Below are positions 1 through 45,669 of a stretch of DNA of 45,669 bases, in pieces. Under the pieces are notes generated by a model. That model was not told where the DNA came from. It saw nothing but the letters and a program-made list of their open reading frames with translations, and ran no database searches. This DNA is from Cycloclasticus sp. GTDB lineage: Bacteria; Pseudomonadota; Gammaproteobacteria; Methylococcales; Cycloclasticaceae. How positions within the stretch are numbered: position 1 is the first letter of the stretch; each line of letters starts with the position of its first letter. The stretch is taken from the NCBI GenBank assembly GCA_012959695.1, contig DUCS01000003.1:1-45669 (forward strand), in the 5' to 3' direction. The position numbers and the translations under genes are program-made.

Positions 1-200
1 CAGGTGCTGCAATTCTAGGCCACCCGGCTGCTGCCATTGCTCATCTAGCAAACATGTTAGCTGAACGTGGCGAAGTGATACCAGTAGGTACCTTTATTAT
101 GGCGGGTGCAATTACAGCTGCTACTGCTGTTAAACCAGGCGATAACGTGACCGTACGTTACCAAGATCTAGGTACTCTTAGCATGCGTTTCGTAGAGTAA
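1..200 (+). CDS. 4-oxalocrotonate decarboxylase, C-terminal fragment
   Basis: The window opens inside this gene; about 66 codons remain before the TAA at 198-200. The visible residues resemble the C-terminus of the fumarylacetoacetate-hydrolase-fold enzymes of meta cleavage (XylI/DmpH/NahK), with GHPAAAIAHLANML, a GTFIMAGAITAA segment and the closing QDLGTLSMRFVE. Decarboxylase is preferred over the sister hydratase (XylJ/DmpE) because the ending resembles XylI/DmpH and because the next gene is the tautomerase, reproducing the xylI-xylH and dmpH-dmpI order. The enzyme converts 2-oxohex-3-enedioate to 2-hydroxypenta-2,4-dienoate. It is presumably cotranscribed with the downstream genes. The start and catalytic core are outside the window, so a hydratase cannot be fully excluded. 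Confidence 0.75.
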   Translation, partial: GAAILGHPAAAIAHLANMLAERGEVIPVGTFIMAGAITAATAVKPGDNVTVRYQDLGTLSMRFVE

Positions 201-212
201 TAGGAGTTAATT

Positions 213-404
213 ATGCCAATAGCAACAATAAATATTTTAGAAGGACGAACAGATGAGCAAAAAGAAGCGCTGATTGAGCAAGTGACAGAAGCCATCTGTA
301 ATTCGATCGGATCACCGGTTCAAGCAGTACGTGTGATTATTAATGAAATGCCGAACACGCAATTTGGCATTGGTGGAAAAACAGCCAAGTCCCTTGGACG
401 TTAG
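213..404 (+). CDS. dmpI: 4-oxalocrotonate tautomerase
   Basis: A 63-residue protein, close to the usual length of 4-oxalocrotonate tautomerase. After removal of Met the N-terminus is PIATINILEGR, giving the catalytic Pro1 and Arg11 of the family. A second conserved arginine lies in the segment VRVII, and the FGIGGK segment carries the hydrophobic active-site Phe. The enzyme isomerises the enol 2-hydroxymuconate to 2-oxohex-3-enedioate, the substrate of the decarboxylase encoded just upstream. The gap to that gene is 12 bases and contains a TAGGAG ribosome-binding site. The monooxygenase operon starts 26 bases downstream, so this gene links lower-pathway and ring-hydroxylation functions. Identification is strong; the symbol could equally be xylH. 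Confidence 0.93.
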   Translation: MPIATINILEGRTDEQKEALIEQVTEAICNSIGSPVQAVRVIINEMPNTQFGIGGKTAKSLGR

Positions 405-430
405 GCTAAATATAAACTGAGGAGAACAAT

Positions 431-1927
431 ATGTATCAAATACCTAGAGCAGAATGGTACGACTTAACCCGTGCGACCAACTGGACATATAGCTATGTGA
501 CGGAAGAGGAAATGTTTCCAGAAGAAATGAGTGGAGCGCGTGGTATTCCTATGGAAGAATGGGAAACATATGATGAGCCGTATAAAGTTACATACCCAGA
601 ATATGTCGCTATTCAGCGCGAGAAAGATGCCGGTGCTTATTCAGTTAAAGCAGCGCTAGAACGTGATGCGTATGTTGATCGTGCAGACCCAGGTTGGATT
701 TCAACCATGATCGCGCATTATGGTGCGATTGCGGTAAATGAATACGCAGCGAGTTTAGCTGAAGGCAGAATGGCGCGTTTCGCTAAGGCGCCTGGTAACC
801 GCAATATGGCTACTTTTGGCACCTTGGATGAAAACCGTCATGGACAAATCCAACTCTTCTTCCCACACGCAAATATCAAACGTAGCCGTCAATGGGATTG
901 GGCGCATAAAGCGATGCAAACAAATGATTGGGCATCTATAGCTGCTCGAGCATTTTTTGATGACATCATGTTATGTCGTGATGCGGTTGCCGTGTCTATT
1001 ATGTTGACCTTTGGTTTTGAAACTGGCTTTACTAATATGCAGTTCTTAGGTTTAGCAGCAGATGCGTCTGAAGCAGGTGACCATACGTTCGCTAGCTTGA
1101 TTTCAAGCGTGCAAACAGATGAAGCGCGTCATGCTCAACAAGGTGGCCCGTCATTAAAAATCTTAATTGCCAATGGGCATAAAGATGAAGCACAAAAATT
1201 AGTCGATATATCAATTTGGCGTGCATGGAAGTTGTTCTCTGTGTTGACCGGCCCGATTATGGATTACTACACACCGTTAGAACATAGAAGTCAGTCATTT
1301 AAAGAATTTATGGTCGAATGGATTATTATCCAATTTGAACGTCAATTGGCTGATTTAGGTTTAGACGCACCTTGGTTCTGGGAAGACCTAACCAATGACC
1401 TTGATGTCACTCATCACGGTATGCACTTAGGTGTTTGGTATTGGCGTCCAACTGTGTGGTGGAACCCAGCCGCTGGTGCAGGGCCAGAAGAACGTGAATG
1501 GCTTGAAGAAAAATACCCAGGTTGGAATAAAACATGGGGTAAATGTTGGGATGTGATTACTGATAATCTAAATAACGGTCGCGAAGACCTTACGTTGCCA
1601 GAAACACTACCGTACGTTTGTAACATGTGCCAATTACCAATAGTTGGTACACCAGGCAATGAATGGAATGTGCAAGATTACCCGCTAGAATTTGAAGGTC
1701 GTTTATACCACTTTGGTTCAAAAGCTGACCGCTGGTGTTTCGAGCAAGATCCTGAACGCTATAAAGAGCATCAAAGCTTAATTGACCGTTTCTTATCAGG
1801 CCAAATCCAACCTGCTGATTTACCAGGCGCGTTAGCTTATATGGGCTTAGGTCCGGGTGAGATGGGTAAAGATGCACATGATTATGCATGGGCAGCGGCA
1901 TTCAAAAAACAAGCAGAAGTAGCTTAA
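431..1927 (+). CDS. tmoA: Toluene-4-monooxygenase-type hydroxylase, alpha (catalytic) subunit
   Basis: A 498-residue soluble diiron monooxygenase large subunit. All six iron ligands fall at the positions used for toluene-4-monooxygenase: Glu104, Glu134 and His137 (DENRH), Glu197, and Glu231 and His234 (DEARH). Thr201, Asn202 and Gln228 around the diiron site are also present. The C-terminal part carries the YHS-like segment with a CNMC pair near residue 400. The subunit would insert one O2 atom into an aromatic ring, giving a phenol or cresol, in a complex with the gamma and beta subunits. Position 103, a pocket residue recalled as Gly in toluene-4-monooxygenase, is Asn here, so regioselectivity cannot be assumed. 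The start has a strong GAGGAGA site. An isoprene or alkene monooxygenase is the main alternative; meta-cleavage neighbours favour an aromatic substrate. Confidence 0.93.
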   Translation: MYQIPRAEWYDLTRATNWTYSYVTEEEMFPEEMSGARGIPMEEWETYDEPYKVTYPEYVAIQREKDAGAYSVKAALERDAYVDRADPGWISTMIAHYGAIAVNEYAASLAEGRMARFAKAPGNRNMATFGTLDENRHGQIQLFFPHANIKRSRQWDWAHKAMQTNDWASIAARAFFDDIMLCRDAVAVSIMLTFGFETGFTNMQFLGLAADASEAGDHTFASLISSVQTDEARHAQQGGPSLKILIANGHKDEAQKLVDISIWRAWKLFSVLTGPIMDYYTPLEHRSQSFKEFMVEWIIIQFERQLADLGLDAPWFWEDLTNDLDVTHHGMHLGVWYWRPTVWWNPAAGAGPEEREWLEEKYPGWNKTWGKCWDVITDNLNNGREDLTLPETLPYVCNMCQLPIVGTPGNEWNVQDYPLEFEGRLYHFGSKADRWCFEQDPERYKEHQSLIDRFLSGQIQPADLPGALAYMGLGPGEMGKDAHDYAWAAAFKKQAEVA

Positions 1928-1937
1928 CTAAACAGCT

Positions 1938-1955
1938 CTCCGCCTAAGGGCGGGG
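1938..1955 (+). other. Intercistronic hairpin between tmoA and tmoB
   Basis: The 47-base gap between the alpha and gamma subunit genes contains CTCCGCC, a TAAG loop and GGCGGGG, a seven-pair GC-rich stem including one G-U pair. No uridine run follows, so it is not a standard intrinsic terminator. It could protect the 3' end of a processed alpha-subunit message or lower expression of the downstream genes; both are inference. A strong AAGGAGA ribosome-binding site for tmoB begins a few bases after the stem. Confidence 0.45.
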
Positions 1956-1974
1956 AATAGATAAGGAGAAAAAA

Positions 1975-2235
1975 ATGGCAGCGTTTCCAATTAACTCAAA
2001 TTTTCAAGGCGATTTTGTAATGCAACTAGTCCCTGTTGATACCGATGACACAATGGATCAAGTGGCAGAAAAATGTGCTTACCATTCTGTTAATCGTCGT
2101 GTAGCACCACAACCAGATAAAGTTATGCGCGTTAGGTTACACAATGCAAGTGACAATTTTCCGCGTGATATGAAGGTTTCTGATGCTGGCTGGAGGCCAA
2201 CAGAAACGTTAGACATTATCTTTGCAGATCAATAA
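1975..2235 (+). CDS. tmoB: Toluene-4-monooxygenase-type hydroxylase, gamma subunit
   Basis: An 86-residue protein matching the small gamma subunit of toluene-4-monooxygenase in length and in the core AYHSVNRRVAP, PDKVMRVRLH and NFPRDMKVSDAG segments. The gamma subunit has a ubiquitin-like fold and packs on the outside of the alpha-beta hydroxylase dimer. It carries no cofactor and there are no membrane segments. It is the second of five genes in the operon, with an AAGGAGA ribosome-binding site 7 bases before ATG, and is followed 17 bases later by the ferredoxin gene. The order alpha-gamma-ferredoxin is characteristic of the toluene, benzene and isoprene monooxygenase operons and distinguishes them from phenol hydroxylase operons. 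Confidence 0.92.
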   Translation: MAAFPINSNFQGDFVMQLVPVDTDDTMDQVAEKCAYHSVNRRVAPQPDKVMRVRLHNASDNFPRDMKVSDAGWRPTETLDIIFADQ

Positions 2236-2252
2236 GGCTAGGGGCAGAAGAC

Positions 2253-2591
2253 ATGGCGTTTGAAAAAATATGTACCCTAGATGATGTTTGGGAAGGTGAT
2301 ATGGATGCTTTCGAGACTGAAAATGGTACACAAGTATTGGTATTAGGTATTGATGGTGGAGACTTAAAGGCGTTTCAAGCAATTTGCCCACACCAAGAAA
2401 TTGAACTGGTTGAAGGTGAATTTGACGGTAAGGTGTTGACCTGTAAAGCACATTTGTGGCAGTTTGATACCGCAAATGGCCAGGGTTTGAATCCTACCGA
2501 CTGCAAAATCGCAGAATACCCTATAAAAATCGAAGACGAAGATGTGTTTGTAAACGTTGATGGTATTGAACCGTTTACAGCACACTCATAA
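2253..2591 (+). CDS. tmoC: Rieske [2Fe-2S] ferredoxin of the monooxygenase
   Basis: A 112-residue soluble Rieske protein, the usual length for TmoC. The cluster ligands are visible as Cys45-x-His47 (CPHQE) and Cys64-x2-His67 (CKAHLW), matching the toluene-4-monooxygenase ferredoxin positions as I recall them. It carries electrons from an NADH-dependent flavoprotein reductase to the diiron hydroxylase. No such reductase gene follows in this operon, so the ferredoxin must be reduced by a protein encoded elsewhere. The ribosome-binding site (AGGGGCAG) is weaker than those of tmoA and tmoB. There is no signal peptide, as expected for a cytoplasmic protein. Confidence 0.94.
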   Translation: MAFEKICTLDDVWEGDMDAFETENGTQVLVLGIDGGDLKAFQAICPHQEIELVEGEFDGKVLTCKAHLWQFDTANGQGLNPTDCKIAEYPIKIEDEDVFVNVDGIEPFTAHS

Positions 2592-2603
2592 AAAGAGAAA
2601 CAT

Positions 2604-2912
2604 ATGACAAACTTAAAAGATGCATATAAACAAAATAAAGTAGGCCCCATTTTTAATGGTGGTGAAGTGGCTCAAGCAGCGATTGAAGCTGCAGAGTGGG
2701 ATAACCCAGATAAAGAAATTATCGTTGTTGATAAAGGCGCGTACGTAAGGATCTCAGCAGAGCAAGAGATGATAATTACACGCGCATCAATGGAAGAAGC
2801 ATTAGGCCGTGAATTTTTAATGAGTGAAATTGAAATTCATTTGGGTTCTATGGCGGGGCAGATTGAAGTAACGCCTGAACAAATTCGTTTTTTCTTTGAA
2901 AAAACGCTCTAA
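2604..2912 (+). CDS. tmoD: Monooxygenase effector (coupling) protein
   Basis: A 102-residue protein of the cofactorless effector family (TmoD/MmoB/DmpM). Family-type segments are VGPIFNGGEVAQAAIEAAEWDNP near the N-terminus region 13-34, the AYVRISAEQEMIITR strand region, and a Leu-Gly-Ser-Met-Ala-Gly stretch near residue 78. The protein docks on the hydroxylase and controls oxygen activation, product release and regioselectivity. It sits 12 bases after the ferredoxin gene and 14 bases before the beta subunit gene, which suggests a single polycistronic message. The ribosome-binding site is AAGAGAAA. Fourth place in the operon matches the canonical A-B-C-D-E order. Confidence 0.92.
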   Translation: MTNLKDAYKQNKVGPIFNGGEVAQAAIEAAEWDNPDKEIIVVDKGAYVRISAEQEMIITRASMEEALGREFLMSEIEIHLGSMAGQIEVTPEQIRFFFEKTL

Positions 2913-2926
2913 GTAAGGAAAATATT

Positions 2927-3919
2927 ATGAGTGATTCAGCAGAAACATTAAAACCGTTAAAAACGTGGTCTCATCTTTCAAAGCAAAGAAAAAGACCGAG
3001 TGAATATGAAATCGTTTCAACCAACCTTCATTTCCATACTAATAACAAAGAAAAACCGTTTGAAGTTGGACAAGGTGCAAAAATGAACGATTGGTACTTA
3101 AAGTACCGCAATAATAGCCCGTTGACACATGATGATTGGGATGCCTTTAGAGATCCGGAGCAATTGGTTTACAGAACTTATAACATCCTTCAGGAAGGTC
3201 AAGAGGCGTATGTGACGGGTTTGCTTAACCAGTTTAGCGAACGCGGTAATGACCAGATGATTCCTAAAAAATGGGCGGAAGATTTGGCACGTTTATACAC
3301 GCCATCGCGTTATATATACCATGCAATGCAAATGATTTCTTCTTACCTGCATCAAATGTCTCCAGCAAGCACGATTTCAAACTTATCAACATACCAAGCT
3401 GCTGACCATTTACGTTGGGTTACGCACAGTGCTTATCGTACTTGTGAGTTAGGTAAAACTTGGGCCGATGTTGGTTTTGGTGAAAAAGAACGTGAGCACT
3501 GGGAAAATGATGCAGCATGGCAAGGTTTTAGAGAGCTTGCAGAAAAAGCGTTGGTGGTTTGGGACTGGGCAGAAGCGACGGTCGTTCTAGAAGTGGTGTT
3601 GAAACCAGCGGTATCAGCTGCTGTGCAAAAACAGCTTGGTTTAGCGGGTGCTGAAAATGGCGATACATTATTGTCATTACTTAACGATGCGCAAATGCGT
3701 GATGCTGAACGCCATCAACGTCAAACGAAGTCTTTGATGGAATTTGCGATGGCCAATGAAGCCAATGCAACGACTATCCAAGGCTGGGTTGATAAATGGC
3801 AGCCATTAGCAGATAAAGCAGTAGAAGCATACTGTGCTGCATTAACGGATTTACCAGATGCTACTGAAGAAGCGAAAGCTTATATGACTTCTGCTAGACA
3901 GTCATTAGGCTTAAAGTAA
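2927..3919 (+). CDS. tmoE: Toluene-4-monooxygenase-type hydroxylase, beta subunit
   Basis: A 330-residue protein of the ferritin-like beta-subunit family, near the usual length for TmoE. It lacks the paired ExxH iron motifs, as expected for the structural beta chain. Typical segments include KTWSHL near the N-terminus, RPSEYEIVSTNLH, the DAERHQRQ helix and a tryptophan-rich middle. It forms the dimer core of the hydroxylase with the alpha subunit. The ribosome-binding site TAAGGAAA lies well placed before ATG. The gene ends 15 bases before a strong intrinsic terminator, so it is the last gene of the transcript, and the reductase normally encoded next (tmoF) is absent. Confidence 0.92.
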   Translation: MSDSAETLKPLKTWSHLSKQRKRPSEYEIVSTNLHFHTNNKEKPFEVGQGAKMNDWYLKYRNNSPLTHDDWDAFRDPEQLVYRTYNILQEGQEAYVTGLLNQFSERGNDQMIPKKWAEDLARLYTPSRYIYHAMQMISSYLHQMSPASTISNLSTYQAADHLRWVTHSAYRTCELGKTWADVGFGEKEREHWENDAAWQGFRELAEKALVVWDWAEATVVLEVVLKPAVSAAVQKQLGLAGAENGDTLLSLLNDAQMRDAERHQRQTKSLMEFAMANEANATTIQGWVDKWQPLADKAVEAYCAALTDLPDATEEAKAYMTSARQSLGLK

Positions 3920-3934
3920 GTTATTTGCTTTAAC

Positions 3935-3970
3935 AAAAGCCGTGTAATCAACTGATTACACGGCTTTTTT
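3935..3970 (+). terminator. Rho-independent terminator after tmoE
   Basis: A perfect 15-base inverted repeat (AAAAGCCGTGTAATC and its complement) with a four-base loop AACT ends in a run of six T. It begins 15 bases after the tmoE stop codon and should end the monooxygenase transcript. The flanking A and T runs mean it could also stop transcription coming from the other direction. Confidence 0.93.
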
Positions 3971-4003
3971 ATGCGAACACGCATACCCAAAAAAACTTGA
4001 ACA

Positions 4004-4031
4004 TTGATATAATTGTTCGAATACCTATAAA
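4004..4031 (+). promoter_or_regulatory. Possible sigma-70 promoter for the flavin oxidoreductase gene
   Basis: After the terminator, TTGATA (4004-4009) and TATAAA (4026-4031) are separated by 16 bases, 14 bases before the ATG at 4046. This supports a separate transcript starting at the luciferase-like gene, although the leader would be very short. The region is AT-rich, so chance matches are likely. Confidence 0.35.
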
Positions 4032-4045
4032 TAATTAGAGCCCCG

Positions 4046-5068
4046 ATGAGTAACTTAAAATTAAGCGTTTTAGATCAATCGCCTGTACATGATAACCAGC
4101 CGGAATCACATGGTTTATTTACCACTGTAGAGTTGGCTAAAGCCTGCGATGAAGCGGGGTATCACCGTTATTGGGTGGCAGAGCATCATGACACGCCGGG
4201 CTATGCCAGCCCGTGCCCAGAGATGATGGTAAGTAATGTTGCACATGCCACAAAGCGCATTCGTGTGGGAAGTGGAGGCGTCATGTTGCCGCACTATGCA
4301 TCGTTTAAAGTAGCAGAAACATTTAAAATGCTAGAAGCCTTTCACCCAGGGCGCATCGATGTAGGTGTTGGCCGCGCGCCAGGTGGTAACCCTATTTCTT
4401 CCGGTGCGATTTCAGCACCTAGACAAACGATTCCGCCTGAGTATTACCCAAATCAAACACAAGATCTGATTGGCTATTTGAAAAATGACTTACCGTCTGA
4501 TCACCCATTTAGCAACGCTACAGTTGTCCCTAGTGACGTAGCAGCTCCACCGGTTTGGATGCTGGGATCTAGTGATGGCAGTGCTGAAATGGCAGGCGTT
4601 TTAGGTGCAGGTTTTGTATTGGCGTTGTTTATCGGTACGCACGATAGACCACCTGAGATTATTCAGCGTTATCGGGATGCCTTTCAAACGGGTGGTAGTC
4701 TTGAAAAACCAGAAGCGATTATTGCTGTTGCTTCTATATGTGCAGATTCAAAAGAAGAAGCAGAGTTTATTGCGGCAAGTCATACTTATTGGAAGGTCCA
4801 AGCGTTTAGGCACGGCACACGAGATGCGCTTTTCCCGCCAGAAATAGTGATGGATAAGAAGAAACAGTTATCACTATCTGACCAAGCGTATTACGATGAG
4901 ACATTGGCAACAATGGTGACGGGTACGCCGGAACAGTGTCAGTCTCGCTTAGAGCAAATAGCTGACTTATATAAAGTGGATGAGTTGATGATTGTGAATG
5001 TGACGCATTCGTTTGCACCACGAATTGAGTCATATAAAAAATTAGCAGTACAATTTAGTTTAAATTAA
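4046..5068 (+). CDS. LLM-class flavin-dependent oxidoreductase (MsnO8-like)
   Basis: A 340-residue protein of the bacterial-luciferase-like fold. Diagnostic segments are LSVLDQSPV at the N-terminus, YWVAEHHDTPGYASPCPE, VGSGGVMLPHYASFKVAE and HPGRIDVGVGRAPGG. These place it in the luciferase family oxidoreductase group 1 (MsnO8-like), flavin- or F420-dependent enzymes with varied, often unknown substrates. It is cytoplasmic, with no signal peptide. It lies between the monooxygenase terminator and a meta-cleavage hydrolase gene that starts 14 bases after its stop, so it is probably cotranscribed with the hydrolase. A role in aromatic breakdown is suggested only by this position. The ribosome-binding site is poor (TTAGAG). 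Confidence 0.85.
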   Translation: MSNLKLSVLDQSPVHDNQPESHGLFTTVELAKACDEAGYHRYWVAEHHDTPGYASPCPEMMVSNVAHATKRIRVGSGGVMLPHYASFKVAETFKMLEAFHPGRIDVGVGRAPGGNPISSGAISAPRQTIPPEYYPNQTQDLIGYLKNDLPSDHPFSNATVVPSDVAAPPVWMLGSSDGSAEMAGVLGAGFVLALFIGTHDRPPEIIQRYRDAFQTGGSLEKPEAIIAVASICADSKEEAEFIAASHTYWKVQAFRHGTRDALFPPEIVMDKKKQLSLSDQAYYDETLATMVTGTPEQCQSRLEQIADLYKVDELMIVNVTHSFAPRIESYKKLAVQFSLN

Positions 5069-5082
5069 TTTAGGAGCTTAAG

Positions 5083-5910
5083 ATGAGCACAAACCCAGAA
5101 ATGGCAAGCACAATACAGACAGGCGCATTTAAAACCAACTACCATGACGTAGGCGAAGGTTCGCCAGTATTTATGATTCATGGCTCAGGCCCCGGTGTTA
5201 CAGCATGGGCAAACTGGCGTTTGGTGATTCCTGCGTTAGCCAAACACCACCGTGTGATTGCGCCGGATATGGCAGGTTTTGGCTATACCGAACGTGTAGA
5301 TGGCTACGAGTACACGATGGATAACTGGGTACAACACGCCATTGATCTAATGGATGCCTTGGATATTGAAAAAGCCCACTTGGTGGGTAATTCGTTTGGC
5401 GGTGGTTTGGCAATTGCATTAGCCATCAAACACCCAGAACGCGTTAGCCGTTTATTATTAATGGGTGCAGCAGGGGTTAGTTTTGAATTAACGCCAGGTT
5501 TGGATGAAGTATGGGGCTATGAACCATCAGTTGCCAATATGCGCAAGATGATGGATTTATTCGCCTATAACCGCGACTTGGTGACAGACGAACTGGCTGA
5601 GTTGCGTTACAAAGCGAGTATTCAACCAGGTTTCCAAGAGTCCTTTAGTGCGATGTTTCCCGCGCCTCGCCAGCGTTGGGTAGAAGCATTAGCCAGCGAC
5701 CCTGAAGATATTAAAAAAATTCAGCACGAAACCTTAATGGTTCATGGGCGTGAAGATATTGTCGTGCCGCCGATTACATCGACAACATTATTCGATTTGA
5801 TTCCTAATTCACAGTTACACATGTTTGGCTGTTGTGGGCATTGGACACAAATTGAGCACAATGCACGCTTCATTGAGTTGGCGTTAGACTTTTTTGCTGA
5901 AGAAAAGTAG
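5083..5910 (+). CDS. Alpha/beta hydrolase, 2-hydroxymuconate-semialdehyde hydrolase type
   Basis: A 275-residue C-C bond hydrolase of the XylF/DmpD/TodF family. The oxyanion-hole region HGSGPGVTAWANW near residue 33 is typical. The nucleophile is Ser104 in GNSFGGG, the acid is the Asp in HGREDIVVP near residue 229, and the base is the His in GHWTQIEH near residue 258. It would hydrolyse the ring-cleavage product of catechol or methylcatechol to a 2-hydroxydienoate plus a carboxylic acid. This hydrolytic branch complements the oxalocrotonate branch encoded at the start of the window. It has a TAGGAGC ribosome-binding site 14 bases after the flavin oxidoreductase gene. Exact ring substituent preference cannot be read from sequence. 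Confidence 0.88.
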   Translation: MSTNPEMASTIQTGAFKTNYHDVGEGSPVFMIHGSGPGVTAWANWRLVIPALAKHHRVIAPDMAGFGYTERVDGYEYTMDNWVQHAIDLMDALDIEKAHLVGNSFGGGLAIALAIKHPERVSRLLLMGAAGVSFELTPGLDEVWGYEPSVANMRKMMDLFAYNRDLVTDELAELRYKASIQPGFQESFSAMFPAPRQRWVEALASDPEDIKKIQHETLMVHGREDIVVPPITSTTLFDLIPNSQLHMFGCCGHWTQIEHNARFIELALDFFAEEK

Positions 5911-5924
5911 GGCCGAGTAGAACG

Positions 5925-6881
5925 TTGAAAATTGCTGTTATTGGTGCGGGCGGTATAGGTTGTTACTATGCTGCCCGTTTATTAAATGCGGGTAATGACG
6001 TTGCGCTAATTGCACGTGGTATGCATTTGCAAGCGATGCAAGACAATGGTTTGACTGTTAAACACGCCGAACTTAATTTTAATCAAACTGTTCAAGCATT
6101 TAGTTTAGACGAGTGGTTTGAACAGACGTCAGTAAACCAAGTTGATGTGATTATCGTGTGTTTAAAGGCAATGCAGACGCAAGCGTTTGCGGAGCAGTTA
6201 AGCGCTTGGTTTAAACAAGCTAAAACAACGCAGTTGCCTTTGGTGCTGTCGTTACAAAATGGCGTTGAAAATGAAAAATATCTCGTTGATGCCTTACCAA
6301 AAGATTTGGTGTTGGGCGGGATTGCGAGGCGAATAGGCGCGCACATTATTGAACCAGGTGTGGTGGAATCGATTGGGCCTGCACAAGTTATTTTAGGTTT
6401 ATGGCCAAATCACCAAAGTTTAGATGCGCAGTTATCAAAAAAAATTACTGCGTTAGCTAAGTGTTTTAATCAGGCGCATATTCCAACAGAAATAGCTGCT
6501 GATATTAACAAAGAGCTATGGCGTAAGCTGATTATTAATAACGGCCTAAACCCCATTTGTGCTTTGTTGGAAATGAAAACCGGTGAAGCGACGCCGCGCG
6601 ATGACTTAAAACCTTTGATTAAAGGCGCGATGGGAGAGGCTGTGTTAGCGGCTAAAGCAAATGGTGTTGAACTGACAGCTGATGATTTAGAGGAAATGCT
6701 TGAATTGATTTCTACCTTTGACTCAATCAAACCGTCTATGTTGGTTGATCGTGAAAAAGCCCGTCCTTTGGAAATTGAAGAAATATGCGGGGTGGTGATT
6801 AGAGGTTGCGAAAAGTTGGGCGTGGATGCGCCTTACAACAGAACTATTTCGACCTTACTTAGCGTGTTAGTTAACAAATAA
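5925..6881 (+). CDS. 2-dehydropantoate 2-reductase family protein
   Basis: A 318-residue protein with an N-terminal Rossmann dinucleotide motif GAGGIGCYYAARL and the ketopantoate reductase C-terminal helical domain (ELWRKLIINNGLNPI segment). The family reduces ketopantoate to pantoate with NADPH, but many paralogues act on other 2-oxo acids. The position directly after a meta-cleavage hydrolase, 14 bases downstream on the same strand, hints at a specialised role, which is inference. The start is TTG, chosen because it directly precedes the KIAVIGAGG strand; the ribosome-binding site is weak. Whether this is the cell's only panE copy cannot be known from the window. Confidence 0.82.
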   Translation: MKIAVIGAGGIGCYYAARLLNAGNDVALIARGMHLQAMQDNGLTVKHAELNFNQTVQAFSLDEWFEQTSVNQVDVIIVCLKAMQTQAFAEQLSAWFKQAKTTQLPLVLSLQNGVENEKYLVDALPKDLVLGGIARRIGAHIIEPGVVESIGPAQVILGLWPNHQSLDAQLSKKITALAKCFNQAHIPTEIAADINKELWRKLIINNGLNPICALLEMKTGEATPRDDLKPLIKGAMGEAVLAAKANGVELTADDLEEMLELISTFDSIKPSMLVDREKARPLEIEEICGVVIRGCEKLGVDAPYNRTISTLLSVLVNK

Positions 6882-6885
6882 TCCC

Positions 6886-8196
6886 GTGGGCAAGACGCTA
6901 AATCGTTTAGCCGGTTGGCTTTTATTTGCGGGGCTTGTGCTAACGGTGACCAATCAATTTATAAACTTGTCGCCGGTTTGGCTAGAAGGTTTGTTAGTCT
7001 GGTCTGCTGGCATTATTCTGTTTTTTAAGCTGGCTACAAAGCAAAGAATTATAGTTTCAGTAATTGGTTTATTTGCGCTGTTGAGCTGGTTGATCGCATG
7101 GCAAACTGGCGATGCCAGCCAATTGTTGGGCGCATTAACGATGAACCAATCAATGATCGTAATGTTGATGGGAGTGCAGTTTCTTCAGCTGGTCGCGATG
7201 CCAGACAGCGAAACAAGTGAAGCGTTACCAACGGGTAAAAAAGCATTTTTAAGGACTTACTGGGGCTTGCATTTATTTGGTTCAGTTATCAATATGTCAG
7301 CGGTCATTTTAGTTGCGGATCGCTTAGCGTCCGTAAGCCCATTAACAAAACATCAGCAAGTATTACTAACACGGTCGTTTACGTCGGCGGCCAGTTGGTC
7401 ACCCTTTTTTGCAGCATTTGCAGCGGCGATGGTGTTTGCACCGGATGCTTCTTTAGCGGTCGTTATTTTGACGGGGTTAGGGTTGGCATGTGCGGCGTTT
7501 ATAATCACGTATGCGGATGTATTGAGAGGGGGCAAGGCTTCGCTTGATAGTTTTGTTGGTTACCCTATGCAATTTCAAGCGCTCTGGCTGCCTGCGATAT
7601 TGGCTCTAATGGTTATGATATTTCATGAATTGATGCCGGATATTAAAGTGATACTGTTAATCGCTTTGTTAGCCGTTTTAATAAGTGGAGGTGTATTGTT
7701 TTTTCGTGTCGGATTAGCGATGTCTTCCAAACAGTTATTGAGACAGGTAACGGTTGAATTACCCAGTATGAAAAATGAAATATCTCTATTTCTAATAGCA
7801 GGTGTTTTTGGGGCAGGGCTAGCAGCAGTTTTAGACAATTTATCTATCAACGTGCCTTTTGTTGAGTTTAATGGTGTCGTGGCATCAATGACTATGTTGA
7901 GTATGTTTATACTAGCCCTGTTGGGTGTACACCCTATTGTGAGTATTGCGGTTATTGGCCATTGGATCAGCACAACAGAGCCGAATCAAACATTATTGGC
8001 GATGACATTTTTAATGTCTTGGGCATTGTGTGTGTCGACCAGTCCGATGTCTGGTATCAACCTAGCATTGCACGGTCGTTATGGGGTGTCGGGGCGAGAG
8101 ATTTTTAGTTGGAATTTACCGTACGCTATTAAAATGTATTTAATTGCGAGTACGGTGTTGTTGGTCACTGGTTATTTTTTAGGAATTGGGCATTAG
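6886..8196 (+). CDS. Unassigned polytopic membrane protein, possible transporter
   Basis: A 436-residue protein with roughly ten to twelve hydrophobic segments spread over its whole length and few charged loops. I do not recognise a specific family; the layout, with helix-breaking stretches such as SAASWSPFFAAF and CVSTSPMSGINLALHG in the middle of each half, resembles the ion transporter superfamily of inward-facing re-entrant carriers. The start is GTG only 4 bases after the stop of the preceding reductase gene, which suggests translational coupling but leaves the start uncertain. As the last gene of the block after the meta-cleavage hydrolase it could move an organic acid or aromatic, which is inference. 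There is a 110-base gap before fabA. Confidence 0.7.
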   Translation: MGKTLNRLAGWLLFAGLVLTVTNQFINLSPVWLEGLLVWSAGIILFFKLATKQRIIVSVIGLFALLSWLIAWQTGDASQLLGALTMNQSMIVMLMGVQFLQLVAMPDSETSEALPTGKKAFLRTYWGLHLFGSVINMSAVILVADRLASVSPLTKHQQVLLTRSFTSAASWSPFFAAFAAAMVFAPDASLAVVILTGLGLACAAFIITYADVLRGGKASLDSFVGYPMQFQALWLPAILALMVMIFHELMPDIKVILLIALLAVLISGGVLFFRVGLAMSSKQLLRQVTVELPSMKNEISLFLIAGVFGAGLAAVLDNLSINVPFVEFNGVVASMTMLSMFILALLGVHPIVSIAVIGHWISTTEPNQTLLAMTFLMSWALCVSTSPMSGINLALHGRYGVSGREIFSWNLPYAIKMYLIASTVLLVTGYFLGIGH

Positions 8197-8306
8197 GGAT
8201 ATTGAAGATGGTTATTAAGAGACTCGCTCATTTGCTCAAGAACTAGTATCATGTGTAGTATTATTAAAAGAGGTTAAGCCCTCAACATCAATAAGGAAAT
8301 AGTGTT

Positions 8307-8831
8307 TTGACAGATACCCAAAGACAGAACTCGTTTAACCGAGAAGAATTACTAAGTTGTGGCCGTGGTGAATTATTTGGCCCAGGGAATGCGCAATTGC
8401 CGATGCCAAACATGCTGATGGTGGATAGAGTGACTTCCATTACTGAAGACGGTGGACCACACGGCAAAGGCCAAATTATTGCAGAACTGGATATTAATCC
8501 AGACCTATGGTTTTTTGATTGTCATTTCCCAGGCGACCCCGTTATGCCTGGTTGCTTAGGCTTAGATGCGATGTGGCAGTTGGTTGGCTTCTTTCTTGGT
8601 TGGAAAGGTGGCTTAGGTAAAGGCCGTGCCCTAGGTGTTGGCGAGTTAAAATTTACAGGTCAAGTATTGCCTACCGCTAAAAAAGTAACGTATAAAATTG
8701 ATTTAAAAAGAGTCATTATGCGCAAACTTGTGATGGGTATTGCGGATGCCACTATGGAAGTGGATGGAAAAGTGATTTACGAAGGTAAAGACCTACGTGT
8801 TGGTTTATTTAAATCAACTGAAAATTTCTAA
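8307..8831 (+). CDS. fabA: 3-hydroxydecanoyl-ACP dehydratase/isomerase
   Basis: A 174-residue hot-dog-fold enzyme of the FabA family, similar in length to the E. coli protein. The N-terminal [14 protein letters not shown] and the catalytic loop with His73 ([11 protein letters not shown]) and Asp87 (GLDAMWQ) are intact. FabA dehydrates 3-hydroxydecanoyl-ACP and isomerises the product to cis-3-decenoyl-ACP, the branch point for unsaturated fatty acids. The start is TTG with a TAAGGAAA site upstream; the nearby GTG at 8302 runs into a stop at once. It is followed 12 bases later by fabB, the usual partner. No FabR- or FadR-type operator was evident by eye in the upstream gap. Confidence 0.96.
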
Positions 8832-8843
8832 GAAGGGCTAATT

Positions 8844-10061
8844 ATGAGACGTGTCGTTATTACGGGTATGGGTATCGTGTCATCACTGGGTAGTGATGCG
8901 GATGCAGTTGCTGAATCGTTAAAGGCTGGAAAATCAGGTATTAGCTTTGTTGAAGAATACAAAGAAAAAGGCTTTCGCAGCCATGTTGCTGGTGTACCGC
9001 AGATTGATCTTGCTGAACATATTGATCGTAAAGCAAAACGTTTTATGGGAGATGCCGCAGGCTATGCCTATGTGTCCATGCAGCAAGCGATTGACGATGC
9101 GGGTTTAACGGAAGAAGAAGTCTCCAATCCAAAAACAGGCCTTATTATGGGTTCGGGCGGTGCATCAACTAAAAATGTTGATGATGCGATTAACCTGTTG
9201 AACACGAAAGGTATTCGTCGCGTTGGGCCTTATATGGTGCCAAGAACGATGAGCAGTACTGTATCGGCTGGGTTAGCAACACCGTATAAAATTAAAGGTG
9301 TTAATTATTCCATTACTTCTGCTTGCGCGACTAGTTCGCATTGTATTGGTAATGCAATGGAGCTTATTCAATTAGGTAAACAAGACCGTGTGTTTGCTGG
9401 TGGTGGTGAGGAAGAGCATTGGTCATTAACGATGATGTTTGATGCAATGGGTGCGCTTTCAACGAAACGGAACGATGCGCCTGAAACGGCTTCACGTGCT
9501 TATGATGCTGACCGCGATGGTTTTGTTATTGCTGGTGGAGGCGGTGCGGTGGTAGTTGAAGCATTAGATGTTGCTTTGGCTCGTGGTGCAAAAATTTATG
9601 CAGAACTTGTGGGTTATGGTGCAACGTCCGATGGATATGACATGGTAGCGCCATCGGGTGAAGGCGCAACGCGTTGTATGCAAATGGCGCTAGAAAATGT
9701 AGAAGGGCCCATCGATTACATTAATGCTCACGGAACCAGTACACCAGTGGGCGATATGGCTGAACTGAAAGCGGTTAAAGCCGTATTTGGTGATAGTACA
9801 CCGCCGATTGGTTCAACCAAATCTTTATCTGGCCACTCATTAGGTGCGGCGGGTGTGCAAGAGGCAATTTACTGCATGTTGATGATGAAAGATAATTTTA
9901 TTACAGCATCAGCTAATATCGATAATTTGGATGAAGCAGCTGAAGGTGTGAACATTGTTCTGGAAAAACAGACTGATGTGCAGCTGAATACGGTGATGTC
10001 GAACAGTTTTGGTTTTGGCGGAACGAATGCGACATTAGTGATGAAGCGCTACGAAGCATAA
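8844..10061 (+). CDS. fabB: 3-oxoacyl-ACP synthase I
   Basis: A 405-residue condensing enzyme of the KAS I type. The active-site Cys161 is in [11 protein letters not shown], and the two catalytic histidines are in [11 protein letters not shown] and [11 protein letters not shown]. The C-terminal [12 protein letters not shown] glycine-rich motif is present. FabB elongates cis-3-decenoyl-ACP and is needed for unsaturated fatty acid synthesis together with FabA, encoded immediately upstream. The ribosome-binding site is AGAAGGGC. The pair fabA-fabB is common in gammaproteobacteria of the Pseudomonas and Cycloclasticus type. The gene ends before a 240-base noncoding stretch and a bidirectional terminator. 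Confidence 0.96.
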
Positions 10062-10298
10062 TTTAGACCCTTGCTCGAAAGCTCTTTTGCTCCCATACGG
10101 CGTCGCCTAAAGCGCCTAATGTCGGTAAAAAGCACCCAAAGCATTCGCAACGCTCATGGGGCAGGCTCTGCTCAATCGGTCATTTACTCCAGTAAACTCC
10201 CTCTTTCCGCGCATTTTTGCCTCGCCTAAAAGCGCCTACTTTTGGTGTCTGGAAGCAAAATCTTCTTCCGTGCAAAGGCCTAAAGTATTATTAAAAAC
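10062..10298. repeat. Noncoding stretch with internal direct repeats and a palindrome
   Basis: No convincing gene occupies this gap between fabB and the terminator. It contains two near-identical copies of TCGCCTAAAGCGCCTA (10103-10118, and 10222-10238 with one extra A), about 119 bases apart. Between them is a TTTACT-CC-AGTAAA palindrome at 10183-10196. The base composition is richer in C and G than nearby intergenic DNA. The layout is reminiscent of dispersed intergenic repeat elements, but only one instance is in the window, so this is an inference. Confidence 0.4.
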
Positions 10299-10327
10299 AA
10301 AAAAGCCGCTCATTGAGCGGTTTTTTT
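10299..10327. terminator. Bidirectional intrinsic terminator between fabB and the FKBP gene
   Basis: A short stem CCGCTC-ATT-GAGCGG (10306-10320) is flanked by an A run on the left and seven T on the right. It can therefore end transcripts on both strands: fabB from the left and the peptidyl-prolyl isomerase gene, whose stop is at 10346, from the right. Confidence 0.85.
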
Positions 10328-10345
10328 GTTTGTAGCTTGGATTAT

Positions 10346-10954
10346 TTATGCGGCTTTAATGGCCAATAATTCCATTTCGAAAATCAATGTTTCGTTTGGC
10401 CCTATTGAACCGCCAGCACCGTGTTCGCCGTAAGCAAGTTCAGATGGAATAAATACTTTCCATTTAGTGCCAACTTCCATCAGTTGCAATGCTTCTTGCC
10501 AGCCTTTGATAACGCCATTAACTGGGAAAGTAGCTGGTTCGCCGCGTTTGATTGAGCTATCAAAAACAGTGCCGTTAATTAAAGAGCCTTCGTAGTGTAC
10601 GTCGACTGTGTCAGTTTCTTTCGGTTTCTCGCCATCACCTTGGTTAAGTACGGTGTATTGCATGCCGCTATCCAGTGTAATAACGCCATCTTTAGCACCA
10701 TTTTCTACTAAGAAGTCAACGCCTTTGCTTGAATTGCCGCCTTTTACTTCATTGGCTTTTGCTTGCATCTCTTTTTGGAACGCTTCAATAACAGCGCGCA
10801 TTTCTTCAGGGCTTAGAATGCTTTCTTCGCCATTTAGTGCGTGTGTTAAGCCTAAAACAAGTGACTCAGTTTCTACGTCTAATTTATCTTGTTGAATGCC
10901 GCCACCAATTTGTTGGCCCATGGTATAGCTTAGTTTCTGTTTTTCGGTTTCCAC
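10346..10954 (-). CDS. fklB: FKBP-type peptidyl-prolyl cis-trans isomerase
   Basis: A 202-residue protein of the FKBP22/Mip class. The N-terminal half is the helical dimerisation domain, with LSYTMGQQIGGGI near the start, followed by a C-terminal FKBP domain of about 105 residues. FKBP hallmarks include VDVHYEGSLINGTVFDSS, the GWQEALQLM segment and IPSELAYGEHGAGG. There is no signal peptide, which favours the cytoplasmic FklB-like form over periplasmic FkpA or Mip. It accelerates proline isomerisation and protein folding. It is transcribed alone on the minus strand and ends at the shared terminator at 10299-10327. Confidence 0.88.
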   Translation of the reverse strand: METEKQKLSYTMGQQIGGGIQQDKLDVETESLVLGLTHALNGEESILSPEEMRAVIEAFQKEMQAKANEVKGGNSSKGVDFLVENGAKDGVITLDSGMQYTVLNQGDGEKPKETDTVDVHYEGSLINGTVFDSSIKRGEPATFPVNGVIKGWQEALQLMEVGTKWKVFIPSELAYGEHGAGGSIGPNETLIFEMELLAIKAA

Positions 10955-11088
10955 TGTATTGCCTATCTAATGTTGAGAAAGGCGGTATTCTACAATAAGT
11001 AGCGCAGGAAACGCTAGGTCAGAAATTATTACACGCTAATAACCGCGTGGTTGATGTGAATTATAGATGGAGAGAAAGGGGTGGCAGC

Positions 11089-11328
11089 TTATGCGTGGAC
11101 GTCGAGAATACTGCCAATAATGTCACCAGCGGTTTGTGCTACTCGGGCTGATATTTGAACTTGAGTTTCTGCTTGTTTTAATGCGATAAGGTCTTTTGTC
11201 GTGCCCTTAACTGATTTTTCACCGCTCAATTGTTCGCTGCTCGCAAGCCGCTGGCTCGCAGCATCTGCTTGATTAATGCCTCTGGTAATGCCTGCTACAG
11301 CATTTTGACTTATATTTCCAAGGTCCAT
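11089..11328 (-). CDS. Small unassigned protein with flagellar-rod-like C-terminus
   Basis: A 79-residue protein I cannot assign. It is rich in Ala, Gln and Ser with no membrane segment or cysteine. The C-terminal half (KDLIALKQAETQVQISARVA, then QTAGDIIGSILDV) has the heptad-like pattern seen at the C-termini of flagellar rod and hook proteins and in short motility-associated proteins of unknown function. It lies alone between the FKBP gene and maeB, on the same strand as both. The start at 11328 is an ATG with no clear ribosome-binding site. The amino acid composition is plausible for a real protein. Confidence 0.55.
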   Translation of the reverse strand: MDLGNISQNAVAGITRGINQADAASQRLASSEQLSGEKSVKGTTKDLIALKQAETQVQISARVAQTAGDIIGSILDVHA

Positions 11329-11428
11329 AAATTCATACTACAGTTGTTAACGCTTAAATTATAGCAAACATAACGGGTCTTATATTGAGAAGTAGTTCAC
11401 ATTATGAGAGCTTATATCGACTTATTGC

Positions 11429-13690
11429 TCAGTTAACTGCGTGTTCCGCAGAGCACAAAGCGGTCATGTTCAATATGCGTCGTACTGAGGCAAGAGGCTT
11501 TAGGATGTGCACGGGTTTATCAATACCTAATAAGATTGGCCCAACGGTAACGCCGTCAGTTAGGATTCGCAGCAAGTTGAAAGAGATATTAGCCGCATCT
11601 AAGTTTGGAAAAATAAGCAAGTTCGCCTCGCCTTCCATCTTAGAATGGCTAATAAGTTCCTTTCTTAGACTTTCTAATAATGCCGCATCGGCTTGCATTT
11701 CGCCTTCGACTTCAATGCAGGGGTGTTCTGTATGTAATATGCGAATAGCCTTGGCCATTTTTTGAGCTTCTTCATCTGTGTCACTACCAAAGTTAGAATG
11801 TGACAGCATGGCGGCTTTTGGCGTCATGCCGAAACGTTTAACGTAGTCAGATGCTTGCAGGGTGATAGCAACGAGTTCTTCTGCACTTGGGTTGCTGTTA
11901 ACCATGGAATCACTGAAAAAATAAACACCCTTAGGGACGGCGATAGCATTTAATGCTGCGACAGTCGCGCCCGGCGTTTTGTCTAAAATATCAGTAATAT
12001 GCCCAAGGTGGCGGTGAAAGTTACCGACCATGCCGCAAATCATGGCATCTGCTTTGCCCAATTGAACGAGTAATGAGGCTAACACGGTATTTTTTGTACG
12101 CACGTAGTTTTCTGCCAATACTCGAGAAACACCGTTGCGTTCTTTTGAGCGTAAGTATTCCGCTACGCACTCACGGAAATATGGATTGCTTTCTGGCTCA
12201 ATGATTTCTACGTCTGTTTCCATGGAGAAACTTAGCCCTAGTCGATCAATGTACTGTTTGATTTTTGTTTTTCTACCGATAAGAATGGGTTTAGCCAGCT
12301 CAGCATTTAACACTTCTTGCACAGCGCGTAATACTTTTTCACTTTCGCCTTCAGCATAAACGACGCGTTTAGGCGTTAATTTCGCCCGCTCGAAAATCGG
12401 TTTCATCAACATGCCAGAACGGTAAACATAGCGTTCGAGCGTTTCTTTATATTGAGCAAAGTCTTCTATTGGTTTGGTGGCTACACCGCTTTCCATGGCG
12501 GCTTTAGCCACAGCAAGGGGGATATCAATAATAAGGTTCGGGTCGAAAGGTCGGGGGATTAAATACTCGGGACCAAAGACAGGTGTTTGCCCAGCGTAAT
12601 TATTGTAGTCGTCATTAACAGATTTTTGCGCTAATGAAGAAATCGCACGAATACAAGCGAGTTTCATTTCCTCGTTAATGGTTGTGGCGCCCACATCAAG
12701 CGCCCCTCTAAAAATGTAAGGGAAACACAATACATTGTTCACTTGGTTTGGGTAATCTGAACGGCCGGTTGCAATAATGGCATCGTCTCTAACGGCTTTA
12801 ATTTCTTCCGGTAAAATTTCAGGCGTTGGGTTGGCCAAGGCAAAGATAATGGGTGATGGCGCCATGCCTTTAACCATCTCCTGAGTCATCATGCCAGCAC
12901 GTGAAACGCCTAAGAAAATATCGGCGCCAACAGTTGCTTCGGCCAATGTTCTTAATTCGGTTTTAGCGGCATAACGCTGTTTACGTGAATCCATGCCTGC
13001 GGTTCTGCCGTCATAAATAAGCCCTTTACTGTCGCTCACAAGAATGTTTTGTTGTTTAAGGCCCATTTTTACCAGCATGTCTAAACAAGCAATACCCGCA
13101 GCGCCTGCGCCAGAGGCAACCAATCGTACGTCTTCAATGTTCTTATTAGCCACTTTTAAGCCGTTTAATACAGCGGCAGCAGTAATAATGGCGGTGCCGT
13201 GTTGGTCGTCGTGAAAGACAGGGATGTCCATTCGCTCACTTAATTTTTGTTCAATAAAAAAGCATTCAGGGGCTTTAATGTCTTCAAGGTTAATGCCGCC
13301 GAATGTGGGTGCAAGGCTGGCAACAATATCAACAAATTTATCAGGGTCTGTTTCATTAATTTCAAGATCAAAAACATCGATGCCGCCAAACTTTTTAAAT
13401 AAAACGCCTTTGCCTTCCATCACAGGTTTTGATGCCAGCGGGCCAATATCACCTAGGCCTAAAACAGCGGTACCATTGGTGATGACGGCTACAAGGTTGC
13501 TGCGCGCGGTATACAGCGCAGCGGTTGATGGGTCTTTAGCAATCTCAAGACAGGGTTCAGCCACGCCTGGGGTATAAGCTAAGGCTAAGTCGGTTTGGTT
13601 GCTTAATGCCTTGGTCGCGACCACTTCAATTTTTCCGGGTTTAGGGTGTTGGTGGTAATACAGCGCGTTCTTTTTGAGGGTGTCAGACAT
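11429..13690 (-). CDS. maeB: NADP-dependent malic enzyme with phosphotransacetylase-like domain
   Basis: A 753-residue two-domain protein, the usual size of MaeB. Residues 1 to about 430 form the malic enzyme, with [12 protein letters not shown], the EDIKAPECF metal-site region, the HDDQHGTA motif and a [13 protein letters not shown] nucleotide site. Residues from about 430 on match the phosphate acetyl/butyryltransferase fold ([14 protein letters not shown] region), which is regulatory in this family. The enzyme oxidatively decarboxylates malate to pyruvate and makes NADPH. A minus-strand promoter (13730-13757) lies upstream; no strong ribosome-binding site is seen. It is transcribed divergently from the ABC exporter genes. 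Confidence 0.94.
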
Positions 13691-13729
13691 AATTGAATAA
13701 TATTAAAGTTGATGGAAAGTAAGCGATGC

Positions 13730-13757
13730 ATTATACGTTAAACTAATAGGCTGTTAA
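13730..13757 (-). promoter_or_regulatory. Probable sigma-70 promoter of maeB
   Basis: On the minus strand TTAACA (13757-13752) and a perfect TATAAT (13735-13730) are separated by 16 bases. Transcription would start near 13723, giving a leader of about 30 bases before the maeB ATG at 13690. Confidence 0.6.
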
Positions 13758-13812
13758 TGAGTTCATGGTTTTTGACGAGGATAATATAAATGCTGTTTCA
13801 CTATGACTACAT

Positions 13813-14739
13813 ATGAAAGCACTTGAAATAAAGCAACTTGAGAAGTGCTACAACAACGGCTTTGTTGCGCTTAAAGGCATTGATTTGGATGTCAAGCAGG
13901 GTGATTTTTTTGCGCTGCTGGGTGCTAATGGCGCGGGCAAATCGACAACCATTGGTATTGTCGCGTCACTGGTGAATAAAACGTCAGGTTCGGTTCGTGT
14001 GTTTGGGCATGATTTGGATAAAGATCCAGAAGCTGTTAAGCGTTGTATCGGTTTGGTTCCGCAAGAGTTTAATTTCAATCAGTTTGAGAATGTATTTGAT
14101 ATCGTCGAATCGCAGGCGGGGTATTACGGTATTCCGCGGAAAAAGGCGGCTGAACGTGCGGAAATATGTTTAAAACAACTTGAAATTTGGGATAAACGAA
14201 ACGAACCTTCAAGAGAGTTATCCGGTGGTATGAAACGCCGCTTAATGATTGCCCGCGCGCTGGTCCATGAGCCCAAATTGTTAATCTTAGATGAGCCAAC
14301 GGCGGGTGTGGATATAGAGATTCGCCGTTCGATGTGGGCGTTTTTTAAGAAAATAAACGCTGCCGGTACAACCATTATTTTGACCACGCATTATCTCGAA
14401 GAAGCGGAAAGCCTGTGCCGTCATATTGCCATCATCAACAAAGGTGAGGTGATTGAAAATACGGACATGAAAGGCCTGCTTGCAAAATCATCGGAAGAGA
14501 TTTTTGTGTTGAGTATAGAACATACCGTGGAGACAATTCCAGTCATACTAGGATGTAGCATACATGTGATTGATGAAACGACATGGCAGGTGAGCGTGCA
14601 AAAAGAGGCCGGTATTCACGCGCTTTTTAACGAACTGACAACGCTGGGTATAAAAGTAACGGGCATTAGAAATGAATCAAACCGATTGGAACAATTATTC
14701 TTGAAATTGCTGGCGCAAAAGGGGCGTAACTATGATTAG
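13813..14739 (+). CDS. yadG: ABC transporter ATP-binding protein, YadG-like
   Basis: A 308-residue ATPase, the same length as E. coli YadG. Walker A is GANGAGKST, the signature is LSGGMKRRL, Walker B is LLILDEPTAG, and the switch His follows in LTTHYLEEAE. The segments GLVPQEFNFN and SRELSGGM closely resemble YadG. It powers an ABC-2-type exporter whose permease gene overlaps its 3' end by 8 bases. The exported substrate of this family is not established. The upstream 122-base gap is shared with the divergent maeB gene. The start ATG at 13813 lacks a strong ribosome-binding site, but the MKALEIKQLEK beginning matches the family. Confidence 0.93.
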   Translation: MKALEIKQLEKCYNNGFVALKGIDLDVKQGDFFALLGANGAGKSTTIGIVASLVNKTSGSVRVFGHDLDKDPEAVKRCIGLVPQEFNFNQFENVFDIVESQAGYYGIPRKKAAERAEICLKQLEIWDKRNEPSRELSGGMKRRLMIARALVHEPKLLILDEPTAGVDIEIRRSMWAFFKKINAAGTTIILTTHYLEEAESLCRHIAIINKGEVIENTDMKGLLAKSSEEIFVLSIEHTVETIPVILGCSIHVIDETTWQVSVQKEAGIHALFNELTTLGIKVTGIRNESNRLEQLFLKLLAQKGRNYD

Positions 14740-15505
14740 TAAAGAGCACCTTGTTGCGTTGCAGACGATTACGTATAAGGAAACTCGTCGGTTTTTGCGT
14801 ATTTGGGTGCAAACCTTGCTGCCTTCGATTATCACCACAACGCTTTATTTCTTGATCTTTGGCACACTGATTGGTTCAAGAATTGGTCAAATGAAAGGGT
14901 ATGACTACATGGACTTCATTGTGCCGGGTTTAATTTTGATGGCGGTTATTAGTAATGCGTATTCAAATGTGGTGTCTTCCTTTTATGGCTCGAAATTTCA
15001 GCACAATATTGAAGAAATGATTGTAGCGCCAATGCCCGGCTGGGTGATTTTGACGGGTTATATATCCGGCGGTGTTTTACGGGGGCTTATTGTTGGTGTG
15101 TTGGTGACCATCGTCTCGTTGTTTTTCACGGATTTAAACATAGCGCATCCTGTCATGATGATAGTCGTGTTTTTGCTAACGGGTGTCTTGTTTTCCTGCG
15201 CCGGTTTTATTAATGCCGTGTATGCAAAAAGCTTTGATGATATCTCAATAGTGCCGACATTCGTGTTGACGCCATTAATTTATTTGGGCGGTGTGTTTTA
15301 CTCGATAGACATGTTGCCGGTATTTTGGCAAAACGTTTCCTTGTTAAACCCGGTGCTGTATATGATTGATGTATTTCGCTACAGTATTTTAGGAGAATCT
15401 GATATTCCATTACGATACGGGTTTCTGGTTATTGGTTTTTTTATTTTATCGCTATTAGTTATAAGCTTAAGGCTTTTAAATAAAGGCGTGGGCATAAGAG
15501 ATTAG
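14732..15505 (+). CDS. yadH: ABC-2 type exporter permease, YadH-like
   Basis: A 257-residue membrane protein with about six transmembrane segments, matching YadH in length. Typical ABC-2 permease features are FLRIWVQTLLPSIITTTLYF at residues 22-41, the MDFIVPGLILMAVISNAY segment and LNPVLYMIDVFRYS near the C-terminus. It forms the membrane channel for the ATPase encoded immediately upstream, with which it shares an 8-base overlap, so the two are translationally coupled. The gene is followed by a 108-base gap containing the nqr promoter. The substrate is unknown. Confidence 0.93.
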   Translation: MISKEHLVALQTITYKETRRFLRIWVQTLLPSIITTTLYFLIFGTLIGSRIGQMKGYDYMDFIVPGLILMAVISNAYSNVVSSFYGSKFQHNIEEMIVAPMPGWVILTGYISGGVLRGLIVGVLVTIVSLFFTDLNIAHPVMMIVVFLLTGVLFSCAGFINAVYAKSFDDISIVPTFVLTPLIYLGGVFYSIDMLPVFWQNVSLLNPVLYMIDVFRYSILGESDIPLRYGFLVIGFFILSLLVISLRLLNKGVGIRD

Positions 15506-15515
15506 CTTGGAAAGA

Positions 15516-15544
15516 TTGAATGCTGCGTTGCAGTACTATAGAAT
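15516..15544 (+). promoter_or_regulatory. Probable sigma-70 promoter of the nqr operon
   Basis: TTGAAT (15516-15521) and TAGAAT (15539-15544) are separated by 17 bases. The predicted leader before nqrA is about 60 bases. This is the best promoter-like pair in the gap between yadH and nqrA. Confidence 0.55.
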
Positions 15545-15610
15545 ATTGCAGATTATTCCCGTGCTTCCATAGGGCGTGAAAAAAAGATATTCAATTAATA
15601 AGAAGCCTAA

Positions 15611-16956
<1,346 letters not shown>

Positions 16957-16957
<1 letters not shown>

Positions 16958-18162
16958 TGTCTCGTTTAAGGAATTATCTAGATTCAATACACCCGCACTT
17001 TGCAAAAGGCGGTTCACTTGAAAAGTATTACGCTATTTATGAAATGGTGGATACGTTTTTATACACACCGAAAGATGTAACTGCCGGTAACATTCACGTA
17101 CGTGATGCGATTGATTTAAAACGTGTCATGACGTATGTGTTTATCGCCGCGTTGCCTTGCGTGATGATGGCGATGTGGAATACGGGTCATTTAGCGAATA
17201 TGGCAATGGCCGATTTAGGCATGACATCGTTAGATACATGGCGCGGAATGGTCACCAATTTAGTTGGTTACGATGCGAACAGTATCATGGCCTGTATGGT
17301 GCATGGGGCAATGTATTACGTGCCCATTTATTTAGTCACCTTAATTGTCGGCGGTGTATGGGAAATTATTTTTGCCATCGTACGTGGGCATGAAGTTAAC
17401 GAAGGCTTCTTTGTAACATCGATGTTGTTCTCCTTGATTTTGCCAGCGACAACGCCTTTATGGCAAGTAGCACTGGGCATTTCATTCGGCGTGGTGATTG
17501 GTAAAGAGGTGTTTGGCGGAACCGGTAAAAACTTCTTAAACCCAGCGTTAACCGGGCGTGCATTCTTGTTCTTTGCTTACCCCGCACAAATGTCAGGCGA
17601 CGCAATTTGGACAGCTGTTGATGGATTTAGTGGCGCAACTGCATTGGGCATAGCTGCCGAAGGCGGTATTAATGCGGTGATGGCATCCGGCATTACGTGG
17701 ATGGATGCGTTCCTTGGAACCATCCAAGGTTCCATCGGTGAAACATCAACACTGGCTTGTCTGATAGGTGCTTGCTTCTTGCTTTACACGCGAATAGCGT
17801 CGTTCCGAATTATGCTGGGTGTACTAGCGGGCATGATTGTAACGAGTACCTTATTAAATATGATCGGCAGCGAAACGAATCCGATGTTTGCTATGCCTTG
17901 GTATTGGCATGCAGTATTGGGTGGTTTTGCGTTTGGTGCTATCTACATGGCGACAGACCCCGTGAGTGCGGCGATGACAAACACCGGTAGATGGATTTAT
18001 GGCGGCCTCATTGGCTTGATGGTGATATTAATTCGGGTGGTGAATCCTGCGTTCCCAGAAGGCATGATGTTAGCTATTTTGTTTGCCAATATGTTTGCCC
18101 CGTTAATTGACTACTTCGTTGTTCAGTCGAACATTAAAAGAAGGGAGAAAAGAAATGCCTAA
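16957..18162 (+). CDS. nqrB: Na+-translocating NADH:quinone reductase subunit B
   Basis: A 401-residue integral membrane protein with about ten transmembrane segments. The covalent FMN site is the FSGATALG motif with Thr228. NqrB accepts electrons from the NqrC flavin and carries riboflavin, and is central to sodium pumping and quinone reduction. The gene starts on the last base of nqrA and its stop overlaps the first codons of nqrC, so translation is coupled. The [20 protein letters not shown] region, residues 187-206, is strongly conserved in the family. ApbE encoded downstream would attach the FMN. Confidence 0.96.
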
Positions 18163-18976
18163 CGAGAACCAAGAGAAAAAGGCAAGTTCTATGAACTTTC
18201 TAGCGCTGTCAAATGATAGTACGGCTAAAACATTTATTATGGCGATATTGGTTTGCTTAGTTTGCGCGATCTTTGTATCCGTTTCAGCAGTGGCATTAAA
18301 GCCATTACAGATACTTAATAAAGAACTAGATAAGAAAAAGAATATTCTTCAAGTGGCGGGCCTTTATCAAGAAGGGACTGATATTGAAGCGGCTTTTTCT
18401 AAAATCGAAATTAAACTCATTGACCTGGCAACGGGTGAATACACAACGGAGTTAGACGCAGCTAAGTACGATGATAGAAAGGCTGCTAGAGACCCTGCGT
18501 TGAATGTGAAAATTCCGAAAGCTAAAGACTTGGGTAATATTAGAATGCGCCCAAAAGTGATGCCTGTTTATCAAGTGAAAGACGGCGATAAAGTCATTCA
18601 ACTGATTCTCCCCGTAAATGGTTATGGCCTATGGTCAACCTTGTACGGTTTTCTTGCTGTTGAAGCAGACGGACAAACCATTGTGGGTTTAAGTTACTAC
18701 GAGCACGCTGAAACACCGGGTTTAGGTGGTGAAGTTGATAACCCAAAGTGGAAAAAATTGTGGTCAGGTAAAAAGGTGTACGACACAGATGGCAACGTTG
18801 CCATTGAAGTCGTAAAGGGTTCAGTTGTTCGCGGATCACGCGGTGAAGAGTATAAAGTTGATGGATTGGCTGGAGCCACCCTAACAAGTCGCGGTGTCAG
18901 TAATATGCTGCAGTATTGGATGGGTGAAGAAGGCTATCAAAAGTATCTGACTAAAATTCAGGCAAACGGAGTATAG
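18155..18976 (+). CDS. nqrC: Na+-translocating NADH:quinone reductase subunit C
   Basis: A 273-residue protein with one N-terminal membrane anchor (residues about 25-48) and a periplasmic flavin domain. The covalent FMN attachment motif is GLAGATLTS, with Thr242 as the likely site. An in-frame start 48 bases further upstream would overlap nqrB by 56 bases. The ATG at 18155 is preferred because it has an AAGGGAG ribosome-binding site and overlaps the nqrB stop by only 8 bases. NqrC passes electrons to NqrB. The nqrD ATG follows 1 base after the stop. Confidence 0.94.
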
Positions 18977-18977
18977 A

Positions 18978-19640
18978 ATGAGTAGCGAATCAAAAAAAAT
19001 CATATTAGACCCGTTAATTGATAACAACCCCATTGGCCTACAAATACTGGGTATTTGTTCTGCGTTAGCAGTAACAACAAACCTCGGCACAGCATTGGTT
19101 ATGTCATTAGCTTTAACATCTGTAACAGCCTTTTCAAACCTATCAATCAGCATGATTCGAAATCACGTGCCAAGTGCGATTCGAATTATTGTACAAATGA
19201 CCATTATTGCTTCGTTAGTTATCGTGGTGGATCAAGTGTTAAAAGCCTATGTGTATGACTTAAGTAAGCAGCTGTCGGTATTCGTTGGTTTAATCATTAC
19301 CAACTGTATCGTGATGGGTCGCGCCGAAGCATTCGCAATGAAGAACCCACCAGGCATTAGCTTTCTAGATGGCATTGGTAATGGCTTGGGGTATTCAATT
19401 GTATTGATTTTTGTCGGTGTTTTCAGGGAACTATTTGGTTCTGGCAAGTTATTCGGCATTGAAATTTTATCCACAGTCAACGAGGGGGGCTGGTATGTGC
19501 CCAATGGTTTAATGTTATTGCCGCCGAGCGCCTTCTTTATTATTGGTTTGATGATTTGGGGAATACGTGCGATGCGCCCTGCACAGGTTGAAGAGCCTGA
19601 CTTTAAGATTAAAGACGTTAACGGAACGGAGGTCGCGTAA
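18978..19640 (+). CDS. nqrD: Na+-translocating NADH:quinone reductase subunit D
   Basis: A 220-residue integral membrane protein with six predicted helices, matching NqrD. Conserved stretches include [17 protein letters not shown] at the first helix, [18 protein letters not shown], and [14 protein letters not shown]. The paired cysteine-containing helices of NqrD and NqrE bind an intramembrane iron centre; here the candidate residues are the Cys in LGICSAL and the Cys in ITNCIVMGR. The gene starts directly after nqrC and shares one base with nqrE at its 3' end. Homology to RnfA/RnfE exists, but the order with nqrA, B and C leaves no doubt. Confidence 0.95.
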
Positions 19641-20248
19641 TGGAAGCGTATTTGAGTTTATTTATTAAAGCGGTTTTTGTAGAAAACTTAGCGTTGGCCT
19701 TTTTCTTAGGCATGTGTACGTTTTTGGCGGTGTCCAAAAAAGTATCGACAGCAATGGGCTTGGGCGTAGCGGTTATAGTCGTTCAAGGCCTTACCATGCC
19801 CATTAACAATGTTTTATACCACGGGCTATTGAAAGATGGTGCGTTAGCTTGGGCGGGTATGCCAGAAGTCGATTTATCCTTTTTAGGGTTAATCGTTTAT
19901 ATCGGTGTGATTGCCGCGTCGGTTCAAATTCTTGAGATGGCGTTGGATAAATTTGCACCTGCCTTGTACAACGCGCTGGGTGTGTTCTTGCCGTTAATTA
20001 CGGTGAATTGCGCTATTTTAGGTGGTTCGTTATTTATGGTCGAGCGTGACTACGGCTTTGGTGAAAGTGTGGTGTTCGGTTTAGGCAGTGGCTTAGGTTG
20101 GGCGCTAGCGATTACCGCTATTGCAGGTATTAGAGAAAAGCTGAAATACGCCGATGTGCCCGATGGTTTACAGGGCTTAGGTATTACGTTTATCACCGCC
20201 GGCTTAATGGCGATGGCCTTTATGGCCTTCTCAGGCATTCAACTGTAA
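19640..20248 (+). CDS. nqrE: Na+-translocating NADH:quinone reductase subunit E
   Basis: A 202-residue membrane protein with six helices, a topological mirror of NqrD. The motifs [15 protein letters not shown] near residue 20 and [13 protein letters not shown] near residue 114 carry the cysteines expected to share the intramembrane iron centre with NqrD. It is part of the sodium channel core. The gene overlaps the last base of nqrD and is followed 13 bases later by nqrF, with a TAGGAAC ribosome-binding site between. NqrM, encoded downstream, is thought to supply the iron. Confidence 0.95.
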
Positions 20249-20261
20249 TTAGGAACTCAGT

Positions 20262-21485
20262 ATGTTAGAAATCGGTTTAGGAATTGCGTTTTTCACGGGT
20301 ATTATTTTAATACTTGTTATTATCATTTTGGCGGCCAAGTCTAAGTTGGTTGCGGCGGGTAATGTAAAAGTTCTAATTAATGGTGAAAAAGAAGTATTTG
20401 CCCCTGTTGGTAGCAAGTTATTAGGTGCTTTAGCTGACGCGCAATTATTTGTGCCATCAGCGTGCGGTGGCGGTGGAACTTGTGGCCAATGTAAAGTGCG
20501 TGTGCAAGAAGGTGGTGGCGCGATGCTGCCAACAGAAGGTACGCATATTAACAAAGGTCAGCAACGTGACGGCGAACGTTTATCGTGCCAATTAACCGTT
20601 AAACAAGACATGAAAATCACCGTGCCTGAAGAGGTATTCGGTGTTAAAAAATGGCAGTGTAAGGTTAAGTCTAACCACAACGTTGCAACATTTATTAAAG
20701 AGCTAGTTTTAGAGCTACCCGAGGGTGAAGATGTGGGTTTCCGCGCGGGTGGCTATATTCAAATTGAATGCCCCCCTCACGTGGTTGATTACAAAGACTT
20801 TGACATTGAAGAAGAATACCGCGGTGATTGGGATCACTTTAATGTGTGGCGTTACAAATCAACCGTAGACGAAGATGTTCTTCGTGCGTATTCCATGGCG
20901 AGTTACCCCGAAGAAGAAGGCATTATCATGCTGAATGTGCGTATCGCTTCGCCTCCTCCAGGTGGCCCAGATGGTATACCACCGGGCAAAATGTCGTCCT
21001 ATATCTTTAATTTAAAACCCGGTGATGAAGTCACTATCTCAGGTCCATATGGCGAGTTCTTTGCCAAAGAGACAAAAGCAGAAATGGTCTTTATCGGTGG
21101 TGGTGCAGGTATGGCGCCAATGCGTTCACATATCTTTGATCAGTTACGTCGGCTTAAAACAGATCGCAAAATTACCTTCTGGTATGGCTCTAGAAGTTTA
21201 AAAGAAATGTTCTACGTTGAAGATTTCGATATGCTGGCGAAAGAAAATGATAATTTTGAATGGTATGTTGCACTATCAGATCCACAACCAGAAGATAACT
21301 GGGAAGGGTTAACAGGCTTTATTCATGAGGTGATTTTAGAACAATCCTTAAAAGATCACCCAGCACCAGAAGATTGCGAATTTTACATGTGTGGGCCGCC
21401 CATGATGAACGCCGCGGTTATCAAGATGCTTCAAGACTTAGGTGTTGAAGATGAAAATATCATGCTTGATGATTTTGGTGGTTAA
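20262..21485 (+). CDS. nqrF: Na+-translocating NADH:quinone reductase subunit F
   Basis: A 407-residue NADH dehydrogenase subunit. An N-terminal membrane anchor (residues about 3-25) precedes a plant-type [2Fe-2S] domain with ligands Cys68, Cys74, Cys77 and Cys109, followed by an FAD domain (RAYSMASYP) and an NADH domain ([12 protein letters not shown] and CGPPMM). It oxidises NADH and passes electrons through FAD and the iron-sulfur cluster to NqrC. It is the last structural gene; apbE starts on the base after its stop. This is also the only ferredoxin-reductase-like flavoprotein in the window, but it belongs to the Nqr complex and not to the toluene monooxygenase. Confidence 0.96.
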
Positions 21486-22538
21486 TTGAATCTGTTTAAA
21501 CGACCCGTTAAAAGCGTAAAGTTTTTAACGGGTTTTTTTATATTCATTGCGCTACTGGTGGGCTGTGAAGCACCCGTTCCTCCTTCTGTCCTTTTTAAAG
21601 GCGAGACGATGGGCACCAGTTATCACGTGACGTTATCCAGTATCGTTTCGGCAAGCGACAGCGAATTGCTTCAAAAAGACATAGATCAGTTGCTGTTGGA
21701 TATAAATCAGTCTTTTTCAACGTATATTAAGTCCTCTGAAATATCTGAGCTTAATCGCTATACCGGCTCAGAAGGGCAGACCAAATCAAAAGAATTTATA
21801 AGCCTGTTAGACGAAGCGTTACGGATTAGTCATATAACGCAAGGCGCTTATGATATTACCATTGGCCCGTTAGTAAATTTATGGGGCTTTGGACCAGAAT
21901 TTAAAGCTGATGACGTGCCGAGTAGTGTCGAGATAACGAAAGCCCTAGAAAAAGTGGGTCATAAGAACATCGTTATCAACAGAAATACGAATCAAGTTAA
22001 GAAGCTAAACCCAGACATTTATTTAGATTTTTCATCGATAGCCAAAGGCTATGGTGTAGATAAAGTGGCGGAGTTAGTCGAGTCAAATGGCTTCACCGAT
22101 TATATGGTTGAGATTGGTGGTGAAATGCGGGTTCGAGGCGTGAACCCTCAAGGTAATCATTGGCGAGTAGCGGTAGAGAAACCAGACGCATCTACGCGTT
22201 CAATTTATAAGATAATCAATGTAACAAACATTGCGATTGCCACCTCAGGTGATTATCGTAATTTTTTTGAAATAGGTGGGGTTAAATTTTCTCATACCAT
22301 CGACCCAAATACAGGGCGACCCGTTCAACACAATTTGGCATCGGTAACCGTGCTAGATAAAAACAGCATGACGGCGGACGCATGGGCAACGGCTTTTATG
22401 GTGTTAGGCAGCAAAAAGGGGTACGATTTAGCGATGGAAAATAACTTAGCTGTTTTATTCCTTATACAGGAAGGCGACAGCATTAAAGACATGGCTACAC
22501 CTCGCTTTGAAGCGATTATTAAGGAACAGGCATTATGA
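21486..22538 (+). CDS. apbE: FAD:protein FMN transferase, lipoprotein
   Basis: A 350-residue lipoprotein. The N-terminal signal ends in the lipobox LLVGC with Cys27 as the lipid attachment site. The ApbE domain follows, with [22 protein letters not shown] and the [12 protein letters not shown] and [10 protein letters not shown] motifs. The enzyme attaches FMN to threonines of NqrB and NqrC in the periplasm, so its place straight after nqrF is functional. The start is TTG, adjacent to the nqrF stop; it is chosen because it gives a full signal peptide. The end overlaps nqrM by 4 bases. Confidence 0.94.
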
Positions 22539-22732
22539 ATACATTTTTGGTGACATTCTTGGTTTTTATACTATTCGTTGCAGCCATGGCTGTTGGGGTT
22601 ATATTTAGTAACAGAAAAATCAAAGGCAGCTGTGGTGGCTTAAATAATGTGGATGGTTTGGAAGGTGATTGCTTGCTGTGCAGTAATAAAACGTGCGAAA
22701 AAAAGAAGGTCGTGTTGAGCGAAGCTTCTTAG
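22535..22732 (+). CDS. nqrM: Na+-NQR maturation protein NqrM
   Basis: A 65-residue protein with one N-terminal transmembrane helix (residues about 3-25) and a cysteine-rich tail with the pattern CGGLNN, then CLLCSNKTC. This matches the NqrM (formerly DUF539) family, reported to deliver iron to the NqrD/NqrE intramembrane centre. It overlaps apbE by 4 bases (ATGA). With nqrABCDEF and apbE upstream, the structural and known maturation genes of the complex are all present in one run. Confidence 0.93.
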
Positions 22733-22772
22733 TAATTTCAATAAAGGATAACTTAACTTCATAGGGGAATAT

Positions 22773-23174
22773 ATGCTGAAGTCAGTATTGATTAAAGAGT
22801 TTATGGCGACAAATTTATCAACGTTTGCGCCAGATATGGAAATATCCGCAGCGATTCAGTTTTTGAATACGCATAAGATCTCTGGTGCACCGGTTGTTGA
22901 TGATCGTGGAAACCTGGTTGGGATGTTGTCAGAAAAAGATTGTCTACAAGTAGCGCTTCAATCAACGTATTACGAAGATTGGGTTGGTGGCGTGGTGTCT
23001 GAATACATGACAGCGGATGTTGAAACGGTGCCGGATACTGCCAGTGTCGTTGACTTGGCTGACAAGTTTCTAAAATCAGCCTATAAACGCTACCCAGTAC
23101 TTAATGAGGAAGGCGACTTAGTGGGTCAAATCAGTCGAAGTGACGTGCTTAGAGCGTTAGATAAGCTTTGGTAA
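22773..23174 (+). CDS. Two-CBS-domain protein
   Basis: A 133-residue soluble protein consisting of two CBS domains in tandem. The first contains HKISGAPVVDDRGNLVGMLSEKD (split around residue 34-56) and the second has YKRYPVLNEEGDLVGQISRSD. Such pairs form a Bateman module that binds adenine nucleotides. No catalytic domain is attached, so a regulatory or sensory role is likely, but the target is unknown. It starts 40 bases after nqrM with a GGGGA site and ends 3 bases before the exonuclease I gene, so it may be cotranscribed with either. Confidence 0.85.
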   Translation: MLKSVLIKEFMATNLSTFAPDMEISAAIQFLNTHKISGAPVVDDRGNLVGMLSEKDCLQVALQSTYYEDWVGGVVSEYMTADVETVPDTASVVDLADKFLKSAYKRYPVLNEEGDLVGQISRSDVLRALDKLW

Positions 23175-23177
23175 CCC

Positions 23178-24623
23178 TTGGCTGACACATTCTATTGGTA
23201 CGATTACGAAACCACAGGCATTGACCCGGCTCGAGACCGTGTTGTTCAATTCGCTGGTATTCGCACCGATATAAACTTTAATCAAATTGCAGACCCCGAT
23301 GTTTTTTACTGCAAATTACATGATGATATCTTGCCTCACCCAGAGGCCTGTCTAATTACAGGTATTTCACCTCAACTGGCCAATGAAAAGGGCTTGTTAG
23401 AGTGTGAATTTATTGAACGCATACATCAGCAGTTTAGTACCCCACAAACTTGTGTTGTTGGTTATAACAGCATCCGTTTTGATGACGAATTCACCCGTAA
23501 TCTTTTGTATAGAAATTTCTTTGATCCCTATGCTCGGGAGTGGAAATCGGGTAATTCACGGTGGGATTTAATTGATGTCGTACGTTTAACTCACGCCTTA
23601 CGTCCTGACGGCATTAACTGGCCAACACGAGAAGATGGCTCAACAAGCTTTAGGTTAGAGGAACTAACAAAGGCCAACGGCATATCTCACGAATCAGCGC
23701 ATGATGCCTTGTCGGATGTAGTGGCAACCATTGCATTAGCGAAACTAATTAAACAAAAGCAGCCAAAACTTTATAGCTGGGGCTTAGGCTTACGTGATAA
23801 GAAGAAGGCCGCAGAGAGCCTAGATTTAATTAACAATACCGCTGTGGTACACGTATCGAGTAAGTATTTAGCCAGTAAAGATTGCTTAGGTATTGTGATG
23901 CCGATAGCGAAACACCCTGTTAACAATAATGGCGTGATTGTTTTTGATTTAACCTCTGACCCACAAACGCTCATTGACTTATCTGCAGAAGATATTCATA
24001 AACGCTTATATACAGCAACGGCCGATTTAGCTGAAGGTGAACCGCGCATTGGACTTAAAACCGTGCACATTAATAAATCGCCAATGCTAGCTCCATTGAA
24101 TACGTTGACAGACGCGATTAGAGATAAATTGAACATTGATCTAGATGCGTGCGAAGAAAATAGGCAGCGTATTTTAAAGGCGGATGTTGCCGATAAGTTA
24201 TCAAAAGTTTTTAGCATTAACGAATTTGAAACAGTCACTGATCCAGACTTGATGTTATACGGCGGTGGGTTCTTTAGTCATGCAGACGCACGAAACATGG
24301 CTCAAATTCGGGGTTGCGATAAAGATCAATTGGCAGCACTCGATTTGCCGTTTGAAGATGAACGGTTAGATGAAATGTTATTTAGGTACAGGGCGCGCAA
24401 CTACCCAGAAAGCCTAAGCGACGCAGAGCAGGCACGTCGACAGAATTATCGGCATGAATCCCTGACAAAACAATACAGCGATGGTCAGTTGAGCTTAATG
24501 AGTTATTTTGAAAGGCTTGACGAATTAATCTCTGAAGAGCAGTGGAATGACGAGCAACAGCAATTATTGGAAGATTTGATTAAGTATGGTGAAGTGCTGG
24601 CAGAAAGTGTCGGTGGCGTATAA
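23178..24623 (+). CDS. sbcB: Exodeoxyribonuclease I
   Basis: A 481-residue exonuclease I, the usual length. The N-terminal DEDDh nuclease motifs are YDYETTG near residue 7, GYNSIRFDDEF near residue 94, and HDALSDVVAT near residue 176. The SH3-like and C-terminal exonuclease I domains follow. It degrades single-stranded DNA from 3' to 5' and acts in recombination and mismatch repair. The start is TTG, 3 bases after the preceding stop, and the protein begins at the expected point relative to E. coli ExoI. About 270 bases of noncoding DNA with no clear feature follow. Confidence 0.94.
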   Translation: MADTFYWYDYETTGIDPARDRVVQFAGIRTDINFNQIADPDVFYCKLHDDILPHPEACLITGISPQLANEKGLLECEFIERIHQQFSTPQTCVVGYNSIRFDDEFTRNLLYRNFFDPYAREWKSGNSRWDLIDVVRLTHALRPDGINWPTREDGSTSFRLEELTKANGISHESAHDALSDVVATIALAKLIKQKQPKLYSWGLGLRDKKKAAESLDLINNTAVVHVSSKYLASKDCLGIVMPIAKHPVNNNGVIVFDLTSDPQTLIDLSAEDIHKRLYTATADLAEGEPRIGLKTVHINKSPMLAPLNTLTDAIRDKLNIDLDACEENRQRILKADVADKLSKVFSINEFETVTDPDLMLYGGGFFSHADARNMAQIRGCDKDQLAALDLPFEDERLDEMLFRYRARNYPESLSDAEQARRQNYRHESLTKQYSDGQLSLMSYFERLDELISEEQWNDEQQQLLEDLIKYGEVLAESVGGV

Positions 24624-24896
24624 AAAATCCTGTTATTACCGCAAACCTAATCAGCGCTAATATGGGTGAGGGATAGAGAAAAGTCCTATTAAAACAGTCG
24701 GTGGTTTTGGGTGGTCAATAAGTACACTTAGAGAATGTTCAATATTAAACGCAGCATTTAAAGTCAATGTGTTGTTGTTTCTGTGTTTAGAGTGACACAT
24801 AGCTGCTTATAAAGTCATTAAGCACTCAGCAGTTGTTTAGAATTGTTATAGAATGCGCTAACCCACAGTATATTAATCAATGAATAAGGAATAATG

Positions 24897-25187
24897 ATGG
24901 CTGAAACAGTTGAAGAGTTAACCGTTAGTTACACCGATGGCGGTATTGAAACAGTAAAAGAGCTCGATAAAATCGTGCTGACAAAAGGCGCTTGGGCAAC
25001 CATTATTTATAAACATCAAGATTGGAATCGTACGAAAGAAGAGTACGGGCCAGATAAATACACCATTCGCCGTTATCAAAAACGAAATGGTGAATACCAA
25101 CAAAAGTCTAAATTCAATATTTCTAGCGCTGCTCAAGCAGAAGGGATTATTGCAGCCCTACAAGGCTGGATTAAAGAAGCGAAGTAA
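24897..25187 (+). CDS. Conserved hypothetical protein
   Basis: A 96-residue soluble protein (97 if the adjacent ATG at 24894 is used). I recognise the pattern as a conserved protein without known function: LDKIVLTKGAWATIIYKH, then YTIRRYQKRNGEYQQKSKFN, and a closing helix. There are no cysteines, membrane segments or known catalytic motifs. AAGGA lies 7 bases before the second ATG, which favours the start given. The last 17 bases overlap the 3' end of the convergent diguanylate cyclase gene. It appears to be expressed alone after a 270-base gap. Confidence 0.75.
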   Translation: MAETVEELTVSYTDGGIETVKELDKIVLTKGAWATIIYKHQDWNRTKEEYGPDKYTIRRYQKRNGEYQQKSKFNISSAAQAEGIIAALQGWIKEAK

Positions 25188-26364
25188 TATTAGATACGTT
25201 TGATTTTTTCTGGGAAGAGTCGTAGTTACACACTCTATTACGTCCTTTTTGTTTAGCTGTGTATAAGGCAGCATCGGCTCGACGGATAACCTCATCCGTG
25301 GTTATATCTGCATTACCAATGGCACTACCAGCACTGATAGAGAGTGATATTTTTTCTCCCGATGCAGACATGATGGTTTTGCGTTCAACGGCGTAGCGAA
25401 TTCTTTCTAATATCTTTTTGGCTTCTATCGCTGAATCATTGCGCATTAAAATGATGAATTCGTCTCCGCCCAATCTAGCAGCTAAATCTTCGGTTCGAAG
25501 GTTGCTAGTAATAATGGCGCTGATATCGATGAGCGCTTTATCGCCAATATGATGACCGTTTTGATCATTTATTAGTTTAAAGTAATCGACGTCGATGATC
25601 CCAATGGCGAACTTTTCGCCTGTACGTTGACAATAAGCAAATTCCCTTTCATAGGCATCATAAAAGGCCCTTCGGTTAGGCATTTTGGTCAAGGAATCGT
25701 TATAGGCTAAGTTGGTGAGTTCATCTTGCATTAACTTGCTTTTCTGGCGATATCGCTGAAAACGACCAAGCACCATAGCGCAGTATGTCCAAAACGCTAG
25801 ATAAAGGAGGGTAAGGGATACTTCACTGTCGAAGAGTAAAGGTTCGCCGTTCAATATGGATAGCCTTGTGGTAATAATATATCCCAATGCCATAATACCG
25901 TTCAGAACCATCGCCTCACGAAAGTTAAATAAACCAGCACCAAATAATAAGACGGTAATCCACCAACCGATAACCAGTGGTCTAAGTTCGGGTGCGAGAT
26001 AGACAAAGATACAAATTTGTATACTGGCTATAGCAGCGGGTGTTAGTAAAAAGTGAGGGTCGAATGTTAGCCATTTATCCAATTGATAATGTATGGCCAG
26101 CCATAAAGAGCCCCAAATTAGAAACGTTGATGCTAAGCTGATATACCAATTAATCCAGGGTACTGGAAATGGCTCGGTATCTATGAAAGGAAGGGTGGCG
26201 AGTATTAGAAGAAAAAATCCAGCTGCAGCACGTAACATTGAAAACTTCTTAATTTGACGTTTTCTATTTTCTGAGCGCGAGACAGGGCCACAAATATCGT
26301 GTGAATCAACGATAGGTTGACTGACATCTGTATTCTCTAATGAATTCTGCTTGTCATATTTCAT
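25171..26364 (-). CDS. Membrane diguanylate cyclase (GGDEF)
   Basis: A 397-residue protein. Residues about 45-200 contain roughly five or six transmembrane segments and no recognised ligand domain. A short linker leads to a C-terminal GGDEF domain. The signature GGDEF is at 299-303 with an inhibitory-site RxxD (RTED) five residues earlier, so the enzyme should make cyclic di-GMP and be product-inhibited. DxD and DNxG-like features (DVDYFKLIND) are intact. The signal sensed is unknown. A PilZ protein encoded at 45158-45457 is a possible receptor, but nothing links the two. The 3' end overlaps the convergent gene by 17 bases. Confidence 0.93.
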   Translation of the reverse strand: MKYDKQNSLENTDVSQPIVDSHDICGPVSRSENRKRQIKKFSMLRAAAGFFLLILATLPFIDTEPFPVPWINWYISLASTFLIWGSLWLAIHYQLDKWLTFDPHFLLTPAAIASIQICIFVYLAPELRPLVIGWWITVLLFGAGLFNFREAMVLNGIMALGYIITTRLSILNGEPLLFDSEVSLTLLYLAFWTYCAMVLGRFQRYRQKSKLMQDELTNLAYNDSLTKMPNRRAFYDAYEREFAYCQRTGEKFAIGIIDVDYFKLINDQNGHHIGDKALIDISAIITSNLRTEDLAARLGGDEFIILMRNDSAIEAKKILERIRYAVERKTIMSASGEKISLSISAGSAIGNADITTDEVIRRADAALYTAKQKGRNRVCNYDSSQKKSNVSNITSLL

Positions 26365-26632
26365 GCGCTAACGACTTGCTATTAATAATAAATATGCAAT
26401 GTGTGTTCGTCGTTCCTTGATGAAGTACATGCGGATTAGTAACGAAAATACACTGATAGGCATAGGTTTGCAAATAACGTGAGTCAAATAATGAATGGGT
26501 TAACCGCTAATAAGTGAACTAAATATGGTGAATAGTGGTCAATAAGCTGTTAATCCCAAAAGTATTATATTTTGTCACGAGCCTAAATGCTTTGTGGGAT
26601 AGAATAGACAACATAATAAGGAGAGTCTCAGA

Positions 26633-27169
26633 ATGTTTAATCACCTGTTGCATATAGCATCATTTCAATCAAATACAAAGAATTTTAAGGGCGCGGCATG
26701 GGCGGTAATTGTTTTCGCGTTGTGTTTTATAGCGGTACAAGGTTACGCCCTTAGTTTTTCGCCAGGTAATGAATTGATAAGGATGATGGTTGCTAGTTTC
26801 TTGAAAATACTAACCATCGGCGTATTACTTTATATGTGGATAAAATCGGTAGGGCAAGGTGACCATTTCGCTTCAACCTTCCTCGTGATTATTTTGACGT
26901 CTTTTCTTACAGAGTTAGTCAAATTCCCAATGTCTACGATGGTTAGGGAAACTAAAGTGGTAGGTGATGTGATGATGGGGGTTGTATATTCACTACCAAT
27001 TTGGGCGGTTGTCGTTTGGCAATATAGCGTTTGGTACTACGTTTTAAAGTCGGTGTCGGACAGAGCAAAAAGCGAAATTATCACGGTAATGATCGTGTTG
27101 ATTATGGTGTCAGAAGTTGTAGGCTCGGTGTTGAGTAAAATTGGTTCGCCTGTAGAAGGGCTAGCTTAA
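26633..27169 (+). CDS. Unassigned four-helix membrane protein upstream of zapG
   Basis: A 178-residue protein I do not recognise. It has about four hydrophobic segments, near residues 22-42, 50-68, 82-97 and 115-135, plus a fifth near the C-terminus at 148-166. There are no cysteines or known motifs apart from a short charged loop (MVRETKVVGD). The ribosome-binding site AAGGAGAG is strong. Its stop codon touches the start of the zapG-like gene, so the two are translationally coupled and probably work at the membrane together. The 268-base gap upstream shows no gene or terminator. Confidence 0.7.
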   Translation: MFNHLLHIASFQSNTKNFKGAAWAVIVFALCFIAVQGYALSFSPGNELIRMMVASFLKILTIGVLLYMWIKSVGQGDHFASTFLVIILTSFLTELVKFPMSTMVRETKVVGDVMMGVVYSLPIWAVVVWQYSVWYYVLKSVSDRAKSEIITVMIVLIMVSEVVGSVLSKIGSPVEGLA

Positions 27170-27649
27170 ATGGCAATAGATATGATGTTAGGTTTAATCG
27201 TCGGAATAATTGTTGGTTTTGCTTTGTTTTACGCGTTCAGCAAGTTCGACAAAAGCGGTGATTCGTCAAGGATTAAAGAATTAGAGGCTGAACACCAGCA
27301 ATACCGTAAAAAAGTAGACGACCACTTTGTTAATACGGCGGTATTATTTAAAGGTTTAACTGAACAGTACCGTGATGTGTATCGTCATATTGCATCCGGT
27401 GCCGGTGACTTATGCTCAGAAGAAGCAAAAGCCGTACAAATAGATTTAGAAGAGACGGCTTTGTTGGCTCAGCCTGATGCAGAAGTTGAGGTAGCTGAGG
27501 TAGCGGCCGAAGAAGTCACTGAGGCTGACAAAAAATTTGTAGCAAAAGCGGTTGTAGATGAAGATGACGTACCGCTTGCCAGTGAAGTGGAAATGCCAGC
27601 AGAACTTGCAGAAAAGTTAAAAAATCAAGCGGCAGATAAAAAAAACTAA
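27170..27649 (+). CDS. zapG: ZapG/YhcB family (DUF1043) cell-envelope protein
   Basis: A 159-residue protein with a single N-terminal transmembrane helix (residues about 5-24), a coiled-coil-like region, and the family core HQQYRKKVDDHFVNTA followed by LFKGLTEQYRDVYRH. The C-terminal third is acidic and low in complexity, as in other members. The family coordinates cell division and envelope growth in E. coli (YhcB). The gene begins on the base after the previous stop. The GDLCSEE segment after the core is also typical. Confidence 0.88.
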   Translation: MAIDMMLGLIVGIIVGFALFYAFSKFDKSGDSSRIKELEAEHQQYRKKVDDHFVNTAVLFKGLTEQYRDVYRHIASGAGDLCSEEAKAVQIDLEETALLAQPDAEVEVAEVAAEEVTEADKKFVAKAVVDEDDVPLASEVEMPAELAEKLKNQAADKKN

Positions 27650-27690
27650 GTTCTTATTCTTTTCTATAGACTGTTTGGTCAAAGTTTCTT

Positions 27691-28635
27691 ATGACGCTAT
27701 CAAACGCAACAAAGGCAGATTTGTGGCTAATCGTGGTCACAATATTAGCTGCAATTAGTTGGATATTTTCAAAAGAGGCGGTGTTATTAATGCCACCGCT
27801 TTTATTCATTAGTTCACGGTTTATTCTTGCCGGCATCGTATTGTCTATTGTCGGCTTTCGACAAATAAAATTACTCAATTGGCATCAATATAAACAAGCT
27901 ATCGCTGTAGGCAGTGTTTTTGCAGTTGGAATGTGCTTCTGGATTATGGGTTTGTATTCTGGCGTTAGCCTCAGCGTCGGTGGTTTTTTAACCAGTTTGG
28001 CGGTGGTTATTTCACCCGCCTTGGCAAGAGTGCTTTTTAAAGAAGCAGCACCGTTTACTACTTGGCTCTCGATGCCGGTTGCAGCGATAGGTTTGGGGTT
28101 TCTTTCATTGAACTCAGGGATTGAAATTGAGACAGGGCAATTATTTTTTATAGCGGCCTCGTTCTTTTTCGCTCTGTTTTTTATTCTTAATACACGCGCG
28201 GCTAATCACCGTGAAATAGGTGGTTTGGATGAGGTTATCGACATCAGTGAAAAGGTGCCTACACTCTCGTTAACAGCGATTACATTGCTAACCGTGGGTG
28301 TACTGTCGGGTTGTTTATCCTTCGCGATGGAAGAATGGGACGGTGTAGTCGAAAGCCTTACTGTCGATTTACTGGCTTGGGTATTGGCCAGCGCCTTTAT
28401 TGGCACCGCCGCACGATTTTTTATTCAGACACACGCGCAAAGCCTATCAAGCAGCAGTCACGGGGTGGTTATTATGGTGGTGGAGCCAATCTGGACAGCA
28501 TTACTGGCGGCAGCCTGGTTTGGCGAAAGGTTGTCTGGTCATGAGCTGATTGGTTGTTCGATTATTTTCGTGGCACTGATTATTATCCGTTGGTCGATGA
28601 TTTTAAACGTGTTTAAAAGCAGTAAAGCAAGTTGA
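27691..28635 (+). CDS. EamA/DMT-family transporter
   Basis: A 314-residue membrane protein with ten predicted helices in two EamA repeats. The first repeat includes AAISWIFSKEAVLLMPPLLF and the second ends in VVIMVVEPIWTALLAAAWFGERL, a typical DMT-family ending. Such carriers usually export metabolites such as amino acids or nucleotides; the substrate here cannot be predicted. The gene starts 41 bases after the zapG-like gene with no obvious ribosome-binding site. A hairpin without a T run follows it. Confidence 0.85.
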   Translation: MTLSNATKADLWLIVVTILAAISWIFSKEAVLLMPPLLFISSRFILAGIVLSIVGFRQIKLLNWHQYKQAIAVGSVFAVGMCFWIMGLYSGVSLSVGGFLTSLAVVISPALARVLFKEAAPFTTWLSMPVAAIGLGFLSLNSGIEIETGQLFFIAASFFFALFFILNTRAANHREIGGLDEVIDISEKVPTLSLTAITLLTVGVLSGCLSFAMEEWDGVVESLTVDLLAWVLASAFIGTAARFFIQTHAQSLSSSSHGVVIMVVEPIWTALLAAAWFGERLSGHELIGCSIIFVALIIIRWSMILNVFKSSKAS

Positions 28636-28651
28636 TAAGGCGACGTTTTGC

Positions 28652-28674
28652 CGTGAATGATTTTTGTATTCACG
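28652..28674. other. Inverted repeat downstream of the EamA gene
   Basis: CGTGAAT and ATTCACG form a perfect seven-base inverted repeat around a nine-base T-rich loop. There is no T run after it on either strand, so it may be a weak terminator, an mRNA end structure or an operator for fabV, which starts 107 bases later. Confidence 0.35.
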
Positions 28675-28781
28675 TACAAAGGCGAATTTAAGCAATAGGC
28701 TGACGATAAAAATCATGCAAAAGCATCAGCGTATCCATTAAAATGATTAACTTCTATTTAGATTAACCTACTGGCGATCCT

Positions 28782-29981
28782 ATGATTATTAAACCTAAAA
28801 CTCGCGGCTTTATTTGTACAACTGCTCACCCTAAAGGATGTGCTGAAAATGTTAAGCAACAAATTCAAATCACTCAACAGCAAGGCTCGGTCCAAGGCGG
28901 TCCAAAAAAGGTACTGATTATTGGTTCTTCTAGTGGTTATGGTTTGGCATCTCGAATAACGGCTGCTTTTGGTTCAGGTGCTGCAACCATCGGCGTGTTT
29001 TTTGAAAAGCCGAGTACAGAAAGAAAGACAGGTTCAGCGGGTTGGTACAATACGGCGGCGTTTGATGTTGAAGCTAAAAATGCGGGCTTGTACGCAAAGC
29101 ATATCAATGGCGATGCGTTTTCTAACGAAGCAAAACAAAAAACAATCGATTTAATTAAAGAAGATTTAGGCCAAGTCGATTTGGTTATTTATTCATTAGC
29201 CTCACCGGTTCGTAAAGTGCCGGGTTCGGACGTAGTCACTCGTTCATGTCTTAAACCCATTGGTGAAACGTATAAGTCGACCGCCATTGATACCAATAAA
29301 GACATGATTATTGAAGCTGAAGTAGAACCTGCTACAGAGCAGGAAATAGCAGACACCATTACAGTCATGGGTGGTGAGGATTGGGAGCTTTGGATGGATG
29401 CGCTAGCGGATGCAGGGGTGTTGGCGGATGGCTGTCAGTCTGTGGCTTATAGCTATATTGGCACCGCTATTACCTGGCCAATTTATTGGGATGGTGCGTT
29501 AGGTAAAGCAAAAATGGATTTAGATCGTGCGGCTAAAGCCATAGATTCAAAACTTAAAGCAACTAATGGCGGCGCTAATGTAGCGGTGTTGAAGTCTGTT
29601 GTTACGCAAGCAAGCTCAGCGATTCCTGTAATGCCCTTGTATATTTCAATGGTATTTAAAGTGATGAAAGAACAAGGCATTCACGAAGGTTGTATTGATC
29701 AAATTAATCGCTTGTTTAGAACCCAGCTATTTAATGATGGGGCAGAACAAAACCTAGACGATACAAATCGTTTGCGCCTTGATGATTGGGAATTACGCGA
29801 TGATGTTCAACAAGCGTGTATTGATATATGGCCCCAAGTAACGACCGAAAATTTATTCGACTTGACTGACTACGCCAGTTACAAAAAAGAATTCCTTAAT
29901 TTATTTGGTTTTGAGCTTGAATCGATTGATTATGAAGCTGAAACCGATCCTCTGGTGGAATTTGATTTAGAAACACTCTAA
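28782..29981 (+). CDS. fabV: Enoyl-ACP reductase FabV (trans-2-enoyl-CoA reductase family)
   Basis: A 399-residue protein matching FabV in length and motifs. The N-terminus [20 protein letters not shown] is diagnostic. The NADH-binding segment is [12 protein letters not shown], and the catalytic pair of the family is the Tyr and Lys of [10 protein letters not shown] (Tyr-x8-Lys). The enzyme reduces trans-2-enoyl-ACP or enoyl-CoA in the last step of each fatty-acid elongation cycle and is naturally insensitive to triclosan in studied species. It complements fabA and fabB found 19 kb upstream. No fabI gene is in the window. Confidence 0.95.
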
Positions 29982-30026
29982 TACGCGATAGGTACGGATA
30001 GCTACGTTGTAGGGAAATTGGAATTT

Positions 30027-30821
30027 ATGGATAAGAAAGATGCGCACCTCATTGTTTTAGGCAATGAAAAAGGCGGTACGGGTAAGTCTACAATGGCGAT
30101 GCACATTGTTGTGGGTTTATTAGATGTAGGAAAGAAAGTTGCTGTTATTGATTTAGATGCTAGGCAAAAAAGCATCGCTAGGTACCTTCAAAATAGACAA
30201 ACCTTTATGGCAAATGGCGGAACGAAGGTTGCTATGCCTGATTTTATGGTCGTTGCGCAATCAGAAGCAGGTTTGGTTAAAGACAGAGAAATAGAAGACC
30301 AAAAAAATCTACAGAAAGCATTAGACGAACATAAAAAGAACGTTGATTTTATTGTCATTGATTGCCCCGGCAACGACACCTACTTGTCTCGTTTAGCACA
30401 TGCATTGGCGGATACGCTGGTAACGCCGTTAAATGATAGCTTTATTGATTTGGATTTACTGGGCGAAGTGTCGCCTACGAATTTTCAAGTAAAAAAACTG
30501 AGTTTTTATAGCGAGATGGTGTGGGATAGTCGTAAATACCGTTCAGCCAGTGGTAGGCCGCCGATGGATTGGGTGGTGGTTCGTACGCGTTTGGCGTCAT
30601 TAGACTCGCGAAATAATAAACGTGTGCACGATGCATTAAACGCATTACAAAAACGAATCATGTTTCGCTATGTGCCAGGGCTCTATGAACGCGTCATTTA
30701 TAAAGAACTGTTTCCAAGCGGCTTGACGGTATTAGATCTTGAGAAAGTAAACAGCCTGTCCCATATTGCTGCACGACAAGAAGTACGTTCTTTGGTTGAT
30801 AGTCTAAATTTGTTTGAATGA
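30027..30821 (+). CDS. MipZ-like ParA/MinD-family ATPase
   Basis: A 264-residue soluble ATPase. The deviant Walker A is GNEKGGTGKST, and VIDLDARQKSIARYLQNR and the Walker B-like FIVIDCPGND are typical of MipZ, the division-plane positioning ATPase described mainly in alphaproteobacteria. The ATG at 30027 is preferred over TTG at 30018, because the AGGGA site is only a few bases from the TTG. The gene overlaps the SprT-like gene by 4 bases. Whether it positions the division site or has another segregation role here is unknown, since no partner ParB gene is in the window. Confidence 0.83.
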   Translation: MDKKDAHLIVLGNEKGGTGKSTMAMHIVVGLLDVGKKVAVIDLDARQKSIARYLQNRQTFMANGGTKVAMPDFMVVAQSEAGLVKDREIEDQKNLQKALDEHKKNVDFIVIDCPGNDTYLSRLAHALADTLVTPLNDSFIDLDLLGEVSPTNFQVKKLSFYSEMVWDSRKYRSASGRPPMDWVVVRTRLASLDSRNNKRVHDALNALQKRIMFRYVPGLYERVIYKELFPSGLTVLDLEKVNSLSHIAARQEVRSLVDSLNLFE

Positions 30822-31330
30822 GCGTTGAGTTAAGTAAACCGCAACAACAGAGAGTGATTGAAGAAACGTCACGTTACATTGATATAGCGAACCAACGTTA
30901 CCAAACCAATTACCCTGTGATAGCCGTACACTTTGATTTAACCGGCCACACCATTGGTATGTACAAACACGTTAAACGACAAAGAATTATTCGTTATAAC
31001 GCGGCTATTTTTGCCAAATATTTTGAAGAAAATATGCATGATACTGTGCCTCACGAAGTAGCACACTATATTGTAGACATGCAATACGGCAGGAGAAAAG
31101 TACGTCCTCATGGGCTTGAGTGGCAAGCTGTTATGGCAGACTTTGGTGCAGACGATAGCCGTACCGCAAACTACGATTTATCAGACATTCCTAAACGGCA
31201 ATATTCTACTGTCCCCTATGCCTGCGGTTGCCAACAACACGACCTCGGCATTCGCCGACACAATAAAGTGATAAAGCAAAACATTAATTATTATTGCCGT
31301 CAATGTGGTGATGAATTGATGGCTGTATGA
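30818..31330 (+). CDS. SprT-like zinc metalloprotein
   Basis: A 170-residue protein of the SprT family. The zinc motif HEVAH spans residues 79-83, with a third likely ligand His98 in RPHGLEW. A C-terminal zinc ribbon has the pattern CGC near residue 138 and CRQC near residue 162. The family resembles DNA-protein crosslink proteases, but the bacterial function is poorly known. The start overlaps the MipZ-like gene by 4 bases (ATGA), and the end overlaps the GIY-YIG gene by 4 bases, so the three form a coupled unit. Confidence 0.88.
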   Translation: MSVELSKPQQQRVIEETSRYIDIANQRYQTNYPVIAVHFDLTGHTIGMYKHVKRQRIIRYNAAIFAKYFEENMHDTVPHEVAHYIVDMQYGRRKVRPHGLEWQAVMADFGADDSRTANYDLSDIPKRQYSTVPYACGCQQHDLGIRRHNKVIKQNINYYCRQCGDELMAV

Positions 31331-31569
31331 GCTGGTTTGTCTATATCATTGAAGGGAGTGATAACAGTCTGTATACCGGCATCACAACAGACTTGGAGCG
31401 GCGCTTTCAACAACATTTAAAGGGTTCAGGCGCAAAATATTTCTACGGAAGAAAGCCGGTAAAAATTGTGTATTCAGAAAACCACGAAGATAGAAGCAGT
31501 GCCAGTGTACGGGAGGCTGCTATCAAGAAGCTATCGCGCCAACAAAAAGAAAAGCTTATACAGGCTTGA
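31327..31569 (+). CDS. GIY-YIG nuclease-domain protein (YhbQ/UPF0213-like)
   Basis: An 80-residue single-domain GIY-YIG protein. The motif appears as FVYIIEGSDNSLYTGITTD, followed by the conserved Arg in LERRFQQH and a Glu in the later helix. Members resemble E. coli YhbQ, a small protein with nuclease-type fold linked to DNA damage responses. It is coupled to the SprT-like gene by a 4-base overlap, and a role in nucleic acid repair would fit that neighbour, but this is inference. It ends 52 bases before trxC. Confidence 0.88.
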   Translation: MSWFVYIIEGSDNSLYTGITTDLERRFQQHLKGSGAKYFYGRKPVKIVYSENHEDRSSASVREAAIKKLSRQQKEKLIQA

Positions 31570-31621
31570 ATCTTAATCAGTTGCCACCATACTTAGAGCA
31601 TCAACAATAGAATAAAGCCCT

Positions 31622-32059
31622 ATGTCAGCCCCATTAAAAATTGTATGTCCACACTGTGATGTTGTTAATAAGTTGCCAGCCGATAAGCTGGGCGCTGGCG
31701 GACAATGCGGCAAGTGTAAAAAGAAATTGTTTGCTGGCAAAGCCGCCACGCTAACATCTGCCAATGCCCAACGACATTTTGAGCAAAGTGATATCCCCGT
31801 GGTGGTCGATTGCTGGGCAAGCTGGTGTGGACCATGTAAATCATTTGCACCGACGTTTAATCAGGCGGCTAAAAAATTAGAGCCGGCATTTCGTTTCGCA
31901 AAATTAGATACAGAAAAAGAGCAGCGTTTAGCGACTCGCTTTAGAATACAAAGCATTCCTACTTTGTTGGTGTTCAAAAAGGGTAAAGAAGTGGCTAGGC
32001 AAGCGGGGGTAATGAACTTGTCACAGTTTGAAGCGTGGCTAAAACCTTATATGCCTTGA
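31622..32059 (+). CDS. trxC: Thioredoxin 2 with zinc finger
   Basis: A 145-residue thioredoxin of the TrxC type. The N-terminal zinc finger has Cys9, Cys12, Cys29 and Cys32, and the thioredoxin active site is WCGPC at 68-72. The cis-Pro segment IQSIPTLLVF follows. TrxC reduces disulfides and is tied to oxidative stress in E. coli. It is convergent with hslO, another redox-controlled zinc protein, with only 2 bases between the two stop codons, and msrA lies just beyond. No OxyR box was identified by eye. Confidence 0.94.
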   Translation: MSAPLKIVCPHCDVVNKLPADKLGAGGQCGKCKKKLFAGKAATLTSANAQRHFEQSDIPVVVDCWASWCGPCKSFAPTFNQAAKKLEPAFRFAKLDTEKEQRLATRFRIQSIPTLLVFKKGKEVARQAGVMNLSQFEAWLKPYMP

Positions 32060-32061
32060 CG

Positions 32062-32928
32062 TTAATGTTGTACAGGTGAGCCGCTGAGTTTTTCTTTGTT
32101 AAATAATTGTTCAATGTCGATGGCATCAAATTGGTAGTGTTGATTGCAGAAATCACAGTCGGCTTCAATCACGCCCCGTTCCTCAATTAAAGAGCGCAAT
32201 TCCTCTAGACCGAGGGTTAATAGGCTGGCTTCAACTTTTTCTTTAGAACAATCGCATTTAAATTCGACGGCTTGAGGGTCATAAAGTCGAACGCTTTCTT
32301 CATGGAAGAGTCTATGAATCACGTCTTTGAAATTCAGGCTAAGTAATTCGTTATCAGTAATTGTGTTGGCAAGCATCTCAACTCGCTCCCAATCAGCTTT
32401 TTCACCGTTATGTGCTGGTAACTCTTGCAGTAATAAGCCGACGGCGCGTTCATTATTTACAGCAAACCACAGGCGTGTTTTAAGTTGTTCAGATTGTGTA
32501 AAGTAAGCTTGTAGCGCATCGGCTAAGGAGTCACCCTCTAAGCGAACAACACCTTGGTAAGCCTTACCTTTGGTGGGTTTAATAGTCATGACTAATACGC
32601 CATCGCCAAATAAGCTGGATAAATTCCCTTCGAGAACGTCACCGTTCCAATGCGCCAGCCCTCTAATAGCTTGTTGATTATCAGCTTGAGCTACCAGCAT
32701 GCTAATAGGACCGTTGCCACGTATTTGAATAATTAAAGAGCCGTCAAATTTTAACGTAGCAGACAACAATGAAGCCGCTGCAAGTGCTTGCCCTAATTGC
32801 CGAGCAACAACAGGTGGGTAGTTGTGTAAGTCGAGAGCCGTTTGAAAACTTGCATCTAAGGATACGACTTCACCTCGAACACCGAGTTCTTCAAAAAGAA
32901 AACGGGTTAATGTGTCATTGTTGCTCAT
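32062..32928 (-). CDS. hslO: Redox-regulated chaperone Hsp33
   Basis: A 288-residue Hsp33, the usual length. The C-terminal redox zinc switch has Cys225 and Cys227 (KCDCS) and Cys258 and Cys261 (CDFC). Oxidation releases zinc and activates the holdase function. The N-terminal substrate-binding domain includes GNGPISMLVAQAD and the GIAD-like RGLAHWNGD segment. A TATAAT (32966-32961 on the minus strand) lies upstream, with a TTAACT at a rather long spacing. It is convergent with trxC. Confidence 0.94.
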   Translation of the reverse strand: MSNNDTLTRFLFEELGVRGEVVSLDASFQTALDLHNYPPVVARQLGQALAAASLLSATLKFDGSLIIQIRGNGPISMLVAQADNQQAIRGLAHWNGDVLEGNLSSLFGDGVLVMTIKPTKGKAYQGVVRLEGDSLADALQAYFTQSEQLKTRLWFAVNNERAVGLLLQELPAHNGEKADWERVEMLANTITDNELLSLNFKDVIHRLFHEESVRLYDPQAVEFKCDCSKEKVEASLLTLGLEELRSLIEERGVIEADCDFCNQHYQFDAIDIEQLFNKEKLSGSPVQH

Positions 32929-33078
32929 GAAAAAGACTTCTTTGTTAAAAGGAATCGGGAATTATATTACAGAGTTATGGTGCGCAGTTAATAACGGTTA
33001 ATGGCCTTCAAAAAAATATCGCTGGGTCTGGGATATAATGAATAGCAAGTTTTCAGTTTTTATTTATGGGGTTTTCTT

Positions 33079-33705
33079 ATGTTCTTTGACAAATCATCTT
33101 TACCCACAGCCAGTGAAGCGCTACCGGGACGCAGTGAGGTTATGTCGGTGCCTAATTCACATTATGTTTATAACGGTCACCGTTTGGAAGCACCTTTCCC
33201 TGATGGATATAAAACAGCTGTATTTGGTTTAGGGTGTTTCTGGGGCGCTGAACGAAAGTTTTGGCAGTTAGAAGGGGTTTATTCAACAGCTGTTGGTTAT
33301 GCAGCTGGGTTTACACCTAACCCAACGTATGAAGAAGTGTGTTCTGGACAAACGGGGCATAACGAGGTGGTGTTGGTGGTGTACGATTCTGCGGATATTT
33401 CTTATGCGGATTTGTTAAAAACGTTTTGGGAGTCACATAACCCTACACAAGGTATGCGGCAAGGAAACGACACGGGTTCACAATACCGTTCAGGTATTTA
33501 CTATTCAACAAAGATAGAATCAAACTTAGCCGAACAATCGCGCGATGAATTTCAGCAGGCGTTAAGTTCTGCAGGCATGGGTGTGATTATGACTGAAATA
33601 TTGCCAGTTTCTACGTTTTATTATGCTGAGCATTATCATCAGCAGTATTTGGCTAAAAATCCGGGCGGTTATTGCGGCTTAGGCGGTACGGGAGTTAGTT
33701 TTTAA
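33079..33705 (+). CDS. msrA: Peptide methionine sulfoxide reductase A
   Basis: A 208-residue MsrA with the long N-terminal extension seen in E. coli MsrA ([17 protein letters not shown]). The catalytic Cys53 is in [10 protein letters not shown], and the second conserved Cys is in the ending [10 protein letters not shown]. It reduces methionine-S-sulfoxide in proteins, using thioredoxin. A TATAAT at 33034-33039 lies about 40 bases upstream. The last 11 bases overlap the 3' end of the convergent nirK gene. Together with trxC and hslO it makes an oxidative-repair neighbourhood. Confidence 0.95.
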
Positions 33706-34837
33706 TAGGACCAGGTTTCACAACTTGCTCCATTAAATCGTTGTTCCATTTTCCTTTAACCGAGACGTGTGCTGCGCCGCCAAGCATAAAAGCTTCAATT
33801 AAGTTATGGTTAAGGTAAGCGTAAATGCCTGGTTGCTTGAAGGTATAGAGTGCTGCAACAGCTTCACCACCATTGACTGCCCAAGTCTCACGGTCAACGG
33901 TTGGAGTATTATTGAATGAGCCGCCAGGCCAAACTAAATCACCGTGGCCGCCTATCAAATGAATGCGCGAGTCTTCGTTGGCCTGTGAATGAATAAATAA
34001 TACCGTTTCACCTACGTTGGCTTCCATTGCGTTTTTGCCGATTAACGCACCTTTACTGCCGTTGAAGGTGATGTGTGTAGGCGTTAGTGTTTTCATTACC
34101 TTTAATACGTCACCCATTGCAGCAGCGACATTGGGGTAGCGAATGTAGTTGCCAAATTCGTCCTGCGGAATGTACCAGCCTTGCTCACCAATGTAGTAGG
34201 CTTTGTCATAGTGTACTAAGTTTCCTTTGTTATCTTTAAGCCCGTCTTTTGGCAATATCATGATAGCCCCATACATGCCGGAAACAACGTGATAAGGAAT
34301 CATAATGCCACTAGGTGCGCAGTGATAAACGTAGGTGCCGGGTTTGTCTGCTTTGAATCGTAAAGTGACTTGTTCCCCAGGGTTTATAAGTGTCAGTGCA
34401 CCACCACCAAGAGCACCTGTTGATGCATGAAAATCAATGTTGTGCGCAAGAACGTTTGTTCTGGGGTTTTTCAGTGTTAATTCAACGTAATCACCTTCAT
34501 GAACAACCATCATTGGGCCAGGGTTGCTGCCGTTAAATGTCATGGCTTGAACGAAAACACCTGTTTCAACTTCTATTTCCTTTTCCTCGATAACCATTTC
34601 CATTTCGATGATTCGTGGCTTACCGGAATAAGTTTGTTGGTGTTTAGGCAAGAACGGTGGCGCAACTAATGCCTGTTTAACACGCTCTAGGCCTTCTAAA
34701 TTGGCCTGTGTGCCAATGTCAGCAATATACGAACTGCCTGACTCGTTGGAAATTGCCGTGGGTGAAAGAATGATTAGGAATAAAAGAGCTTGTAACTGTA
34801 GCAATAGTTTAAGTGTTACTACAGTCCTAGTTCTCAT
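33695..34837 (-). CDS. nirK: Copper-containing nitrite reductase (NirK)
   Basis: A 380-residue periplasmic two-domain cupredoxin. A Sec signal peptide covers about residues 1-30. All copper ligands are visible: type 1 His132, Cys173, His183 and Met188; type 2 His137, His172 and His344. The catalytic Asp135 (HNIDFH) and His293 (HLIGGHGD) are also present. It reduces nitrite to nitric oxide. The ribosome-binding site is a perfect AGGAGG, 6 bases before ATG, so expression may be high when transcribed. An FNR/DNR-like palindrome lies upstream at 34907-34920. No nitric oxide reductase gene is in the window, and azurin or cytochrome donors are not seen. Confidence 0.96.
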
Positions 34838-34906
34838 AGCTATCCTCCTAAATAAATTTAATTGTATAAGGTATTCATCCTACGCGTTAAAAATGCGTCC
34901 TAATTT

Positions 34907-34920
34907 ATGACTTAAATCAG
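34907..34920 (-). promoter_or_regulatory. FNR/DNR-like operator upstream of nirK
   Basis: Read on the plus strand the site is ATGAC-TTAA-ATCAG. It fits the FNR-family core TGA-N6-TCA and matches 4 of 5 bases in each half of TTGAC/ATCAA. It is centred about 76 bases before the nirK ATG. A TAGGAT at 34882-34877 on the minus strand would put the site about 42 bases upstream of transcription start, the class II position. The regulator is not encoded in the window. Confidence 0.5.
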
Positions 34921-34922
34921 GT

Positions 34923-35615
34923 TTAAACAGGGCTTGCAATTTTTGGAAGTTCCCAATGGATGGCTGTTTTGCCGTGTTGTTCCAGATATTCGTTGGTTCT
35001 GCTAAAGTGCTTACAGCCTATAAACCCCCGATGAGCTGACAAAGGTGATGGATGTGGTGCTTTTAATACAAGGTGCTTTTCAGCATCAATAAACGCGCCT
35101 TTCTTTTGCGCATAGGCGCCCCACAACAAAAAAACCACGTGTTCATTTTGTTCATTAACCGTTCGAATAATCTTGTCTGTAAAAGTTTCCCAGCCTTTTC
35201 CTTGGTGGGCATTAGGCTGGTTATATTCAACGGTCAATACGCTATTAATTAATAATACCCCTTGCTTTGCCCAGCTTTCTAAACAGCCGTGTAATGCGTG
35301 CGAAATGCCCAAATCGGCTTGGAGTTCTTTATAGATGTTGCGCAATGAAGGCGGAATTTTTACATCCGGCTGAACAGAAAAGCACAGGCCATGTGCTTGA
35401 TGAGGTTGGTGGTAGGGGTCCTGGCCTAAAATAACGATTTTTACATCGTCTAAGGGTGTTTGTTCTAGTGCGTGAAACCAGTTGGATGAATGTGGATAGA
35501 TCACTTTGCCATCGTTTTTCTCTAGTCGCAGAAACTCTTTTAGCGTGAGCATATAGGGCTGCTCTAGTTCGTGGTCTAAATAAGGTTTCCAACTTTTTGC
35601 GTTTGAAAGAGCCAT
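34923..35615 (-). CDS. ung: Uracil-DNA glycosylase
   Basis: A 230-residue family 1 uracil-DNA glycosylase. The water-activating loop [14 protein letters not shown] contains the catalytic Asp66, and the leucine loop [11 protein letters not shown] carries the catalytic His near residue 188. It removes uracil from DNA to start base excision repair. Its start lies 3 bases after the stop of the ADP-ribosylglycohydrolase gene, so both are probably in one minus-strand transcript. The stop is close to the nirK upstream region; ung and nirK are in tandem on the same strand, with the FNR-like box between them. Confidence 0.96.
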
Positions 35616-35618
35616 TTT

Positions 35619-36662
35619 TTAATTAATTTGATTAGCTAGCTTGGTTGCTCTATCTAGCAACTCACTTGAATTTTCTAATCCGTCAATAAACCGCTTTGGT
35701 ATGCCGTTAATACCGACTTGTGCGCCCACAAGTGCGCCAGTCAGCATTGCCCGTGCCATGTTTTGCCCACCACCGTTAATAGCGTGTAAAACAGCGCTTT
35801 CGAAATCATCAGAATAGCGTGCTGCTAAATAATAACAAGCGGGAAATTGGTGGTATACGGCACATGGCATGCCGTAAACTAGCGAAACTTTCCAAGCGGG
35901 ATTAATTAAATCTTCATGCGCTGCACGAGCGATGCTTGACGGTGTTAGTAGTGCATCGGGTGATGCGAAAGTGCCTGCGCCAGAGGGTTTGCTGCCGGGT
36001 ATCGTCATGGCGTGGAAAGGCAGCTCGTGATCGCCAACCAGCTTCATTAGTTTGCCTGATAGCTCTTCGTCCAACGCGTGGCCTTGTACTAACATACCAA
36101 GTACAGCGCCGTAGGCAACGGTCATGGCGTTAATGGTTTCATCGCATTGTGTCAGCAGTGTATTACTTGACACGGTGCTGGCGAGTTGTTTGGGCTTATT
36201 GGCATAGCGGACAGCTAAAGCCAATATGCGTTCTGCGGCTTCGGTGTTGTCTGTAAAACCAGCAACGTCACCCCATAGTTTATTATGTTGAGTGCGTAAC
36301 ACCCACGCTTCGCGAATTGATTGGCTGGTAAAACCGCCTGGGCCAACGTTTGCTGTGCCGTCGAGTAATGGGAATAAGTCATTGTCTAATCGTTGGCAAA
36401 AATTTTCTTCGGTATATCCGCCACTTGTCAGCATGGAGTCGATGAGCATATTGAGAATAAGGCCAGATTGTGATTGCTGGCCAGCTTTCATGCCGCCGTG
36501 ATAGCGGTCAGGTTGTGGGTCTGTGTAGTCGGTTATCCAGTCGCCATAAAGGCGCTGTTGCTCATCTAAGTCATAGAACCAGTGCGGGCCTAAACCCAGT
36601 GCGTCACCAATGTATGCGCCCATGATGGCACCTACTGCGCGGTCTTTAATTGTTATGCTCAT
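35619..36662 (-). CDS. ADP-ribosylglycohydrolase family protein
   Basis: A 347-residue protein from the ATG at 36662. The N-terminal DRAVGAIMGAYIGDALGLG motif and the later FTDNTEAA and GGGQNMARAMLTGALVGAQVG segments match the ADP-ribosyl-hydrolase fold with its magnesium-binding acidic residues. The family removes ADP-ribose from proteins or related compounds; the substrate here is unknown. An in-frame ATG at 36722 would add 20 residues, but that extension looks unlike the family. Neither start has a good ribosome-binding site. It is followed by ung. Confidence 0.85.
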   Translation of the reverse strand: MSITIKDRAVGAIMGAYIGDALGLGPHWFYDLDEQQRLYGDWITDYTDPQPDRYHGGMKAGQQSQSGLILNMLIDSMLTSGGYTEENFCQRLDNDLFPLLDGTANVGPGGFTSQSIREAWVLRTQHNKLWGDVAGFTDNTEAAERILALAVRYANKPKQLASTVSSNTLLTQCDETINAMTVAYGAVLGMLVQGHALDEELSGKLMKLVGDHELPFHAMTIPGSKPSGAGTFASPDALLTPSSIARAAHEDLINPAWKVSLVYGMPCAVYHQFPACYYLAARYSDDFESAVLHAINGGGQNMARAMLTGALVGAQVGINGIPKRFIDGLENSSELLDRATKLANQIN

Positions 36663-36762
36663 AATGTGTGTTTTTGTTTTATAAAGTAAATCTGTTATAT
36701 CACTTTGTGTATTGTTGCGCATCCTCTTAGGGTGGCTTCCTGTTCTCTGCTAAAATACGACG

Positions 36763-37623
36763 ATGCAACGGTCAGAAAAAACTAAAATTCGGTTTAATAA
36801 ACTGCAAAAACGCTTACGACGCGATATGGGGCAAGCAATTGCCGACTACAATATGATTGAAGAGGGTGATCGTATTATGGTGTGTTTGTCGGGCGGCAAA
36901 GACTCTTACACGATGTTGGATATATTGCTGAATCTTAAACAAAGCGCACCCATTAGCTTTGACATATTAGCCGTCAACTTAGACCAAAAACAGCCAGATT
37001 TTCCAGAACATATCTTGCCGGAATACCTCGAATCCATTGATGTGCCGTATCACGTGATTGAACAAGATACGTATAGCGTTGTAAAACGAGTGATACCAGA
37101 GGGTAAAACAACCTGCGGTTTGTGTTCAAGAATGCGTCGAGGTGCGCTGTATGCGTATGCCGAAGAGCATGGTTATAACAAAATAGCCTTGGGGCACCAT
37201 CGCGATGATATTCTTGAAACCTTCTTTTTAAATATGTTTCATGGTGGTCAGATAAAAGCGATGCCTGCAAAACTAAAAAGTGATAACGGCAAACACATCG
37301 TGATTAGGCCGTTAGCGTATTCAAGGGAGAAAGATATTGCTGAGTTTTCAGCGCTAAAAGAGTATCCGATTATTCCGTGTAACTTATGCGGTAGCCAAAC
37401 CAATTTACAGCGCGTACAAATGAAGGCTATGTTAAACCAATGGGATAAAGAGTTTCCTGGTCGTGTTGAAACGATATTTAATAGTTTGAAAAATATTAGG
37501 CCATCGCAGTTATTGGATGGACAACTGTTTGATTTCGAAAATCTATCTCAACAAGTGGTCATTGAAAAACCTATATTGCAACCGCTTGTGTTTTCTGCTG
37601 TGAATGTGGAGAAGGCTTCTTAA
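36763..37623 (+). CDS. ttcA: tRNA 2-thiocytidine synthetase TtcA
   Basis: A 286-residue tRNA-modifying enzyme. The PP-loop is SGGKDS at residues 43-48, and the CGLC motif with the following RMRRGALY and the second CNLCG segment provide the iron-sulfur cysteines. It makes 2-thiocytidine at position 32 of some tRNAs. The start is ATG at 36763, divergent from the ADP-ribosylglycohydrolase gene. Its stop shares one base with the start of plsB, which indicates translational coupling, though the two functions are unrelated. Confidence 0.95.
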
Positions 37624-40019
37624 TGATTTCTTTTCTAGTACGTTGGGTGTTATCTTTTTGGGTCAAAGTTAAAGTCTTGCCGAAAGGGGAAGCATGGGCG
37701 GAGACCTTCAAAGGCAAAAAAGTGTGCTATGTAATGCGCAGTGACGTGCATTCAAAACATGTTGTTTTAGAGCAAGTCTGCCGCGATGTGTCGATGCCAT
37801 TGCCGTCAGATGGCCTTCAGTTAGACAGCTTTAATGAAGCTGTGGCTGAGTTTTCGCTGAACCGGATTAAAGACGGCTATGTGGATCCTGCGCCGGCGTA
37901 TTTAGCCGAATTGATTGATGCAATTAAATCATCAGACGAAGATGTCTTGCTTGTGCCGGTGTCTATTTTTTGGGGTCGAGGACCTAAAAAATCAGACGGT
38001 ATTTTAAGCGCTATGTTTACCGATGAAGGAGTGAAATCTAGTTTTTTCGCACGTTTTTTATCGATTCTTTTTAACGGCCGACAAACGCTGTTACGGTTTG
38101 GTGACCCAGTTTCATTGCAACAGTTGGCTGAAAACAATCAAGCAACGGCGTTCTTAACGCGAAAATTAACCCGCGTATTGCGCGTGCATTTCGCCAGAAC
38201 TCGCTTATCAACGATTGGTCCAGACCAGCCATCACCCAAAAAACTCGTCGAAAAAATAGTAAAAATAGACATTGTTCAGCAAGCAATTGCACGCGAGGTT
38301 GCTAGAAAGAAAATGTCACAAACGGATGCAGAAAAGCAAGCAAAGGCGTATGCGCTTGAAATTGCTGCTGTTATCAATATTCGAGCAGCGCTTGTTTTAG
38401 AAAAAATACTCGGTTGGTTGTGGAATAAATTGTATGACGGCATTGTGCTGCACCATTTTTCACGCGTTGAGCGTTTATCACGTGAGCATCAGGTCGTGTA
38501 TGTGCCAAGCCACCAAAGCCACATGGATTATTTGGTGTTGTCGTATGTTTTATTTAATCGTGGGCTTGCACCGCCACATGTTGCTGCGGGTATTAATTTA
38601 AATATTCCCATTGCTGGTCCATGGATTAGGCGTTGCGGTGCATTTTTTTTACGCCGAAGCTTTAAAGGGAATATTTTATATGGCGCAGTCTTTGAAGCGT
38701 ATATGGGGTATTTGGCGAGTAACGGTACCGCTGTCGAATACTTTGTTGAGGGTGGCCGTAGTCGAACAGGTCGTAAGCTGAAGGCGAAGCCCGGCTTGTT
38801 AGCCATGAGCGTGAGAAGTTACCTTCGAGATCGCAAACGCTCAGTGGTGTTTTTACCGGTTAACTTCGCTTATGAGAAGTTGGTGGAAGGTGAAACGTAC
38901 GTGAATGAGTTGAGTGGTAAGCCGAAAAAATCGGAATCGGTGATGGGCTTATTACGTTCATTTAAAGCGCTTAAAAATCATTTTGGCCAAGTGCATGTAA
39001 ACTTTGGTTCGCCGATTTATTTGGATAAAGTCATTCAGGCGGAGTCGCCTAATTGGCGTAAAGAAAATGCCGTGGATAATAAAGAGCTGGTGGCGAGAAT
39101 CGTTAATAGTTTGGGCGAAAGGATTATGTCGGGTATTAATGAAGCAACGCATGTGAATGCGATTGGTTTGTTGGCGATGGCTTTGCTGAATGCTGAAGAG
39201 CAATCAATGAGCGAATCAGCGCTTAACCGCCAACTTGAGATTTATTTAAGCTTATTAGAGGCGGCGCCTTACTCTAAGGATGTAACGCGCGTTGACTTAG
39301 ATGCCGCGCAAATTATTGCCTACGGTGAAGAATTTGGTGTGCTGAAAAGGCGAGGGAATGGGCAAGAAGAAAGTCTGTTTATAGAAGGCAGTGACGCCAT
39401 CTTGATGACGTATTTTAGAAATAACATCGTTCACCTGTTCGTTTTACCGTCCTTTATTGCGTGTTGTTTCTTGAGTAACGAGTCGCTGACTAAAAAACAG
39501 GCTGTGCACTGGTTTAGGTTGGTGTACCCGTTTTTAAAATCAGAGTTGTCTATGCACTGGAGTAATAGGCAGTTAACGTCAGCTGTCAATAGAGTGATTG
39601 ACTGCATGATGGCTCAAGGGTTGATGCAAGAAACGGACGGTTTACTAAACGTGGACAACCAACAACAGCAGCTAATGAAAGAGTTGTCCGGCGGTGTTTT
39701 ATTAAGTATGGAGCGCTTCTATTTAACGGTGTTACTTTTGAAGCAAAAAGGTGAAGGTGCGTTAAGCCGTTTCGAACTAGAGAAAATATGCGGCACAACA
39801 GCTGGGAAATTATCAGAATTGAATGGACTGAATTCACCTGAGTTTTTTGATAAAGCCTCGTTTAAAGGTTTTATCGAAATGTTGTACACACAAGGCATTA
39901 TCTGGGCGGACGATAAAGGCAAGCTCACCTACGGCGATGTTTTAGAGTCAATAATTAACGACGCGGGTTTGGTAATGAGCCAGCAAGTACGCAAAAACGT
40001 ACATCAGATTGTTGATTGA
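37623..40019 (+). CDS. plsB: Glycerol-3-phosphate 1-O-acyltransferase
   Basis: A 798-residue membrane-associated acyltransferase, near the usual 800 or so residues of PlsB. The catalytic HX4D motif is in PSHQSHMDYLVLSYVLF, followed by GAFFLRRSF, the EGGRSRTGR motif and the VFLPVNFAYEK motif of the acyltransferase. It makes lysophosphatidic acid, the first step of phospholipid synthesis, using acyl-ACP or acyl-CoA. It starts on the last base of ttcA. The stop is one base from the convergent TraB-family gene. Confidence 0.95.
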   Translation: MISFLVRWVLSFWVKVKVLPKGEAWAETFKGKKVCYVMRSDVHSKHVVLEQVCRDVSMPLPSDGLQLDSFNEAVAEFSLNRIKDGYVDPAPAYLAELIDAIKSSDEDVLLVPVSIFWGRGPKKSDGILSAMFTDEGVKSSFFARFLSILFNGRQTLLRFGDPVSLQQLAENNQATAFLTRKLTRVLRVHFARTRLSTIGPDQPSPKKLVEKIVKIDIVQQAIAREVARKKMSQTDAEKQAKAYALEIAAVINIRAALVLEKILGWLWNKLYDGIVLHHFSRVERLSREHQVVYVPSHQSHMDYLVLSYVLFNRGLAPPHVAAGINLNIPIAGPWIRRCGAFFLRRSFKGNILYGAVFEAYMGYLASNGTAVEYFVEGGRSRTGRKLKAKPGLLAMSVRSYLRDRKRSVVFLPVNFAYEKLVEGETYVNELSGKPKKSESVMGLLRSFKALKNHFGQVHVNFGSPIYLDKVIQAESPNWRKENAVDNKELVARIVNSLGERIMSGINEATHVNAIGLLAMALLNAEEQSMSESALNRQLEIYLSLLEAAPYSKDVTRVDLDAAQIIAYGEEFGVLKRRGNGQEESLFIEGSDAILMTYFRNNIVHLFVLPSFIACCFLSNESLTKKQAVHWFRLVYPFLKSELSMHWSNRQLTSAVNRVIDCMMAQGLMQETDGLLNVDNQQQQLMKELSGGVLLSMERFYLTVLLLKQKGEGALSRFELEKICGTTAGKLSELNGLNSPEFFDKASFKGFIEMLYTQGIIWADDKGKLTYGDVLESIINDAGLVMSQQVRKNVHQIVD

Positions 40020-40020
40020 G

Positions 40021-41211
40021 TTAACTTAGCTGTTCAAAAATTCGATACCCGGCAATGTACGTGCCGGCTGCGGAACCAATGGTGCTGAATAGAAACACCA
40101 ATAGGGTGCGAGAGACACGGTTCTTCCACCAACCACCGACATTAACGGTGTCTTTTTTAAGGGTGGAAAAGTCGCCCACGCGTGGTTTTCTAATCCACGC
40201 TTCCATAGCTGCTGTGACCATGCCTGCCCCAACCGTTGGGTTTAATGAGGTTATCGGTGCGGCGAGAAAAGCGGTGATGATAGTGATGGGGTGAGCATTA
40301 GCGAGTAAGGCCCCTAGTGCCGATAAGCCGCCATTAATAACGACCCATTCGATGACCAATTGCCAACCGAGCTCAGGCGCACGGTTAAACCCAATACCAA
40401 ACCCAACGAAGACCAACGTAACAATAATCCAAGGAATAAATTTTGGCCAGCGACTAGACGGGGGTATAGAATCGAGTTCCTCTAATGATTTAGTGCCGTC
40501 TAACTGAGAGTCAAGATAGCCTTTTATGCCTTTTAAATGGCCGGCACCAATAACCGCTAACATGCTTTGATGTTCGCTCGATTGTGCTTCGTCAAATATA
40601 CGACGTGCCATATATTGATCGCGTTCATTCACCAAAGGAGTGTATATTTCAGTGGAAGATTCGGCGAATTGTGAAAAGGTAGCGTCTAAGACGTCGCCTT
40701 CTTTCAGCTTTTCGATGTCTTCTTCGCTGATTTTTTCGGAAAACATCACGCTCGCCAATAGACCTGAAAAAAGCTCCATGCGTTTCCACCAAGGCACATT
40801 GCGATACACACGCTTCAATGTAATGCCTACTTCGCGGTCAATCAGTAGTACGGGTTTGTTTGATTGCTTGGCCAAATCAGCAGCCATTTTCATCTCAGCG
40901 CCTGGCTCAATGCCCAGTTCATCGGCCATCTTTTGTTGGAAAGCGCCCAACGCTAAACTGGCGGTGACCATCGCCGCTTTTCCGCTTTTAATAACGCTGA
41001 ATAAATCCATTTTAGCCAGACTATCGGGGTCAATTAACGCGTTATAACGACTGGGGCAGAGCTCTATGGCAATGGCATCGTAATTATTATTGTTGATAAG
41101 GCTTTCAACAGCATCTGCACTGGATTTTGAAACGTGCGCTGTTCCTAATAAGGTAACTTCGCAGTTATTAATCGTTAATGTCTCGATGGGTTGGTCGTCT
41201 GCGATGCTCAA
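40021..41211 (-). CDS. TraB-family membrane protein
   Basis: A 396-residue protein. The N-terminal two-thirds is a TraB/GumN-type domain with VTLLGTAHVSKSSADAVE, EIGVELCPSRY-like (IAIELCPSRYNAL) and AVIGAGHLKGIKGYLD segments. The C-terminal third has about four hydrophobic helices. TraB was first described as a pheromone shutdown factor in enterococci, and relatives are found across bacteria, archaea and mitochondria; the molecular function is uncertain. It is the last gene of a minus-strand run that begins with the CDGSH protein, 23 bases after the DUF1853 pseudogene. Confidence 0.88.
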   Translation of the reverse strand: MSIADDQPIETLTINNCEVTLLGTAHVSKSSADAVESLINNNNYDAIAIELCPSRYNALIDPDSLAKMDLFSVIKSGKAAMVTASLALGAFQQKMADELGIEPGAEMKMAADLAKQSNKPVLLIDREVGITLKRVYRNVPWWKRMELFSGLLASVMFSEKISEEDIEKLKEGDVLDATFSQFAESSTEIYTPLVNERDQYMARRIFDEAQSSEHQSMLAVIGAGHLKGIKGYLDSQLDGTKSLEELDSIPPSSRWPKFIPWIIVTLVFVGFGIGFNRAPELGWQLVIEWVVINGGLSALGALLANAHPITIITAFLAAPITSLNPTVGAGMVTAAMEAWIRKPRVGDFSTLKKDTVNVGGWWKNRVSRTLLVFLFSTIGSAAGTYIAGYRIFEQLS

Positions 41212-41234
41212 AGGAAACCTGTTAATAAATTAAT

Positions 41235-42135
41235 TTATGAGGGCGTATTATCAATGATATTGATTCGCTTCGCCCAGTCTTTTGGTACTAAAAAGCCGCG
41301 TTGTATTTCGCGACTAGATTCGTCTGACATAAAACCGGCAATGCAGACGGGGTGTTGATAGTCATCACGAAAATTATCGATGGCATCTTTGTTACTAAAA
41401 TAGACGGTGTTTTCGTTGTAAACTTGAGTAGCGAGCCATTGTTTTTTTTGCAGAAATTGCCATTGAATCGGCTTGTCGTTAAAGCGTTGAATAAAATCAT
41501 CCGGTGTTACCCACCAAGCGCGAAGATGGTCGTTTGCTGCAATGTCAGGCGTTTGTGTGATGGCCTCAGTTAAGGGGTAAAACAAGCGACCTTTCATCAA
41601 GCATATTGTCTGATCTATCTGAATGTTCAGTTCGTCCAATAATGCCCGCGCAGCAGGCTGTTCGGACAGCTTGCTTTGGCGTGTTTGCATTTGCCGAAAC
41701 TTATTGGCCAATGCCCAAGTAAAACTTGCAGGCGACTTCCCAATGTTGGGTAGTGTTTGTTTGCTTGTCACGCACAATGTAATCGAATTCCCCCAGAGTT
41801 CGCTGTTCGCCTTGTACTTGTAGGTTCTGTTTGAGTATCTCGTATCGCTCATTGGTGTTAAACCAATGGCTCAAGAGGGTTTCAAAATAATGCCCTAAGC
41901 GGTCATCGGTTTGTTGTTGAATAAGTTGCTGGAGGGCCTGTGTTTTATGATCGATTTGCGCGGCAAACGTTGTGTTGGCCTGTTGCCAAAAATGATTATT
42001 CGTCCACTGGCAATGTCGTCGTCGGCCTTGAATGATGGGTGGGCTGTTAATTACCCACGCTAAATCATCAGATAAATTGGTCGTGGCTGATGGTTTATGC
42101 ACCGCTGGGCGTGTTGAACAATAAATATAAATCAA
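41235..42135 (-). pseudogene. DUF1853-family gene, frameshifted
   Basis: Two reading frames together cover a DUF1853-family protein. The first (from 42135, or GTG at 42102) contains LSDDLAWVINSPPII, a TDDRLGHYFETLLSHW segment and EFDYIVRDKQTNTTQHWEVACKFYLGIG, split here at residue 118 or so, then stops at 41701 with TAA. The second frame resumes with NKFRQMQTRQSKLSEQ, RALLDELNIQIDQTICLMKG and LRAWWVTPDDF and ends at 41235. The family normally has a short GPN-type stretch between KFYLG and the next helix, and this is missing. So a small deletion with a frame change near 41720 is more likely than a single-base error. Function of the family is unknown. Confidence 0.75.
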
Positions 42136-42613
42136 TCACGCAATCGGGAATTTTTTCAGCCATATCATCAAGCATGTCATCATTTTGATTAATGTCGCTC
42201 ATATCGCCGACTTCACCATCCAGTAATTCAGAACAGCTAAGGATGGGTAGGGTTAGCTCGGCGACTTCTTCGGGGTGTGTTTCAAACCAACTGTCTTGCT
42301 GCGAGAAAACACCTTGCATAAAGCCAGACGCCCACAGTGAGAGAGAGTCTTCGTCATCATTGCTGTTAGCATCAGGGAATTCGCCATTCAGTAGAGATTG
42401 CTCAATGCTTTGTTGTAAGGCGGCAATAGCGTCGGTAACGGTTTTGTCAGCCTTGGCATCGCCTAAGATATTCTGCAATATCTCGTTAGTTGAAAAAGAA
42501 CCGGGTTGAATCACTAAACTGGTGAGAAAGCCGTGAACTTCCATCAGGTACATGGTCTCTTCGGAAAGAGTGTCAGTGTTAAAAAAATCGTTTAGGACGC
42601 CCATAGATGACAT
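42095..42613 (-). CDS. UPF0149 (YgfB/YecA-like) protein
   Basis: A 172-residue acidic protein of the UPF0149 family. Recognised segments are MEVHGFLTSLVIQPGSF near residue 24, LWASGFMQGVFSQQDSW near residue 108, and the ELTLPILSCSELLDG region. No cysteine motif for a C-terminal SEC-C finger is present, so it is a short form like YgfB. Function is unknown in most members. The 3' end overlaps the DUF1853 gene start (8 bases if the GTG at 42102 is used), indicating coupling before that gene was damaged. The ATG lacks a clear ribosome-binding site. Confidence 0.8.
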   Translation of the reverse strand: MSSMGVLNDFFNTDTLSEETMYLMEVHGFLTSLVIQPGSFSTNEILQNILGDAKADKTVTDAIAALQQSIEQSLLNGEFPDANSNDDEDSLSLWASGFMQGVFSQQDSWFETHPEEVAELTLPILSCSELLDGEVGDMSDINQNDDMLDDMAEKIPDCVIDLYLLFNTPSGA

Positions 42614-42628
42614 TGTTGTTAATTAAAA

Positions 42629-42856
42629 TTATCGATTATGGCTGCCGTCACACCAAGGTATGTCAGCAGATTTTCCACAGCCACAGAGAGTTAATGATTG
42701 ATCTTTTTCTGCGGTAAAAATAAGTGGGCGAACACCATCGGTTTGTTTGTGTGAACCGTCACAAAGCGGGCTTTTTGCGGTTTTGCCGCATTGGCAGATA
42801 TAAATTTCTTCGTCTTTTTTAATGGCTACGCTGTATGGAAATTGTTGGCTGTACAT
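42629..42856 (-). CDS. Tandem CDGSH iron-sulfur protein
   Basis: A 75-residue protein with two CDGSH-type iron-sulfur motifs: CQCGKTAKSPLCDGSH near residue 20 and CGCGKSADIPWCDGSH near residue 57. Each has the three cysteines and one histidine that bind a [2Fe-2S] cluster. The start at 42856 is chosen over the in-frame ATG at 42907 because AAAGGA lies 7 bases upstream. Such small proteins may act in electron or iron-sulfur transfer. It starts the minus-strand run with UPF0149, DUF1853 and TraB, and is divergent from the symporter gene. Confidence 0.88.
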   Translation of the reverse strand: MYSQQFPYSVAIKKDEEIYICQCGKTAKSPLCDGSHKQTDGVRPLIFTAEKDQSLTLCGCGKSADIPWCDGSHNR

Positions 42857-42956
42857 AATTGAATCCTTTGAAAATGAATGAATGGCTTGAAAGCCCTTAA
42901 ACTGCAATAATGACGCAGTTGCTAAACAACTTGATAATCTATCAGCGAGAAATCAT

Positions 42957-44291
42957 ATGGAAACATTAACACAGCTACTTAATTCAATCAGCAATTTTGT
43001 TTGGGGGCCAATTATATTGGCCTTGCTGCTTGGAACGGGTGTTTATTTAATGGTGGGACTGCTATTTCTTCCTATTAGACAATTACCAGCTGCGTTTTCG
43101 TTGTTATGGCGGGGGCGCAAAAGTAATGATTTAGACGATGGCGAAATCAGCCCGTTTAATGCCTTGATGACCTCATTAGCGGCGACAATCGGCACGGGTA
43201 ATATTGCCGGTGTCGCAACGGCGATATTTTTAGGTGGGCCGGGCGCAATTTTTTGGATGTGGATAACAGCATTGGTTGGGATGGCGACTAAGTATGCCGA
43301 AGCTGTGTTGGCGGTAAAGTATCGGGAAGTTGATGAGAACGGCGCGTACGTGGGTGGGCCGATGTATTACATTAAAAATGGTTTGGGTAAAAACTGGCAA
43401 TGGTTAGCGTTCTTGTTTTCTTTATTTGGCGCCATTGCCGCGTTTGGTATTGGTAACACCATACAGGCAAACTCCGTTGCCGATGCGCTGAGTAGCACAT
43501 TGGGTGTGCCCGCTTGGCAAACAGGTGTCGTGATGGCGGTTATTGTGTATGCGGTGTTGGTGGGTGGCATTAAACGAATTGGTAATGTTGCCTCAAAATT
43601 AGTGCCATTTATGGGGCTTGCGTATGTTGTGGGCGCAGGCACCATCATTATTCAGCGTTTAGACTCGGTGCCAACAGCGCTGCAATTGATTGTTAACGAT
43701 GCGTTTACAGGCACGGCAGCAGCAGGGGGGTTTGCTGGTGCGGGGATCATGGCGGCGATTCGTTTTGGCGTTGCACGTGGGGTGTTTTCAAATGAAGCGG
43801 GTTTAGGCACCGCACCAATTGCACACGCGGCAGCAAAAACAAATAACCCCGTTGCGCAAGGCAAAATTGCCATGTTGGGCACGTTCATCGATACGATTAT
43901 TATTTGCACCATGACGGCCTTGGTGATTATTTTAACCGGCAGTTGGACCAGCGGAGAAACGGGAGCATCGCTATCTGCTCATGCCTTTAGCATGGGTTTA
44001 CCCGGTTATGGTCAGTACGTGGTCAGTTTCGGCTTGGCTATTTTTGCACTCACGACTCTATTGGGTTGGAGTTATTACGGCGAACGTTGCGCAGAATATA
44101 TTTTAGGCGTTAAGTGCATCCCTTGGTATCGAATTGCTTGGGTGTTGGCTATTCCGTTTGGTGCGATAATGGACTTGGAATTTTTGTGGTTATTGGCCGA
44201 TGTGCTGAATGGGTTGATGGCAATACCGAACTTAATAGCATTGCTATTATTAAGCCCAATCGTGTTTAAGTTAAGCAAAAAGAAAGCGTAG
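42957..44291 (+). CDS. Sodium:alanine (AGCS family) symporter
   Basis: A 444-residue membrane protein with about ten or eleven helices. Motifs of the alanine or glycine:cation symporter family are ALMTSLAATIGTGNIAGVAT, GPGAIFWMWITALVGMATKY, and GVARGVFSNEAGLGTAPIAH. It takes up alanine or glycine with sodium, which fits the sodium gradient made by Nqr. It stands alone on the plus strand between divergent and convergent neighbours. The ribosome-binding site is weak (GCGAGAAA). Confidence 0.93.
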   Translation: METLTQLLNSISNFVWGPIILALLLGTGVYLMVGLLFLPIRQLPAAFSLLWRGRKSNDLDDGEISPFNALMTSLAATIGTGNIAGVATAIFLGGPGAIFWMWITALVGMATKYAEAVLAVKYREVDENGAYVGGPMYYIKNGLGKNWQWLAFLFSLFGAIAAFGIGNTIQANSVADALSSTLGVPAWQTGVVMAVIVYAVLVGGIKRIGNVASKLVPFMGLAYVVGAGTIIIQRLDSVPTALQLIVNDAFTGTAAAGGFAGAGIMAAIRFGVARGVFSNEAGLGTAPIAHAAAKTNNPVAQGKIAMLGTFIDTIIICTMTALVIILTGSWTSGETGASLSAHAFSMGLPGYGQYVVSFGLAIFALTTLLGWSYYGERCAEYILGVKCIPWYRIAWVLAIPFGAIMDLEFLWLLADVLNGLMAIPNLIALLLLSPIVFKLSKKKA

Positions 44292-44314
44292 TCTTTTGAA
44301 AGCTGAAATAACCC

Positions 44315-44734
44315 TTAAGCGCTGATGGTGCGAACTATATTTTGCTCGGCGTTAAGCAATTGCAATTGAAATATCAGCCATTTTTCTAAAAAATAATTAA
44401 GCGCCCATTTGTTATTAAGAATGTCTTTTGGCGACGTTTCTTGTAGTTTATTGGGCGGTAAGTTACCTTCAATACTGATAACTTCGACAGATTGAGTATC
44501 GAGGTATACGCGGCATTTGAAACTTGGGTTTTGCGCAGAAGGCTCGGCGCTTTGGTGTTGCAAGAGTATTGTGTGAGTGTAAGGTCCAGAGGTTAAAATT
44601 TTTGAGCTAATTGTAGAGTCATGGTTGTTGTTTTGGCTTAGGTTGGGAATTAATCTAAACAACTTTCTGAAGTTGTCTTCGCACAGTACTTGAAGGCAGA
44701 ACGATTTATTGATGGGCCTGACTTGGCTAAGCAT
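44315..44734 (-). CDS. DUF1249 family protein (YqiB-like)
   Basis: A 139-residue soluble protein. The LCEDNFRKLFRLIPNL stretch near residue 17, CRVYLDTQSVEVISIEG in the middle and NYFLEKWLIFQLQLL near the C-terminus resemble E. coli YqiB (DUF1249). The function of the family is unknown. In this window it is coupled to the QueD-like gene: its ATG overlaps the QueD stop codon by one base. It ends 23 bases from the convergent symporter gene with no visible terminator. Confidence 0.75.
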   Translation of the reverse strand: MLSQVRPINKSFCLQVLCEDNFRKLFRLIPNLSQNNNHDSTISSKILTSGPYTHTILLQHQSAEPSAQNPSFKCRVYLDTQSVEVISIEGNLPPNKLQETSPKDILNNKWALNYFLEKWLIFQLQLLNAEQNIVRTISA

Positions 44735-45138
44735 CAGAGCTTAGAATAACTTGCAGTAGCGCTGTCGGTTTCCCAAACAGACACCTTGGTTACGGGAAAA
44801 TTTCCGTCGGACACATACTCAAAAATCATTCGCGCTAAGAACTCAGCGGTAGGGTGCTCGTCCACTACCATGACCCGTTCGCCGGCTTCTTGAAGGATAG
44901 GAAGAATAGGGTCGTCTTTATGTAGGAGCATGTTGTGGTCGAGCGTGTTGTCGATCCACTTACCAGCAAATTGATTAATATCGGAAAAGTCGCACACCAT
45001 CCCTTGCTCATTGAGTGTGTCAGCTTCTAGTGTAATGGCAACGCGTGCAGAGTGGCCGTGCAGGTGTTTACATTTGCCGGGGTGATTCATTAATCGATGC
45101 CCGTAACAAAAGTTGAGATTTTTCGTGATGGTGTACAA
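44734..45138 (-). CDS. queD: 6-carboxytetrahydropterin synthase (QueD/PTPS family)
   Basis: A 134-residue PTPS-fold enzyme from a TTG start at 45138. The Zn-binding His residues are in CYGHRL and LHGHSARV, the conserved Cys precedes in GKCKHLHGH, and VCDFSDI, LDHNML and HPTAEFLA are also typical. A longer form from ATG at 45207 would overlap the PilZ gene by 50 bases and add an unrelated N-terminus. The TTG has an AAGGA site 6 bases upstream and lies past the PilZ stop. The enzyme acts in queuosine (preQ0) synthesis; the rest of the pathway is not in the window. Confidence 0.85.
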   Translation of the reverse strand: MYTITKNLNFCYGHRLMNHPGKCKHLHGHSARVAITLEADTLNEQGMVCDFSDINQFAGKWIDNTLDHNMLLHKDDPILPILQEAGERVMVVDEHPTAEFLARMIFEYVSDGNFPVTKVSVWETDSATASYSKL

Positions 45139-45157
45139 ACAAGTTCCTTGGCTAAAA

Positions 45158-45457
45158 TTAAGCGCCTTTAATACCTTCAATAGTGGCGGCTGCTTCGTAC
45201 TCGTCATTTTCTACGGGGACGACACGGATAATTTCAATAAGTGCGTTAAGTGGTGGAGTAATGGGGTTGACGGGCTTGACGCTTATTTCTAAGGACGCCC
45301 CAGCGATGAGTTTATTTTTTGTTCTAAATAAGATACCGGCAGCGCTTAAGTTAATGCTGTTTGCAGTACCTTTTGCGCCTGACCCTGGGTGGGTGAATTC
45401 CATGTCACACACCGCGTTCATGCGTGAGAATTTTCGATTATTAGATGATTCCATCAT
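45158..45457 (-). CDS. PilZ-domain protein
   Basis: A 99-residue protein made of one PilZ domain. The RxxxR-type motif is RKFSRM near residue 8, and the second motif is NLSAAGI near residue 35, where the usual Asp of DxSxxG is Asn. These motifs bind cyclic di-GMP in characterised members. The C-terminal half has the expected beta-barrel pattern. It is the first gene of a minus-strand run with QueD and the DUF1249 protein, and starts with no obvious ribosome-binding site. An effect on motility or the cell surface is possible but not shown. Confidence 0.82.
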   Translation of the reverse strand: MMESSNNRKFSRMNAVCDMEFTHPGSGAKGTANSINLSAAGILFRTKNKLIAGASLEISVKPVNPITPPLNALIEIIRVVPVENDEYEAAATIEGIKGA

Positions 45458-45606
45458 ATTGATAACCCCTTCTTGTATGAGTAAAAAGCCTTTAAATTTA
45501 GTGTAGCTTAAAATTTAGAAAAAGTATTAGTGTTTTTATGCATTGCTTTATTTTCAGGTTGAAAAAGAGGGCGCCAGGCTCTTTAACGTTACTAAGAGAC
45601 CTTTGC

Positions 45607-45669
45607 ATGACGACATTATTTCGCCCTGCATTGTGTGATGGTGTTATTTTTAACCAAACGATGCCTATA
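45607..45669 (+). CDS. N-terminal fragment of an unidentified gene
   Basis: An open frame of 21 codons (MTTLFRPALCDGVIFNQTMP followed by Ile) runs off the right edge of the window. An AAGAGA site lies about 9 bases upstream. The protein is not identifiable from so few residues, and the gap before it (45458-45606) contains no other gene. Confidence 0.35.
   Translation, partial: MTTLFRPALCDGVIFNQTMPI

Follow-up and report, generated by a model that had tools for sequence, protein, structure and literature searches.

The question raised by this locus is whether an asparagine at position 103 of a Cycloclasticus toluene monooxygenase alpha subunit, directly before the iron ligand Glu104, marks an enzyme with unusual substrates or an unusual mix of products. 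Cycloclasticus is a marine degrader of dissolved aromatics, and if Asn103 set the products, it would be a one-residue handle on regioselectivity and would help to predict the cresols formed in oil plumes. The residue is encoded in a stretch of 45,669 nucleotides (hereafter the window), which is the entire contig C3 of a 1.7-Mb, 44-contig Cycloclasticus genome (80% complete). The features of the window that bear on the question are collected in Table 1. A toluene monooxygenase has already been listed among the genes of a Cycloclasticus MAG (PMC12510462).

Table 1. Positions in the window of the monooxygenase genes, the two codons under discussion and the neighbouring genes.
Feature	Positions	Strand	Basis
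3' end of the 2-oxo-3-hexenedioate decarboxylase gene (dmpH), truncated at the contig edge	1..200	+	Aligned to the gene end matching TIGR03218 in G012
4-Oxalocrotonate tautomerase of the meta-cleavage pathway, 63 aa	213..404	+	Ortholog in G012 matches TIGR00013 and PF01361
Hydroxylase alpha subunit (TmoA/TouA type), 498 aa	431..1927	+	Pfam PF02332; YHS match below cut-off
Asn103 codon, AAT	737..739	+	
Glu104 codon, GAA (iron ligand)	740..742	+	
Hydroxylase gamma subunit (TmoB)	1975..2235	+	Pfam PF06234
Rieske ferredoxin (TmoC type)	2253..2591	+	Pfam PF00355
Effector protein (TmoD type)	2604..2912	+	Pfam PF02406
Hydroxylase beta subunit (TmoE type)	2927..3919	+	Pfam PF02332; NCBIfam NF045802 far under cut-off
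Luciferase-like (LLM class) oxidoreductase	4046..5068	+	TIGR03558 above cut-off; PF00296
Alpha/beta hydrolase, meta-cleavage-product hydrolase-like	5083..5910	+	NF045632 and TIGR03343 the best NCBIfam matches, both below cut-off; PF00561

The register of the active site was established by alignment, in which E104, E134, H137, E197, E231, H234 and T201 of the window's alpha subunit keep the numbering of TouA and TmoA, the ligand role of Glu104 being taken from toluene 4-monooxygenase (T4MO) (PMC4200526). The first-pass annotation had placed Asn at 103 with the six ligands and Thr201 in the T4MO register, and this was confirmed by the ORF and the alignment; the residues that it had given for the reference enzymes, Gly103 for T4MO and Glu103 for toluene/o-xylene monooxygenase (ToMO), agree with the solved sequences. 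A sequencing or assembly error behind Asn103 was rejected, since Asn103 is shared by all nine distinct same-genus sequences and every one of these codons is AAT.

On the basis of its sequence, the gene product is assigned to the ToMO subgroup of soluble diiron toluene/o-xylene monooxygenases, as the alpha subunit. The alpha subunit scored 962 bits against ToMO, 842 bits against T4MO and 129 bits against PhN, and its identity was 77.7% to TouA and 70.0% to TmoA. The Cycloclasticus clade had a support of 100/100 and joined ToMO, Marinobacter, L036 and L037 with a support of 100/99 in a 53-row tree and of 100/98 in a 35-row tree made without column 103; the T4MO branch is long and its exact placement is less certain than the ToMO grouping. 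ToMO (TouABCDEF of Pseudomonas sp. OX1; PDB 1t0q and 2inc), the neighbour on the tree, shares with the window the six ligands, Thr201 and the compared pocket residues I100, A107, F176, M180, L192, F196, T201 and F205, the sole difference among the compared sites being at 103 (Glu there, Asn here). T4MO (Pseudomonas mendocina KR1; PDB 3dhg and 5tds) has the fold family, the ligands and the numbering in common with the window's alpha subunit, but it carries Gly103, has Ile at position 180, where the window's protein and ToMO have Met, and falls outside the clade of ToMO and Cycloclasticus. A phenol hydroxylase identity (DmpN/PhN type) was also considered and ruled out by the low score against PhN as compared with ToMO; the phenol hydroxylase-type genes of the window's genome sit on another contig (C14).

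The first-pass annotation had set the enzyme in a T4MO frame, and the shared numbering of the ligands and Thr201, together with the identity of 70.0%, would suit a strictly para-hydroxylating toluene 4-monooxygenase. However, the nearest solved relative by score is ToMO, and a T4MO identity was rejected on the score, the identity, the tree and Met instead of Ile at residue 180, so that a strict T4MO is very unlikely; the pathway genes described below speak against it as well.

Two further sets of relatives were compared with the window. In Cupriavidus cauae PHS1 (Btxm2) and on pBN2 of Paraburkholderia aromaticivorans BN5 (the counterpart L044), the monooxygenase genes follow immediately on that for 4-oxalocrotonate tautomerase, as in the window, within a meta-cleavage operon that also encodes an enzyme of the phenol hydroxylase type; L044 differs from the window by Ala103, by an alpha identity of 72.2% and by a reductase gene of its own after the beta subunit. 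The Marinobacter salarius plasmid pHL2708Z5 (L043) carries genes A-E in the order of the window, with an alpha subunit 77.9% identical to the window's, but it has Ala103, a reductase gene, and its phenol hydroxylase genes on the opposite strand.

The hydroxylase subunits A, B and E, the Rieske ferredoxin and the effector are co-encoded in the window, as judged from the Pfam matches, and the ToMO gene set likewise spans A-E. In the ORF list of the window, no reductase gene (tmoF) was found between tmoE, which ends at 3919, and the next gene, which starts at 4046, and this is a difference from ToMO; in genome G012 a reductase gene was likewise not found 3' of tmoE. The closest relative of the L044 reductase elsewhere in the window's genome (49% identity) was located at 10799-11797 of contig C32 of that genome (G000; locus L074). 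Because a reductase gene does not follow tmoE and such a relative is present on C32, the monooxygenase may borrow its reductase. Next to the reductase on C32 lie a DsbA-fold protein and a Rieske ferredoxin, and this neighbourhood resembles polycyclic-aromatic dioxygenase clusters. ORFs sized like the luciferase-like oxidoreductase and the hydrolase of the window (4046-5910) also come after tmoE in G012.

The pathway context was read from G012, whose alpha subunit is 97% identical to the window's. The genes there run in the order of phenol hydroxylase genes, 2Fe-2S ferredoxin, catechol 2,3-dioxygenase, HbpS-like protein, 2-hydroxymuconic semialdehyde dehydrogenase, hydratase, acetaldehyde dehydrogenase, aldolase, decarboxylase, tautomerase and tmoABCDE, with tmoB-E and two small ORFs among the phenol hydroxylase genes placed by their sizes and by alignment to the window. 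The same locus is apparently split in the window's genome, in which contig C14 aligns to the G012 locus (L072) up to 9626 and the window aligns from 12148, about 2.5 kb of L072 being missing between the two; positions 1-849 of the window correspond to 12148-12998 of L072 (88% in the alignment). The gene order of the btx operon of Cupriavidus cauae PHS1 matches that of G012 (PMC10394343).

Catechol 2,3-dioxygenase was above the cut-off in all seven same-genus genomes searched, two of which, the window's own included, are less than 90% complete. With the pobA model, none of the seven passed the cut-off (weak matches in two of them), as compared with one of 14 control genomes, and with the pcaH model no match at E <= 1e-10 was obtained in the seven genomes, as compared with two of 14 controls. 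The host of T4MO uses the p-hydroxybenzoate/protocatechuate route, and this route was not found in the seven same-genus genomes with the pobA and pcaH models. Since catechol 2,3-dioxygenase was present in 7/7, pobA was above the cut-off in 0/7 and pcaH was matched in 0/7, toluene carbon most likely flows via methylcatechols, as with ToMO, and not via p-hydroxybenzoate, as far as pobA and pcaH, without pchCF, can tell. The meta-cleavage operon and the seven genomes without pobA above the cut-off or a pcaH match further argue against a strict T4MO. For one MAG, a study of the genus describes a route to benzoate by way of a toluene monooxygenase, together with a toluene 2-monooxygenase and genes for the meta-cleavage of catechol (PMC12510462).

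For the comparison of residue 103, 54 distinct matches spanned the position, and three of them of the phenol-hydroxylase type (L001, L003 and the second L043 match) were excluded; the remaining 51 distinct locus sequences, together with TouA and TmoA, gave the 53-row set, into which TbuA1 and IsoA did not enter by name. Of the nine sequences with Asn103, L034 and L035 are partial, and the matches at L004, L025, L026 and L070 do not include residue 103. A close set was defined as the 35 sequences with an identity of at least 65% (nine same-genus sequences and 26 others). Six peptide patterns from the window's alpha protein, a query that favours near relatives, gave 22 loci in the genome contigs and no match in the viral contigs. 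The sampled class and phylum searches had matches in 5 of 369 and 3 of 398 genomes, respectively, three family searches took in 7, 3 and 2 genomes, respectively, and 14 of the 31 plasmid matches were taken in (H10, H13 and H17-H31 were left out). The alpha gene was present in 9 of the 18 same-genus genomes listed, the window's genome included. Two contigs labelled Acinetobacter phage MD-2021a (H32 and H33) carry a gene annotated as tmoA with 26% identity, and these records perhaps contain host or plasmid DNA. Five of seven genomes (G489, G844, G845, G846 and G847, all of one family) have at least two alpha-subunit matches each, which fall into one set with about 70-76% identity to the window's alpha subunit and another with about 50-56%; in G489, G846 and G847, two alpha-subunit matches lie about 5 kb apart.

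In the 53-row set, Asn103 was found in 9/9 same-genus sequences and in 0/44 others, the residues of the latter being Ala (17), Gly (9), Pro (6), Val (6), Thr (2) and Gln, Leu, Ile and Glu (1 each). The possibility raised in the first-pass annotation, that Asn103 might be common in characterised T4MOs, thus finds no example among the 44 non-genus sequences. Within the close set, position 103 is occupied by A, G, P, N, Q or E, with an entropy of 2.13 bits (rank 28 of 498); F176, L192, F196, T201 and F205 are invariant, and A107 (34 A, 1 G), I100 (27 I, 8 L) and M180 (28 M, 5 F, 1 T, 1 I) are less variable than 103. At least 8 changes of residue 103 were counted on the 35-row tree, made without column 103, and at least 14 on the 53-row tree, in which this column was included. 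The alpha subunit of pHL2708Z5 (L043, 9001-10497) has Ala103 despite an identity of 96.4% to TouA. Because the position is variable, differs as Ala and Glu even at this identity and has changed repeatedly on the trees, unusual residues are to be expected there; by this comparison, Asn103 is unusual, yet it stands at a position of just that kind. The best explanation is that the enzyme is ToMO-like, probably a broad monoaromatic monooxygenase, and that Asn103 is a clade-specific residue at a tunable position on the edge of the pocket, and we hold it with good confidence.

Neutral drift at a tolerant position, with Asn103 having no measurable effect, overlaps this explanation as its limiting case and is quite possible without being probable. 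The occurrence of Ala and Glu in proteins 96.4% identical fits it; the position is not free, however, being restricted to A, G, P, N, Q and E in the 35 close sequences and holding no basic or aromatic residue in any of the 53.

What residue 103 does was judged from relatives. In ToMO, E103 and F176 are described as bordering the 'para' side of the pocket (PMC4411060, PMC3962191), and E103G and F176A together as removing the hindrance at the 'para site' (PMC4411060). According to a review, ToMO E103G alone had a wild-type-like regioselectivity on 2-phenylethanol, which is in line with neutral drift, and F176 variants shifted the selectivity on this substrate and were improved by the addition of E103G (PMC3962191). 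For T4MO, the structure of a variant with Leu103 has been solved (3ri7). The wild-type T4MO forms p-cresol almost exclusively, and the Leu103 variant reportedly shifts the toluene products toward o-cresol. Given the para-side location in ToMO and the solved Leu103 variant of T4MO, an effect of residue 103 on the products is possible.

Btxm2 of PHS1 is described as yielding o-, m- and p-cresol, like ToMO, and the DNA of the PHS1 btx gene cluster as nearly 100% similar to its BN5 counterpart (PMC10394343). The BN5 alpha subunit (L044) has Ala103, and Btxm2 probably has it too, as read from L044 and not from the PHS1 sequence. From the cresols of ToMO and Btxm2, enzymes with Glu103 and, probably, with Ala103 would therefore give similarly mixed products, which again fits neutral drift. 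On this evidence, residue 103 by itself is a poor predictor of isomers, and a bulky residue there can matter. In the literature searched, no activity or product data were found for any Asn103 enzyme. The suggestion of the first-pass annotation, that Asn103 could point to a different substrate or cresol mix, is thus kept in part: among the sequences compared, Asn103 is rare and belongs to one clade, but position 103 is variable and, as ToMO E103G and Btxm2 indicate, predicts products poorly when taken alone. The main lesson is corrective, in that residue 103 alone is not readable as a substrate or isomer signature in the toluene monooxygenase family.

Whether Asn103 was selected was judged from the seven full-length same-genus genes. 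Selection of Asn103 in Cycloclasticus with an altered function, in which the amide would contact Glu104, an active-site water or a hydroxylated intermediate and would shift cresol ratios, second hydroxylation or substrate range, is unlikely. It would account for the fixation of Asn103 in 9/9 sequences of the genus and its occurrence in 0/44 elsewhere, although the seven genes are only 78.0-95.4% identical in DNA, and it is consistent with the para-side location in ToMO, with the effect in double mutants (PMC4411060, PMC3962191) and with the solved T4MO structure with a variant at 103. However, the sequences form a single clade on the tree, so Asn103 may be fixed simply by inheritance; the same genes share 418 of 498 residues without any change (338 codons vary synonymously only and 80 alter the residue), so one more conserved residue is unremarkable; codon 103 is AAT in 7/7, so there is no synonymous change to show that Asn was kept there (both Asn codons were seen at 12 of 15 invariant Asn sites); and changes at 103 are frequent elsewhere on the trees. 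The codon pattern in these genes fits inheritance from a single ancestor with ordinary purifying selection, special selection on Asn103 being neither shown nor excluded. A further reading, likewise improbable, takes Asn103 as the functional mark of a ToMO lineage peculiar to Cycloclasticus, with the side-chain amide binding the first hydroxyl group or shifting the position of Glu104 or of the active-site water; if this were true, the products or substrates (for example efficient double hydroxylation, or larger alkylaromatics) would differ from those of enzymes with Gly, Ala or Glu.

Against the best explanation, that of a ToMO-like enzyme with a clade-specific residue, it can be said that Asn103 is among 10 residues which the genus has fixed and the 26 other close sequences lack, which could reflect selection, that position 103 is not inert, since E103G improved the F176 variants of ToMO and the Leu103 variant of T4MO was thought worth solving, and that the operon has no tmoF. 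According to the best explanation, the enzyme would most likely hydroxylate benzene, toluene and related monoaromatics with a relaxed regioselectivity; as the gene content suggests, the resulting phenols would undergo a second hydroxylation, catalysed by the same enzyme or the neighbouring phenol hydroxylase, before cleavage through the meta pathway. The product mix is likely to differ from that of T4MO, since the enzyme appears ToMO-like. Asn103 would cause at most a modest shift in the isomer ratio or in the tolerance of para-substituted substrates, being uncharged and of a size between Ala and Glu. Read in this way, the protein is an ordinary toluene-oxidising enzyme that has one uncommon residue at the pocket's edge and does not represent a novel enzyme type.

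The alpha subunit of L043 is a natural near-relative of ToMO that is useful for probing position 103. T131 and S213 of the alpha subunit are likewise genus-fixed and occur in none of the 26 other close sequences; T131 is near E134 and H137, and S213 is near positions 208 and 211, which are described for T4MO as gating substrate access (PMC4200526). These two residues could matter as much as Asn103.
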